Source of the DNA: an uncultured Spirochaetota bacterium
Lineage (GTDB): Bacteria > Spirochaetota > Spirochaetia > Treponematales > UBA12059
Assembly (NCBI GenBank): GCA_937873275.1
Contig: CALMRC010000084.1
Location: 1-54,692, forward strand
Length of the DNA: 54,692 bases
Direction: 5' to 3'
Shown here: positions 1-54,692 of the stretch, piece by piece
Numbering within the stretch: the first letter of the stretch is position 1
How the letters are laid out: each line of letters begins with the position of its first letter
Position numbers and translations under genes: made by a program
Notes under the pieces: model-generated
What the model was told of the DNA's origin: nothing
The model's input: only the letters and a program-made list of their open reading frames with translations
Database searches by the model: none

Positions 1-5
1 GCGGC

Positions 6-416
6 GTGGACTCCAACGCCCTGCACAAGCCCAAGCGCTTCTTCGGCGCCGCCCGGAACATCGAGGGAGGCGGCAGCCTGACCATCATCGCCACCGCCTT
101 GATCGACACGGGCAGCCGGATGGACGAGGTGATCTTCGAGGAGTTCAAGGGCACCGGCAACATGGAGATCAACCTGGACCGCCGACTCTCGGACCGGCGG
201 ACCTTCCCGGCCTTCAACATAAAGAAGTCCGGCACCCGCAAGGAGGAGCTCCTCCTCACGGACGAGGAGCTCCAGAAGATCTGGGTGCTCCGCAAGGTGA
301 TTAATCCCATGGACGATATAGAGATCATGGAGCTGCTGATTGACAGGATGATGAAAAGTAAGAATAATGAGGTCTTCCTGAAGTCCATGAACACCCCGTA
401 CAACGGGAACGACTGA
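6..416 (+). CDS. rho: Transcription termination factor Rho, C-terminal part (truncated by window edge)
   Basis: Rho C-terminal sequence: [52 protein letters not shown]; reading frame open to the window edge. Confidence 0.95.
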
Positions 417-513
417 GGGAGGCCGGAGGCGGCCGGATTCGGCACGCCGCCCCGGAGCAAATACCGTCAGAGGCCGGCTTTCAGGCTGCAGCCAGATAGG
501 CGCGGAGGGTACC

Positions 514-717
514 GTGAAGAAGGGCATTCATCCCAAGTACGAACTCACCACCATCACGTGCGCCTGCGGCAACGTCATCGAGACCCGTTCGACGGTAAAG
601 AACATCCAGGTCGAAATTTGCTCGGCCTGCCACCCCTTCTTTACCGGCAAACAGAAGCTCATCGACACCGCGGGACGCGTGGAGCGATTCCGGAAGAAGT
701 ACGGAATCAAGGAGTGA
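514..717 (+). CDS. rpmE: 50S ribosomal protein L31
   Basis: [48 protein letters not shown]; two CxxC-type pairs; GTG start preceded by GGAGG. Confidence 0.95.
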
Positions 718-750
718 CGGCGGGCGCCGGGACCGGCGCGCCGCATCGCG

Positions 751-783
751 AAAAAAGCCGCGGAGATTCCGCGGCTTTTTCAT
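751..783. terminator. Bidirectional Rho-independent terminator between convergent rpmE and rdgB
   Basis: AAAAAAGCCGCGGA-GAT-TCCGCGGCTTTTTC: 8+ bp GC stem flanked by A-run and T-run. Confidence 0.85.
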
Positions 784-800
784 TTCCCCCGGGCCTTCGC

Positions 801-1403
801 TCAGGGAAGGGCCGCCAGGGAGCCCAGGATCGAGCGGATCCGGGCCGCCGCCCGGCCCCGATGGCTCAGCCGGTTCTTCCGCTCCAGGGACAGTTCGGCC
901 ATCGAGAGACCTTCCCCGGGCAGGAGGAAGACCGGATCGTACCCGAATCCCTCCCCGCCCCGGGGGGCTTCCAGGAGAAGCCCCTCGCAGGTCTCCTGGA
1001 CCGTGAAGAACCGGTGCTCCGAGACCATCAAGGTCATGGCGCAGACGAAACGGCAGGATCGGTCCCGCCGGCCTTCCATCTCCCGCAGGAGGAGCTCGTT
1101 CTTCTCCCGGGCGGAAAGCACGGTCCGTCCCCCGTCCGGGGAGCCGTACCGGGCCGACTTGACCCCCGGGGCCCCGCCCAGGGCGTCCACGCAGAGCCCC
1201 GAGTCGTCCGCGAGCACCGGGGCCCGGATTAGGTCATACAGAGCCCGGGCCTTCCCGAGGCTGTTTCCCAGGAAGGTAGCCTCCACCTCGTCGTAATCGA
1301 AGGAGATTCCGGATTGAGCGGGTGTCCGGAGCCGGGTTCCCGGGAAGAGTTCCTCGAGCTCCCGGACCTTGTGGGCGTTGTTCGTGGCGATGTGGAGTTC
1401 CAT
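801..1403 (-). CDS. rdgB: RdgB/HAM1 family non-canonical purine NTP pyrophosphatase
   Basis: MELHIATNNAHKVRELEELFPG...VLADDSGLCVDALGGAPGVKSARYG...GFGYDPVFL; start taken at ATG 1403 inside the longer ORF. Confidence 0.93.
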   Translation of the reverse strand: MELHIATNNAHKVRELEELFPGTRLRTPAQSGISFDYDEVEATFLGNSLGKARALYDLIRAPVLADDSGLCVDALGGAPGVKSARYGSPDGGRTVLSAREKNELLLREMEGRRDRSCRFVCAMTLMVSEHRFFTVQETCEGLLLEAPRGGEGFGYDPVFLLPGEGLSMAELSLERKNRLSHRGRAAARIRSILGSLAALP

Positions 1404-1411
1404 GCGGGATT

Positions 1412-2269
1412 CTACCCCGCCCCCGGCCCGGACTGGAAGTCCCGCATCCGCCGGGCGGCGAAGTACACCCCCGCGTCCACGGTACCCTTCGGAATCCCCA
1501 GGACCTCCGCGACCGCCTTGTTGGAGATCGTGAGCCGCATCCGGCGGGTCTCCTCCAGCCTCCTCCGGAACCGTTCCCGCTCCCGCTCGATCCGTTCCCG
1601 CAGCATGGTCCGGACGAACGGGTCCTCCTCCCGGGAAAGTCGACGTTCCAGCACCCGGAGCCGCACCCAGGAGGCGTCCCGGGCGGCCTTGCGGTCCTCC
1701 CAGCGGTCCCGGACGGAAAGAGTCCGGGACCGCGCCCGGGAAAGGCTTCGGGACAGGCGGATTTCGTCGACTCCGAGGGACCGGGCCGCCTGCCGAAGAA
1801 ACCCCTCGTCCGCGGTCCAGGCGCATTTCACGCTCAGGTAGAGGAATCGGGAGCGGAGGGTACTCCGGCGGTAGGGTCCCCGTCCCCGGGACTCCGGCAG
1901 GGGGGATTCGGGATCCCCGGCGAGGTAGTCCGTCTCCGGAGGGTGTTCGGCGCAGAGGGCGGCCTCCTCCTCGAAGACCATCCGCCGATCGAAGGCCCGG
2001 GCGCGGTCCCGCCGCAGCGACAGGGCGAGGAACCGCACCGTCGCCACCAGGTAGGCCGGGAAGTACCCCCGGGCCTCCCGGTACTTCCGGAGGATGGCCT
2101 CGATCCTGCCCGGATACCTCGCGAACAATTCGCCCACGTCGTCCTCGTCCTTCAGTCCGTAGATCCGGGGATTCCTGTACAAGACCCTCGCCATCTCTCC
2201 CAGGGCGTCCCGGAGCCCCTCCCCGGATTCCGCGAGCCTGGCGATGCGCGGAAACGACTCGTTCTCCAT
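1412..2269 (-). CDS. Divergent sigma-70/ECF-like protein (region 2-like and region 4-like segments)
   Basis: N-terminal DEDDVGELFARYPGRI...GYFPAYLVATVRFLALSLRRDRAR resembles sigma region 2; C-terminal NKAVAEVLGIPKGTVDAGVYFAARRMRDF resembles the region 4 HTH; SD GGGAGG before ATG. Confidence 0.55.
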   Translation of the reverse strand: MENESFPRIARLAESGEGLRDALGEMARVLYRNPRIYGLKDEDDVGELFARYPGRIEAILRKYREARGYFPAYLVATVRFLALSLRRDRARAFDRRMVFEEEAALCAEHPPETDYLAGDPESPLPESRGRGPYRRSTLRSRFLYLSVKCAWTADEGFLRQAARSLGVDEIRLSRSLSRARSRTLSVRDRWEDRKAARDASWVRLRVLERRLSREEDPFVRTMLRERIERERERFRRRLEETRRMRLTISNKAVAEVLGIPKGTVDAGVYFAARRMRDFQSGPGAG

Positions 2270-2306
2270 ATGCCCCTCCCGGCCCCTTCGGGCGAGATAG
2301 ACAATG

Positions 2307-2321
2307 GCAAGTTCCGTGCCA
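2307..2321 (-). promoter_or_regulatory. Sigma-54 (RpoN) core promoter, -24/-12
   Basis: Minus strand reads CTGGCACG-GAAC-TTGCC, matching TGGCACG-N4-TTGC exactly; its -12 base lies 38 nt upstream of the ATG of the 1412..2269 gene. Confidence 0.75.
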
Positions 2322-2402
2322 GGAGGCGAATTCGGATTGGGGACGGATGCCGATCCCGATGGGATCAGGAATTACCGGGAAGGGAATCCTCGGAGGGGCT
2401 GT

Positions 2403-3401
2403 TCAGTACTCCGATCCGTTACTTTTCGTTACAAAACACCGGTCGAAGGCTTCCAGCATGCGCTCCCGGACGTCCTCGATCCGGCCTTCGATGGAAAGCC
2501 CCGCGGCCAGCCGGTGCCCGCCGCCTCCGAACTGGGACGCCACGGCGCCGACGTCCACGGTGTCCCGGGACCGGAATCCCACGGTGCAGTTGTTCTCGCT
2601 TTCCTGCCGTATGACGATGGCCGCCTCGACTCCGGCGACGGTCATGAGGAGCTGGTACAGGGTGTCCGAATCCCGACTGGCGATGCCGTACCGGCGGTGG
2701 TCCTCCTCGGTCACGTAGGAGACCAGGAGGCGGCCGTCGAAGTAGGGTTCCGTGCGGGCCAGGATCTCCCCCATCAGTTTCCGGGTGAACAGGGACTTGC
2801 CGCCGTAGATCATGGAGTAGGTCCGCTTGGGGGACGCCCCCCGATCGACCAGTCGGGCGGCGGATTGGAAGGAGTCCGAACCGGCGGCGTCCAGGTGGCG
2901 GAAGAACCCGGTGTCCGTGCACAGCCCGAAGAAGAGGAGCTCCGCCTCCTCCTTGGTCGGAACCTCTCCCATCGACTCGATCAGGGACTGGATCAGCCGG
3001 GTGACGGAGGGCGCGGAGGGGTCGATATACTGGACGTCCCCCGAAGCCTCGCCCGCCGCGTGATGGTCGATGAAGGCGACGGGCAGGGCCGGAAGTTGTT
3101 CCTCCAGACGCCCCACCCGGGACAGGGAGGAGCAGTCCAGGACCACCACGGCCGCGGAAGCCAGGGGCAGGCCGTCCGGTACCCGGTCCAGGAAGGCGTG
3201 CTCGTAGGGCAGGATTTCCGTACGGGTGAAGGGCCCCGAGGACAGCAGGACCGTCCTCTTGCCGATCCGCCGGAGGAAGGTGGAGAGGGCCAGCTGGGAT
3301 CCGATGCAGTCCCCGTCGGGCTCCTTGTGTCCGACGATGAGGAAGACCTCATGGTCGGCGATGAAGGCCGACAGTTCGGGAGGAACGGGTTTGATGCTCA
3401 T
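2403..3401 (-). CDS. nrnA: DHH/DHHA1 family phosphoesterase (NrnA-like oligoribonuclease/pAp phosphatase)
   Basis: VGHKEPDGDCIGSQLAL, FIDHH, and C-terminal GGGGHRLAAG motifs. Confidence 0.85.
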   Translation of the reverse strand: MSIKPVPPELSAFIADHEVFLIVGHKEPDGDCIGSQLALSTFLRRIGKRTVLLSSGPFTRTEILPYEHAFLDRVPDGLPLASAAVVVLDCSSLSRVGRLEEQLPALPVAFIDHHAAGEASGDVQYIDPSAPSVTRLIQSLIESMGEVPTKEEAELLFFGLCTDTGFFRHLDAAGSDSFQSAARLVDRGASPKRTYSMIYGGKSLFTRKLMGEILARTEPYFDGRLLVSYVTEEDHRRYGIASRDSDTLYQLLMTVAGVEAAIVIRQESENNCTVGFRSRDTVDVGAVASQFGGGGHRLAAGLSIEGRIEDVRERMLEAFDRCFVTKSNGSEY

Positions 3402-3472
3402 GGTGCGCCTTTCTGCCGGCCGGCCCGAGATTCAGGAGGATCGCTCGGGATGGATCGCCATCCGCCGGAGCC

Positions 3473-3910
3473 TCAGTACTTCGGGACGATCTCCTCGACC
3501 TTGAACTTGGACTCCACGTCCGGTCCGGGTTCCAGGATGCCCCAGGAGGGATCTTTCGGAAAATCCTTCACGAACAGACGGACGTGGCTGAACTTCCCCT
3601 CCCGGTAGTACACGACCATGTAGGGATGGGAAGGATCGTTGGAACGTATCAGCTGGGCCTTGCCGCCGGCCTTGAACCACTCGATGGGGATATAGGCGTC
3701 CGCGAAGCCCGTCTGACCCACCCGGTACACGACCCGGTACCCCAGGCTGTGCTGGAACACCTTGACCACGTCCAGACGGAAGGGATACATGTCGGACGGG
3801 TCCTTGATCGGGGAGGCCAGGGGGTCGGCCGGCTTGGTTTCCTGGGAGAAGGCGGACGGCACCGCAAGGGTCGTCGCTATAAGGATCGCGGCAACAAGAA
3901 TCCGTTTCAT
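3473..3910 (-). CDS. Secreted hypothetical protein
   Basis: MKRILVAAILIATTLAVPSAFSQETKPADP signal peptide; no domain recognised. Confidence 0.7.
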   Translation of the reverse strand: MKRILVAAILIATTLAVPSAFSQETKPADPLASPIKDPSDMYPFRLDVVKVFQHSLGYRVVYRVGQTGFADAYIPIEWFKAGGKAQLIRSNDPSHPYMVVYYREGKFSHVRLFVKDFPKDPSWGILEPGPDVESKFKVEEIVPKY

Positions 3911-4026
3911 TCCATCCTCCATGACGATCTGGCGTAAGTATAGGACACAACTTTTTTCCGCGCAAGGTCCGCCCGCCCCTTGGACGGCATCTTGCCGTTC
4001 CTTCGGCCTCCCGGCATACTCTGCCC

Positions 4027-4671
4027 ATGGAACCATCCCCCTCCGAAGCGGACCGTGCCCGCGACATCCGGATAGCCCTGACGGCCCTCTGGCCCCGGGC
4101 GGAGCCCCTGCTCCGGTACGGCGACTGCTTCGAACTCCTCGTGGCGGTGGTCCTGTCGGCCCAGACCACGGACGACCAGGTCAACCGGGTCACCCCCGAA
4201 CTGTTCCGGAAGTGGCCCGATGCAGGGCGGCTCGCGGACGCGGACCTCGAAGAGGTGGAGGCCTGCATCCATTCCCTGGGGTTCTACCGAACCAAGGCCC
4301 GCCACCTGATCGGCCTGTCCCGGATCCTCGGGGAACGCTTCGCGGGCAAAGTACCGGACACCCTGGAGGGGCTTCTGGAACTGCCCGGGGTGGGCCGGAA
4401 GACGGCCAACCTGGTGGCCAGCGCCTGTTTCGGCCGCCCGGGCATCATCGCGGACACCCACTTCCTCCGGGTCTGCCACCGCCTCGGGCTCACGGACGGC
4501 CGGGATCCCCTCGCCGCGGAGCGGAGGATCGAGGCCCTGATCGAGCCGGAGTACCGGACAGCCTTCTCCCACGCCGTCAACCGCCACGGCAAGTTCGTCT
4601 GCCGGGCCCGGCGTCCCGACTGCCCCGGCTGCGCGGTCCGGGAGCTCTGTCCCTCCGCGGACCGGACCTGA
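4027..4671 (+). CDS. nth: Endonuclease III
   Basis: ELPGVGRKTANLVAS HhH-GPD and C-x6-C-x2-C-x5-C iron-sulfur motif (CRARRPDCPGCAVRELC). Confidence 0.93.
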   Translation: MEPSPSEADRARDIRIALTALWPRAEPLLRYGDCFELLVAVVLSAQTTDDQVNRVTPELFRKWPDAGRLADADLEEVEACIHSLGFYRTKARHLIGLSRILGERFAGKVPDTLEGLLELPGVGRKTANLVASACFGRPGIIADTHFLRVCHRLGLTDGRDPLAAERRIEALIEPEYRTAFSHAVNRHGKFVCRARRPDCPGCAVRELCPSADRT

Positions 4672-4721
4672 GGAGGGGAAGGCGCGCAAGCGGATCGGGA
4701 CCGCCCCGGCGGATTTACGGC

Positions 4722-6404
4722 ATGCCTTCCGCATCCCTTCCCCGTCCGGACCTTCCCGGCCCGGAGGATCCGATCTCCGCCGCGGCGGAATCCGTCTTCG
4801 GGGTCCGGTACCTCTACCCCTACCAGCGCCTCGTGGTCGCGAACATCCTGGACGCCTTTCCCCGACCGCCCGGCCCCGGCGGGAGCCCGGAGGACCGAAC
4901 GGTGTCCGACGAAAGCCTTCCGGGGGAATCCGCGAGCCCGGACCGCCTGCGGCAGATCGTCTTGTTGCCCACGGGGTACGGCAAGAGCCTGTGCTTCCAG
5001 CTGCCCGCCGTCCTCCTGCCGGGCCTGACCCTCGTCGTATTCCCCCTGCGGTCCCTGATGGCGGACCAGGCCCGGAGGCTCCGGGAGCGGGGCCTGCCGT
5101 GCGCGGTGCTCCAGGGAGGGCTGGACGAGGCGGAACGAAGGTCCACGGAGGACGCCGTCCGTTCCGGGAAGGTCCGGATCGCCCTGGCCAACCCGGAGAT
5201 CCTGAGGACCGAACGCGTATTGACCCTGTTGCGGGCGGCCGGGGTGGCCCACGCGGTCGTGGACGAGGCCCACTGCGTAGCCGAATGGGGGGACGATTTC
5301 CGGCCCGCCTACGAGGACCTCGGCGACATCCTCCGGGCCCTGGATCCCCCCGCCGTCACGGCCTTCACCGCGACGGCCTCCCCGGGAATCCTTTCCCGGG
5401 TCTCGGAGGTCCTCTTTGCCGGGGAGCCCTGGCGCCGGGTGTCCGGCGATCCGGACCGGCCGAACCTGCGCTACCGCTGCATCCCGACCCTCTCCCCCGG
5501 GCATACCCTGGAGCGCCTGGCCCGGGCCCTGCCGAAGCCCCTTCTGGTCTTCTGCTCCTCCCGGGTCGGGACCCAGATCGCCGCGGAACGGCTGGCCCGG
5601 ATCCTGGGAACCCGAGAGGTCCGCTTCTACCACGCGGGGATGACCAAGACGGAGCGCAAGTCCGTGGAGGACTGGTTCCTGCCGTCCCGGGACGGGGTCC
5701 TGACGGCGACCTGCGCCTTCGGGATGGGCATCGACAAACCGGATATCCGGGCGGTCCTCCACGCGGATCCTCCGCCCTCGGTGGAGGCCTATCTCCAGGA
5801 GTCCGGCCGGGCCGGCCGGGACGGCGGAGTCGCCGAGGCGGTCCTGGTCTCGCATCCCCGGAACCGGGAGGCCCTGCAAACAGTGCCGGATCCCCTCCGG
5901 CGACGGCGCCGGGCGGCCGTGCTCGACTATGCGGAAACCGCCTCCCGCTGCCGGAGACAGATCCTCCTGGGTCTCCTGGGCGCCCGGATCGAGGCCTGCG
6001 CGGGCTGCGACGTCTGCGAGGGATCGGCGAACGCTGAGCCGGAGGGACGGGCGGAGATCCTGCGATTCGCGGCGGTCAATTCCGGCCGGTGGGGGGTGTC
6101 CGAGGCTTCACGGCGCTTGGCCGGCCGATCCGGCCCCTGCGCCGGGTCGGGGTCCCTGGACGGATGGGAACCGGACCACGTCGCGGAAGCCCTCGTCTAT
6201 CTGGCCGGCCGGGGGGACCTCGAGGTTCCACGCCGGGGTCCTTGGAAGGGACGGGTCCTTCGTCCCCGGACCCGCCCCCCGGTCTACTCCTCGGGTTCCT
6301 CGGCGGGCTCCTCCGCCGGCTCCGCCGGGGCGACGGGCTGGGGCGCCTTCCGGGGGCGGTTCAGGCGGAAGACGGGGGGCCTGCGCTGGACCAGGGCAAC
6401 GTAG
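4722..6404 (+). CDS. recQ: RecQ-family ATP-dependent DNA helicase (short, HRDC not recognised)
   Basis: PTGYGKSLCFQLPA, VDEAHCVAEWGDDFRPAY, FTATASP, YLQESGRAGRDG, Zn-binding CRRQ...CAGCDVC. Confidence 0.85.
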   Translation: MPSASLPRPDLPGPEDPISAAAESVFGVRYLYPYQRLVVANILDAFPRPPGPGGSPEDRTVSDESLPGESASPDRLRQIVLLPTGYGKSLCFQLPAVLLPGLTLVVFPLRSLMADQARRLRERGLPCAVLQGGLDEAERRSTEDAVRSGKVRIALANPEILRTERVLTLLRAAGVAHAVVDEAHCVAEWGDDFRPAYEDLGDILRALDPPAVTAFTATASPGILSRVSEVLFAGEPWRRVSGDPDRPNLRYRCIPTLSPGHTLERLARALPKPLLVFCSSRVGTQIAAERLARILGTREVRFYHAGMTKTERKSVEDWFLPSRDGVLTATCAFGMGIDKPDIRAVLHADPPPSVEAYLQESGRAGRDGGVAEAVLVSHPRNREALQTVPDPLRRRRRAAVLDYAETASRCRRQILLGLLGARIEACAGCDVCEGSANAEPEGRAEILRFAAVNSGRWGVSEASRRLAGRSGPCAGSGSLDGWEPDHVAEALVYLAGRGDLEVPRRGPWKGRVLRPRTRPPVYSSGSSAGSSAGSAGATGWGAFRGRFRRKTGGLRWTRAT

Positions 6405-6508
6405 CGGAAGACGCTCCACGCCGCCAGGAAGGCGGCCAGGGCGGCCAGGGTCTCCCAGCGCTTGAGGACCTCCAGGGCCAGCCGGAGTTCGGAGAGAAGG
6501 CCGTTCAT
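6284..6508 (-). CDS. Small single-TM protein with acidic Pro/Glu-rich tail, coupled to the PilZ gene
   Basis: MNGLLSELRLALEVLKRWETLAALAAFLAAWSVFRYVALVQ...PAEPAEEPAEEPEE; start overlaps upstream stop (ATGA); overlaps the 3' end of recQ. Confidence 0.55.
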   Translation of the reverse strand: MNGLLSELRLALEVLKRWETLAALAAFLAAWSVFRYVALVQRRPPVFRLNRPRKAPQPVAPAEPAEEPAEEPEE

Positions 6509-7752
6509 GCGGCGCCTCCCGCATGCAGGCGGGCTTCCCCGAGTTCCTCCGGGGACTCCGGATAGGACATCTCGTAGATCCGGGGAAAGAGGGTACGAAG
6601 GTCCTCCGGCCCCAGGTCCTGGAAGGCCACCCCGTAGTACGCCCCGTCCTTGTCGTCGAAGCGCCGGACCACCCGGCCCCGGGCGGTCACGCTCCCGTCC
6701 GAGTAGCCCAACCGAAGGTCCAGCTGGGCTCCCGTCTTGATTCGCATCGCCAGGGCGGTATGGGGTATGGACAAGAGGCATCCGGAGGCGGACAGGTCCA
6801 CGATGGACGCCGCGTGGGGCACGGGCTCGTTGAGTTGGGTAGCCTTGAAGTAATCGTGGGTCTTCAGGTAGAAAGCGAGCACCCGGGAGAACTCCCAGGC
6901 GCAGTCCACGACGGAAAAATCCATGGACACGGGTCGATCCGCCCGGTTCGCCAGATAGACATACCCGACCACGTATTGGTAGTAGAGGATAGGACACCAG
7001 ACCTCGGCGTTGATTCCTCGGCCGATCTTCGTGACCAGGGCATGCTCGAACCGGGATCCATCCACGAGACCCTCGGGTCCCTCGTACTCCTCCGCCATTT
7101 GGGCGGTGACGATCCGGGACTCCGGATACGGATCCGCGGACGGCAGGGGGCTCCGGGTCGAGGGGATGAACAGGGTCTTCCCGAACCGGGTGAGCATGAG
7201 CTCCTCGATACCCTGGGGAACCCGGTTCTTGAAGAGGACGACCCGGCTCTCGCTGGCCAGGTGGCTCGAGCGTTGGCGGAAGCTTTCTATCAAGGCGTTC
7301 ATGGAGCTGATGTCGAAGCCCTCGTGCAGGTCCGGCAGGGAAACGTCGGAGTACTCCCCGCACTGGGGATAGTCCAGGCGCACCTTCTCGTTTTGCAGGG
7401 TGATCTCCAGGGTGAACCCCCGGGGACAGGGCACCCGGGGATGCCTGCGCGCGGGAGAACGGAGGAGCTTCACCGGGTAGGCCAGTACAAGATGGTCCGC
7501 CTCCTGCTTCACGACCTTGGTGGTGAAGGTCATGTCCTTGCCGTGGAAATCGAAATACGCGGACAGGGATTCCCACGGGGCGAAACGCCGGCCGGATTGG
7601 GCCGGCAGATCCATCCAGATGGAATCCTTGCGGAGATCCCGTACCCGGGACGAGAGGCTTTTCCCCGCGCCCTGGAGCCGCAGGGGAATGCCGAGGTTCT
7701 GGGCCTCCTTGAGGATGAACTCCGTTTCTACATGGTTTACCAATTCGGCCAT
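6505..7752 (-). CDS. PilZ-domain protein, putative c-di-GMP responsive
   Basis: RRHPRV (RxxxR) segment and C-terminal PilZ-like ASIVDLSASGCLLSIPHTALAMRIKTGAQLDLRL...ARGRVVRRFDD. Confidence 0.65.
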   Translation of the reverse strand: MAELVNHVETEFILKEAQNLGIPLRLQGAGKSLSSRVRDLRKDSIWMDLPAQSGRRFAPWESLSAYFDFHGKDMTFTTKVVKQEADHLVLAYPVKLLRSPARRHPRVPCPRGFTLEITLQNEKVRLDYPQCGEYSDVSLPDLHEGFDISSMNALIESFRQRSSHLASESRVVLFKNRVPQGIEELMLTRFGKTLFIPSTRSPLPSADPYPESRIVTAQMAEEYEGPEGLVDGSRFEHALVTKIGRGINAEVWCPILYYQYVVGYVYLANRADRPVSMDFSVVDCAWEFSRVLAFYLKTHDYFKATQLNEPVPHAASIVDLSASGCLLSIPHTALAMRIKTGAQLDLRLGYSDGSVTARGRVVRRFDDKDGAYYGVAFQDLGPEDLRTLFPRIYEMSYPESPEELGEARLHAGGAA

Positions 7753-7767
7753 AGCCGCCCCCGGCAG

Positions 7768-7776
7768 AGTATAGCA
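7768..7776 (-). promoter_or_regulatory. Extended -10 promoter-like site for the PilZ gene
   Basis: Minus strand TG-C-TATACT, 16 nt upstream of ATG 7752. Confidence 0.45.
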
Positions 7777-7815
7777 CGCGATTCCCGGGACCGAAAGGGC
7801 GGCGGGAATACGGCC

Positions 7816-7845
7816 TTGAAAGATCCCTTCCGCCCCGGCTATCAT
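7816..7845 (+). promoter_or_regulatory. Sigma-70-type promoter for pgi
   Basis: TTGAAA-N18-TATCAT upstream of pgi. Confidence 0.55.
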
Positions 7846-7895
7846 GAGCGTATCGAAAGGAAACACCGGCATGCCGGTCCTTCCAGGAGGTCCCC

Positions 7896-9479
7896 ATGGT
7901 GAAATTCCGGAATCTCGATGAAAGTCCCGCCTTTCGGGACCTCCTGCGCCTGGGCCCCGCGGACCTGCGGGCTTCCCTCACCGCCCGGGCCGTGGAAACC
8001 CGACGGGCCGACGCCGGGGGAGGGCTGACTTTTTCCTGGGCCGCCTCGGACGCCGGGGAGGAAGCGATCGACCTGCTCGGACGGGTCGCGGCGGAACAGG
8101 AACTGGCGGAGAAGTACCGGCTCCTGGCCTCGGGGCACCGGATGAACACCGGGGAGGACCGCATGGTCCTGCACCACCTGACCCGGGGGGAGCCCGCCGG
8201 CAAGGTCGTCCGGGACGGCCGAGACTTCCGGTCCTTCTACGAGGGGGAGCGGCTTCGGATCGCCGAGTTCTCCCGAAAGGTGCATTCCGGTTCCTTGAAG
8301 GGTTCCACGGGCAAACCCTTCCGGACCGCGGTCCAGATCGGCATCGGAGGATCCGACCTGGGCCCCCGGGCCCTCTTCCTGGCCCTAGAGAACTGGGCCC
8401 GCGCGGCGGGCCGGACCCGGATGGCCGCCCGGTTCGTGAGCAACGTGGATCCCGACGACGCCAACGCGGTCCTCGCGGACCTGGACCCGGAGACCACCCT
8501 CTTCATCCTCGTGTCCAAGAGCGGCACGACCCAGGAGACCCTGGCCAACGAAACCTTCGCCCGGGACTTCCTGGCCCGTCGGGGACCTTCCGGACTCGAT
8601 CCGTCCCGGCACATCGTGGCGGTCACCAGCGAGACGAGCCCCCTGGCCCGGAATCCGGGATACCTGGACTCCTTCTACATCGACGACTTCATCGGGGGCC
8701 GGTATTCCTCCACATCCGCGGTCGGCGGGGTCATCCTGTCCCTGGCCTTCGGCCCCGAGGCCTTCCAGGAACTCCTGGACGGGGCCCGGGAAGCGGACGA
8801 GCGGGCCCGGTCGCCGGATCCCCGGGCCAACCCCGCCCTCCTGGACGCCCTGATCGGCGTGTTCGAGCGGAACGTCCTGGGACGCCCCTTCCTGGCCGTC
8901 CTCCCCTACTCCCAGGCCCTCTCCCGGTTCCCCGCGCACCTCCAGCAGCTGGACATGGAGTCCAACGGCAAGCAGGTAAACCGGGACGGGCAACCCGTGT
9001 CCTATCCGACGGGGCCCGTCGTGTTCGGCGAGCCGGGAACCAACGGCCAGCACTCCTTCTTCCAGCTCCTGCACCAGGGCACGGACATCGTCCCCCTGGA
9101 GTTCATCGGTTTCCTGGAGAACCAGACGGACCGGGACCTCGAGGTCGAGGGCTCCACCAGCCGGGCCAAGCTGAACGCTAACCTGGCGGCCCAGATCGTC
9201 GCCTTCGCGAAGGGCCGGGATGCCCCCGATCCCAACAAGCGCTTCCCGGGAGGCCGCCCCTCCACCCTCCTGTACGGCCGGATCCTGGATCCCCGCGCCC
9301 TGGGCGCCCTCCTGGCCCACTTCGAGAACAAGGTCATGTTCCAGGGATTCGCGTGGAACCTGAACAGCTTCGACCAGGAGGGCGTCCAGCTCGGGAAGGT
9401 GCTGACCAAGCAGGTCCTGGCGGGGGGCGCCCTCGACGAGGCCCTGGAATCCCTGTCCCGCGCCCTGGGGGTCCGATGA
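7896..9479 (+). CDS. pgi: Glucose-6-phosphate isomerase
   Basis: IGIGGSDLGPRAL, SKSGTTQETLANE, GEPGTNGQHSFFQLLHQGTD motifs. Confidence 0.96.
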   Translation: MVKFRNLDESPAFRDLLRLGPADLRASLTARAVETRRADAGGGLTFSWAASDAGEEAIDLLGRVAAEQELAEKYRLLASGHRMNTGEDRMVLHHLTRGEPAGKVVRDGRDFRSFYEGERLRIAEFSRKVHSGSLKGSTGKPFRTAVQIGIGGSDLGPRALFLALENWARAAGRTRMAARFVSNVDPDDANAVLADLDPETTLFILVSKSGTTQETLANETFARDFLARRGPSGLDPSRHIVAVTSETSPLARNPGYLDSFYIDDFIGGRYSSTSAVGGVILSLAFGPEAFQELLDGAREADERARSPDPRANPALLDALIGVFERNVLGRPFLAVLPYSQALSRFPAHLQQLDMESNGKQVNRDGQPVSYPTGPVVFGEPGTNGQHSFFQLLHQGTDIVPLEFIGFLENQTDRDLEVEGSTSRAKLNANLAAQIVAFAKGRDAPDPNKRFPGGRPSTLLYGRILDPRALGALLAHFENKVMFQGFAWNLNSFDQEGVQLGKVLTKQVLAGGALDEALESLSRALGVR

Positions 9480-10636
9480 GCCGGGATTCCTCCGAACGGG
9501 GCGGCTCCGACGTCATCGCGTTCACCGGCGGCGGCACGGGGGGGCATATCTACCCGGGGCTGGCGGTCGCGGATCGGCTCCGGGCCCTCCTCGAGGAGCG
9601 GGGCCGCGCGGCCCGGTTCGTCTGGCTGGGCTCCCGAAAGGACAGCGACCGGGCGGTCGTCGAAGCCGCGGGCCTGGAATTCCTGCCGGTCCCGTCCGGG
9701 AAGCTGCGCAGGGAGATTTCCCTGGAGAACCTGGCGGACGCATTCCGCGTCCTGGCGGGCTACGCCGCGTCCCGGCGCATCCTTTCGGACCTGCGGCCCC
9801 GACTCCTCTTTTCCAAGGGGGGATACGTCTCCGTGCCTCCCTGTCGGGCGGCCGCGTCCTTGGGCATCCCCGTCTTCACCCACGAGTCGGATTTCTCCCC
9901 GGGCCTGGCCACCCGCCTGAACGCCCGGGTGGCGGAACGGATCTTCGTCAGCTACGAGGAGACGAAGGACGCCCTTTCCCCGGCGGTGCGGGGCGCCGTG
10001 GAAGTCTCCGGCCAGCCGATCCGAAGCTCCATCCGTACCGGGGACGCCGCCCGGGGACGCTCCCGGGTCCGTCTTCCCGGGGACCTCCCCCTGATCCTGG
10101 TCATCGGGGGCAGCCAGGGCGCCGTCCGGCTGAACGAGCTGGTCGCCGCGGCCCTGCCGGACCTTCTCCGTACGGCCTGCGTGGTCCACCAGACGGGTCC
10201 GGGCAATCCGGGAGTTCCCCCGGAGGCCCTTCCCCCCGACCTGGCCGACCGCTATCGCTCCTTCGAATACCTCAAGGACGAGCTTCCGGATCTCCTGGCC
10301 GCCGCGGACCTCTACGTAGGCCGGGCCGGGGCGGGTTCCCTGTGGGAATGCGCGGCCGCGGGCCTCCCCATGGTCCTGGTTCCCCTGGCCGGTGTCGGCA
10401 CCCGGGGCGACCAGGTCGAGAACGCCCGATGGTTCGCCGCCCGGGGGGCCGCGCGGATCCTGGAAGGCCGGGAGGCCGAGGAGCCCTCCGCCCTGGCCGC
10501 CGCCTGCGCCGGTCTCCTGGAAAACCCCGGGGCCCTTCGGGGGGCGGCCGATGCCGCCGCCGGCCTGGGCTCCCGGGACGCGGCGGATATCATCGCCCGG
10601 CGCCTGGCCGACCGGGCCTGGGGAGGTGAGCCGTGA
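9476..10636 (+). CDS. murG: UDP-GlcNAc:undecaprenyl-PP-MurNAc-pentapeptide GlcNAc transferase
   Basis: FTGGGTGGHIYPGLAVADRL...SKGGYVSVPPCRAA...VIGGSQGAVRLNELV; ATGA overlap with pgi. Confidence 0.94.
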   Translation: MSRDSSERGGSDVIAFTGGGTGGHIYPGLAVADRLRALLEERGRAARFVWLGSRKDSDRAVVEAAGLEFLPVPSGKLRREISLENLADAFRVLAGYAASRRILSDLRPRLLFSKGGYVSVPPCRAAASLGIPVFTHESDFSPGLATRLNARVAERIFVSYEETKDALSPAVRGAVEVSGQPIRSSIRTGDAARGRSRVRLPGDLPLILVIGGSQGAVRLNELVAAALPDLLRTACVVHQTGPGNPGVPPEALPPDLADRYRSFEYLKDELPDLLAAADLYVGRAGAGSLWECAAAGLPMVLVPLAGVGTRGDQVENARWFAARGAARILEGREAEEPSALAAACAGLLENPGALRGAADAAAGLGSRDAADIIARRLADRAWGGEP

Positions 10637-11097
10637 ACGCCCTGGATCTCGTCCTCCTGATCGTCGTGCTCCTCTTCGCCCTGCGCTGCTATTTCCGGGG
10701 CTTCGTGGAAGAACTCCTGTCCATGGCCGCCATCATCCTGGGTGTCTTCCTGGCCATCGTCTTCTACCGCCCCGCCGGGGAATTCCTGGCCGAACACCTG
10801 GCCCTCGAGTCCTTCACGGAGGTCCTGGGGTTCGCGGTGGTGTTCCTTCTGGTCTTCCTGCTCATCAAGATCCTCCAGGGGGTGCTCCGCAGCGTGATCG
10901 AGAACATCAACCTGCAGACCCTGGACCGCGGCTTGGGCTTCCTGCTGGGGGCCGCGGAAGGGCTCCTCCTGGTATCCCTCCTGCTCATGCTCATGCGGCT
11001 CCAGCCCGTCTTCGACCTCTCCGGCCTCCTGGAGGGCAGCTTCCTGGGGAGGACCCTCCTGCCCGTCCTGGTGTCCGCCGCCCGGGTGGAGGTCTAG
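10633..11097 (+). CDS. CvpA family membrane protein
   Basis: MNALDLVLLIVVLLFALRCYFRGFVEELLSMAAIILGVFLA; 4 TM pattern; GTGA overlap with murG. Confidence 0.85.
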   Translation: MNALDLVLLIVVLLFALRCYFRGFVEELLSMAAIILGVFLAIVFYRPAGEFLAEHLALESFTEVLGFAVVFLLVFLLIKILQGVLRSVIENINLQTLDRGLGFLLGAAEGLLLVSLLLMLMRLQPVFDLSGLLEGSFLGRTLLPVLVSAARVEV

Positions 11098-11098
11098 G

Positions 11099-12388
11099 GT
11101 GTACGAGAATCTCATCGGCCAGGAGGAAGCCGTCCGCATCCTCCGTTCCGACCTGGAGCGGTCCGAGCTTCCGCCGTCCCTGCTCTTCGCGGGGCCGGAA
11201 AACGCGGGCAAGCTCACCGCTGCCCTGGAGACCGCCCGGGTCCTCTCCTGCGAATCCGGAACCGCCGCCTGGAACTGTCCCTGCCCCGCCTGCGCCCGCC
11301 ACCGGCTCCTTTCCCACCCGGACCTCCTGCTGACGGGGCCCCGTTCCTTCCGGGCGGAGATCAAGGCCGCCGGGGAAACCCTCGGCCGGGGACCCAACCG
11401 GGCGGCGCGGTTCCTCTTCTACCGGGCGGTACGGAAACTGACCCGGCGCTTCGACCCCGTTCTCTTCGAGGGGGAGGAGTCCCGTCTTTCCAAGGCGACC
11501 GCCCTCATCCAGTCCCTGGAGGAGATCGCGGAAGCCGCGGGACCGGACGCGGAAGACTCCGGCCAGTCTCCCGGGGAGGTCGTACAGGCCGCGGCCAAGG
11601 CCCTTCCGATGGCGGACAAGCTGGAAGCCCTGATTCCCGACACCCTTCCGATCTTCCAGGTCCGGGCGGCGGAACGCTGGGCGCGGCTGGCCCCCTACGG
11701 CAGGACCAAGGTGGCGGTCATCGAGAACGCGGACCGGATGCTGGACGGGGCGCGGAACGCCCTGCTCAAGATCCTGGAGGAGCCGCCGGCGACATCCCGG
11801 TTCATCCTCGTTTCCCAACGCCCGGCCGCCCTGATCCCCACCATCCTCTCCCGGGTCCGGACCTATTCCTTCCGCCCCCGGGACGCCGAATCCTCCCGGG
11901 AGATCCTGTCCAAGGTCTTCCGGGCGGAGCCGGAAGAGGCGGACCGATCCCTGGACGAATACCTGGCGGCCCGCAAGCCCCTCCCCGAGTCCGCCACGGA
12001 CGAGTACGCGTTCCGCTTCCTGTCCGCGGTCTGCTACCAGGCATCCCGGGACGGCGTCTTCCTCCCCAATCCCCTTCTGGATCTTTCCGGCGACGCTCCG
12101 GACCGGAGCGTCCAGAAGGCCCTGGCCAGCATCGCCGCCGCCACCAAGGGTTTCGGGGGGGGAGACGACTCTCTCTCCTACGTCTTCCCGGCCTTCCTCC
12201 GCAGCCTGGCCCGTCTGGTCCGCTCCAAGGCCGCCTGGGCGGACGCCCGCACGGACGCCGTCCTGGCCGGGTGGGCGGCCGCGATCCGGGACGCCCAGAT
12301 CCGGTACGAATCCTACAATCTCTCGCCGGGTCCGCTGGCGGAGCGCCTGGCCGAGGCCCTCGCGGATTCCCTCCGGAGGGTCGGGTGA
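11099..12388 (+). CDS. holB: DNA polymerase III delta'-like subunit
   Basis: MYENLIGQEEAVRILRSDL...LLFAGPENAGKLTAA...NALLKILEEPPATSRFILVSQRPAALIPTILSR. Confidence 0.85.
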   Translation: MYENLIGQEEAVRILRSDLERSELPPSLLFAGPENAGKLTAALETARVLSCESGTAAWNCPCPACARHRLLSHPDLLLTGPRSFRAEIKAAGETLGRGPNRAARFLFYRAVRKLTRRFDPVLFEGEESRLSKATALIQSLEEIAEAAGPDAEDSGQSPGEVVQAAAKALPMADKLEALIPDTLPIFQVRAAERWARLAPYGRTKVAVIENADRMLDGARNALLKILEEPPATSRFILVSQRPAALIPTILSRVRTYSFRPRDAESSREILSKVFRAEPEEADRSLDEYLAARKPLPESATDEYAFRFLSAVCYQASRDGVFLPNPLLDLSGDAPDRSVQKALASIAAATKGFGGGDDSLSYVFPAFLRSLARLVRSKAAWADARTDAVLAGWAAAIRDAQIRYESYNLSPGPLAERLAEALADSLRRVG

Positions 12389-13593
12389 GGCGGTTCCTGG
12401 AGCGGGCCCTGGCCAAGGCCCCCCGCATGAACGAGGAGCAGATCCGGAAGCTCCTGGCCATCCTGGCGGAGGAAAACGAGCGCATGGGTACCGTGCTGGA
12501 TTCCATGCTCGACGGGATCGTCGTCTGCGATTCCTCCCACCGCCCCACCCTCATCAACAAGTCCGCGGAGCGACTCCTGCCCCTGGCCTACCTGGACGTC
12601 TACGACCGGCCCGTCTGGGAGAGCGTCGCGGACGAGGAGATCGCCGGATTCCTCCGGGAAACCCTGGAGAGCGAGGAAACCCGGATGGACCGGGAGTTCG
12701 CCCTGGACGCCAAGGGCTCCACCCGCATCGTGTCCATCACCGTCAGCCCCCTGGTGCGGGACCAGCGCATCCGGGGCAACCTCATCCACCTCGAGGAGGT
12801 CACGGACAAGCGCCGGAAGGAAGCCCAGCTCCGACGGGCGGAGAACCTGGCCTCCCTGACGACCCTGGCCGCGGGGGTCGCCCACGAGATCAAGAATCCC
12901 CTGGGATCCCTCTCCATCCACGTCCAGTTGATGCGGAAGGCCCTCAAGGCGTCCTGCGACGAGCGGTCCGGGACGATCCAACGGTACCTGGACGTGGTGG
13001 ACGAGGAGATCGACCGCCTGAACCGCATCGTCGTGGACTTCCTGTTCGCGGTCCGCCCCATGGACATCAACCTCCGCGAGACGGACCTGAACGGACTGCT
13101 CTCGGACCTCCTGGACTTCCTGGCTCCGGAGATCGAGCGCGCCCGGGTCCGTCTGGAGCGGAACCTGTCCCCCTCGGTGCCCCGGCTGAGCGTGGATCCC
13201 CGGTACATGAAGCAGGCCGTCCTGAACCTGGTCCAGAACGCCCTGGCCGCCATGCCCGAGGGCGGCACCCTGACCCTGAGCACCGAGAGGGCGGACGACG
13301 GGATCCGCCTGTCCGTGGAGGATACGGGGATCGGAATCCCGGAAGAGAACCTCCCGAAGATCTTCGAGCCCTATTTCACCACCAAGGAGACCGGGACGGG
13401 CCTGGGGCTCACCCTGACCTTCAAGATCATCAAGGAGCACGGCGGAGAGATCTCGGTCCGGTCCCGGGAGGGCGAGGGAACCGCGTTCACCATCACCCTG
13501 CCCCTTCCCCCCGCGGAGCGGCGCCTGTTGTCCCACGACACGGCGGTCGGGGATTGGGAGCCCGAGGCCCGGGCGGCCGGGGAGGCGTCTTGA
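12385..13593 (+). CDS. PAS-domain sensor histidine kinase, NtrB-like
   Basis: PAS region, GVAHEIKNPLGSLSIHVQLM H-box, QAVLNLVQNALAAMP, EDTGIGIPEENLPKIFEPYFTTKETGTGLGL; GTGA overlap with holB. Confidence 0.88.
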   Translation: MRRFLERALAKAPRMNEEQIRKLLAILAEENERMGTVLDSMLDGIVVCDSSHRPTLINKSAERLLPLAYLDVYDRPVWESVADEEIAGFLRETLESEETRMDREFALDAKGSTRIVSITVSPLVRDQRIRGNLIHLEEVTDKRRKEAQLRRAENLASLTTLAAGVAHEIKNPLGSLSIHVQLMRKALKASCDERSGTIQRYLDVVDEEIDRLNRIVVDFLFAVRPMDINLRETDLNGLLSDLLDFLAPEIERARVRLERNLSPSVPRLSVDPRYMKQAVLNLVQNALAAMPEGGTLTLSTERADDGIRLSVEDTGIGIPEENLPKIFEPYFTTKETGTGLGLTLTFKIIKEHGGEISVRSREGEGTAFTITLPLPPAERRLLSHDTAVGDWEPEARAAGEAS

Positions 13594-14954
13594 AATTCAC
13601 GGTACTTGTGGCGGACGACGAGCGGAACATCCGGGAAGGCCTCGCGGAGGCCCTCCGCCTGGAAGGGTACGAGGTGGTTCCGGCCGCCGACGGAGAGGAG
13701 GCCCTCCGGACCGTCGAGGAGGGACGGATCGACCTGATCGTGACGGACCTGCGGATGCCGAAGGTATCCGGGAACGAGGTCCTGAAGCGGGTCGCGGGTT
13801 CCTACCCGGGCCTGCCGGTCATCGTCCTGACCGGACACGGCACCATCGAGGACGCCGTGGACTCCATGCGGATGGGGGCCTTCGACTTCATCACCAAGCC
13901 CGTCAACCTGGACCACCTTTCCATGCTCATCCGCCGGGCCCTGGAAAGCCGGGAGCTGGAGCGCCAGAACCGGGAACTCCAGCGGGAGATCGAGAGCCAG
14001 AAACGGATCTCCTCCATCATCGGCCGGAGCGCCGAGATGAAGAGGATCTTCGACCTCCTTCGCCGGGTGGCGCCCACCAAGGCCAGCGTCCTCGTCACCG
14101 GGGAAAGCGGGGTCGGCAAGGAACTCATCGCAGACGCCCTGCACAACCTCTCGCCCCGGGCCGACAAGCCCTTCGTGAAGGTCCATTGCGCCGCCCTGGC
14201 GGAATCCCTCCTGGAGAGCGAACTCTTCGGGCACGAGAAGGGGGCCTTCACCGGGGCCGCGGGCCGCAAGCGCGGACGGTTCGAACTGGCCCACGAAGGT
14301 ACCCTCTTCCTGGACGAGATCGGGGAGATCAACCAGAACGTCCAGATCAAGATCCTCCGGGTACTGCAGGAGCGCAAGTTCGAGCGCGTCGGGGGGGAGG
14401 AGACCCTGGAGGTGGACGTCCGGGTGATCGCGGCGACGAACCGGGACCTCAAGGCCGAGATCGACAAGGGCACCTTCCGGGAAGACCTCTACTACCGCCT
14501 GAACGTGGTGAACATCCACGTCCCCCCCCTGCGGGAGCGGAAGGACGACATCCCCCTCCTGGCGGGCGCCTTCCTCCGGGAGTTCGCCGAGGAGAACGGC
14601 AAGAGCCTGGAAGGCTTCGACCCGAAGGTACGGGCGGCCTTCTTCTCCTACGGCTGGCCGGGGAACGTCCGGGAACTTCGGAACTGCGTGGAAAGCGCCG
14701 TCGTCCTGGCCCGGGGAAGCCTGGTAACCCTGGAGGACCTTCCGCCGGGGATCCGGGACGCCCAGGAGGACGACACCGTCCGCATACCCGCGGGCTCCTC
14801 CCTGGCGGAGGCGGAGAAAATCCTGATCCGGGAGACCCTGGCGGCCCAGGGGGGCAACAAGAGCCGCACCGCGGAGATCCTCGGCATCGGGCGGAAGACC
14901 CTCTACCAGAAGCTTCAGGAATACGAACTGGAGGGGGCCCGGGCGGAGGATTGA
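13590..14954 (+). CDS. Sigma-54-dependent response regulator, NtrC-like
   Basis: Receiver domain (VLVADDERNIREGL...VTDLRMP), AAA+ with GESGVGKE and GAFTGA, C-terminal Fis-type HTH (NKSRTAEILGIGRKTLYQKLQEY); TTG start overlapping the kinase stop. Confidence 0.92.
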   Translation: MKFTVLVADDERNIREGLAEALRLEGYEVVPAADGEEALRTVEEGRIDLIVTDLRMPKVSGNEVLKRVAGSYPGLPVIVLTGHGTIEDAVDSMRMGAFDFITKPVNLDHLSMLIRRALESRELERQNRELQREIESQKRISSIIGRSAEMKRIFDLLRRVAPTKASVLVTGESGVGKELIADALHNLSPRADKPFVKVHCAALAESLLESELFGHEKGAFTGAAGRKRGRFELAHEGTLFLDEIGEINQNVQIKILRVLQERKFERVGGEETLEVDVRVIAATNRDLKAEIDKGTFREDLYYRLNVVNIHVPPLRERKDDIPLLAGAFLREFAEENGKSLEGFDPKVRAAFFSYGWPGNVRELRNCVESAVVLARGSLVTLEDLPPGIRDAQEDDTVRIPAGSSLAEAEKILIRETLAAQGGNKSRTAEILGIGRKTLYQKLQEYELEGARAED

Positions 14955-14998
14955 GGGGGTCCGGGCGGAGGATCGAGGGGCCCGGGCGACGGATCCTC
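14933..14998. repeat. Three 22-bp tandem repeat units at the convergent ntrC-like / J-HEAT gene ends
   Basis: GGGGGCCCGGGCGGAGGATTGA / GGGGGTCCGGGCGGAGGATCGA / GGGGCCCGGGCGACGGATCCTC, 22-bp period. Confidence 0.8.
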
Positions 14999-15605
14999 AG
15001 CAGCCGTCGAAATTCGCGAGGATCGCCCCCGCCGCGGCCGCGATCCCGGGGTCCGCATCCGTCGAGGCAGCCCGCAGGGCGGGAAGGAAGACGGGTTCCC
15101 GGGTGCCCCGGGCCGTCTCCAGGATGGTCCGCTTCAGGTCGGCCCCCGCCCGGGCGAAGAGGCTGGCGATCTCCCCGTCCGCCTGCCGGATGCCCAGGAG
15201 GGCCACGGCCCGCACGGCCTGGGCGGCGACCTCGGGGGAATCGTCGTACAGGGCCTTGCGCAGGAAGATATAGGCGCTCTTCTTTCCTGACAGCCCCAGG
15301 CGCTTCACCGCTTCCACCCGGGTACCCGTGTCCCGGGACACGGTGAACTGGGTCCCCAGGGCGAACAGGTCCTCCTCGGGATCCGCGGGCGGGTCCGCCG
15401 GCCCGGTATCCCGAGTCCCCCCCGCTTCCCGGGACAGCAGCTTGTAGACCCGGACGACCCGGGAAAACCTCCGGGCCGTCGCGGGATCCTTGGAGGAGTC
15501 CGGGTGATACCGCTTGGTGAGCTGGCGGAAGGCCTTCTTGAGATCCCGGGAATCCGCGCCCGGCGGGAGGCCGAACAGGGCCCACAGCTCCCGATCGCTC
15601 CTCAC
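14997..15605 (-). CDS. J-domain protein with C-terminal HEAT-like repeats
   Basis: LWALFGLPPGADSRDLKKAFRQLTKRYHPDSSKDP (HPD motif); AVRAVALLGIRQADGEIASLF HEAT-like repeats; GTGA overlap with Hsp70 gene. Confidence 0.75.
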   Translation of the reverse strand: MRSDRELWALFGLPPGADSRDLKKAFRQLTKRYHPDSSKDPATARRFSRVVRVYKLLSREAGGTRDTGPADPPADPEEDLFALGTQFTVSRDTGTRVEAVKRLGLSGKKSAYIFLRKALYDDSPEVAAQAVRAVALLGIRQADGEIASLFARAGADLKRTILETARGTREPVFLPALRAASTDADPGIAAAAGAILANFDGC

Positions 15606-17269
15606 GGGGCGGCCACCCGCTTCCGGGCCAGGAGCTCCCCGGCCACGGCCTCCAGGGAACCCCGGGCCAGGCGGCGATCCTCCTCGGATCCCGATTCCAC
15701 CGCCGCGGCCGCCCGTGTCAGGAGCTCCTCGATCTCGGTCCGGAACACGTTGTCGATCTCTTCCGAGTCGGCCAGGGCCCGGACCCGGGCGGCCAGGCGG
15801 GCGAGCTTTTCCGCGTCCCCCGCGTCGGCCCCGGAATCGGTCACCACGACGGCTTGTTCCGTGCGGGTGTCCAGGTCCACCGCCCGAACCCGCAACAGGT
15901 CGCTCTCGTCGATGGAGAACTCGACCTGGATCCTCGGCTCCCCCCGGGGCGCCTTTCGGATCCCGGGCAGGAGGAAGCGGCCGAGGGAGAGATTCTCCGC
16001 CGCGGATTCCGATTCCCCCTGGAGGATGTGGATCTCCACGGATTCCTGGGCGTCCACGACGGTCGTGAAGACCCGCTTCCTGCGGGCCGGCAGGGGCTCG
16101 TTCCGGGGGAGGAGCTCCACGAAGCGCCCACCCTCGATCTCCACGCCGTAGGTCCGGGAATTCACGTCCCGTACCGCGAACCCGCCGGCCCGGCCCGCGA
16201 GGATAGCGGCCTCCACCGCCGCGCCGACCGCGACGATCTCCTCCGGGTTGACCCGGCTCTCGGGTTCCAGGGGCAGGAGGTCCAGGACCATCCGGCGGAC
16301 CAGGGGTATCCGGCTGGACCCCCCGGACAGAACCAGGGCGCCCACGTCCCGGGGCCGCTTGCCCGCTTCCGCCAGGGCCTTCCGGACGAGGCCGAGGCTC
16401 CGTTCCACCAGGGGCCGGATCAGGTCCTCCAGGGTCTCCCGCTTGAGTCCGAAGGATGGATGGGACAACCCCTTCCCGGCGTTCAGGAAGGGGATCGTGA
16501 TGGACGCCTCGTTCCGGGAGGAGAGTTCGATCTTGGCCCGCTCGGACAGGTCCATGAGCTGCTGTGCCAGGAAGGGGTCTGCGTCGGGATCCACGCCCCA
16601 GGTCCGGCGGAAGTCCGCGGCGGCCTCCCGGTAGAGCAGGACGTCGATGTCCATGCCCCCCAGGCGGTCGTCCCCCGCGGAGGACAGCACTTCGCAGGAC
16701 CTCCCCCGGGCGGACAGGACCGTCACGTCGAAGGTCCCTCCACCGAAATCGTAGACCAGGACGAGGGTCTCCGCCTCCGCCGCCTCGGGATTCAGGAAGG
16801 CCCGGGCGACCGCGGCGGCGGTGGGCTCGTTCACGAGCCGGGGAACCTCCAGGCCCGCCCGCCGGGCGGCTTCCTTGACGGCCCGGCGCTGGGGTTCCCC
16901 GAAGCGGGCGGGAACGGAGATCACCGCCCGCTCGACCGGGAAGCCCAGGAAGGACTCGGCGTCCCGCTTGATCTTGGCCAGGATCCAGGACGCAGCCTCC
17001 TCGGGCTCGTAGGATCCTTCCCCCAGGCGCACGGGCTCCCGGGATCCCAGGCGGCGCTTGATTCCCGCCAGGGTCCGTTGGGGGGCCGCGACGGCCTGGT
17101 TCTTGGCGGACTCCCCCACCAGGATCTCCCCGGAATGGGACACCGCCACGACGGAGGGCGTGGTCCGGCTGCCCCGATCGTTCGGTATGATCTGGGGACG
17201 GCCGTCCTCGATCCAGGCGCTCAGGGAATTGGTGGTGCCGAAGTCGATTCCCAGGATCCCGCGGGTCAC
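15602..17269 (-). CDS. Hsp70-family chaperone (DnaK-like, 555 aa)
   Basis: GILGIDFGTTNSLSAWIEDG, VYDFGGGTFDVTVL, VLSGGSSRIPLVRRM; short C-terminus compared with canonical DnaK. Confidence 0.88.
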   Translation of the reverse strand: MTRGILGIDFGTTNSLSAWIEDGRPQIIPNDRGSRTTPSVVAVSHSGEILVGESAKNQAVAAPQRTLAGIKRRLGSREPVRLGEGSYEPEEAASWILAKIKRDAESFLGFPVERAVISVPARFGEPQRRAVKEAARRAGLEVPRLVNEPTAAAVARAFLNPEAAEAETLVLVYDFGGGTFDVTVLSARGRSCEVLSSAGDDRLGGMDIDVLLYREAAADFRRTWGVDPDADPFLAQQLMDLSERAKIELSSRNEASITIPFLNAGKGLSHPSFGLKRETLEDLIRPLVERSLGLVRKALAEAGKRPRDVGALVLSGGSSRIPLVRRMVLDLLPLEPESRVNPEEIVAVGAAVEAAILAGRAGGFAVRDVNSRTYGVEIEGGRFVELLPRNEPLPARRKRVFTTVVDAQESVEIHILQGESESAAENLSLGRFLLPGIRKAPRGEPRIQVEFSIDESDLLRVRAVDLDTRTEQAVVVTDSGADAGDAEKLARLAARVRALADSEEIDNVFRTEIEELLTRAAAAVESGSEEDRRLARGSLEAVAGELLARKRVAAP

Positions 17270-17988
17270 GGTCCGGCCTCCCGGCCCGCCCGGCCCTTCT
17301 GCTCCTCCAGGGACACGATCAGCTCCACCTCGGCCACCGTGATACCCAGCTTGGCCGCGATGAATTCCGAGGAAATTCCCCGGCGGTTCAGGGACAGCAC
17401 CTCATCCTTCAGGGGCGGCTTGGGACGCAGGGGAGAGGACGAGAAGGTGACGAAGGGTATCGCGGGCGGCATCTCCTCGGACGCGGGAGCCGGAACGGTC
17501 CTTCCGGCGTCGGATCCGGAGGACGGCCGTTCCCGTCCGGGGGGGTAGGACGGTTCCGGGCCGGCCGGAACCGCGGAATGAGGCTCCCGGTCGAGGGCGG
17601 AAGCCGTCCGGGGGGGGCGGTCGTAGGATTCCGGTCCGGCCGCCGACGGATCGCCCTCCGATCCGGCCGGCCCGGTCCTCCGCATCCGGCCGAGACGATC
17701 GTACACGGCTTCCTCCCGGTCGCGGCGCTCCGCCTCCCGGCGAAGCACGACGGCCCGCCGGTCGGCCTCCGCTACGGCCTCCTTGAGGGACCGGACGGCG
17801 TCCTCCAGCAGGGTGATGTTCCGATCCGTCGTCTGGTTCAGCTCCCGCACGAGCTGGCCGATCTCCTCCCGGAGTCGTTCCCGGAGTCCCTCCGAGTCCA
17901 GGGCCCGGTGGATCCGTCCCCGTATGTACAGGAAGAGGACGGCAAGGCCGGCCAGGTTCACGGCGAGAAGAACGGAAAACTGCGTCAT
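17266..17988 (-). CDS. N-terminally membrane-anchored coiled-coil protein with C-terminal HTH-like segment
   Basis: N-terminal TM (VLLAVNLAGLAVLFLYI), coiled coil, C-terminal EVLSLNRRGISSEFIAAKLGITVAEVELIVSLEEQ. Confidence 0.6.
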   Translation of the reverse strand: MTQFSVLLAVNLAGLAVLFLYIRGRIHRALDSEGLRERLREEIGQLVRELNQTTDRNITLLEDAVRSLKEAVAEADRRAVVLRREAERRDREEAVYDRLGRMRRTGPAGSEGDPSAAGPESYDRPPRTASALDREPHSAVPAGPEPSYPPGRERPSSGSDAGRTVPAPASEEMPPAIPFVTFSSSPLRPKPPLKDEVLSLNRRGISSEFIAAKLGITVAEVELIVSLEEQKGRAGREAGP

Positions 17989-17990
17989 GG

Positions 17991-18314
17991 CTATCCTTGG
18001 ATGTCGATCCGGCGGCCCAGGTCGGGATCCTTCACGACCTCCGGTTCCTCGGGTTCCCCGGAATCGCGGTCCTTCCGCTTTTCCTCGGATTCCTCCCCGG
18101 CGGGTGACTTGGATTCCCGGTCGCCGATCCGCCCGGCCCCCTCGTCCGCCTGGGGCTTCTGCACGGACCTCACCTCGTCCTCCCGCTTCTTCGCCTGGAC
18201 GGCGCTCTGGATGGACTGCTGGAGGACCGCACCGTCCTTTACGGCGGCCTGCTCCTTCCCGACCTTGTTCATCTGAAGGAACAAGGTCTGGAGGTCAATC
18301 GGCTTTATAGGCAT
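17991..18314 (-). CDS. Hypothetical charged protein in fliA operon
   Basis: MPIKPIDLQTLFLQMNKVGKEQAAVKDG...; tightly packed, overlaps fapA 3' end. Confidence 0.6.
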   Translation of the reverse strand: MPIKPIDLQTLFLQMNKVGKEQAAVKDGAVLQQSIQSAVQAKKREDEVRSVQKPQADEGAGRIGDRESKSPAGEESEEKRKDRDSGEPEEPEVVKDPDLGRRIDIQG

Positions 18315-20280
18315 CCGGCCCCCTGCGGATCGTGTCGTCGTCCACTTCCTCGTACCGCGTTTTCTTGATCAACATGTTTTCGAGGTAGAACGTGATCCCC
18401 TTCTGGTCGTTCTTGAGCTCCTCCACCACGTCCTTGATGATGATCCGGACTCCCGGATGGGCCTTTCCGGAAACGCTCACCTTGCCCCGGGTCTTCAGGT
18501 TGGAAAGGTAGGTCTGGATGGATTCGATCTCCTTGGAAAGCCCCGCCGCCTCCTCCGCGGCTTCCGCCCGCTTAGCCATGCTTTCCTGGAGGACGGCCTC
18601 CTTCTCGTCCGGCAGGGTCTTCCTCTGCTTTTTCAGGACCTGGAGGGTGGAGATGTTCTTGTCCATCTCCTCCAATTGGTGCCGGAGATGGGAGAGCTGC
18701 TGATTGAGCTGGTCCATCCGTTCCTTGCTCTTGGGATCGTAGCCGACCTCGCAGACCGTCTCCGTCCCGCCCACCGGCGACCCCAGGGTCTTGGTGTTGA
18801 TCTCCTCGCAGGCCCGGAAATGGCCTCCCACGATGGCCGCGCGCTTTCCCTGGCAGATGATCTTCTTGTTGGCGGTCACGTCGGAGTTCACGATCCCGTC
18901 GGAAACGATGACGGACTCCCCGGCTTCGACCTTCGCGTTCTCGATGAACTTGGCCCAGATGTTCTTGCCCGCCTGGATGGAGCCGCCGGACTTCCCCGTG
19001 ATGCCCTGGTGGACGATGATGTCCCCTTCCGCCACCAGCTCGCTCTTCCCGACGTTCCCGTGCACCTCTATGTTGCCCGAGGCCTTCACGACGAAGCCGT
19101 CCTCCACGTTTCCCAGCACCAGGACGGTTCCCAGGAACATGACGTTCCCGGACTTCAGGTTCACGTCCCCCTGCACCGTGAAGACTTCCTCGACGTTGAT
19201 CTTCCCCCCGATATAGGTCACCTGCCCGTTGATCTCCGCAAGGACCGTCACCCCGTCCTCCGACACCCGCACGTTCTTGCCCAGGGGCAGGGGGATGTCT
19301 TTTCCGTTCCGGGCGGGAAGGATCTTTCCCGTCACGGTCCTTCCCGGCACGGCGTTCTCCGCGGGAACCTTGCGGGCCAGGGGCTGACCCGCGACCACGT
19401 TCTGGATCAGGCCCAGTTCCTTGAAGTTCACCCGGCCGTCCGCGGTCTCCTTGAGGTGGATCTCGGTCCTGTCCATGCTGAAGTTGAACTGCATGAAGGC
19501 GTCCCGCCCGTTCTGGGGCCGAGACCCTTCGGCCACCAACACGGGTTCGCGGTACCGGGGACGGTCCTCCAGCTCCTGCAGGACCTCTTCCTTGATGCCG
19601 AAGACCACCTTGTTGTTGCGAAGGAAGGCCAGGATCGAATCGGCCGAAAGATCGCAGCCCCCGGGACCGGGGGCCGTGAGCATCACGTAGGCCTTCATGT
19701 CCTGGTCGCCCACGTCCACGGTCATCAGGGCGTCGTTGGCGGGATTGAACACGAAGGTTCCCACGGGCACGTATTCCCCGGAAGCGAGGCGCACGACCTC
19801 CCGGACCAGGGCCTCGTCGATGTCGTGGACGGCGCGCTCGTGTAGCCGTTCGAAGGCGGCCTTCTCGGCCGCGCGCCGTCCCCGGCCCACCGGGGCGGTA
19901 ACCTTCAGGAGGGCTCCGTCCGAGGAGAGGCGCACGAAAACGGCCCCGTCCCGGTCCTTGGGTTCCTGGTCGGCCCCGAAATCCTCGGAAAGGATGCCCT
20001 CCCCGAAGGAGGTCTCCACCGCGGCCACTTCCTTCTTCGCGGAGGTCCTGTACGCACGGATCTTCCAGGGTTTCCTCCCCAGCCCGAGGGTACCGGGAAC
20101 ACCCTTCTCGACCACCTCGAAATCCAGGGACGCGACGGCGCAGTCCAGCTGGACCGCGGCGTTCCGCAGGGCCTCCTCCAGGGACGTTCCCTCCGCCGCG
20201 ACGGAGGTCTTCTCCCGGTCCTCGTCCAGGTAACGACGCATGAGCTCCTGGATCTGCGGAAGCCCGATCGTACCCGGCAT
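18295..20280 (-). CDS. FapA family (DUF342) protein
   Basis: Repeated beta-rich segments typical of DUF342: GNVMFLGTVLVLGNVEDGFVVKASGNIEVHGNVGKSELVAEGDIIVHQGITGKSGGSIQAGKNIWAKFIENAKVEAGESVIVSD. Confidence 0.85.
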   Translation of the reverse strand: MPGTIGLPQIQELMRRYLDEDREKTSVAAEGTSLEEALRNAAVQLDCAVASLDFEVVEKGVPGTLGLGRKPWKIRAYRTSAKKEVAAVETSFGEGILSEDFGADQEPKDRDGAVFVRLSSDGALLKVTAPVGRGRRAAEKAAFERLHERAVHDIDEALVREVVRLASGEYVPVGTFVFNPANDALMTVDVGDQDMKAYVMLTAPGPGGCDLSADSILAFLRNNKVVFGIKEEVLQELEDRPRYREPVLVAEGSRPQNGRDAFMQFNFSMDRTEIHLKETADGRVNFKELGLIQNVVAGQPLARKVPAENAVPGRTVTGKILPARNGKDIPLPLGKNVRVSEDGVTVLAEINGQVTYIGGKINVEEVFTVQGDVNLKSGNVMFLGTVLVLGNVEDGFVVKASGNIEVHGNVGKSELVAEGDIIVHQGITGKSGGSIQAGKNIWAKFIENAKVEAGESVIVSDGIVNSDVTANKKIICQGKRAAIVGGHFRACEEINTKTLGSPVGGTETVCEVGYDPKSKERMDQLNQQLSHLRHQLEEMDKNISTLQVLKKQRKTLPDEKEAVLQESMAKRAEAAEEAAGLSKEIESIQTYLSNLKTRGKVSVSGKAHPGVRIIIKDVVEELKNDQKGITFYLENMLIKKTRYEEVDDDTIRRGPDAYKAD

Positions 20281-20282
20281 GG

Positions 20283-21071
20283 CTATACGATCCCCTTGCG
20301 GATATTCGTGAGCTTGGCCCGCAGCCGAAGTATGGCCTTGGTATGGAGCTGGCTGACCCGGGATTCCGTCACCTCGAGCACCTGGCCGATCTCCTTGAGG
20401 GTGAGCTCCTCGTAATAGTACAGGACCAGGACCTTCTTTTCCTTATCGGGCAATTCCTGGATGGCCTGGACGATGACCCGGCGGATTTCCTCCCGCTCGA
20501 TCATGGTGTCCGGATTGAGGCTTCCCGGGCTCTCGATGCTGTCCCCGATGGAGATCTTGTCCGCGTCGTCCCCGGAATACCAGACGTCGTTCAGGGACAA
20601 CACGGCGGTCCCGGAGATCTTGAGCATCGTCTTGGCCAGCTCGTCCTCCGTGACCCCCAGGGCCTGGGCGATTTCCACGTCCGCGGCGGGGCGGCCCAGT
20701 TTGGATTCGAGTTGCTGGATCGCCTCCTCCAATTCTTTGGTCTTCTGGCGGACCGACCGGGGAACCCAGTCGATGGAACGGAGCTCGTCGAAGATGGCCC
20801 CCCGAATCCGGGTGACCGCATAGGTCTTGAATTTGACGTTCTTTTCGGGATCGAACTTGTCGATGGCGTCGATGAGGCCGAATACGCCGAATCCGACCAG
20901 GTCCTCGAACTCCACGGAATGGGGCATGGAGGACGCGACCTTGCCGGCCACGTACTTCACGAGGGGAGCGTACTGCTTGATGAAGGCCTCCCGTATGGCG
21001 GGATCCCGTCTCCGCTTGTACTCCACCCAGAGTTCCTCTTCCGTCGTATGTTCCAACAAAGGATTATTCAT
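20283..21071 (-). CDS. fliA: Flagellar sigma factor sigma-28 (FliA/WhiG)
   Basis: EFEDLVGFGVFGLIDAIDKFDPEKNVKFKTYAVTRIRGAIFDELRSIDWVPRSVRQ; region 4 LTLKEIGQVLEVTESRVSQLHTKAILRL. Confidence 0.94.
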   Translation of the reverse strand: MNNPLLEHTTEEELWVEYKRRRDPAIREAFIKQYAPLVKYVAGKVASSMPHSVEFEDLVGFGVFGLIDAIDKFDPEKNVKFKTYAVTRIRGAIFDELRSIDWVPRSVRQKTKELEEAIQQLESKLGRPAADVEIAQALGVTEDELAKTMLKISGTAVLSLNDVWYSGDDADKISIGDSIESPGSLNPDTMIEREEIRRVIVQAIQELPDKEKKVLVLYYYEELTLKEIGQVLEVTESRVSQLHTKAILRLRAKLTNIRKGIV

Positions 21072-21077
21072 CTCCGC

Positions 21078-21728
21078 TTACCCTTTCTGATCCCGTTTCA
21101 GCAGCGTCCGGACGGCCTGGGCCATGGCCACGGCATCCACCCCGTCCCGGGACGCCCCGGTCGTCGAGATGGGATCCCGGGCGGGCGCCTCGCCCGCGTC
21201 GATATCCTCGTGGGCGGCGGCGGAGAACACGTCCGACAGCCCGTCCAGGTCCGGAAGCACGTCCAGGTCGTCGAAGGAAGCGGGCGGCCGGGCGGAGCCG
21301 GAGGCGGGGACCGGGTCCGACCCCTCCTCGGGGACGAGGGAATCCGTGCCGATTTCCTCGGCATCCCGCTCCAGTTCCCGCAACTCCTCCTCCCCGGCGG
21401 TGCCGGGAAAGGAGGCTTCCGGCAGGGGCTCCACCTCTTCGGCGGCCTCCTCGTCGCCGGGCAGAACGATGTTCAGTCGATGGGCCGATTCCGGCGGCAC
21501 GGAGCCGGGGGAATCCGTTTCCGGGGCGGCGGTCTCGCCGTACAGCTCGGGAAGGAAGGTGCGGGCGAGGAAGGACGCGCCGGCACCGAGGGCCGCGAAT
21601 GCGGCTCCGGACAGGACGGCCCGCAGGAGCAGGGCCCCGAAGGCCACCTGGCTCACGACCCCCGTCAGGGCGGATACCAGGAAGGCGGCCGCGGCGGCGA
21701 TCGATACGATCCGGATATCGGAACTCAC
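21078..21728 (-). CDS. Hypothetical protein with N-terminal TM segments, first gene of fliA operon
   Basis: MSSDIRIVSIAAAAAFLVSALTGVVSQVAFGALLLRAVLSGAAFAALGAGASFL then acidic tail; GTG start. Confidence 0.6.
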   Translation of the reverse strand: MSSDIRIVSIAAAAAFLVSALTGVVSQVAFGALLLRAVLSGAAFAALGAGASFLARTFLPELYGETAAPETDSPGSVPPESAHRLNIVLPGDEEAAEEVEPLPEASFPGTAGEEELRELERDAEEIGTDSLVPEEGSDPVPASGSARPPASFDDLDVLPDLDGLSDVFSAAAHEDIDAGEAPARDPISTTGASRDGVDAVAMAQAVRTLLKRDQKG

Positions 21729-21792
21729 CCCTGGCGCCCCTCCCCGTGCAGGGTTCCGTCACCCTGTCCGCGATCCTCGGATACCTCGTTCC

Positions 21793-21822
21793 ATCTTAGG
21801 ACAATGCCGAAGCCGGAGTCAA
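21793..21822 (-). promoter_or_regulatory. Sigma-70-type promoter of the fliA operon
   Basis: Minus strand TTGACT-N18-TAAGAT, 65 nt upstream of the 21728 start. Confidence 0.5.
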
Positions 21823-21861
21823 GCCGAAGCACTTTCACGTCCCCTCCCCGGATCGGCACGC

Positions 21862-22746
21862 TCACTCCCTCCCGAAGAGCTTGCGGATGAAGCGTCCGAT
21901 GCCCTTGTCGTCGGGGAATTCCGTCTTCTCGATCCGGCTCACCAGGTGGTGGACCGAGATGGCGGCCTTGGATTTGGGATCGGACAGGATGAACGGCTTC
22001 TGGCGGATCACCGAGGAGGGGACGATCGGATCCTCGTAGATGCAGCCTAGGTACTCCACCTTGAGGTTCAGGAACTGCCCCGAGATGTTGATGATCCGCT
22101 CCGCGACCTTCTTCCCTTCCAGGACGCTCTTCACCCGATTGACCACGAGCTTGAGGCCGATGTTCAGGTTCTCCACCTCCGTGGCTATGATCTTGATGAT
22201 GCCATAGGCGTCCGTAATGGCCGTGGGCTCCGGGGTGGTGATGATGATGGCGTCATCCGCGGCGGCGACGAAGGACAGGACGTTGCTGGAGACCCCCGCG
22301 CTCGTGTCGATGATGATGATGTCCGCACCGGCCAGGGAATAGAGCTCGCTGATGAAGCTCTGCCGCTCCTCCTCCGTAAGATTGGCGATCTTCGAGAACC
22401 CGGAAGCCCCGGCCACGATCTGGATCCCGTACTCCGTGTCCAGGATGATCTCCTTCATGGTCTTCTGCTTCCGGATCACGTGGTAGAGGTTGTATTTGGG
22501 GATCATGTTGAGCATGATGTTCACGTTGGCCAGCCCCAGGTCCGCGTCCAGGACGATGACCCGCTTGCCCTGCTGGGCGTAGGCCAGGGCCAGGTTCACG
22601 GAGAGGTTGGTCTTGCCCACGCCTCCCTTGCCGCTGGTCACCGTGATCACCCGGGTCCGCTTCTGGGAGGAGGCGCCCTGGGGCGTCGAGGGAGCCGTAG
22701 CCCCCGTCTGCATGAGCTCCCGGAGTTTCTGTGCCTGGTCTTCCAT
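21862..22746 (-). CDS. flhG: MinD-like flagellar number regulator FlhG/YlxH
   Basis: VITVTSGKGGVGKTNLSVNLALAYAQQGKRVIVLDADLGLANVNIML. Confidence 0.92.
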   Translation of the reverse strand: MEDQAQKLRELMQTGATAPSTPQGASSQKRTRVITVTSGKGGVGKTNLSVNLALAYAQQGKRVIVLDADLGLANVNIMLNMIPKYNLYHVIRKQKTMKEIILDTEYGIQIVAGASGFSKIANLTEEERQSFISELYSLAGADIIIIDTSAGVSSNVLSFVAAADDAIIITTPEPTAITDAYGIIKIIATEVENLNIGLKLVVNRVKSVLEGKKVAERIINISGQFLNLKVEYLGCIYEDPIVPSSVIRQKPFILSDPKSKAAISVHHLVSRIEKTEFPDDKGIGRFIRKLFGRE

Positions 22747-23954
22747 CAACGCCTCCCCTCCGCGCGGGTCTCCCGGCGGGATGCGAATTTCTCCTCGATA
22801 CGGTCCCGGTCCAGCTTGAATCCCTCGAGCCCCAGGAGGAAGCGGGGAACCGTGGCCGGCTGGATGTCCTGGGGTACCTTCTGGCCGTCGGTCAGGTAGG
22901 AAACGGGCTTGCGCTTCTGGGACAGGACGGAGATCACGTTGCCCAGCCGGTTCGTCTCGTCCAGTTTCGTGACCACCACGGCGCGGTAATCGAAGGGCTC
23001 GAACTGGCGCAGGATCTCCTCCATGTCCGTCGCCTTGGTCGTGGCGGCCATCGCCAGGTGGACCTCCGCCCGGGAACCGCATGCGTCCAGGATCTGCTTC
23101 ATCTCCGCCAGCTTCACCGCCTCCCGGGGGCTCTTGCCGATGGTGTCGACCAGGACCAGGTCCACGTCCCGGTACAGGGCGATCGTCTTGGCCAGGTCCT
23201 CCGAGGTCTCCACGCAGGAGGTGGGCACCCCCATGATGTCGCCGTAGGTCTCGATCTGCTGCTTGGCGCCGATCCGGTAGCTGTCGATGGTGATCATCCG
23301 CACGTCCCGGGGCGGCAACCCGCCGATCCCGATCTTGTGGATGGCCGCGAGCTTGGCGATCGTGGTGGTCTTGCCGACGCCGGTGGGACCCACCAGGACG
23401 AATACCCGGGGTCCGGGCGCCGCGGGGCCCGGGACGACGGAGACGTCCTGGCCGATCCAGTCGAGCACGGCGTCCTGGAGGCTGTCCCAGTCCTCCAGGG
23501 CGTCCAGGGTGAACTCCGACCGGATCCGGTCCAGGATCCCCCGGCGGTAGGGTTCCGTGAACTCGTTCAGGACCAGGATGTCGTCCAGGACCTTCAGGTT
23601 GGGGTGGTCGGGCTCCGACTCCGGCGGGCGGTAGGTCTCCACGGTCCGCTTCAGCTCCCGAACCTCCGAGAGCACCTCCTGGAGGGTACGGTCCTGGATG
23701 GACGCGAGGAGGCGCCGCTTTTCCTCCTCCAGGTCGAGCTTGCGGTTGGCCGTCTCCTTGGCCGCCTCCTGGCGGATGTATCCCGTTAGCTCCACGCCCT
23801 CCCGGGCGAAGAGCCCCAGGACGCCCCCGGTGCGGACGATGCGCTGGGTGAGAATCTGAGCGGCGTCCCCGTACTTCGCCCGGACCCGTTCGATGGCTTC
23901 CCGGTGGGTCGCCCCCTGTTCGGTAAAGTATTCCATCCCTTCGTTCCCTTCCAT
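22746..23954 (-). CDS. flhF: SRP-type flagellar GTPase FlhF (start may be 23936)
   Basis: [63 protein letters not shown]. Confidence 0.94.
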   Translation of the reverse strand: MEGNEGMEYFTEQGATHREAIERVRAKYGDAAQILTQRIVRTGGVLGLFAREGVELTGYIRQEAAKETANRKLDLEEEKRRLLASIQDRTLQEVLSEVRELKRTVETYRPPESEPDHPNLKVLDDILVLNEFTEPYRRGILDRIRSEFTLDALEDWDSLQDAVLDWIGQDVSVVPGPAAPGPRVFVLVGPTGVGKTTTIAKLAAIHKIGIGGLPPRDVRMITIDSYRIGAKQQIETYGDIMGVPTSCVETSEDLAKTIALYRDVDLVLVDTIGKSPREAVKLAEMKQILDACGSRAEVHLAMAATTKATDMEEILRQFEPFDYRAVVVTKLDETNRLGNVISVLSQKRKPVSYLTDGQKVPQDIQPATVPRFLLGLEGFKLDRDRIEEKFASRRETRAEGRR

Positions 23955-23966
23955 TTCCGGCTCCGC

Positions 23967-26054
23967 CTATTCCAGCCGGATCTCGCCGATGGCTTCCACG
24001 CTCACGTCCGCCACGACCTCGGGCACCGAGAGCACCACGAGGTCGGGGATCTCCCGTTCCGTGCTGGACTTGACCAGGGCCCGGGCGGCCTCGGAGCAGA
24101 GGATCAGGGGGAAGAACCCCTGTTTCTGCACCGCCGAAACCGCCTGGGTAAGGGCCTTGATCCACTGGCGCTGGACCGTCGGCTCCAGGGCCGCGAAGTT
24201 GCCCACGGCGGAGTCCACCCGGCTCTCGATGATCTTCTGCTCCAGGTCCGGATCGATGGTCAGGACGTGGAGGACCTTCTTGGAATCCGCGTACTGGAGG
24301 CAGATCTGCCGTCCCAGGGCCTGCCGCACCTTCTCGGTCAGGAAGCCCGGATCCTTGGTGATCCCCGAGTAATCCGCCAGGGTTTCCAGGATCACGACCA
24401 TGTTCCGCACGGAAACCTGTTCCCGCAGGAGGGACTGGATGACCTTCTGGATCTCCCCCAGGGAAAGGTGCTTCTGGGCGTCCTCCACGACCGCGGGGTA
24501 GTCCTTCCGGAGGGTGTCCAGGATCGACTGGATCTCCTGGCGGCCGAGGATCTCCGAGGCGTGGCGCTTGATGATCTCCGTCAGGTGGGTGGCCACGATG
24601 CTGGGGGCGTCCACGACGGTGTAGCCCGCGCGCTCGGCCTTGTCCCTCTGGTCCTCGGCGATCCACAGGGCCGCGAGTCCGAAGGCCGGGTCCCGGGTCC
24701 GCTCCCCGGGGATCTCCTCGGTGACTCCTCCGGGATTGATCGCCATGTAGTAGCCCAGCCGGATGACTCCCCGGCCCACCTCGACGCCCTTGATCTTGAA
24801 GCAGTACTCGCTGGGTTCCAGCCGCATGTTGTCGATGATCCGGATGCGGGGAACCACCAGCCCCATGTCCAGGGCGCTCTCCTTGCGGATCCGGGTGATG
24901 CGCTCCAGGAGTTCCGCGCCCTTGTCCCGGTCCACCAGGGGGATCAGGCCGTACCCGAGCTCCAGGGAGATGGGGTCCAGGGGGACCACGGGGGACAGCT
25001 CCTGGGCGGATTCCCCCTTGGCCTTGGCGCCCGCGGGGTGGGCCTTGGCGGCATCCGCCTCCCGCAGGCTCTTGCGGGACAGGCGGAACGCCAGCCAGGC
25101 AAGGGCGGCGGCCATGGGAAGGAGCACGTACCAGGGGAAGCCGGGCAGGAAGGCCAGGCCGGCCAGGACCGCCGCGCCGATCCAGTAGATGCGGGAGTTC
25201 TGGGAGAACTGGACCGTCACGTCCCCGCCGAAGGTACCCTGGGAATTCGCCCGGGTCACGATGATGCCCGTCGCGACGGACACCAGGAGGGCGGGAAGCT
25301 GGGACAAGAGGCCGTCCCCGATCGTCAGGGACGTGTAGGCCTGGATGGCGGTCTGGAAGCTCTCCGCGTGGATCACCATGCCCACCACGAAGCCGCCCAG
25401 CATGTTGATGACGGAGATGAAGATCCCGACCTTGACGTTCCCGGACACGAACTTGGACGCGCCGTCCATCTGGCCGTAGAAGTCGACCTCCCGCTGGACC
25501 TCGTCCTTGCGCCGCCGGGCCTCCTCCTCCGTGATGGCCCCGGAGTTGAACTCGCTCTCGATGGCCATCTGCTTGACCGGAAGTCCGTCCAGGGTGAACC
25601 GGGCCGCCACCTCGGCGATCCGGGTGGCTCCCTTGGTGATGACGATGGCCTGGACCGCGATGATCACGATGAAGATGATGAAGCCGATCACCAGTCCCTC
25701 GGTGCCCCCGGAGCCGACCACGAAGGTGGAGAAGGCCCGGATCAGGCGGCCGTCGAACCGGCTGCCCTGGGTGAGGATGAGACGGGTGGAGGAGATGTTC
25801 AGGGCCAGGCCGAAGATCGTGGATACCAGGAGCATGGTCGGGAAGATGGAAAACTCCGTGGCCTTGCGGGTATACAGGACGATCAGGAGTATGAGGAGGC
25901 TGATGGTCAGGTTGAAGGCCATCAGGGCGTCCAGAAGGACCGTCGGAATCGGGATGATGATCATGAGGACGACCGCCACGGCGCCGAGGGCCACGGCGAA
26001 GTCGGAGCGGTTCGTCAGGAAGGTATCCCGGAGGACCCGTTGGGTATCGGACAT
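23967..26054 (-). CDS. flhA: Flagellar export protein FlhA
   Basis: Multi-TM N-terminus, LISILLILIVLYTRKATEFSIFPTMLL-type FlhA signature region, GYTVVDAPSIVATHLTEIIKRHASEILGRQE. Confidence 0.95.
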   Translation of the reverse strand: MSDTQRVLRDTFLTNRSDFAVALGAVAVVLMIIIPIPTVLLDALMAFNLTISLLILLIVLYTRKATEFSIFPTMLLVSTIFGLALNISSTRLILTQGSRFDGRLIRAFSTFVVGSGGTEGLVIGFIIFIVIIAVQAIVITKGATRIAEVAARFTLDGLPVKQMAIESEFNSGAITEEEARRRKDEVQREVDFYGQMDGASKFVSGNVKVGIFISVINMLGGFVVGMVIHAESFQTAIQAYTSLTIGDGLLSQLPALLVSVATGIIVTRANSQGTFGGDVTVQFSQNSRIYWIGAAVLAGLAFLPGFPWYVLLPMAAALAWLAFRLSRKSLREADAAKAHPAGAKAKGESAQELSPVVPLDPISLELGYGLIPLVDRDKGAELLERITRIRKESALDMGLVVPRIRIIDNMRLEPSEYCFKIKGVEVGRGVIRLGYYMAINPGGVTEEIPGERTRDPAFGLAALWIAEDQRDKAERAGYTVVDAPSIVATHLTEIIKRHASEILGRQEIQSILDTLRKDYPAVVEDAQKHLSLGEIQKVIQSLLREQVSVRNMVVILETLADYSGITKDPGFLTEKVRQALGRQICLQYADSKKVLHVLTIDPDLEQKIIESRVDSAVGNFAALEPTVQRQWIKALTQAVSAVQKQGFFPLILCSEAARALVKSSTEREIPDLVVLSVPEVVADVSVEAIGEIRLE

Positions 26055-26092
26055 CTAGGCCTCCTCCGGGCTCGGGCGGCGCCGGTCGTCGA

Positions 26093-27283
26093 TCATGTCA
26101 GTTCCTCCGCGCCGGCGGCCCGGGCGTAGCGCCGGCCCTTGTCGGAAAGGGCGTAGACGTGCGCCAGGACCGCGGCGATGGCCTGGTAGTACTTTTCGGG
26201 GATCACCTGGCCGATCTCAGTCTCCGCGTAGAGGGCCCGGGCCAGGGGCCGGTTCTCCACGACGGGCACCCGGGCGTCCTCGGCGATACGGCGGATACGG
26301 AGGGCCGCCTCGTCCATGCCCTTGGCCGTCACCATCGGGGCGGCCATGGATTCGCGGTCCCACTCCAGGGCCACCGCGAAGTGGGTCGGGTTCGTGATCA
26401 CCACGTCCGCCTTGGGGACGTTCACGGCCATGTTTCGGGTCAGGAGGTCCCGCATCCGCTCCCGGAGGCGCCCCTTCACCTGGGGATCCCCCTCGTGCAT
26501 CTTCCGCTCCTCCTTGACCTCCTGCTTGGTCATCTTCATCCGCTCCAGGAACTGCCGCCTCTGGAACAGGTAGTCCGGTATGGACAGGGCCAGGAGGGTG
26601 ACCGCCACGGCCAGGATAAGCTTGAGGATCATTCCGGAGACGAGCTTCACGGAGCTCCAGAAGGGCGCCATGTAGAGGTTCCGGAGCCGTTCTAGTTCCC
26701 CGTTCACGAGGATCCAGGCGACCAGCCCGATGACGGCGATCTTCAGGATGGACTTTCCGAGGTTGTACAGGCCTTCCATGGAGAAGATGGTCCGCTGGAA
26801 GTACTGGCCGAGCCGGGGGACGATCTTCTTGAAATCCGGGGTGATGGGCTTCACGGAAAAGAGGAACCCGACCTGGAGGATGTTGCCGAACAGCGCGGCC
26901 AGGACCCCCACCGAGGCCAAGGGCAGGAGGAGCCGGACCAGGTACCGGAAGAAGAGTCCCGCGGCCAGGGCCCCGTCGGTCACGATGTCCGACTCCGTGG
27001 AGAGCCGTAGGAACCGGACGATCATTTCCCGGAGGGTGTCCATCATCCAAGGGGCCAGGATCGCCAGGGTCACCGCCGTCAACAGGAGGCCGACGGCCGC
27101 GACCAGGTCCTGGCTCTTGGCTACCCGTCCCTCCTCCCGGGCCTTCCGGAGCTTGTATTCCGAGGGCTCCTCGGTGCGCCCCTCCTCCTCGGGGGAGGCG
27201 AACCACTGCAGGTGGATGTCCGCCGGGGACAGGGCTCGGGCAGGCGCCGGGAAGGCCCGGCCGGAGCGGGCCGAGCCGATCAT
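26093..27283 (-). CDS. flhB: Flagellar export protein FlhB
   Basis: EEEGRTEEPSEYKLRKAREEGRVAKSQDL; autocleavage motif VVITNPTHFAVAL. Confidence 0.95.
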   Translation of the reverse strand: MIGSARSGRAFPAPARALSPADIHLQWFASPEEEGRTEEPSEYKLRKAREEGRVAKSQDLVAAVGLLLTAVTLAILAPWMMDTLREMIVRFLRLSTESDIVTDGALAAGLFFRYLVRLLLPLASVGVLAALFGNILQVGFLFSVKPITPDFKKIVPRLGQYFQRTIFSMEGLYNLGKSILKIAVIGLVAWILVNGELERLRNLYMAPFWSSVKLVSGMILKLILAVAVTLLALSIPDYLFQRRQFLERMKMTKQEVKEERKMHEGDPQVKGRLRERMRDLLTRNMAVNVPKADVVITNPTHFAVALEWDRESMAAPMVTAKGMDEAALRIRRIAEDARVPVVENRPLARALYAETEIGQVIPEKYYQAIAAVLAHVYALSDKGRRYARAAGAEELT

Positions 27284-28059
27284 CCGGTCCCTCCCAGCAT
27301 GGCGGCCAGGTCCAGGAAACCCGCCTGGATCAGGCGGGCGAAGGCTTCCATCAGGTAGGGAAGGGAGCCGAGGAGGAGGAGGAAGGCCACCCCGATGTTC
27401 AGGGGGAACCCCTCGGTGAGGAGGTTCATCTGGGGAGCTGCCTTGGACAGTAGGCCCATGGTCACGGAGATGACCAACAGGGTACCCAGGATCGGGAAGG
27501 CCAGGGTCATGGCGTTCTTGAACAGGAGGGAGACGGCGCCGAAGAGGTATTCGAAGAAACCGTCCCGCCGGACGACCAGGTCCACCGCCCGCAGGGCCTG
27601 GAAGGAACCCCGGACACCGATGAGGAAGAGATCCCGGAACCCGCCGACCTGGACGAAAACCAGCATGGCCACGATGTTCAGGTACTGCCCCATGAGGGGA
27701 ATCTCGATCTCCGCCAGGGGGTCGTAGACCTCGGAAGCGCCGAATCCCATCTGCAGGGAGAAGAACTGTCCCGCCGTCACGAAGGCGGCCTGGACGGCCA
27801 CCAGGAAGAAGCCGGTTATCACCCCCAGGAGGGCTTCCCCGACCAGCAGGGCCAGGTAGGGGCCGATGGTGTCCGGCAAGGGGTACCCCGCGTCCCGCAC
27901 CCAGGGAAACACCGCCGCCGCCGCGAGACCGGATAGGGCGATCTTGGCGGCCTGCGGAATCCCGTCGCTGGACAGGAGGGGGGCGGTCTCGACCATCGCC
28001 AGGACCCGAACCGCGATGAGGAAGAAGAGGTCCGCCCCGTCCAGGATCTCGTTGAACAC
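27280..28059 (-). CDS. fliR: Flagellar export protein FliR
   Basis: Multi-TM FliR-like sequence: FSLQMGFGASEVYDPLAEIEIPLMGQYLNIVAMLVF; position between flhB and fliQ; ATGA overlap. Confidence 0.93.
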   Translation of the reverse strand: MFNEILDGADLFFLIAVRVLAMVETAPLLSSDGIPQAAKIALSGLAAAAVFPWVRDAGYPLPDTIGPYLALLVGEALLGVITGFFLVAVQAAFVTAGQFFSLQMGFGASEVYDPLAEIEIPLMGQYLNIVAMLVFVQVGGFRDLFLIGVRGSFQALRAVDLVVRRDGFFEYLFGAVSLLFKNAMTLAFPILGTLLVISVTMGLLSKAAPQMNLLTEGFPLNIGVAFLLLLGSLPYLMEAFARLIQAGFLDLAAMLGGTG

Positions 28060-28063
28060 CCGT

Positions 28064-28333
28064 CTACCTCGCCGCCAGGGGGATCAGCTCGAAGAGGGTT
28101 CTCGTATACTGGGCAAGGTGGTTCAGCATCCAGCCTCCCAGGAGGGCCAGGACCGCCAGGATGGAGGCGATCTTGGGCACGAAGGTGAGGGTCTGCTCCT
28201 GGATGGACGTGGTGGCCTGCAGAATGGAAACCACCAGGCCCACAACCAGGGCCACGATGAGGATGGGAGCCGCGAGGAGGACGATCTCCAGGATCCCTCC
28301 CCGCATCAGACTGACCGCGTCTCCTATGTCCAC
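28064..28333 (-). CDS. fliQ: Flagellar export protein FliQ
   Basis: 89 aa, ILEIVLLAAPILIVALVVGLVVSILQATTSIQEQTLTFVPKI. Confidence 0.95.
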   Translation of the reverse strand: MDIGDAVSLMRGGILEIVLLAAPILIVALVVGLVVSILQATTSIQEQTLTFVPKIASILAVLALLGGWMLNHLAQYTRTLFELIPLAAR

Positions 28334-28342
28334 ATCCGCCTC

Positions 28343-29212
28343 CTACCGGAACGAAACTACGAGCTGCCGTGTCATGAGGTTCCACCCGTCCACCAGGATG
28401 AAGAGGATCAGCTTGAAGGGCATGGAAATCATGACCGGCGGCAGCATGATCATGCCCATGGACATCAGGGCGGAAGCCACGACCATATCGATAATTATAA
28501 ACGGTATATACAGATATATCCCGATCTTGAAGGCCACGGTCAGCTCGTTCAGGATGAACGCCGGAATGAGGACATAGGTGGGAACGTCCGCGAGGGTGGC
28601 GGGCTTTTCCAAGCCCCGCATGGCCATGAAGAGCCGGATGTTCTCGGGATTCGCCTCCATCTGCCGGTACATGAAGAGCCGAAGGGGCCCTTCCCCGGCC
28701 CGGTAGGCCTCGGACACGGTCATGCGCCCCTCCGCCATGGGTGTCAGGGCTTCCCGGTTGATCTGGTCCAGGGTGGGCCACATGATGAAGAGGGTCATAA
28801 AAAAGGCGATTCCCAGGAGGACCTGGTTGGGGGGTACCTGCTGGAGGGACAGGGCCCGTTTTATGAAGTCCAGTACGATGGATATCCGGAGGAAGCTGGT
28901 CATGAGGATGAGGATGCTGGGAGCCAGGCTCAGGACCGTCAGGAGCAGCAGGAGCTGGACCGAGAAGGCGACTTCCTGGTTGTTCCGGGGATTCCGGATG
29001 GTCAGGTCCACGAAGGGGACGGCGGGAGGGGGCGCCGGGAATCCCGTCGTACCCGATCCCGCCCGGGTCGTCGTACCGGCCCCCGGAACGGGGACGCTCA
29101 CGGCGGTATCCCGCGGCGCGGACGGGAAGGGTGCGGCATCCTGGGCGTGGACGGGGCGGATTGCCCCTCCCAGGATTACGGCCGCGAGGACCAAGATGAG
29201 GCGGTTTCGCAT
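28343..29212 (-). CDS. fliP: Flagellar export protein FliP
   Basis: LSLAPSILILMTSFLRISIVLDFIKRAL...PPNQVLLGIAFFMTLFIM...GMIMLPPVMISMPFKLILFILVDGW. Confidence 0.95.
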   Translation of the reverse strand: MRNRLILVLAAVILGGAIRPVHAQDAAPFPSAPRDTAVSVPVPGAGTTTRAGSGTTGFPAPPPAVPFVDLTIRNPRNNQEVAFSVQLLLLLTVLSLAPSILILMTSFLRISIVLDFIKRALSLQQVPPNQVLLGIAFFMTLFIMWPTLDQINREALTPMAEGRMTVSEAYRAGEGPLRLFMYRQMEANPENIRLFMAMRGLEKPATLADVPTYVLIPAFILNELTVAFKIGIYLYIPFIIIDMVVASALMSMGMIMLPPVMISMPFKLILFILVDGWNLMTRQLVVSFR

Positions 29213-29240
29213 CTCCCCTCCCGGTGCGCCGGGTCCGGCC

Positions 29241-29879
29241 TCAGAATTTCTTCAGCCGGTCCCTCTGCCGTGTAAGGAATTCCGTTCCCGGGATTCCCTT
29301 CACGTCGTCGGCGCGATGCTTCGATGCGGGCTTGAGCAAGCCCGAAAGGAGGGTACTGAAATCACGGTTTCCGGCCTCGGGCGCCGTCTCGGCGCGGAGT
29401 TTCATCTCGTCGATGAGCTCCGGGTCCTCCACCTCGTGTATGAGGCTTAGGGACGAGTCCGTCGCGCCGACCAGGAAGGCCTTGGCCCCCAGGGAAACCA
29501 CGTACAGCCACCGGCCGGCTCCCAGGGGAGCCGATGCGAGGACCCGGATGAAGGCGTCCTCCGCGGCTTTCGGCCGCCCGGCCCGACGCAGGAGCCGGAA
29601 CAGCAGCCAGATGGCCCCAAGGACGAATCCCAGGGTGAGCAGCATCCGCAGGAAATACGGCCAGGCGGACTCGGACAGGGCGTTCCGATTGCCGCCGTTC
29701 GCTGTTTCCGGGGATTCCGCAAGTACGAGGTCTTTTTCCGCGGCGGGCGCCGCGGGGCCTTGTCCCGCCGCGACCGCGGGTCCGGAACCGCCCGTACCGG
29801 GAGTCGGCTGGGCGAAGGCCGACGGGTACAGTACGATCAGGACCGCGATCGCGCACAGGACGCGATACGGTTTTTTCAG
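29241..29879 (-). CDS. fliO: Flagellar protein FliO with signal peptide, apparent CTG start
   Basis: ORF track gives only 29241..29645. The frame extends upstream with no stop to (L/M)KKPYRVLCAIAVLIVLYPSAFAQPTPGTGG..., preceded by GGAGGGG. TAG lies 8 codons upstream of CTG and no ATG/GTG/TTG lies between it and the internal ATG. Confidence 0.75.
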   Translation of the reverse strand: MKKPYRVLCAIAVLIVLYPSAFAQPTPGTGGSGPAVAAGQGPAAPAAEKDLVLAESPETANGGNRNALSESAWPYFLRMLLTLGFVLGAIWLLFRLLRRAGRPKAAEDAFIRVLASAPLGAGRWLYVVSLGAKAFLVGATDSSLSLIHEVEDPELIDEMKLRAETAPEAGNRDFSTLLSGLLKPASKHRADDVKGIPGTEFLTRQRDRLKKF

Positions 29880-29984
29880 TGTTCCCCTCCGGGATATATT
29901 CTACATCACGGAATTCGGAAATGCAATAGATATTGACGGGAAAGAGAAATAAGAGGAAATCGGGGAGGTTCGGGGCCGGATGTT

Positions 29985-30025
29985 CCGCATCCGGATCCCG
30001 GGCGGAGCCCGGCATCCGGATGCGG
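29985..30025 (-). promoter_or_regulatory. Strong hairpin in fliY-fliO intergenic region
   Basis: CCGCATCCGGATcCCGGGC-GGA-GCCCGGcATCCGGATGCGG: 19-bp arms, one mismatch, 3-nt loop. Confidence 0.8.
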
Positions 30026-30028
30026 ATT

Positions 30029-31171
30029 CTAGCTCATGTCGCTCATCCGCTCCATGGGGGACACGATCTCCGTGACCCGGACGCCGAAGTTCTCGTCGAT
30101 GACCACGACTTCGCCCTTGGCGATCAGCTTGTGGTTGACCAGGATGTCCACGGGCTCGCCGGCGAGTTTGTCCAGCTCGATGATGGTTCCCTCGCCCATG
30201 CCCAGGATCTCCTTGATGAGCTTCCGGGTCCGTCCCAGCTCGACGGTCATCTCCATGAAGACGTCCATGATGAGACCGATGTTTCCGGCCTCCGGAGCGG
30301 CGCTCTGCATGGCGAGGTTGGCGAACTGGACGGGCTGGACGTTGGGCGGGCTCATCCCCCCCAGGGGATTCGCCATTCCGGGATACATCCCGCCCATGGG
30401 TTGGGAGTACATGCCCATGTTCGGCATGCTCATGCCTTGCATGCCCATTCCGCCTCCCATGGGAGGGGAGGACATGGCGGCCGGCATGGAGGGAGCGGGC
30501 TGCCCTCCCCCTCCGCCCGCGGCGGCCACGACGTCCCGAACGAAGGACAGGGAGAAGGTCTCCACGAACTGCTCGGGCTTTCCCCCGATGTTGACCGGCC
30601 ACTGGACCCGGATGAAGTCCCCCGAGGGCAGCCGCGCCATGGCCTTGGGCACGTAGGATCCCTCCGCGGACGCGGACTGGATGCTCCGGTTGCCGGTCCG
30701 GTCGGTGATGACCGTGATCAGGGTTCCCGTCAGGGTGGAAAGGCATTCCGAGACCGCGGAGACGGCCATGTCGTCCAGGTCCGTCAGGGAATCGTCCTTG
30801 TTGGCCAAGGCGGCTATACGGACGGCGGTATCCTTGGAGAGGATGAAGAGATGATCCCCCGGGATGCCCCCGGTCATGTCGATCTGGACGGCCAGGACCT
30901 CCTCGGGAACGGACTGGAGGACCGCGTCCCGCTGGACCTGGTCCACCTGGGGAGTCCCGACCGAGACCTCCAGGCCCGTGATCATGGACAGGTTCTGGGA
31001 CTGGGAACCCGTGGTGCCTTCCAGGATGGACTTGAAGAACTGGGCTTCCCGGGTCGAGGCTCCCCCGGCCGCGGAGCCGGGTCCCGGGGCGGCCTTGCCC
31101 CCGCCCCCGCCCGTGTCCAGGCCGGCCAGGAGGGAATCGATCTCTTCCTGCGACAGGGCGCCGTCACTCAT
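30029..31171 (-). CDS. fliY: Flagellar motor switch protein FliY
   Basis: MSDGALSQEEIDSLLAGL N-terminus, CheC-like middle, FliN C-terminus (VFMEMTVELGRTRKLIKEILGMGEGTIIELDKLAGEPVDILVNHKLIAKGEVVVIDENFGVRVTEI). Confidence 0.94.
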   Translation of the reverse strand: MSDGALSQEEIDSLLAGLDTGGGGGKAAPGPGSAAGGASTREAQFFKSILEGTTGSQSQNLSMITGLEVSVGTPQVDQVQRDAVLQSVPEEVLAVQIDMTGGIPGDHLFILSKDTAVRIAALANKDDSLTDLDDMAVSAVSECLSTLTGTLITVITDRTGNRSIQSASAEGSYVPKAMARLPSGDFIRVQWPVNIGGKPEQFVETFSLSFVRDVVAAAGGGGGQPAPSMPAAMSSPPMGGGMGMQGMSMPNMGMYSQPMGGMYPGMANPLGGMSPPNVQPVQFANLAMQSAAPEAGNIGLIMDVFMEMTVELGRTRKLIKEILGMGEGTIIELDKLAGEPVDILVNHKLIAKGEVVVIDENFGVRVTEIVSPMERMSDMS

Positions 31172-32198
31172 AGGATTCTCCTTCTTCCGATGTAAGTTCC
31201 TCGAACTCCTCCTGGCCGACGTCCTCCAGTTTCTTGGTGATCTGGACGGCCATCTTCCGGCCGATCACGCCGGGGCGGCAGAGGAACTTCTTCTTGTTGC
31301 CCACGTTCAGGACCATGGGATCGTCCACCTTAACGTTGTAGAGCCGAACCACGTCCCCGGCCCTCAGGGACAGGACGTCCCGGACGGATACCTGGATCTT
31401 GCCGATCTCCGCGATGACGGGAATCTCGACGGTGGACAGCTTCTCCTTCAGAATATTCAGGTTCTCGGTGGTCGCGCCCCTGCGCACGGAGCTGTACCAG
31501 TATTGGGCGGAGAGCTTGGAAACGATGGGCTCGATGGTCAGGTAGGGGATGCAGAGGTTCATCATCCCCTCGATCTCCCCAACCTTGGTCTCCAGGGTCA
31601 CGAGGACGACCATCTCCGTGGGAGGGACGATCTGGGCGAACTGGGGATTCGTCTCGATCTGGGAAAGCCGGGGACGGAGGTCGATCACCTGGGTCCAGGC
31701 TTCCCGCATGTTCCCCAGGATCCGTACGATGATGCCCTCCATGACGGAGTGCTCGATGTCCGTGAGCTCCCGGTTCAGCTTGGAGCCCTCGCCGGAGCCG
31801 CCGAACAGCCGGTCGATGATGGTGAAGGTAACCGAGGGGTCGATCTCCAGGATGGCCTGCCCCTTCAGGGGGTCCATGCTCACCACCGCCAGGGTGGTCG
31901 GGGTCGGTATGGAGCGGATGAACTCCTCGTAGGTGAGCTGGTCCACCGAGGCGACGTGGACGTGCACCAGGGTACGGAGGGAGGCGGAAAGGCTGGTCGT
32001 CGTGAGCCGGGCGAAGGTCTCGTGCATGATCTGCACGGTGCGGATCTGTTCCTTGGAGAACTTGTCCGGCCGCTTGAAGTCGTAGATCTTGATCTTGCGG
32101 GAATCCGTGGTTGGCCGGATGGCCTCCACGTCCGTTTCCCCCGCGTTTATCGCCGTGAGGAGCTGGTCTATCTCATCCTGGGACAGGACTTCCGTCAT
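31164..32198 (-). CDS. fliM: Flagellar motor switch protein FliM
   Basis: MTEVLSQDEIDQLLTAINAGE...YDFKRPDKFSKEQIRTVQIMHETFAR. Confidence 0.96.
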   Translation of the reverse strand: MTEVLSQDEIDQLLTAINAGETDVEAIRPTTDSRKIKIYDFKRPDKFSKEQIRTVQIMHETFARLTTTSLSASLRTLVHVHVASVDQLTYEEFIRSIPTPTTLAVVSMDPLKGQAILEIDPSVTFTIIDRLFGGSGEGSKLNRELTDIEHSVMEGIIVRILGNMREAWTQVIDLRPRLSQIETNPQFAQIVPPTEMVVLVTLETKVGEIEGMMNLCIPYLTIEPIVSKLSAQYWYSSVRRGATTENLNILKEKLSTVEIPVIAEIGKIQVSVRDVLSLRAGDVVRLYNVKVDDPMVLNVGNKKKFLCRPGVIGRKMAVQITKKLEDVGQEEFEELTSEEGESYE

Positions 32199-32255
32199 GC
32201 CTCCCCCTCCCGCGTCCCATCATTGCACGAATCGTTCCGGCGTTCAAGGCCGGAT

Positions 32256-32810
32256 CTACATCTTGATGACGTCCAGCTTCTCGAACAGGACTTCCTTGAT
32301 GGCCGGCTTGTTCAGCATGTTGTTGAGGTCCTCGCGGATCTCCTCCTTCAGGCGCTGCTCGTTCTTCGGGGCGAGATAGTCCGCCGTCTTCGCGCTGAAG
32401 TAGTTCCGGAGTCGGTCCCGCATCTGGTGGATCCGGGCCGTAAGCATCGCCGGGGTATCCTTGTCCCCCTTTTCGAAGCCCAGGTTGATCTTGACCACGA
32501 TGGAGGAAGGCTCGTTGTCGACGGTCCGGGTCCGGATCTCGCCGATGGTCGTGAAGTACTCGTACTCGGGGGTGGCCCGCTGGTAGCTCTCGCCCAGGGC
32601 CACCTGGGTCATGGGCTTGCCCTGCTTGTTGATGATATTCACCGTCACGATCACGACGGTCACCACGAAGATGACGGCACCCAGGGCGATCCCGATCCAC
32701 ATGAGGAGTCGGAGGATGCCGGCACCGCCTCCCTTCGCGCGCACGGGAGCCGGGGCGGCTCCGCCCTCCTCGTTTAGGTTCAAGCCCTGGTCGTCGAAGC
32801 TGTCGCCCAT
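32256..32810 (-). CDS. fliL: Flagellar basal body-associated protein FliL
   Basis: N-terminal TM, FliL-like C-terminus; position between motB and fliM. Confidence 0.9.
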   Translation of the reverse strand: MGDSFDDQGLNLNEEGGAAPAPVRAKGGGAGILRLLMWIGIALGAVIFVVTVVIVTVNIINKQGKPMTQVALGESYQRATPEYEYFTTIGEIRTRTVDNEPSSIVVKINLGFEKGDKDTPAMLTARIHQMRDRLRNYFSAKTADYLAPKNEQRLKEEIREDLNNMLNKPAIKEVLFEKLDVIKM

Positions 32811-32898
32811 TCCGTACCTCCGAATAGCCTCGAGGCGGTTCCGGGTCTCGGACCCCGGACGGCCCCTCGTTCCCGTGACGGGAACATCCTCTATGTAA

Positions 32899-32926
32899 TG
32901 ATCGGCGAAATAGTTGTCCGCCTTTC
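32899..32926 (-). promoter_or_regulatory. Sigma-28-like promoter candidate upstream of fliL
   Basis: Minus strand GAAA-N16-GCCGATCA versus consensus TAAA-N15-GCCGATAA. Confidence 0.4.
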
Positions 32927-32993
32927 GCGGAAATTGACGGACCGGACCCCCGGATCAACCGGAACGGGCGCCCGCCCCCCATCGGGGCGCTCC

Positions 32994-33725
32994 CTACAGG
33001 TGGGCCTCATCCAGGATGATGATGTCCACCCTTCGGTTGTACGCCCGGCCCTCCTCGGTGTCGTTGGAGGCGATGGGAACCGTGTCCGCGAACCCCGCCA
33101 CCTGGAAGCGCCGCTCGTCCGCTCCGAAATCCGTAAGGTAATGCAGGACGTTCAGGGAACGGGCGGTGGAGAGCTCCCAGTTGGAACGCCAGGGACCGGC
33201 GGGATCCGTGCTGGTCGCGTCCGTGTGGCCCTCGATCCGGAATTTACGTCCCGAGAGTTCGTCACTCTTCAGGAGCTCCGCCAGGCGCACCAGCATGGTG
33301 CGGGTCTCTTCGATGTTGACGTCCGCGCTGGCGGGGCGAAAGAAGGCGTCCGAGGCCAGGGAGATGACGATCCCCCGCTCGTCCGTGGATATTCGGACCT
33401 TGTTGGACTTGATCTCCGGCTGGAACAGGCTGGTGGCCTTCTTCTTGGCCGTGGCCAGGAGCCGACCCTTCTCCATGGAGGGAAGGGTCGATACCGTGTT
33501 GCCCAGCTCCGCGAGCTTTCCCACCGAGAGGGTGTTGCCCCCCGTGGAGGCCCCCATCCCGATGTTGTTCATCGAGGAGATGAGAACCTGCATCTGGGTG
33601 ATGTCCACGTCCGTGACGTCGAAGAGGGCCACGAAGAAGCAGAGGAGAAGGGTCACCATGTCGGAGTAGGTCACGATCCACTCCCCGGTGCCCCCCCCGA
33701 TCTCCTTCCGCGGTTTCTTGGCCAT
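32994..33725 (-). CDS. motB: Flagellar motor protein MotB
   Basis: [22 protein letters not shown]; OmpA-like IEGHTDATS...[14 protein letters not shown]. Confidence 0.95.
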
Positions 33726-33727
33726 GG

Positions 33728-34516
33728 CTAATCCTTGCCGTACTTGTCGATGAGTTCCTTCTTGTCCGCGGGCTCCAGGTAGGAGGTGAGCTTGACAAGG
33801 AGGATTCGGGGATTGTCGCCGGCCTGGATGGACAGGACCCCCTCTATGATCATCTCCCTAAGCCGGGTCTCCATGGCGTCCTTGGCCGCGAGCTTGCCCA
33901 TCATGGGGGTCAGGATGAAGTTGGCCATGATGGCCCCGTAATAGGTGGTGATCAGGGCGACGGCCATGTTGGGACCGATCCGGCTCTTGTCCTCCAGGTT
34001 CTTCATCATCGCGATGAGGCCCTGGACGGTTCCGAGCATCCCGAATCCCGGGGCCAGCTTGGACCAGGCGTCGATCATCTTGAGCCATCGGGCGTGGCGC
34101 TCGTTCATGGCGTTGAGCTCGTTTTCCATGAGGTTTCGGATGATCTCCGCGTCCGTGCCGTCCACAACCAGCCGGAGTCCCGCCTGCATGAACTTGTCGT
34201 CCAGTTCCGCGATGACCTCTTCCAGGGAGAGGATGCCCTCCCGGCGGGCCTTCTCGGCCAGTTCGTAGAGCTTCTCCACGATCTTGGACTCCCCGAACTC
34301 CTCCACCCGGAAGCACTTGCCCAGGATGGAGAAGAGCCCGATGGCCTCTTTGAGGGAATAGTTCAGGAGGAGGGCGCAGAAGGATCCGCCAATGGTCATG
34401 AACACCGAAGGGACGTCGATGTAGGTCCCGACCTGTCCGCCGGAGGTGTACATGGCTAGGATGATACAGGCTATGCCGCCGATTAGGCCGATCAGGGAAC
34501 CTAGATCCATACTCAC
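33728..34516 (-). CDS. motA: Flagellar motor protein MotA
   Basis: [44 protein letters not shown]...[19 protein letters not shown]. Confidence 0.96.
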
Positions 34517-34710
34517 TCCTCGTTCTTGAACGCCCCGATCTGCCGCCGGTAGGCGACGATCCGGCTAAGAACCTCGGGCACGCCTTCCAGGACTACGACG
34601 CGCTTTCCGGACAGCATGATCAACGTGGTGTCCGGATTCCTCTCAATATATTCGATCTGGTGGGGATTTATCCAGAAGGTCTTGCCGGACAGCTGGGTGA
34701 GTTCGATCAT
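34513..34710 (-). CDS. flbD: FlbD family flagellar protein
   Basis: MIELTQLSGKTFWINPHQIEYIERNPDTTLIMLSGKRVVVLE. Confidence 0.92.
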   Translation of the reverse strand: MIELTQLSGKTFWINPHQIEYIERNPDTTLIMLSGKRVVVLEGVPEVLSRIVAYRRQIGAFKNEE

Positions 34711-34712
34711 GG

Positions 34713-34840
34713 CGTGGACAGCGGACGGTTGACGGTGGACGGAAATGGCCGCGGAGCGCGGCAAACGACTACGCTTCGGCGTAGGAAGCTGCCGCGGCCT
34801 TGGATCACTTCCGTTTACCGTTCACCGTCCACCGTTTACC
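34713..34840. repeat. Heptamer-TIR element, copy 1 (flgE-flbD intergenic)
   Basis: Left arm CGTGGAC-AGCGGAC-GGTTGAC-GGTGGAC-GGAA; right arm (reverse complement) GGTAAAC-GGTGGAC-GGTGAAC-GGTAAAC-GGAA; core contains GGCCGCGG...CTACGC-TTCG-GCGTAG...CCGCGGCC. Confidence 0.8.
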
Positions 34841-34842
34841 TC

Positions 34843-36234
34843 CTACCTCTTCAGCGTCAGAAGCTCCTGGAGCATCTGGTCGCTGGTCTGTATGGTCTTG
34901 GAACTGGCTTGGAAGCCTCTCTGGGTCACGATCATGTCCGTGAACTGCTCGGCCAGGTCCACGTTCGACATTTCCAGGGTGCCCGCGATGATCTTGCCCT
35001 TCCCGGCGATCCCGGAGGGGCCGATGTCCGCGAGCCCGGAGTTGTTGGACTGCACGAAATTGGTCTCCCCGGATTTCTCCAGCCCCCCGGGATTCGTGAA
35101 GCTGGCGAGGGCCATCTGTCCGATCGTGCGGTTCGATCCGTTGGAATAGACCGCCGTTATGATCCCGGACTGGTCGATCTTGAAGCTCTCCAGGTACCCC
35201 ATGGAGTACCCGTCCTGCTGGAAGACCTTGGTGCTCGAGGTTTCCGCGAATTGGGTCACCGAACTCCGCACGCTCCCCGCGGTCCCGAGGTTCAGGGCGA
35301 AGGTCTGGCGGACGGGGCCCGCCCCCGCTTCCGCCGCGGCGCCCTGGACGTCGAAGGCCACGTTCACCGCGAGGGCTCCCTCTTCGGGGCTCTGGTTGCC
35401 CTGGGCGTCCGCCACCCTGCGGAGGGTCCCCAGGTTGGTGAACTCCACGACGAAGTTGTTCGTGCCCTCCGGAGCGGCTCCGAGGGAGACGGCGGTGTTG
35501 GTGGCCGCCTCCGCCTCGGGGTCCACGGTGACCGCGGCGTTCCACTGGTTCGGCTGGCCGGGGACCCGGGTGAACTCGATGCGGAGAATGTGCTCGATTC
35601 CGAAGGAGTCGTAGACCTTTTCCTCCACCCTCCAGGTTCCCCGAAGGATCGTCTCCTCCGTGGCGCCTTCCGGGATCTCGGGCACGCGCTTGTCCAGGTT
35701 GCAGGCCAGGTAGACCTGCTCGGTGGCCTTGGCGGGATCCTTCGATCCGACGGGGATGACCAGGTCCTCCAGGGCGCCGGAGGTGTTCAGGATCTCCCGG
35801 CCGTTCACGACCTGGGCGTTCCAGCCCTGGACGCGGTATCCGTTGGCGGGATTCACCAGGCGTCCGTCCCGGTCCAGGCCGAAGGCCCCGGCCCGGGTGA
35901 AGAAGCGGGAATCCCCTTTTTGAAGCACGAAGAACCCGTTGCCCTGGATGGCCACGTCCGTCATCACCCCCGTGGTCTGCAAGGATCCCTGGGTGTGGAT
36001 CGTGTCCACCGACGCGATGGACATCCCCAGGCCGATCTCCTTGGGGTTGACGCCGCCGACCTCCTCGTTCGGGCGCGCGGCGCCGGACATCTGCTGGTAC
36101 AGGAGGTCCTGGAAATTCACCCGGTTCTTCTTGTATCCCGTGGTGTTCACGTTGGCTATGTTGTGTCCGAGCACGTCCATCCGGACCTGATGGTTCTGCA
36201 GGCCCGAGACGCCGGAATACAGGGATCGCATCAT
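34843..36234 (-). CDS. flgE: Flagellar hook protein FlgE
   Basis: [48 protein letters not shown]-terminal [40 protein letters not shown]. Confidence 0.96.
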
Positions 36235-36246
36235 GGAGAGGCCTCC

Positions 36247-36696
36247 TTACTCGATGACCTTCTCGACCTGCCCGAGGTCGTAGAAGGTTCCGTTCACCAT
36301 TACCATGGGGAAATCCCCCCGCACCACCTGGGTGACCGTCCCGGTCACCTTCGCGGAGCCGTCCAGGATCTCCACGTTCCGTCCCAGCATGCCCTGTGCC
36401 TCCCCGACGCGGAGCACCGAGGCGACCTTGGCGAATTCCCGACCCATGTTCGTCATCTGTTCCAGGGAGGAGAACTGGGCCATCTGGGCGATGAACTCCT
36501 TGTCCTCCATGGGTTTGGTCGGATCCTGGTTCTGCAGCTGGGTGATCAGGATCTTCAGGAAGTCATCCTTGTCCAGGGCGGGCTTGAAGGCCTTTCCGCC
36601 GTTCAGGGATTTGTTGAAGGCGTCCACGTCGAACTGGGTCTTGGTCAGTTCGGTGGGGTTCATCATCGCGGAAAAATCCATCCTATCGGCCTCCAT
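36247..36696 (-). CDS. flgD: Flagellar hook capping protein FlgD
   Basis: DDFLKILITQLQNQDPTKPMEDKEFIAQMAQFSSLEQM. Confidence 0.95.
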   Translation of the reverse strand: MEADRMDFSAMMNPTELTKTQFDVDAFNKSLNGGKAFKPALDKDDFLKILITQLQNQDPTKPMEDKEFIAQMAQFSSLEQMTNMGREFAKVASVLRVGEAQGMLGRNVEILDGSAKVTGTVTQVVRGDFPMVMVNGTFYDLGQVEKVIE

Positions 36697-36750
36697 ACGC
36701 CGCGTCCCGTGCGGCTTGCCGGACCGTCGGTCCGTTCCCCCGCCGGGCGT

Positions 36751-38037
36751 TCATGCCCATAGATTCACCGTTCCGTCCCGGGCGTACCCGGTGTCCGCCG
36801 CGGCCGGCTGGGACCTCTCGAGGCCCCGCAGACGCTCCGTGAAGAAGGGCTCCTCGGGAGTTCCCGAAGGATCCTCCCCGCCCTCCGCCTGGCCTCCCCC
36901 GACGGAGACCTCCAGGCTCGCGGTCTCGAACCCGCCCTCCGTGAAGGCGTCCCTCAGTCCGGACAGGCTCTTCTCGAAGGCGCTCCGAGCCTCGTCCGTC
37001 TCCACGACGATCCGGCCCGTGATATTCTTTTCGGACATTTTGAGCTCTATCTTGACGCTTCCCAGGGATTCCGGCTCCAGGCGTAGCCGGATCACCCCCG
37101 TATCCCCGTCCCGCAGGACGATCTGGGCGGCCTTGACGATGTCCTGGGCACCCGGGTCCGCAAGGTGCCGGGCCAGGATGTCCGAGAATCCCGTCCCCGT
37201 AGCGGGCTTTGGGCTGGAGGTACGTTCGGAGGGAGCCGGGCCCTCGGCGGTCCTCGTCCCGTTGGTGTGGAGGTCCTTCAACCCCGGGGCGGCGTCGTCC
37301 GCTCGCCCCGTCTCCCGTCCCGGTTCGGCCTCGGGATTCGCGGGCCGCATCCGGAGGTCCACGACGGAAACCTTGGCGTCCTTGCGCTCCGATCGGCGCC
37401 GGACCGTACCCGGGCTCTCCGCGGAGGTTTCCTCCGGGGGCGATGGCGGATCGGTCCGGCGGACCGATGGACCCGGGCCGGGGTTCACGGCCGCCGTGGA
37501 AGCCGCGGCCCCTTCATCCGCGAGACGAGCCGAAGCCTTCCGATCCCGGGCGGGGGCCCGCGATTCCGCGCCGTCCTTCACCGCGTCGGCCCGGACCGCA
37601 CCACGGGGGCCGGAGATGGTCCCGTGGTTCGATCCGGCGGCGGCGAGGCCGCCGTCGGGCATCCTTCCGGTCGCCGCGGGTTCCGCGGGGATCGGATCCC
37701 CCGCGCGCCGGACGCTCCGGGACGCGGGATCGCGGGGAGGTTCCGGATCCCGGGAATTCGAGGTAGTCTTCCGGGTCGCCCCGTCCGCTTCCGCGCGGAG
37801 CGGCCGCCGCCGGTTCAGGGCCCGACCGGATTCAGGGTCCTGCGGACGAATCGCCGGTTTTCCCGGGTCGGACGCGCCTTCCCGCTTCGCCAGGTCCCGG
37901 ACGCTCCGGTTCAGGAGGGCCCGGAACGAGGCGCCGCTTCCGGATTCGGATTCCGCCCGCGGGCTTGCCGGGGCGCCGGGACGATCCGACGACGAAGGAG
38001 GTACGGAGGGCTGGATATTGACAGAGGCTGCCTGCAT
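36751..38037 (-). CDS. fliK: Flagellar hook-length control protein FliK
   Basis: Low-complexity N-terminus; C-terminal GVIRLRLEPESLGSVKIELKMSEKNITGRIVVETDEARSAFEKSLSGLRDAF. Confidence 0.88.
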   Translation of the reverse strand: MQAASVNIQPSVPPSSSDRPGAPASPRAESESGSGASFRALLNRSVRDLAKREGASDPGKPAIRPQDPESGRALNRRRPLRAEADGATRKTTSNSRDPEPPRDPASRSVRRAGDPIPAEPAATGRMPDGGLAAAGSNHGTISGPRGAVRADAVKDGAESRAPARDRKASARLADEGAAASTAAVNPGPGPSVRRTDPPSPPEETSAESPGTVRRRSERKDAKVSVVDLRMRPANPEAEPGRETGRADDAAPGLKDLHTNGTRTAEGPAPSERTSSPKPATGTGFSDILARHLADPGAQDIVKAAQIVLRDGDTGVIRLRLEPESLGSVKIELKMSEKNITGRIVVETDEARSAFEKSLSGLRDAFTEGGFETASLEVSVGGGQAEGGEDPSGTPEEPFFTERLRGLERSQPAAADTGYARDGTVNLWA

Positions 38038-38094
38038 AGGCGCGGCGCTCTCCTTTCGTTCCGTCGACCGGAACGGGGCGCCGCGCGGGGGTGG

Positions 38095-38727
38095 CTAGTC
38101 GAGCGGCTCGGGCTTCGACGCCATCTTCCGTTGGATCGCGGCGGATCGGGGGGCCTTCATCAGGGACAGCCAGTAGGCCACCACCGAATCCTGCCCCGCC
38201 TCCTGGGCCTGCCGTTCGACGGCCCGCAGGATGTCGATCACCATCTGGTCGTCCATGGACTCCAGGATGGCGACGGCGTTCGCGGGCGGCATCCCCGACA
38301 GGTACCGGGCGTTCTGGTCGACGTTCGCCTTTCTATTCTCGATAGACTCGACGGTTTGGTTGAACGATTTTTCTCGGTCTTCCAGAGCTTTCCGCTGTTC
38401 CTCGAGTTCCTGGGCGATCCGGGAGATCTCCGCCTCCCGCTCGTCCAGGGATCCTGACCGGGCGTCCAGCTCCTCCCGCACGGCGTCCAGGGCCTCGTAG
38501 AGCTTGGAAGCCCGCTCGTCCTCCAGGAGGGTCAGGGAATCCGGGGGCAGGGCGCCGGCCTGCCGGGCGGGCAGGCCGATCAGCCGGTAGGCGGGCGCGA
38601 AGAAGTCCTTCAGGTCCAGGAGCCCGAGATAATCGAACCAGACGAGCCCACCCAGGATCAAGGCCAGGATGATCGCCAACATCACGAGTATTCTTCCCAG
38701 GACGCGGGGTTTCCCGAAAGCAGGCAT
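38095..38727 (-). CDS. flbB: FlbB-like spirochaetal flagellar protein (MgtE-N-like C-terminus)
   Basis: N-terminal TM, coiled coil, YLSGMPPANAVAILESMDDQMVIDILRAVERQA; between fliK and fliJ. Confidence 0.8.
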   Translation of the reverse strand: MPAFGKPRVLGRILVMLAIILALILGGLVWFDYLGLLDLKDFFAPAYRLIGLPARQAGALPPDSLTLLEDERASKLYEALDAVREELDARSGSLDEREAEISRIAQELEEQRKALEDREKSFNQTVESIENRKANVDQNARYLSGMPPANAVAILESMDDQMVIDILRAVERQAQEAGQDSVVAYWLSLMKAPRSAAIQRKMASKPEPLD

Positions 38728-38744
38728 CGCGCTACCTCTACACC

Positions 38745-39185
38745 TTACTCATCTCGGCCTATATTCTTGCCGGTCCGGGAAAGATCGTCCAGGGTCTTGA
38801 TCTCCTCCCGCGTGGCGCTGCGATAGTACTCCGCCTCGCCGCGTTCCCGCAACTTGGTCAGCAGTTCCTTGTCCTTGCTGGCCGCCACGTACCCCTGGCG
38901 GGCCTTCTCCCGATCCGCCTCCGCGAGGGCCAAGGCACGGAGGGTCCGCTCCCGCTCGACCGACAGGCGCCGGGAGTAGAGCTCCGCTGTCCGCATTTCG
39001 AGCAGGTCCCGGCCGCCGGAAAACCGCTGGCGCGCGGCGTCCAAGGTCGCCCGGGCGTTGTCCTCCAGGATCCGTTCCAGGAGGGAGCATTTTCCCGCCG
39101 CCGCGGTCAGCTTCATCTCCGCGATCCGCTCGTAGTACTCCCGGACCTCCAACACCTTCTCCAGGCGGAACCGGAACTTCCTCAT
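38745..39185 (-). CDS. fliJ: Flagellar protein FliJ
   Basis: MRKFRFRLEKVLEVREYYERIAEMKL; coiled coil; adjacent to fliI. Confidence 0.88.
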   Translation of the reverse strand: MRKFRFRLEKVLEVREYYERIAEMKLTAAAGKCSLLERILEDNARATLDAARQRFSGGRDLLEMRTAELYSRRLSVERERTLRALALAEADREKARQGYVAASKDKELLTKLRERGEAEYYRSATREEIKTLDDLSRTGKNIGRDE

Positions 39186-40636
39186 TCCGCCGCCCCGCCG
39201 TCCGCGGACGGGGACGGCGCCGGCGCGGCCTTGGTTACCCCGGGAGCGCCAAGAGCCGGAGCCGTCCCGGACGGGCCGGCCGGTGAGGCGGTGTCGGCGT
39301 ACTGGGATATCTCCGAGGCGGGGATCGCGACGCCCGCGATCTCCCCGAGCTTCCGCAGGGTATCCGTGATGGGGGCCTTCTCCGTGATCCCCTGCATCAG
39401 GAAGGCCTGGATGGGCTCGTGCTTGCCGATCGCCTCGTCGATGGCGGGATTGGTCCCCTTGACGTAGGCGCCGATGTTGATCATGTCCTCCGATTCCTCG
39501 TAGGTGGCCATGAGGCGGCGCACCACCCCCATGGCCTTCTGGGTCACGGGGCCGGTCACCGCGTTGGAGAGGCGGGAGATGGACTTGAGGACCCCCACGG
39601 CGGGATACTGGTACCTCTCCGCAAGCCGACGCTCCAGGACGATATGGCCGTCCAGGATGCCCCGGACCGTGTCGGAAATCGGTTCGTCCATGTCGTCGCC
39701 GTCCACCAGGATCGTGTAGATGCCGGTGATCGTGCCCGTATCGGACGCACCGGAGCGCTCCAGGAGACGGGGAAGGGAATCGAAGACGCTGGGGGTGTAT
39801 CCCCGGGTCGTGGGCGGCTCCCCGACGGCCAGACCGATCTCCCGCTGGGCTCGGGCGAAGCGGGTGACCGAGTCGAAGAGGAGCATGACGTCCAGGCCCA
39901 GGTCCCGGAAGTATTCCGCCACCGCGGTCGCCACGTAGGCTCCCCGGAGCCGGGCCAGGGGCGGGGTGTCCCCGGTGGAGACGATCACCACGGACCGGGC
40001 CAGCCCCTCCTCCCCGAGGTCGTTCTCGATGAACTCCCGGACTTCCCGCCCGCGCTCTCCGATCAGGGCGATCACGTTCACGTCGGCGTTGGTGTTCCGG
40101 GCGACCATCCCCAGCAGAGTGGACTTTCCGACCCCGGAGCCCGCGAAGATACCGATGCGCTGTCCCTTTCCCAGGGGCAGAAGCCCGTCCACGGATCGAA
40201 CCCCGGTCACGATGCGCCGGGAAATCCGCTTCCGGGTCAGGGGATCCGGGGGCTGGGCGACCGCGGGGTAGGAGCGGTCGGAGACGATGTCGCCCTTCCC
40301 GTCCGCGGGCCGCCCCATCGAGTCGAGGACCCGGCCCAGGAGCTTCTTCGAGACCGGCACGGACAGAAGGTCCCCCGTGGCGATAACGGAGCAGCCCGCC
40401 TCGATTCCGTCCAGGTTCGAGTAGGACATGAGCTGGACCGCCTCGTTCCGCAGGCCCACCACCTCCGCGTACGCGGACCGGTCGGTCTTGGGGATGAGGA
40501 TCTTGCAGACTTCTCCGATCACGGCCCGGGGGCCGTGGGACTCCACCAGAAGTCCCTGGACCCGGGTCACCCGGCCCGTGTACTTGATGGGATCCGTTCG
40601 GTCGATGACGGACAGGTACTTCGACAGGTTTTCCAT
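39182..40636 (-). CDS. fliI: Flagellum-specific ATP synthase FliI
   Basis: GIFAGSGVGKSTLLGMVARNTNADVNVIALIGERGREVREFIE; start at ATG 40636 within longer ORF. Confidence 0.96.
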   Translation of the reverse strand: MENLSKYLSVIDRTDPIKYTGRVTRVQGLLVESHGPRAVIGEVCKILIPKTDRSAYAEVVGLRNEAVQLMSYSNLDGIEAGCSVIATGDLLSVPVSKKLLGRVLDSMGRPADGKGDIVSDRSYPAVAQPPDPLTRKRISRRIVTGVRSVDGLLPLGKGQRIGIFAGSGVGKSTLLGMVARNTNADVNVIALIGERGREVREFIENDLGEEGLARSVVIVSTGDTPPLARLRGAYVATAVAEYFRDLGLDVMLLFDSVTRFARAQREIGLAVGEPPTTRGYTPSVFDSLPRLLERSGASDTGTITGIYTILVDGDDMDEPISDTVRGILDGHIVLERRLAERYQYPAVGVLKSISRLSNAVTGPVTQKAMGVVRRLMATYEESEDMINIGAYVKGTNPAIDEAIGKHEPIQAFLMQGITEKAPITDTLRKLGEIAGVAIPASEISQYADTASPAGPSGTAPALGAPGVTKAAPAPSPSADGGAAE

Positions 40637-40646
40637 TCTCCCGGTC

Positions 40647-41573
40647 CTAGGCCGTCGGCTTTCCGCGGGCCTTGATGGGGGAGATGTCCAGGATCTTCTC
40701 CTCCAGCTCGTGAAGCTGGCTGGAGATGCGCGCGTCGATCTCCCCGAAGTCCGTCTCGATGATGCAGCCGCCCCGGTCGATGGTGGTGTCCTCGACGATC
40801 TGTATGTGCTTGGCGTTCTCCGCCATGGCGACGAAATCCTTCGTGTGCTCCGAGGCCAGCTGGAGGTCCGCAAGGTTCACCCGGATCGTCACCTCGCTCC
40901 GGGTCCGGAGCTTACGGAGGGCCTGGACGATGTTCTGGATGACAACGTTCTTCTGGTTCTCCGAGATAACCTTCACGACCTTCTTGGCCACCAGGAGGAC
41001 GAGCTCCACGATCTCGGCCTCGGTCTTCTCCAGGATCTCCCCGCGCTTGTCTAAGGCCCGCTCTATGATCGCGTGCAGGCGGCCGGTCAGACGTTCCACC
41101 TCCGCCTTGCCTTCCTTGTACCCGTCCTCGCGCCCCTCGTCGAACCCCTTGCGGAACGCGTCCTTGTGGACGTTGTCGATGCGCTCCTTGGCCTGGGCTT
41201 CCAGCTCCCGGATCCGGGCCTCCGCCGCCTCGACGGCCGCGGTGGCCTCCTCCTCGGCCTTGGTCTTGATCTTCTGGGCCTGGTCCGTGCGCCGCTTGAC
41301 CTCGTCGAAGGCGGCGGCCTCGGCCTTCTGGATGATCGCGTCCGCCTCCGCCCGGGCGGAGGCGATCATGGTCTCCCGCTCCTTGTCCCAGTTGGCCTTG
41401 AAGGCCTCCGCCTCCCGGCGCAGGTCGTCGGCGGTGGGACCCAGGTATTCCTCCAGGGGCAGGGCCTCCTCCACCCCCGCGGCGGACTGGGCGGACCCGG
41501 AATCCGGGCCGTCCAGCACGTACTTGGAGGTGAGGGGGACGATCTCCTGGGGCCGGAAGACGGTTTTCGCCAT
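40647..41573 (-). CDS. fliH: Flagellar assembly protein FliH
   Basis: Charged coiled coil; C-terminal VIRVNLADLQLASEHTKDFV...IVEDTTIDRGGCIIETDFGEIDARISSQL. Confidence 0.92.
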   Translation of the reverse strand: MAKTVFRPQEIVPLTSKYVLDGPDSGSAQSAAGVEEALPLEEYLGPTADDLRREAEAFKANWDKERETMIASARAEADAIIQKAEAAAFDEVKRRTDQAQKIKTKAEEEATAAVEAAEARIRELEAQAKERIDNVHKDAFRKGFDEGREDGYKEGKAEVERLTGRLHAIIERALDKRGEILEKTEAEIVELVLLVAKKVVKVISENQKNVVIQNIVQALRKLRTRSEVTIRVNLADLQLASEHTKDFVAMAENAKHIQIVEDTTIDRGGCIIETDFGEIDARISSQLHELEEKILDISPIKARGKPTA

Positions 41574-41585
41574 GGTCGGACTCCC

Positions 41586-42689
41586 TTACTGCACCAGCTC
41601 GTCGCCCTCTCCCCGGGAGATGACGATGTCGCCGGTTTCCTCGAGGTGGCGGATGATGGACACGATCTTCTGCTGGGCTTCCTCCACGTCCTTGAGTCGC
41701 ACGGGGCCCATGTACTCCATGTCCTCCTTGAGCATCGTGGCCGCCCGTTTGGACATGTTCTTGAAGATCTTCTCCTGCACCTCCTGGTCCACGCCCTTGA
41801 GGGCCTTGGCCAGCTCCTGTCCGTCCACCTCTCGGAGGACCTTCTGTATGGACCGGTCGTCCAGCAGGACGATGTCCTCGAACACGAACATCTTCTTCTT
41901 GATCTCTTCGGCGAGCTCGGGATTCTCCTCCTCCAGGCTCTCGATGATGCCCTTCTCCGTGGTGCGGTCCACCAGGTTCAGGATCTCGACGATGGAGTCC
42001 ACGCCGCCGGCGGCGGTGAAGTCCTCGCTGGACAGGGTGGAGAGTTTCTTCTCCAGGACCCGCTCCACCTCCCGCAGGGTCTCCGGGCTCGTGCGGTCCA
42101 TGGTGGCGATGCGCCGGGCCACGTCGGACTGGAACTCGTGGGGGAGCTTCTGCAGGATGTACCCCGCCTTCCCGGGCTCCAGGTACGCCAGGATCAGGGC
42201 TATGGTCTGGGGATGCTCCTGCTGGATGAAGTTCAGAAGGTGCGCGGGATCCGTCCGGCGGATGAAGTCGAAGGGCCGGACCTGCAGGGAGCTGGTCAGC
42301 CGGTTGATGATGTCGATGGCCTTCTGGGACCCGAGGGCCTTCTCCAGCAGCTCCCGGGCGTAGTCGATGCCGCCGGAGGAGATGAACTCCGAGGCCATCA
42401 TGAGCTCCTGGAACTCCATGAGGACCTGGTCCTTCTGCTCGGGCTCCACCGTGTCCAGCCGGGCGATCTCGAAGGTCAGGGTCTCGATCTCGTCCTCCCG
42501 GAGGTGCTTGAAGATTTCCGCGGAGATCTCGCTGCCCAGGGTCACCAGGAAGATGGCGGCCTTCTGCCGGCCGTTCATGTCCTTGACCTTCATCGCCTTC
42601 TTGGTCGGGGCGGGGGCGGCACCGGCGGCGGCGCCGGCCTGTCCTCCCCTGCCCCGCTGGGGGGTCTGCGCTTGGGCTTGAGCGGCCAT
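41586..42689 (-). CDS. fliG: Flagellar motor switch protein FliG
   Basis: EHPQTIALILAYLEPGKAGYILQKLPHEFQSDVARRIATMDRTSPE. Confidence 0.96.
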   Translation of the reverse strand: MAAQAQAQTPQRGRGGQAGAAAGAAPAPTKKAMKVKDMNGRQKAAIFLVTLGSEISAEIFKHLREDEIETLTFEIARLDTVEPEQKDQVLMEFQELMMASEFISSGGIDYARELLEKALGSQKAIDIINRLTSSLQVRPFDFIRRTDPAHLLNFIQQEHPQTIALILAYLEPGKAGYILQKLPHEFQSDVARRIATMDRTSPETLREVERVLEKKLSTLSSEDFTAAGGVDSIVEILNLVDRTTEKGIIESLEEENPELAEEIKKKMFVFEDIVLLDDRSIQKVLREVDGQELAKALKGVDQEVQEKIFKNMSKRAATMLKEDMEYMGPVRLKDVEEAQQKIVSIIRHLEETGDIVISRGEGDELVQ

Positions 42690-42692
42690 GGC

Positions 42693-44399
42693 CTATTCCT
42701 CCCTCAGCCAGGTCCGGATGAGCTGGGCCACGTCCTCGGGGTGCTCCTTGGCCATGTTGATCGCGTGCTCCTGGAGCTCCAGGCGCTTGCGTTCCTCCAC
42801 GGACATGGACACTTCGATGCTCTGCTCCTCCGCCTGCCGTATCGCGTTTTCCCGGAGCATCTGGGCCTCCAGGGCGCGCTTTTCCTCCGCCAGTCTCCGG
42901 CGTCGTTCGAGTTCCCGGGAGATCAGGCGGAACACGATGAAGGATACCATGAGAACGGCCAGTCCGATGAGGCTAAATAGGATAATCTGGCTGACCTGCT
43001 GCCGCCGCAGGAATTCCTCGTCCTCCGCCCGGAACTGGGCCGTGCGGTCGAACCGGATGTTCTGGACCGTGACGGAATCCCCCCGGGCCCGGTCGTAGCC
43101 GATGGCGTTCTGGATCAGGGCTTCCGCGGCCTTCAGGTCCGCCGGGGGAATCGCCTCGTATGCCCGCTCGATGCCCCCGTCGGGCTTCAGGACCGGACGG
43201 CCCTTGTCGTCGATCTTCCGGGTCCATACCCCGTCGATGTTCACGGAAACCGTGACCCGGTCGATGCCGGGGGACCGGTCCTCCTCGGTGTTCCGCTCGT
43301 TGATCTCCTCGTTCTTGAGGGTCTGGGTCTGGGTGGCCTTGCCCACCATGTTCTGGAGGTCCTTGTAGGCCGGGGCCGTCTGCCCCTCCGCCCCCGCGGG
43401 GCCCTCGGGATTGAACCCCGTGCCCTGGTATTCGTAGGTGGTCTTGCTTTCCGACCGGGTCACGGACTTTTCCACCAGGGAATCGTCGTAGGGGGTGGTC
43501 GGATTGTCCGGCTTGATCACGAAGGGCAGGAACTCCTTGGTCTGCACGGACTTCTTGCTCATGTCCATGTCGATCTTGATGTTCAGGTCCCGGACCCGGT
43601 CCTCCGTGTAGATCTGCTGGAGGGACCGCAGGACCGCCGCGCGGTACTGGGTCTCCAGGCGCTGGATGAGCTGCTGTTCCCGCTTGGTCCGGTCGATCCG
43701 GTCGAAGTCCGCCAGGCTCGCGAAGTCGTTGAGGATGACCCCGTTCTGGTCCGTGATGACGATGTTCTCCGGAGCCAGTCCCCCGACGGCGAACTGGATG
43801 ATCTTCTGGACTCCCTCCAGCTTCTTCCGGTTCGTCGTGATGTCGCTGCCGGGCTTGGGATAGAGGATCACGCTGGCGGTCACGGGATTCTGGTCCTGGG
43901 AGAAGAGTTCCTTTTCCGGGATCTCGATCACCACGTTGGCCTTGTCCACGTCCCCCAGGCTCTCGATGTGACGGCGCACCTCCTGGACCACGGCCCTGCG
44001 GAGGTTGACGTTCCGCTCGAAGTCCGTGACCGTGAAGCGGTCGATCGCGAAGACCGACCAGGGATCCGTCCCCTTGGGGATGAGGTCCTCCCGGAGGAGG
44101 ACCGCGTTCGCCTCGGCCCGGATCTTCTCGTCCTTGACGTACAGGACGTTCCCCTCACCGACCTCGAAGGGGATCCCCTCCTCGTCCAGGCGGTTCGTGA
44201 TGAGCCGGAGTTCGTCGTCCGTCTTGATGGGCGTGGAGATGAGCCGGACCATCGTGGGCGCGGCGGATACCCGGAACAGGAGCACGGTCCCCACGACCGC
44301 GGCCACCACGATGCCCGCCAGGATGAGTTTCTGCACCAGGGTCCACTTGGACCACAGGGCCTTGAGCTGCTCGAAGAATTTCTTCAGCCATTCGTTCAT
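42693..44399 (-). CDS. fliF: Flagellar MS-ring protein FliF
   Basis: MNEWLKKFFEQLKALWSKWTLVQKLILAGIVVAAVVGTVLLFRVSA; SD GGAGGGG before ATG 44399. Confidence 0.95.
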   Translation of the reverse strand: MNEWLKKFFEQLKALWSKWTLVQKLILAGIVVAAVVGTVLLFRVSAAPTMVRLISTPIKTDDELRLITNRLDEEGIPFEVGEGNVLYVKDEKIRAEANAVLLREDLIPKGTDPWSVFAIDRFTVTDFERNVNLRRAVVQEVRRHIESLGDVDKANVVIEIPEKELFSQDQNPVTASVILYPKPGSDITTNRKKLEGVQKIIQFAVGGLAPENIVITDQNGVILNDFASLADFDRIDRTKREQQLIQRLETQYRAAVLRSLQQIYTEDRVRDLNIKIDMDMSKKSVQTKEFLPFVIKPDNPTTPYDDSLVEKSVTRSESKTTYEYQGTGFNPEGPAGAEGQTAPAYKDLQNMVGKATQTQTLKNEEINERNTEEDRSPGIDRVTVSVNIDGVWTRKIDDKGRPVLKPDGGIERAYEAIPPADLKAAEALIQNAIGYDRARGDSVTVQNIRFDRTAQFRAEDEEFLRRQQVSQIILFSLIGLAVLMVSFIVFRLISRELERRRRLAEEKRALEAQMLRENAIRQAEEQSIEVSMSVEERKRLELQEHAINMAKEHPEDVAQLIRTWLREE

Positions 44400-44429
44400 G
44401 TTCCCCTCCCAAGTTAGATGAACGAAAAC

Positions 44430-44558
44430 GGTGATCGGTGGACGGTGGTCAGTGGACGGAAACGAGGCGACCGTGCGGGGACCGGTATCCGCAAAAGCGT
44501 TCAAGTCCTCCGGGATCCGCAGCCACTCCCGTTCACCGTTTACTGTTCACGGTTCACC
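44430..44558. repeat. Heptamer-TIR element, copy 2 (fliE-fliF intergenic)
   Basis: Left arm GGTGATC-GGTGGAC-GGTGGTC-AGTGGAC-GGAAA; right arm (reverse complement) GGTGAAC-CGTGAAC-AGTAAAC-GGTGAAC-GGGAGTG. Confidence 0.8.
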
Positions 44559-44895
44559 TCGTATTTATCAAATCCCTCCAAGCCCGGACCACCCGGTCCA
44601 GGACGCTTCGGGCTATGTTCAACGACATGTTCGCCCGGCTCATGGCCAGGGTCACGTCGTGGGCATCCACGGAATCCGGGTCCGTGAGCATCTGCTGGAC
44701 CAGGGACGTGTTCTCCGTCTGGTACGCGTTGACCCCGTCCATGGCCTTGAGCAGGGCGTCCTCGAAGGAGGGACCCTTCACGGCGGAACCTTCCCCGAGC
44801 TGGCCGGAGGAGGTGTAGTGCCGGGGGCTCGTGCGGGCCAGCCGGATGAGGTCGCCGGACGCGATGTCCACGGGCAGAAGATTGTTCACCGCCAT
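44554..44895 (-). CDS. fliE: Flagellar hook-basal body protein FliE
   Basis: C-terminal DAHDVTLAMSRANMSLNIARSVLDRVVRAWRDLINTR. Confidence 0.93.
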   Translation of the reverse strand: MAVNNLLPVDIASGDLIRLARTSPRHYTSSGQLGEGSAVKGPSFEDALLKAMDGVNAYQTENTSLVQQMLTDPDSVDAHDVTLAMSRANMSLNIARSVLDRVVRAWRDLINTR

Positions 44896-44898
44896 TCA

Positions 44899-45357
44899 CT
44901 ACCTCCCGATCTCCAGGGCCTTCAGGAACATGGACTTCGACCCGTTGATGATGGCCGAGTTGGCCTCGTACGCGCGGGAGGCGGCGATGAGGTCCACCAT
45001 CTCCGTCACGATGTTCACGTTGGAGTACTCCACGTATCCCGCCCGGGGTCCGCTCTGGATGGCGTCCGGGTGGGTCGGATCGTACACGAGCCGGGTCGGG
45101 GTGGACTGGTCCTTCTGGACCTCGGAGACCCGGACGCCCCGGCCCACTCCGTTGTCCCACTGCTTGGGGAGGAAGGGCAGGCGAAAATACGGCTGGTCCA
45201 CCCGGGGGCGCAGCACCACCCGGCTCCTCCGGAACGGCCCGCCCTCGGGGGTGCGGGTGGTGGAGGCGTTGGCGATGTTGTCCGCGATGACGTCGGAGCG
45301 GAGGCGCTCCGCGGACATCCCCGTGGCGGCTATATTGATCGAACTGAACAGTCCCAT
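44899..45357 (-). CDS. flgC: Flagellar basal-body rod protein FlgC
   Basis: MGLFSSINIAATGMSAERLRSDVIADNIANASTTRTPEGGPFRR; C-terminal NIVTEMVDLIAASRAYEANSAIINGSKSM. Confidence 0.96.
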   Translation of the reverse strand: MGLFSSINIAATGMSAERLRSDVIADNIANASTTRTPEGGPFRRSRVVLRPRVDQPYFRLPFLPKQWDNGVGRGVRVSEVQKDQSTPTRLVYDPTHPDAIQSGPRAGYVEYSNVNIVTEMVDLIAASRAYEANSAIINGSKSMFLKALEIGR

Positions 45358-45371
45358 ATTCCTTCCTTATC

Positions 45372-45800
45372 CTACCGGAGCACCAGGTTGACCTGCTGGA
45401 ACTCGAAATTCACCGCCTGGGCCATCAGGGTGTACATGAGCTGGTTCTGCAGGGATGCCATGAGCTCCTGCTCGGGATCCACGTTGTTGCCGTTGTTCTT
45501 GGAGGTGGACAGGTAATCCAGGACCCTCCGGGGCTCCACGGACCGGTAGTCCTTGGGGCGCCAGAGGGGCATGTGGCGGTCGTTCGTGACCTCCAGGTCC
45601 AGGACGGGCTTCACCTTCTCGGAGTCCAGGGCCCGCTTCAGGGCGGCCTCGAAGTTGACGTCCGACCGCTTGAAGTTGGGCACTTCCGAGTTGGCCATGT
45701 TGTCCGCGATCACGTCCCGGCGCAGGAGTGCCACGTCCATGGACCTCTGGAGAAGATCCACCGTCTTTCCGAACGCGTTACCCTCGAACATTCCGCTCAC
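45372..45800 (-). CDS. flgB: Flagellar basal-body rod protein FlgB
   Basis: LLQRSMDVALLRRDVIADNMANSEVPNFKRSDVNFEAAL. Confidence 0.95.
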   Translation of the reverse strand: MSGMFEGNAFGKTVDLLQRSMDVALLRRDVIADNMANSEVPNFKRSDVNFEAALKRALDSEKVKPVLDLEVTNDRHMPLWRPKDYRSVEPRRVLDYLSTSKNNGNNVDPEQELMASLQNQLMYTLMAQAVNFEFQQVNLVLR

Positions 45801-45850
45801 CTCGTTCCTTTTCCAGCCTCGATCCCGAAAAAACCGGAACCCTGTTTAGT

Positions 45851-45877
45851 AGATCGGCGAAAATCCTTCGGCATTGA
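45851..45877 (-). promoter_or_regulatory. Sigma-28-like promoter candidate for the flgB operon
   Basis: Minus strand TCAA-N15-GCCGATCT, overlapping a hairpin at 45862..45883. Confidence 0.45.
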
Positions 45878-45883
45878 AGGATT
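45860..45883 (-). terminator. Weak hairpin-plus-TTTT terminator candidate downstream of hslU
   Basis: Minus strand AATCCTTC-AATGCC-GAAGGATT-TT: 8-bp perfect stem then short T run. Confidence 0.45.
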
Positions 45884-45890
45884 ATCCGAC

Positions 45891-46019
45891 CTTGGACAGT
45901 GGTCTGTGGACGGTGGACGGAGGTAGCCACGGATCGCAGGCGGATTGAATGCCATCTCTGTTTCCATCCTCCGCGCCCTCCCCTCACTTCCGTCCACCGA
46001 CCACCGACCACCGTTCACA
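45891..46019. repeat. Heptamer-TIR element, copy 3 (hslU-flgB intergenic)
   Basis: Left arm CTTGGAC-AGTGGTC-TGTGGAC-GGTGGAC-GGAGG; right arm (reverse complement) TGTGAAC-GGTGGTC-GGTGGTC-GGTGGAC-GGAAGTG. Confidence 0.8.
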
Positions 46020-47388
46020 ATATATACTTCGCCAGATCCGGCTTCTCGAACACGTCCTTGAACCTCTCCTCCACGAAGGCCGGGGTGACGACCACCCGGG
46101 ATCCGGACTTCTCGGGGGCCGTGAAGGATACTTCCTCCAGGAGGCGCTCCATCACGGTCTGGAGCCTCCGGGCCCCGATGTTCTCCGCCTGGGAGTTGGC
46201 CCGGGCCGCGATCTCCGAGAGACGCTCGATGGCCTCGTCCTCGAAGACCAGCTCCACGCCCTCGGTGCCCAGGAGCTGGCGGTACTGCAACGTCAGGGCG
46301 TTCTCGGGCTCCGTCAGGATGCGGCGAAAATCCTGGGCGGAGAGGGCGTCCAGCTCCACCCGGATGGGGAAGCGGCCCTGGAGTTCGGGGATGAGGTCCT
46401 GGGGCTTGGAGACGTTGAAGGCCCCGGCGGCGATGAACAGGATGTGGGTCGTGTCCACAATACCGTACTTGGTGTTCACCTGGCTGCCTTCCACGATGGG
46501 AAGGATGTCCCTCTGCACGCCCTCCCGGGACACGTCGATGCCCCCCGCCCGGGCTCCCTCCCGGGTCGCCACCTTGTCGATCTCGTCGATGAAGACGATC
46601 CCCATCTCCTGCACCCGCTTGCGGGCCTCTTCCGCGACCTTGTCCGGGTCGATCAGCTTGTCCGTCTCCTCCGCCAGGAGGATGGCCCGGGCCTCCCGGA
46701 CGGTCACGGTCCGGCGCTTCTTCTTGGCCCCGAAGAGGCCCGAGATCGAGGAAAAAGCCTCCTCCATGCCCTCCATCTGCTTGCCCGCGAAGAGCTCCAG
46801 ACTGGGTCCCTGGGAGGACTGGACCAGGACCTCCACCTCCCGGTCCTCGAGCCGGCCCTCCCGCAGCATCGTCCGGAAACGTTCCCGGGTGTCGGCGCCC
46901 TCGCTCCGGGGATTCGCCACGGTGATCTGGGACACCCCCACGGGCTCGGAGGCGCTCTTGATCCCCGGCAGGAGGATGTCCAGGATCCGGTCCTCCACCC
47001 GGCGGTCCGCCTCGGCCCGTACGGACTCCAACATCTCGGACTTGACCATCTGGAAGCCCGCGGACATCAGGTCCCGGATCATGGACTCCACGTCCCGTCC
47101 GACGTAGCCGACCTCGGTGTACTTCGTGGCCTCCACCTTCAGGAACGGAGCCCCGCAGAGCTTGGCCAGGCGCCGGGCGATCTCGGTCTTTCCGACTCCG
47201 GTGGGTCCCATCATGAGGATGTTCTTCGGGGCGATCTCCTCCCGGATTTCCTCGGGGAGCTTGCGGCGGCGCATCCGGTTGCGGAGGGCGATGGCCACGG
47301 CCTTCTTGGCCTTCAACTGGCCCACGATGTAGCGGTCCAGTTCCTCCACGATCCGGGCCGGGGTGAGCCGGGAAAAATCGTCCGTCAC
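46015..47388 (-). CDS. hslU: HslUV ATPase subunit HslU
   Basis: [66 protein letters not shown]. Confidence 0.97.
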
Positions 47389-47918
47389 GGCAGCTCCTCC
47401 ACGGTCACCTGGGCGTTGGTGTAGATGCAGATCCCCGCGGCGATGCCCAGGGAGCGCCGGGCGATCTCCGCGGCGGACAGGTCCCCGCCGTCCAGGTAAG
47501 CCAGGGCGGCGGCGTAGGCGTAGGGTCCTCCGGATCCGATGGCGATGACGCTCTCCGCGGGCTCGATGACGTCCCCGGTCCCGGACAAAAGGAGGGTCTT
47601 CTCCGCGTCCGCCACCAGGAGGAGGGCTTCCAGACGGCGGAGCATCTTGTCGGTCCGCCAGTCCTTGGCCAGCTCCACCGCGGCCCGGGTCAGGTCCCCG
47701 GAGTACTCCTTGATCTTGGTCTCGAAATGGTCGAAGAGGGTGAAGGCGTCCGCGGTGGCCCCCGCGAATCCGACCAGGACCTTCCCGTCGTGGATCTTGC
47801 GAACCTTGCGGGCGTTGCTCTTCATGACCGTCGCGCCCATGGTCACCTGGCCGTCCCCGGCCATGGCCACCTTCCCTCCCCGCCGCACCGCGAGGACCGT
47901 GGTAGATCGTATCTTCAT
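47385..47918 (-). CDS. hslV: HslUV peptidase subunit HslV
   Basis: [37 protein letters not shown]; start ATG 47918. Confidence 0.96.
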
Positions 47919-48811
47919 CGTCCGCTCCCGTGAGGATGAGCCCGCTCGTAGACTTCCCGCAGGCGTTTCAGGTCCACGTGGGTGTAGACCTGGGTCGTCG
48001 ATATGTTGGCGTGCCCCAGGAGTTCCTGGACCACCCGGATGTCCGCACCCCGCCCGACCAGGTGGGTCGCGAAGGAGTGCCGGAATGCGTGGGGGGAGAT
48101 CCGCTTGCCCAGCCCCAGGATCGCGGCCCGCCGGTCCAGGAGCCAGGCGATCCCCCGGGTCGTCAGGCGGCTTCCCCGGGCGTTCACGAACAGCCAGGGG
48201 CCGTCCTTCCCGGCCTTGGCGGCCCGGTAGGGCAGCCACGCCGCCAGGGCCTCGCGGGCGGAATCGGCCAGGAACACCACCCGCTCCTTGCGCCCCTTGC
48301 CCGTCACCCGGGCGGAGCCCTTGGCGAGGTCCACGTCCGCGAGCCGCAGCCCGGCGACTTCGGAGACGCGGCACCCCGTGCTGTACAAGAGCTCCAGGAG
48401 GGCCCGGTCCCGTACCTCCGCGAAATCGCTCCCCGAAGCGGAGTCGATCAGCTCGCCCATCTCGTCCTCGAAGAGGAACCGGGGCAGGGGCCGGCCCGCG
48501 GGGAGTCCCTCCACGTCCCGGGCGGGATCCGTGCCGGAGCCCGCCGGGCCCGGGAAGCGCTGGAAGTATCGGTACAGCCCCTTGACCGCGGACAGGGCGC
48601 GGTTCACCGAGGAGGCCGCGAATCCCGCCTGGACCCGGGCGGCCATGAAGCCCCGGACGTCCTGGGTCGCGGCCTCCTCGGGATCCCGGCCCCTCGACGC
48701 CAGGTAGGCTTCCCAGGAGGCCAGGTCGTTCCCGTAGGATTCCACGGTGCGGGGCGAGAGGTTGCGAACGGCGGCCAGGTAGGCCAGGTAGGCCTCAATC
48801 CTCCGGTGCAT
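47915..48811 (-). CDS. xerC: Tyrosine recombinase XerC
   Basis: [62 protein letters not shown]. Confidence 0.92.
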
Positions 48812-51020
48812 GCTCGTCCTCCTGGGAATGCAGGTAGTCGCACTGGGGATTGATGCAGGCCTTGTAGGGACCCCGCTTCTTGTCGTACCGCTCCACCAGG
48901 AACTGTCCGCACTTGGGGCAGTTCGTGTGGGTGGGCTTGTAGTAGGTCAGGAAGTCGCATTCCGGGTACCGGGTGCAGCCGTAGAACTCCCGGCCCCGGC
49001 CCCCCGCCTTCCGCCGGGCCACGATCTCGCCCCCGCAGCCCGGGCGGGGACACTTGGCCAGGGGGATGGACCGGGTGTTCCGGCACTCGGGGAAGCCCGT
49101 GCAGGCCAGGAAGAACCCGAAGCGCCCGAGCTTCTTGACCATGGGCTTGCCGCACTTCTCGCAGACGATGTCCCTGGCCTCGTCCAGGCGCCCCCGCAGG
49201 GACTCCAGGCTCTCCATGAGCTCGTCCACCCGCTTCTTGAAGGGGCCGTAGAAGTCGCGGATGGCGCCCACCCAGTCCCGGCGCTCGTCCTCCACGTGGT
49301 CCAGCATCTCCTCCATGCCCGCGGTGAATCCCACGTCCACGACGGTCGGGAAGGAATCCACCAGGATCTCGTTGATCATCCGGCCCAGGGTGGTGGGCGC
49401 CAGCTGCCGGTTCTCCCGGGTGACGTAGTACCGCTCCAGGAGGACCGAGATGATGGGGGCGTAGGTGGACGGCCGACCGATCCCCTTCTCCTCCAGGATC
49501 CGGATGATGGAGGCGTCCGTGAAACGGGAAGGCCCCTGGGTGAAATGCTGGGACCGCTCGAGGGCCTCCACCTTGAGGACCTCGCCGATCGCCATGTCCG
49601 GAAGGAGGGTTTCCTTGTCCTCCTTGGTGGTCGAGATCTTGAGGACCTTGTAGAAGCCCTTCTCCACGACCCGGGAGGCGTTCACCCGGAAGATGCCCTG
49701 TCCGGCGCCGATGTCCAGGGCGAGGGACCGTACCTTCGCGTTGGTCATCTGGCAGGACACGAAGCGCTCCCAGATCAGGGTGTACAGCCGGAGCTGGTCC
49801 TTGGTCAGGTGGTCCTTCACGGAATCCGGGGTGTACTCCACCGTGGTCGGGCGGATCGCCTCGTGGGCGTCCTGGGCCTTCGTGTCCGTCTTGTAGACGA
49901 TCGGCTCCGCCGGGAGCTCCGCGGGGAAGTGCTGGCCGATGTAGCGCCGGGCGTCGTCCAGGGCGGTCTGGGAGAGGCGCACGGAATCGGTGCGCATGTA
50001 GGTGATCAGGCCGATGCGGGTGGATCCGATATTGACGCCCTCGTAGAGCTGCTGGGCGATCTGCATGGTCTTCTTGCTGGTGAATCCCAGGCGGTTGGCC
50101 GCGGTCTGCTGGAGCTTGGAGGTCGTGAAGGGCGGCTTGGGCCGGAGGGTCTTGTCGGTCTCCCGGATGTCCCGGACCGAGGCCTCCGCGTCCCGGAGGG
50201 TTTCCTCGATCTCCCGCACCGCGGCCTCGTCCTTGAGCTCGGGCTTCTCGCCCTTCCACTGGACGAGCTCCCCCGTGAAGACGTGGCGGCCCTTGCGGAA
50301 CGTCGCCTCCAGGGTCCAGAACTCCTCGGGAAGGAAGGACTCCACCTCCGACTCGCGCTCGCAGATGAGACGGAGGGCAACGGACTGGACCCGGCCCGCG
50401 GAAAGGCCGTTCTTCACCTTCTTCCACAGGAGGGGGGACAGGTGGTAGCCCACCAGGCGGTCCAGGACGCGGCGAGCCTTCTGGGCGTTCACCCGGGACA
50501 GGTCGATCTCCCGGGGATGGCCCACGGCCTCCCGGATGGCCGGGGGAGTGATCTCGTTGAATTCGATCCTGCGGATCGCCAGCTCCGGGTCCTTGGCCAG
50601 GAGGGCGTTCCGGATGTGGAAGGAGATGGCCTCCCCCTCCCGGTCCGGGTCCGATGCCAGAAGGACGGTCCGGTTCTTCTTGGCCGCCTTCTGGAGTTCC
50701 TTGAGGAGTTTGGCCTTGCCCCGGATGGTCAAGTACTCGGGTTCGAAGTCGCGGCTCACGTCGATTCCAAGCCGGGACTTGGGCAGGTCGATCAGGTGGC
50801 CCATGGAGGCGAGGACCGTGTAGCTGCCGCCCAGGTACTTCTCGATCGTCTTGGCCTTGGCCGGGGACTCCACGATGACCAGGGTTCCGCTCCGCTTCTT
50901 CGCGGCCTTGGACTTGGCCGCCGCCTTCTTCCTGGGCGCGGTCTTGGCCTTGGCTCCCGCCCGTTCCGCGGCGGAGACCGCCGTCGAGGTCGTTTCCGTA
51001 TTCGCCATGTCGCTCACCAT
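48795..51020 (-). CDS. topA: DNA topoisomerase I (start may be 51008)
   Basis: LVIVESPAKAKTIEKYLGGSYTVLASMGHLIDLP; YMRTDS active site; C-terminal zinc ribbons. Confidence 0.96.
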   Translation of the reverse strand: MVSDMANTETTSTAVSAAERAGAKAKTAPRKKAAAKSKAAKKRSGTLVIVESPAKAKTIEKYLGGSYTVLASMGHLIDLPKSRLGIDVSRDFEPEYLTIRGKAKLLKELQKAAKKNRTVLLASDPDREGEAISFHIRNALLAKDPELAIRRIEFNEITPPAIREAVGHPREIDLSRVNAQKARRVLDRLVGYHLSPLLWKKVKNGLSAGRVQSVALRLICERESEVESFLPEEFWTLEATFRKGRHVFTGELVQWKGEKPELKDEAAVREIEETLRDAEASVRDIRETDKTLRPKPPFTTSKLQQTAANRLGFTSKKTMQIAQQLYEGVNIGSTRIGLITYMRTDSVRLSQTALDDARRYIGQHFPAELPAEPIVYKTDTKAQDAHEAIRPTTVEYTPDSVKDHLTKDQLRLYTLIWERFVSCQMTNAKVRSLALDIGAGQGIFRVNASRVVEKGFYKVLKISTTKEDKETLLPDMAIGEVLKVEALERSQHFTQGPSRFTDASIIRILEEKGIGRPSTYAPIISVLLERYYVTRENRQLAPTTLGRMINEILVDSFPTVVDVGFTAGMEEMLDHVEDERRDWVGAIRDFYGPFKKRVDELMESLESLRGRLDEARDIVCEKCGKPMVKKLGRFGFFLACTGFPECRNTRSIPLAKCPRPGCGGEIVARRKAGGRGREFYGCTRYPECDFLTYYKPTHTNCPKCGQFLVERYDKKRGPYKACINPQCDYLHSQEDEHAPED

Positions 51021-51997
51021 CCTCGCTCCGTCGTCTCCGCGAACAGGCTTCCGTCCGCCGCGGCGTATCTTCTCTCGGGGTCCTTCCCCCATTCCTCGGC
51101 CAGGTCCGCGAGCCCCGCCACCGCCGGCGCCCCTTCCGCGTGGAGCCGCGCGCAGCCCTCGGACCGGGGTCCCTCCAGACAGGCCTGCGCCACCAGCACG
51201 TCCCTCCCCTCCTCCAGGGCGAAGTCCGCGGTGATGAGGGCGCCGGATTCCCGGGGCGCCTCCACGACCAGGACCGCCCGGCAGAGCCCCGCCAGGATTC
51301 GGTTGCGCTCCGGGAAATGGTACCGCAGGGGTTCCGTGCCCGGGGGATACTCCGACAGGAGGCCTCCCCCGTTCTTCACCATCCGGACGGCCAATTCGCG
51401 GTTCCGGGGCGGGTAGACGGAATCGATCCCGCAGCCCAGGACCGCCCAGGTCCGGCCCCCGGCGTCCAGGGCGCCCCGATGGCAGGCCGCGTCGATCCCC
51501 CGGGCCAGCCCGGACAGGACCGGGATCCCGTACCCCGCGGCCTCGGACGCCAGGCGTCCGGCTTCCGCCAGGCCCCGGCCCGTGGGATAGCGGGTTCCCA
51601 CCATCCCAAGGAGGGGCTGCTCCGGATCCGGCAGGGAACCGCGGTAGTACACCAGGAAGGGGGGCCGGGAGTTTTCCCGGAGGACCGGGGGGTAGTCCGG
51701 ATCCCCGAAGGCGCGGAACCCCGCGCCGGCGGCGTCCAGCCATTCCAGGTCCCGTTCCGCCCGAGACTCCCAGGTCTCGGGAGTCCAGGACAGGGAGCCC
51801 TCCCCGCCGGCACCGCGGGGGCGGGAACGGGGTCCCAGCCGCCGTCCCAGGATTCGCTCGAGCCGTTCCGGGGAAAGTACTGACAGCCCCGCCTCGGGGT
51901 CAAGGACGGAATCCAGCCGTATCTTGTCCCGGGCCCGGAGGAAGGGCACGCGGTCCAGGGCGAGGCGGAACCGCCTACGGTCTCGGTTTTCCTTCAT
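51014..51997 (-). CDS. dprA: DNA processing protein DprA/Smf
   Basis: PPFLVYYRGSLPDPEQPLLGMVGTRYPTGRG...SGLARGIDAACHRGALDAGGRTWAVLGCGIDSVYPPRNREL. Confidence 0.94.
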   Translation of the reverse strand: MKENRDRRRFRLALDRVPFLRARDKIRLDSVLDPEAGLSVLSPERLERILGRRLGPRSRPRGAGGEGSLSWTPETWESRAERDLEWLDAAGAGFRAFGDPDYPPVLRENSRPPFLVYYRGSLPDPEQPLLGMVGTRYPTGRGLAEAGRLASEAAGYGIPVLSGLARGIDAACHRGALDAGGRTWAVLGCGIDSVYPPRNRELAVRMVKNGGGLLSEYPPGTEPLRYHFPERNRILAGLCRAVLVVEAPRESGALITADFALEEGRDVLVAQACLEGPRSEGCARLHAEGAPAVAGLADLAEEWGKDPERRYAAADGSLFAETTERGW

Positions 51998-52718
51998 ACA
52001 GCAGGTCCAGCACGATCTTCTTGTTCTCCTCCGCCTGGTTCCGTTTTTCCTCCACCTTGGTGGTGGCCAGGATGGAATCGTAGAGGTTCGCGGCGTCCTC
52101 CAGGCGGCCCTCGGTATAGCGCACCCGTGCCAGAAGGAACATAGCGTCCACGTTCCGGGTCTCGATCGACAGCAGGCGGGTCAGGTAGGGACCCGCGTCC
52201 TCGGGCCGGTCCATGTCGAAGACGTAGAGCACCGCGAGGGCGTACAGGGCGCGGCCGTACCGGGGATTGAACTCCAGGGCCCGGAGGTAGGCCGCCTCCG
52301 CGGAGGCCAGCCGTTCCGCCCGTAGGGCCTGGGTGGCGAGCCCGCCCACGGAATCGATCTTGGCCTGGTAGGAAAGCCCCAGGCCGATCGTGTAGTAGAG
52401 GCCCGTGTTGTCCGGGAAGTACCGCAGTGCCTCCTTGGCCGCCTCGTACGCCTCGATGTACATCTTCCGTTCCATGTACCGGACCGAGAGGAGCCGCCAG
52501 TACGTCCCGACGCGTTCGGTGGCCTCGATCGTCCGGTCCGCCTCCCGGGAGTACTCCGCGATCCCCTTCTTGAGGTCCTCGATCGTGGAAGGCGGAGCTC
52601 CCTTGGTGCTCCTCTCCTCCAGGTCGAATATCTTCTTGAGGTCCAAGTCTCCGCCGCAGGACGAGAGGAGGACGGGGACGGCCAGGAGCAGGACGACGGC
52701 CACGTTGGTTCTTTTCAT
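51975..52718 (-). CDS. TPR-containing lipoprotein
   Basis: Lipobox-like LLSSC after signal peptide; TPR-like repeats AEAAYLRALEFNPRYGRALYALAVLY. Confidence 0.75.
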   Translation of the reverse strand: MKRTNVAVVLLLAVPVLLSSCGGDLDLKKIFDLEERSTKGAPPSTIEDLKKGIAEYSREADRTIEATERVGTYWRLLSVRYMERKMYIEAYEAAKEALRYFPDNTGLYYTIGLGLSYQAKIDSVGGLATQALRAERLASAEAAYLRALEFNPRYGRALYALAVLYVFDMDRPEDAGPYLTRLLSIETRNVDAMFLLARVRYTEGRLEDAANLYDSILATTKVEEKRNQAEENKKIVLDLLYEGKPRP

Positions 52719-52789
52719 CAGCTCTCTCCTCCCTTCCTACGTCCGTTCCGGTCCGGGGCGCTTGCGTCGGGCCGACTTGGACCACCGGT

Positions 52790-53668
52790 TCAGCGTCTCG
52801 GAAAATACTCCCGGTGAAGATCCCCCAGGGCTTCCGGATCCACGTGGGTGTAGATCTGGGTCGTGGCGATGTCCGAATGCCCCAGGAGCTCCTGCACCGT
52901 CCTCAGGTCCGCCCCCCCGGCCAGGAGGTGGGTGGCGAAGGAGTGGCGCAGGGTATGCACCTTGCCTTCGACCCCGGACAGGTCGCGGGCCTGGGAAAAC
53001 CGCTTCCACACCCCCTTGCGGGAGATGCCCTTGCCTAGATGGTTCAGGAAGACCCGGTCGCTCCTGCGACCCTTCGCCAGGGCGGGCCGGGCCGTGTCGA
53101 GGTAGAGGGCCAGCCACCGGGCGGCGTTCTCCCCGAAGGGCACGATTCGTTCCTTGCGCCGCTTGCCGGTTACCCGGATCATCCGTTCCTTCAGGAATAG
53201 GGAATCGAAGGTCAGGCCCGCGGCCTCGCTGATCCGAAGCCCGCAGGAATAGATCAGCTCGAAGAGGGCCCGGTCCCGGACTCCCCCCGGATCGGACACG
53301 TCGATGCTGGCCAGGAGCCGCTCGATCTGTTCCAGGGCCAGGACGTCCGGCAGGGCCCGTTCCAGCCGGGGAGTCTCGATGAGCTCCGAAGGGTCGTCCG
53401 CCCGCAGGTTCTCCAGCCGGAGGAACCGGAACAGGGACCGGACGCTGGAAACGACCCGGGCCATCGTCGTGGAGGACAGGCCCGCGCTCCGGCGCTCCAC
53501 CAGGTACTCCAGGAGCTCCCGGGGGCTTACCGACGACAGTCCGGTCCCCCGTTCCGCAAGACGCTGGGCCAGGCTCCGGGCTTCCCGGAGGTAGACCTCC
53601 GCCGTCAGGGGGCTTCGCCGTCGGGCCGTCAGGAGGTAGGCCCGATACCGCTCGAGGAGGTCGTCCAC
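52790..53668 (-). CDS. xerD: Tyrosine recombinase XerD-like
   Basis: [69 protein letters not shown]. Confidence 0.85.
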
Positions 53669-53672
53669 GCGG

Positions 53673-54692
53673 CTAGGCCTCGTTCCTGTCGGACTGGTAC
53701 CTCCGGTCCCGGAGGACCGTGGGAATGTCGAGTTCGTCCGTCGGATCGTTGCGCCCCAGGAGGTACTGCTTCTTCTGTGCCGGGGCTTCGGTGATGCGCT
53801 TCCACTCGTCCGGGGTCAGGTAGTCCTCCGCTCCCCGCCGGGATTCCTGGCGGATCGGGGCGTCCGGCTTGAGGGACCGCTGGAACCCCGTGGCGATCAC
53901 GGTCACCCGGACCTCGTCCCCCAGGGAATCGTCGTGGACCACGCCCGGGATGATGAGGGCGTCGGGGTCCGCGTTCTCGGAGATGATGTTCACGATCTCC
54001 TGGAACTCCGTCAGGGAGAGGTCCTCCCCTCCGGACACGTTGATAAGGATGCTCCGGGCCCCGTCGATCCTCGCGTCCTCCAGCAAGGGATTGGAGATGG
54101 CCTTTTCCGCGGCCTCCACGGCCCGGTTGTCCCCGGAGGCGGTGCCGATCCCCATGATCGCGTCGCCCTTGCCCTCCATCACGGTGCGGACGTCCGCGAA
54201 GTCGATGTTGATCTCCCCCGCGATGGTGATGAGGTCCGAGATGCCCTGGACCCCCTGGCGAAGGACGTCGTCCGCGAAGCGGAAGGCGTCCAGGATCGGC
54301 GTGCGGCGCTCCACCACCTTGAGCAGGTGCTGGTTGGGGATGACGATGAGGGTGTCCACCGCCTGGCGGAGCTTCTCGATCCCCTCCTCCGCGATCCGGG
54401 CCTTCACGCGCCCCTCGAAGTCGAAGGGTCGGGTGACGACCCCCACGGTGAGGGCCCCGGAGTCCCGGGCGATCTGGGCGATGACCGGGGCGGATCCCGT
54501 TCCCGTGCCGCCTCCCATGCCCGCGGTCACGAAGACCATGTCGGCGCCCTTCACGGCCTGTGCGATGGCTTCCCGGTCCTCCAGGGCCGCCTTTTCCCCC
54601 ACTTCCGGCTTGCCCCCGGCACCCAGCCCGTGGGTGACCTTGGTTCCCAGTCCCAGGCGCACGGGGGCCCGGGAATTGTTCAAGGCCTGAAG
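53673..54692 (-). CDS. ftsZ: Cell division protein FtsZ (N-terminus beyond window)
   Basis: [42 protein letters not shown]; reading frame open to window edge. Confidence 0.97.

Follow-up and report, generated by a model that had tools for sequence, protein, structure and literature searches.

The window analysed here is a stretch of 54,692 nucleotides from an uncultured Spirochaetota bacterium (contig CALMRC010000084.1), in which three intergenic elements of almost the same length, lying among flagellar genes, are bounded by tandem heptamers in inverted orientation. It raises the question of whether these elements are copies of a defined unit and, if so, which partner could account for their dispersal between genes.

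Structure of the three elements

The elements stand at 34713–34840 (128 bp), 44430–44558 (129 bp) and 45891–46019 (129 bp), exactly where a preliminary description made from the letters of the DNA had placed them. Each arm consists of four in-phase heptamers followed by GGAARTG (or GGAAACG, GGAGGTA, GGGAGTG), and the two arms, which are inverted terminal repeats able to form a hairpin, enclose a core of 58–59 bp. The first element separates flbD (start at 34709–34711) from flgE (stop at 34843–34845), both on the minus strand; its left arm (34713–34747, plus strand) ends in GGAAATG and its right arm (34806–34840, read on the minus strand) in GGAAGTG, while its 58-bp core (34748–34805) holds the central hairpin CTACGC-TTCG-GCGTAG. 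The second occupies the fliE/fliF junction, again between minus-strand genes, with its left arm at 44430–44464 (plus), a 59-bp core at 44465–44523 and its right arm at 44524–44558 (minus), the outer heptamer of which contains the fliE stop codon (TGA). The third lies in a minus-strand context between an AAA-ATPase gene (46015–47388, presumably hslU) and a gene taken by its position to be flgB; its left arm (45891–45925, plus) and right arm (45985–46019, minus) flank a 59-bp core (45926–45984), and the stop codon of the 46015–47388 gene falls inside the outer heptamer of the right arm.

A family of constant length between genes

The family comprises about 50 copies in the 3.6-Mb genome, as counted by genome scans with sequence patterns and BLAST. 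The sequence GGTGRWCGGTGRWCGG occurs 45 times genome-wide and its reversed-sequence control not once, so the repetition of the element is not due to chance. Scanning the fetched regions for arms yielded 49 paired, non-redundant elements; most of them (45) measure 127–131 bp, and the four others are 80, 84, 135 and 135 bp long. The defined unit suggested by the preliminary description is therefore borne out by copy number, constant length and inverted arms. The most frequent heptamers are GGTGGAC (28%), GGTGAAC (12%), AGTGGAC (10%), GGTGGTC (6%) and GGTAAAC (6%). According to a retrained gene caller, no element lies within a called gene; as first described for the window, all of them sit between protein genes, where they occupy gaps in apparent operons, and in most cases the element reaches the stop codon of an adjoining gene.

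Ordinary drift of a heptamer microsatellite can practically be dismissed as an origin: the number of heptamers does vary and rises to 9 in a few copies (L077, L069), but the constant length of 45 of the 49 elements, their inverted arms and covarying core, and the non-homologous cores found at sites of different heptamer type (see below) all speak against it, in agreement with the original view that the unit is not random low complexity.

Folding and covariation

The RNA folds of the three window elements scored better than dinucleotide shuffles, with z of about -8, -2 to -3 and -6 for the first, second and third, respectively. The enrichment of one arm in GGTRAAC, noted earlier for the window, extends to the whole family, but weakly: the two arms of an element share fewer identities (19.8 of 28) than do arms taken from separate elements (20.6 of 28; z -3.3), and the G count at heptad position 5 of an arm is inversely correlated with that of its partner (rho -0.33, P 0.02); the strand favouring G:U pairs was not found to be the transcribed one (84 vs 92). 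RNAalifold returned almost no consensus structure from an alignment of 30 sequences because the pairing of the arms is inconsistent, and covariation was measured by explicit pair counting instead. With the whole structure counted, no covariation of the arms was detected, as 487 of 500 shuffles equalled or exceeded the observed double changes. The core hairpin does covary, with 29 double-changed cells vs 18.4, the 29 being reached by 0 of 500 shuffles. The better conservation of arms than of cores, noted among the window copies, needs qualification, as the cores of shared elements are also conserved between closely related species.

Replacement at orthologous sites

Twenty orthologous sites were compared between the genome of the window (G000) and its closest relative, the sister species G001. 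At 3 of them G001 has an element of the same heptamer type, hereafter dialect; at 15 it has one of a different dialect that is not homologous, and the remaining 2 are empty. The outgroup G002 nonetheless has many G000 elements in common; together with the 15 changes in G001, this indicates that sites persist while elements are replaced. Of the window elements, the first is present as the same element in both same-genus genomes and absent from seven genomes of other genera, whereas in the sister species the junctions of the second carry an element of the GTGAAT dialect instead and the place of the third is taken by a short GTGAAT-dialect hairpin. We also considered a change of dialect by rewriting of the arms over a retained core, a reading rejected because the cores at different-dialect sites are non-homologous. 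One clean empty site was found, at L070, where the element of G000 is missing in both G001 and G002, and at this single site no target duplication, a mark of the MITEs of DDE transposons, is seen. Such unlike elements at corresponding sites of sister species suggest a class of selfish DNA that has gone unrecognised.

Heptamer arms around S23 genes

S23 (PF05635) is the four-helix-bundle protein named after the 23S rRNA intervening sequence, and its pentameric fold is known; we know of no catalytic activity or function for it. All three PF05635 genes of the G000 genome lie inside inverted arrays of short tandem units of about 7 nt (7–8 in L102), the unit being different for each. One of them, L103, has the GGTGGAC dialect of the window, is flanked on either side by full elements and has its stop codon inside an arm heptamer. 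In a census of 92 S23 loci, 76% had period-7 arrays at their edges compared with 2.5% of control windows, while the other lags (3–6, 8–13) reached at most about 5%, and the median inverted-repeat score was 39 vs 15 in the control. The heptamer distance is 0.94 between the arms of one locus and 3.11 between loci, and each locus has a dialect of its own. Cyanobacterial plasmid S23 genes have such arrays in all three cases examined, and no S23 was found in phage records. S23 genes across many bacterial phyla are flanked by heptamer arms of the same kind as those of the window elements, a link that we did not find in the literature searched.

Genome contigs were searched for S23 with L109 as query (the divergent L103 protein gave no match). 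The dispersed arrays of three dialects were counted in related genomes. GTGAAT arrays are commonest in G001 (152), whose S23 of this dialect is intact, followed by G000 (38), where the corresponding S23 is interrupted by a stop; there is 1 in G002 and 0 in seven other genera. For GGTGRWC, G000 and G023, each with a matching S23, have 45 and 42 arrays, the other same-genus genomes have 26 and 11, and the count elsewhere is 0–1. TAATKKG arrays number 35 and 10 where an S23 of that dialect is present (two genomes), and at most 7 elsewhere. For the three dialects tested, with few independent genomes behind the comparison, dispersed arrays are most numerous in genomes with an S23 of the same dialect.

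Proposed explanation and alternatives

These observations suggest that the window elements, which carry no gene and hence no S23 of their own, are probably non-autonomous members of a class of selfish hairpins whose coding members carry S23. We propose that this class is marked by two inverted arms, each made of about 4–5 tandem heptamers, in a dialect that differs by family. The S23 protein would bind arrays whose heptamers match its own dialect, either in DNA or in the transcribed hairpin; with no transposase encoded, this binding could allow the elements to spread both in cis and in trans. Sites right behind stop codons would be tolerated because the arms often supply the stop, which may also be what enables a new element to take over an occupied site. 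Both the route of movement and the part of S23 in it are what we infer. Counted against this explanation are that no transposition event was observed, that S23 has no known catalytic activity and that about a quarter of the S23 loci in the census have no strong array.

Alternatively, the hairpins could be moved or turned over by an enzyme of the host or of another transposon, by palindrome recombination or by insertion at hotspots, with S23 a mere passenger. We regard this as rather unlikely, even though the majority of elements lack S23, no nuclease domain was found in the protein, and two sets of arrays exist without a matching gene, which leaves S23 as a possible passenger: CAGGANN, with 15 dispersed hits in G001, where no S23 of that dialect was found, and the 26 GGTGRWC hits of G002, where S23 was not found (93% complete, 550 contigs). 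Units of the CACGGAG type are likewise present in G001 without an S23 of their own. However, copy number tracks the S23 dialect in three dialects, and S23 genes have kept heptamer arms across phyla, which would be unexpected for a chance passenger. The strongest competing view is that another enzyme inserts the elements at hotspots.

It is improbable that the elements are structured RNAs or regulator-binding sites serving the host, such as mRNA-processing hairpins or the IHF/HU-like sites suggested for Geobacter. The covarying core hairpin, the retention of sites while the sequence changes and the placement in operon gaps would fit such a role, but the same operons lack the elements in other genera, copies are confined to few genomes, an Rfam scan of the window matched no family and no terminator-like site (a stem followed by a T run) overlaps the elements.

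Slightly less credible still is mobilisation by a RAYT (TnpA_REP, Y1 transposase), as for REPINs, which are inverted doublets forming hairpins between genes. The partner search suggested in the preliminary description found four Y1_Tnp genes, but none has heptamer arrays in its fetched flanks (up to 1.5 kb), and the arms are built from 7-mers in tandem rather than from REP palindromes; a RAYT-like partner is thus unsupported, even if the lack of a visible target duplication would suit it. The S23 gene is the better candidate and the likely partner. An Avd-like route, as in diversity-generating retroelements, is disfavoured here by the lack of any RVT_1 match in a genome that is 97% complete; the score of S23 against the Avd model is far under the cut-off of that model.

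Relation to known systems

The 23S rRNA intervening sequences (IVS) are characterised as a class by RNase III excision from RNA. The S23-coding IVS elements of Coxiella and Leptospira, called selfish, have inverted terminal repeats, a long hairpin and tandem heptamers (GACAGAT) ahead of the S23 gene in strain-variable number, and their origin has been open for more than 25 years (PMC4990558). The window elements share both the inverted repeats with their hairpin and the edge heptamers. They differ in being gene-less, although L103 links their dialect to a coding gene, and in being free-standing, multi-copy and located between protein genes, whereas IVS are single and lie within helix 9, 25 or 45 of the 23S rRNA. 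In addition, S23 is considered expendable in Coxiella (PMC4990558), in contrast to the purifying selection seen here (pN 0.10, pS 0.66).

REPINs resemble the window family as extragenic, non-autonomous inverted doublets, with many copies and a partner protein encoded elsewhere in the genome (PMC3116915), but their REP palindromes and Y1 transposase are inapplicable here as far as tested. Dispersed intergenic tandem heptamers in Xanthomonas (GGGAATC) and Nostoc (GGGGA(C/T)T) have been studied as G-quadruplex repeats, with 70–75 inverted pairs per Xanthomonas genome at conserved locations near gene ends and with variable sequence; a link to S23 and a fixed-length core are not described in the part of that study considered here (PMC4692102). 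Geobacter metallireducens has dozens of site pairs, with one member on each strand and 3–5 tandem 7–9-mers per site; they were read as binding sites of a global regulator (IHF/HU) and have variable spacing in classes 1 and 2 (PMC2700814). The abundant intergenic TAACTGA heptamers of Beggiatoaceae are direct repeats with a single indirect one, unlike the inverted arms found here, and S23 is unmentioned (PMC4679880).

The heptamer repeats of Xanthomonas, Nostoc, Calothrix, Geobacter and Beggiatoa have been reported without a common explanation, and a general link between S23 and heptamers would offer one testable hypothesis for them, for IVS and for S23 itself, namely that the protein recognises the array. 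More tentatively, 23S rRNA IVS, S23 genes and many of the intergenic heptamer repeats that lack an explanation might all belong to a widespread and unrecognised class of selfish elements. The sole protein of this class would be a four-helix-bundle pentamer without enzymatic activity, which recognises the array specific to its family, and the dialects would oust each other from shared sites with no transposase of their own. Turnover by in-place exchange for an element with no sequence homology would be unusual in bacteria.

Element family and its association with S23 genes

The three elements of the window (34713-34840, 44430-44558 and 45891-46019) are present as the preliminary description gave them and belong to a family with a common layout, in which four heptamers, a GGAARTG box and a 58-59 bp core are followed by the inverted mirror of box and heptamers. 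Heptamer positions 2, 3 and 7 are almost invariant (G, T and C), position 1 can be G/A/T/C, positions 4 and 5 carry G or A, and position 6 carries A or T. In the window's own genome (G000; a 3.6 Mb assembly of 200 contigs, 97% complete), GGTGRWCGGTGRWCGG has 45 exact matches and its reversed control none. A scoring scan of fetched regions retrieved 49 paired elements there, 45 of them 127-131 bp long, bearing out the further copies and fixed length expected of a defined unit.

All three G000 genes for S23 (PF05635) are enclosed by inverted arrays of short tandem units, and the unit, or dialect, differs for each gene: GGTGGAC at L103, GTGAATx (period 7-8) at L102 and ATGAAGG-like at L104. The L103 gene has full window-type elements on each side, and its stop codon sits within an arm heptamer. 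The S23 profile matches PDB 2rld and 2gsc. Among 59 genomes (relatives and G000), 13 carry S23, mostly with arrays; the protein in G049 (L109), of the same order as G000, is 100% identical to one from Treponema berlinense, which would place G000 in the order Treponematales. The GTGAAT-dialect gene of G000 (L102:1501-1815) has an internal TAA, and the copy of the sister species, G001, is intact. Between L102 and L112, a copy from another species, divergence is far above that of the species themselves; because pN is 0.10 against a pS of 0.66, the protein is under purifying selection. In two species, S23 genes of different dialects (L103 and L112) occupy the corresponding position upstream of one regulator gene, probably IclR-like; S23-bearing elements thus also seem to have been exchanged in place.

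The association extends across phyla. In a census that combined 80 named loci of several phyla with those of G000 and its relatives, 92 of them usable, period-7 arrays (match of at least 16/21) occur in 76% of S23 flanks and 2.5% of control windows of the same locus, some 800 bp away. For lags 3-6 and 8-13 the figure stays at or below about 5%, and for lag 14 it is 68%. Upstream and reverse-complemented downstream flanks align with a median score of 39 (15 in both controls), and the heptamer, with the consensus NNNTYAG over loci, is common to the two arms of one locus (mean distance 0.94) and differs between loci (3.11). Heptamer arms also occur at three cyanobacterial plasmid S23 genes. Stop triplets are found in 73% and 75% of heptamers on the two strands (L144-L223), compared with 51% and 35% after shuffling; therefore, the arrays tend to halt translation in several frames. 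Eleven of the 80 loci (L110:300-3218; L144, L148, L149, L151, L164, L167, L169, L176, L189 and L199) sit within a longer ORF, open in another frame across the entire S23 element; named by eye, these ORFs are leuS and others resembling PglX or type III Mod methyltransferases.

Single parts of this picture have been reported separately: Coxiella has 23S rRNA intervening sequences that carry S23 and heptamers (PMC4990558), arrays of heptamers are on record for Xanthomonas and Nostoc (PMC4692102), Geobacter (PMC2700814) and Beggiatoa (PMC4679880), and REPINs are described in PMC3116915. The literature searched, with most subscription journals and preprints outside it, yielded no statement that S23 and heptamers are generally associated, and this absence does not prove novelty.

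Dialects, copy number and probable replacement at shared sites

Array counts are hits rather than elements, as overlapping matches were counted separately. GTGAAT arrays number 152 in G001, where the S23 of this dialect is intact, 38 in G000, where it has the internal stop, one in G002 (a same-genus outgroup) and none in seven other genera. GGTGRWC is found 45 times in G000, 42 in G023 (S23 arms GGTGAGG/GGTGAAC), 26 in G002, 11 in G001, once in G012 and never in the other 54 genomes. TAATKKG has 35 hits in G055 and 10 in G046, each with an S23 of that dialect, then 7, 5 and 2 in three further genomes and none in 54. With moderate confidence, we propose that S23 would bind the heptamer arrays and would drive the spread of the elements. 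The main rival is a process that depends on a transposase or is driven by recombination, S23 being a passenger. The 15 CAGGANN matches in G001, which lacks a matching S23, count against the link between S23 dialect and copy number; as for a transposase, the RAYT-like partner suggested previously found no backing, none of the four Y1 genes of G000 having GGTGGAC-type arrays nearby.

Dialects differ at shared sites. Comparison of 20 G000 sites (the three of the window and 17 others; dialects read by eye from the alignments) shows that G001 matches the G000 dialect at three, carries another at 15 (GTGAAT at 10, CAGGA-type at four, CACGGAG-type at one) and has nothing at two; G002 matches it at 12. 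Cores of G000 and G001 at the 15 other-dialect sites are non-homologous (median local score 12; control 12), and those of G000 and G002 are homologous where comparable (93 vs 15). Since the flank distance between G000 and G001 (0.085) is smaller than those of G002 to them (0.108 and 0.105), the former two are sisters, with G002 outside. By parsimony, G000-type elements common to the outgroup were ancestral, and G001 is where they gave way to others. An old heptamer survives at the edge of some of the new elements (GGTGGAC at L260, GGTAAAC at L269). Local recombination between species may also explain these differences, as may insertions that hit strong hotspots independently. Repeats of the CACGGAG type, whose period is about 8-9, occur at some similar sites (L267 in G001, L140 in G006).

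Placement and folding

None of the 49 elements lies inside a called gene, in agreement with the intergenic insertion described previously, although the calls, from a home-made codon-usage caller trained on the flagellar operon, are approximate. Of 46 element sides that face the 3' end of a gene, 44 have the last base of the stop codon in a zone reaching from 26 bp within the element to 2 bp beyond its edge; positions -5, -12, -19 and -26 are frequent, with the TGA or TAA lying in a heptamer. On sides facing a gene start, space for the ribosome site is mostly retained. At element 1 (34700-34850), a Shine-Dalgarno-like GGAGGT adjoins the flgE stop and the element intervenes before the flbD start; the hairpin may bring the two together. 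Several genomes of other genera have a GGAGG-type site immediately 5' of the corresponding start.

Single-strand folds of the three window elements are stable relative to shuffles. In an alignment of 30 copies, 81% of arm cells are paired in register, with no arm covariation found, and the core contains stems at 47-53/80-86 and 59-64/69-75. Because double changes in the core (29, against 18.4 in shuffles, with 0/500 as high) also exceed those of slid versions, the core looks like a hairpin maintained in DNA or in RNA; its covariation score was equalled by 1/500 shuffles. Resemblance between the two arms of an element is slightly below that between arms from different elements, perhaps reflecting avoidance of perfect palindromes.
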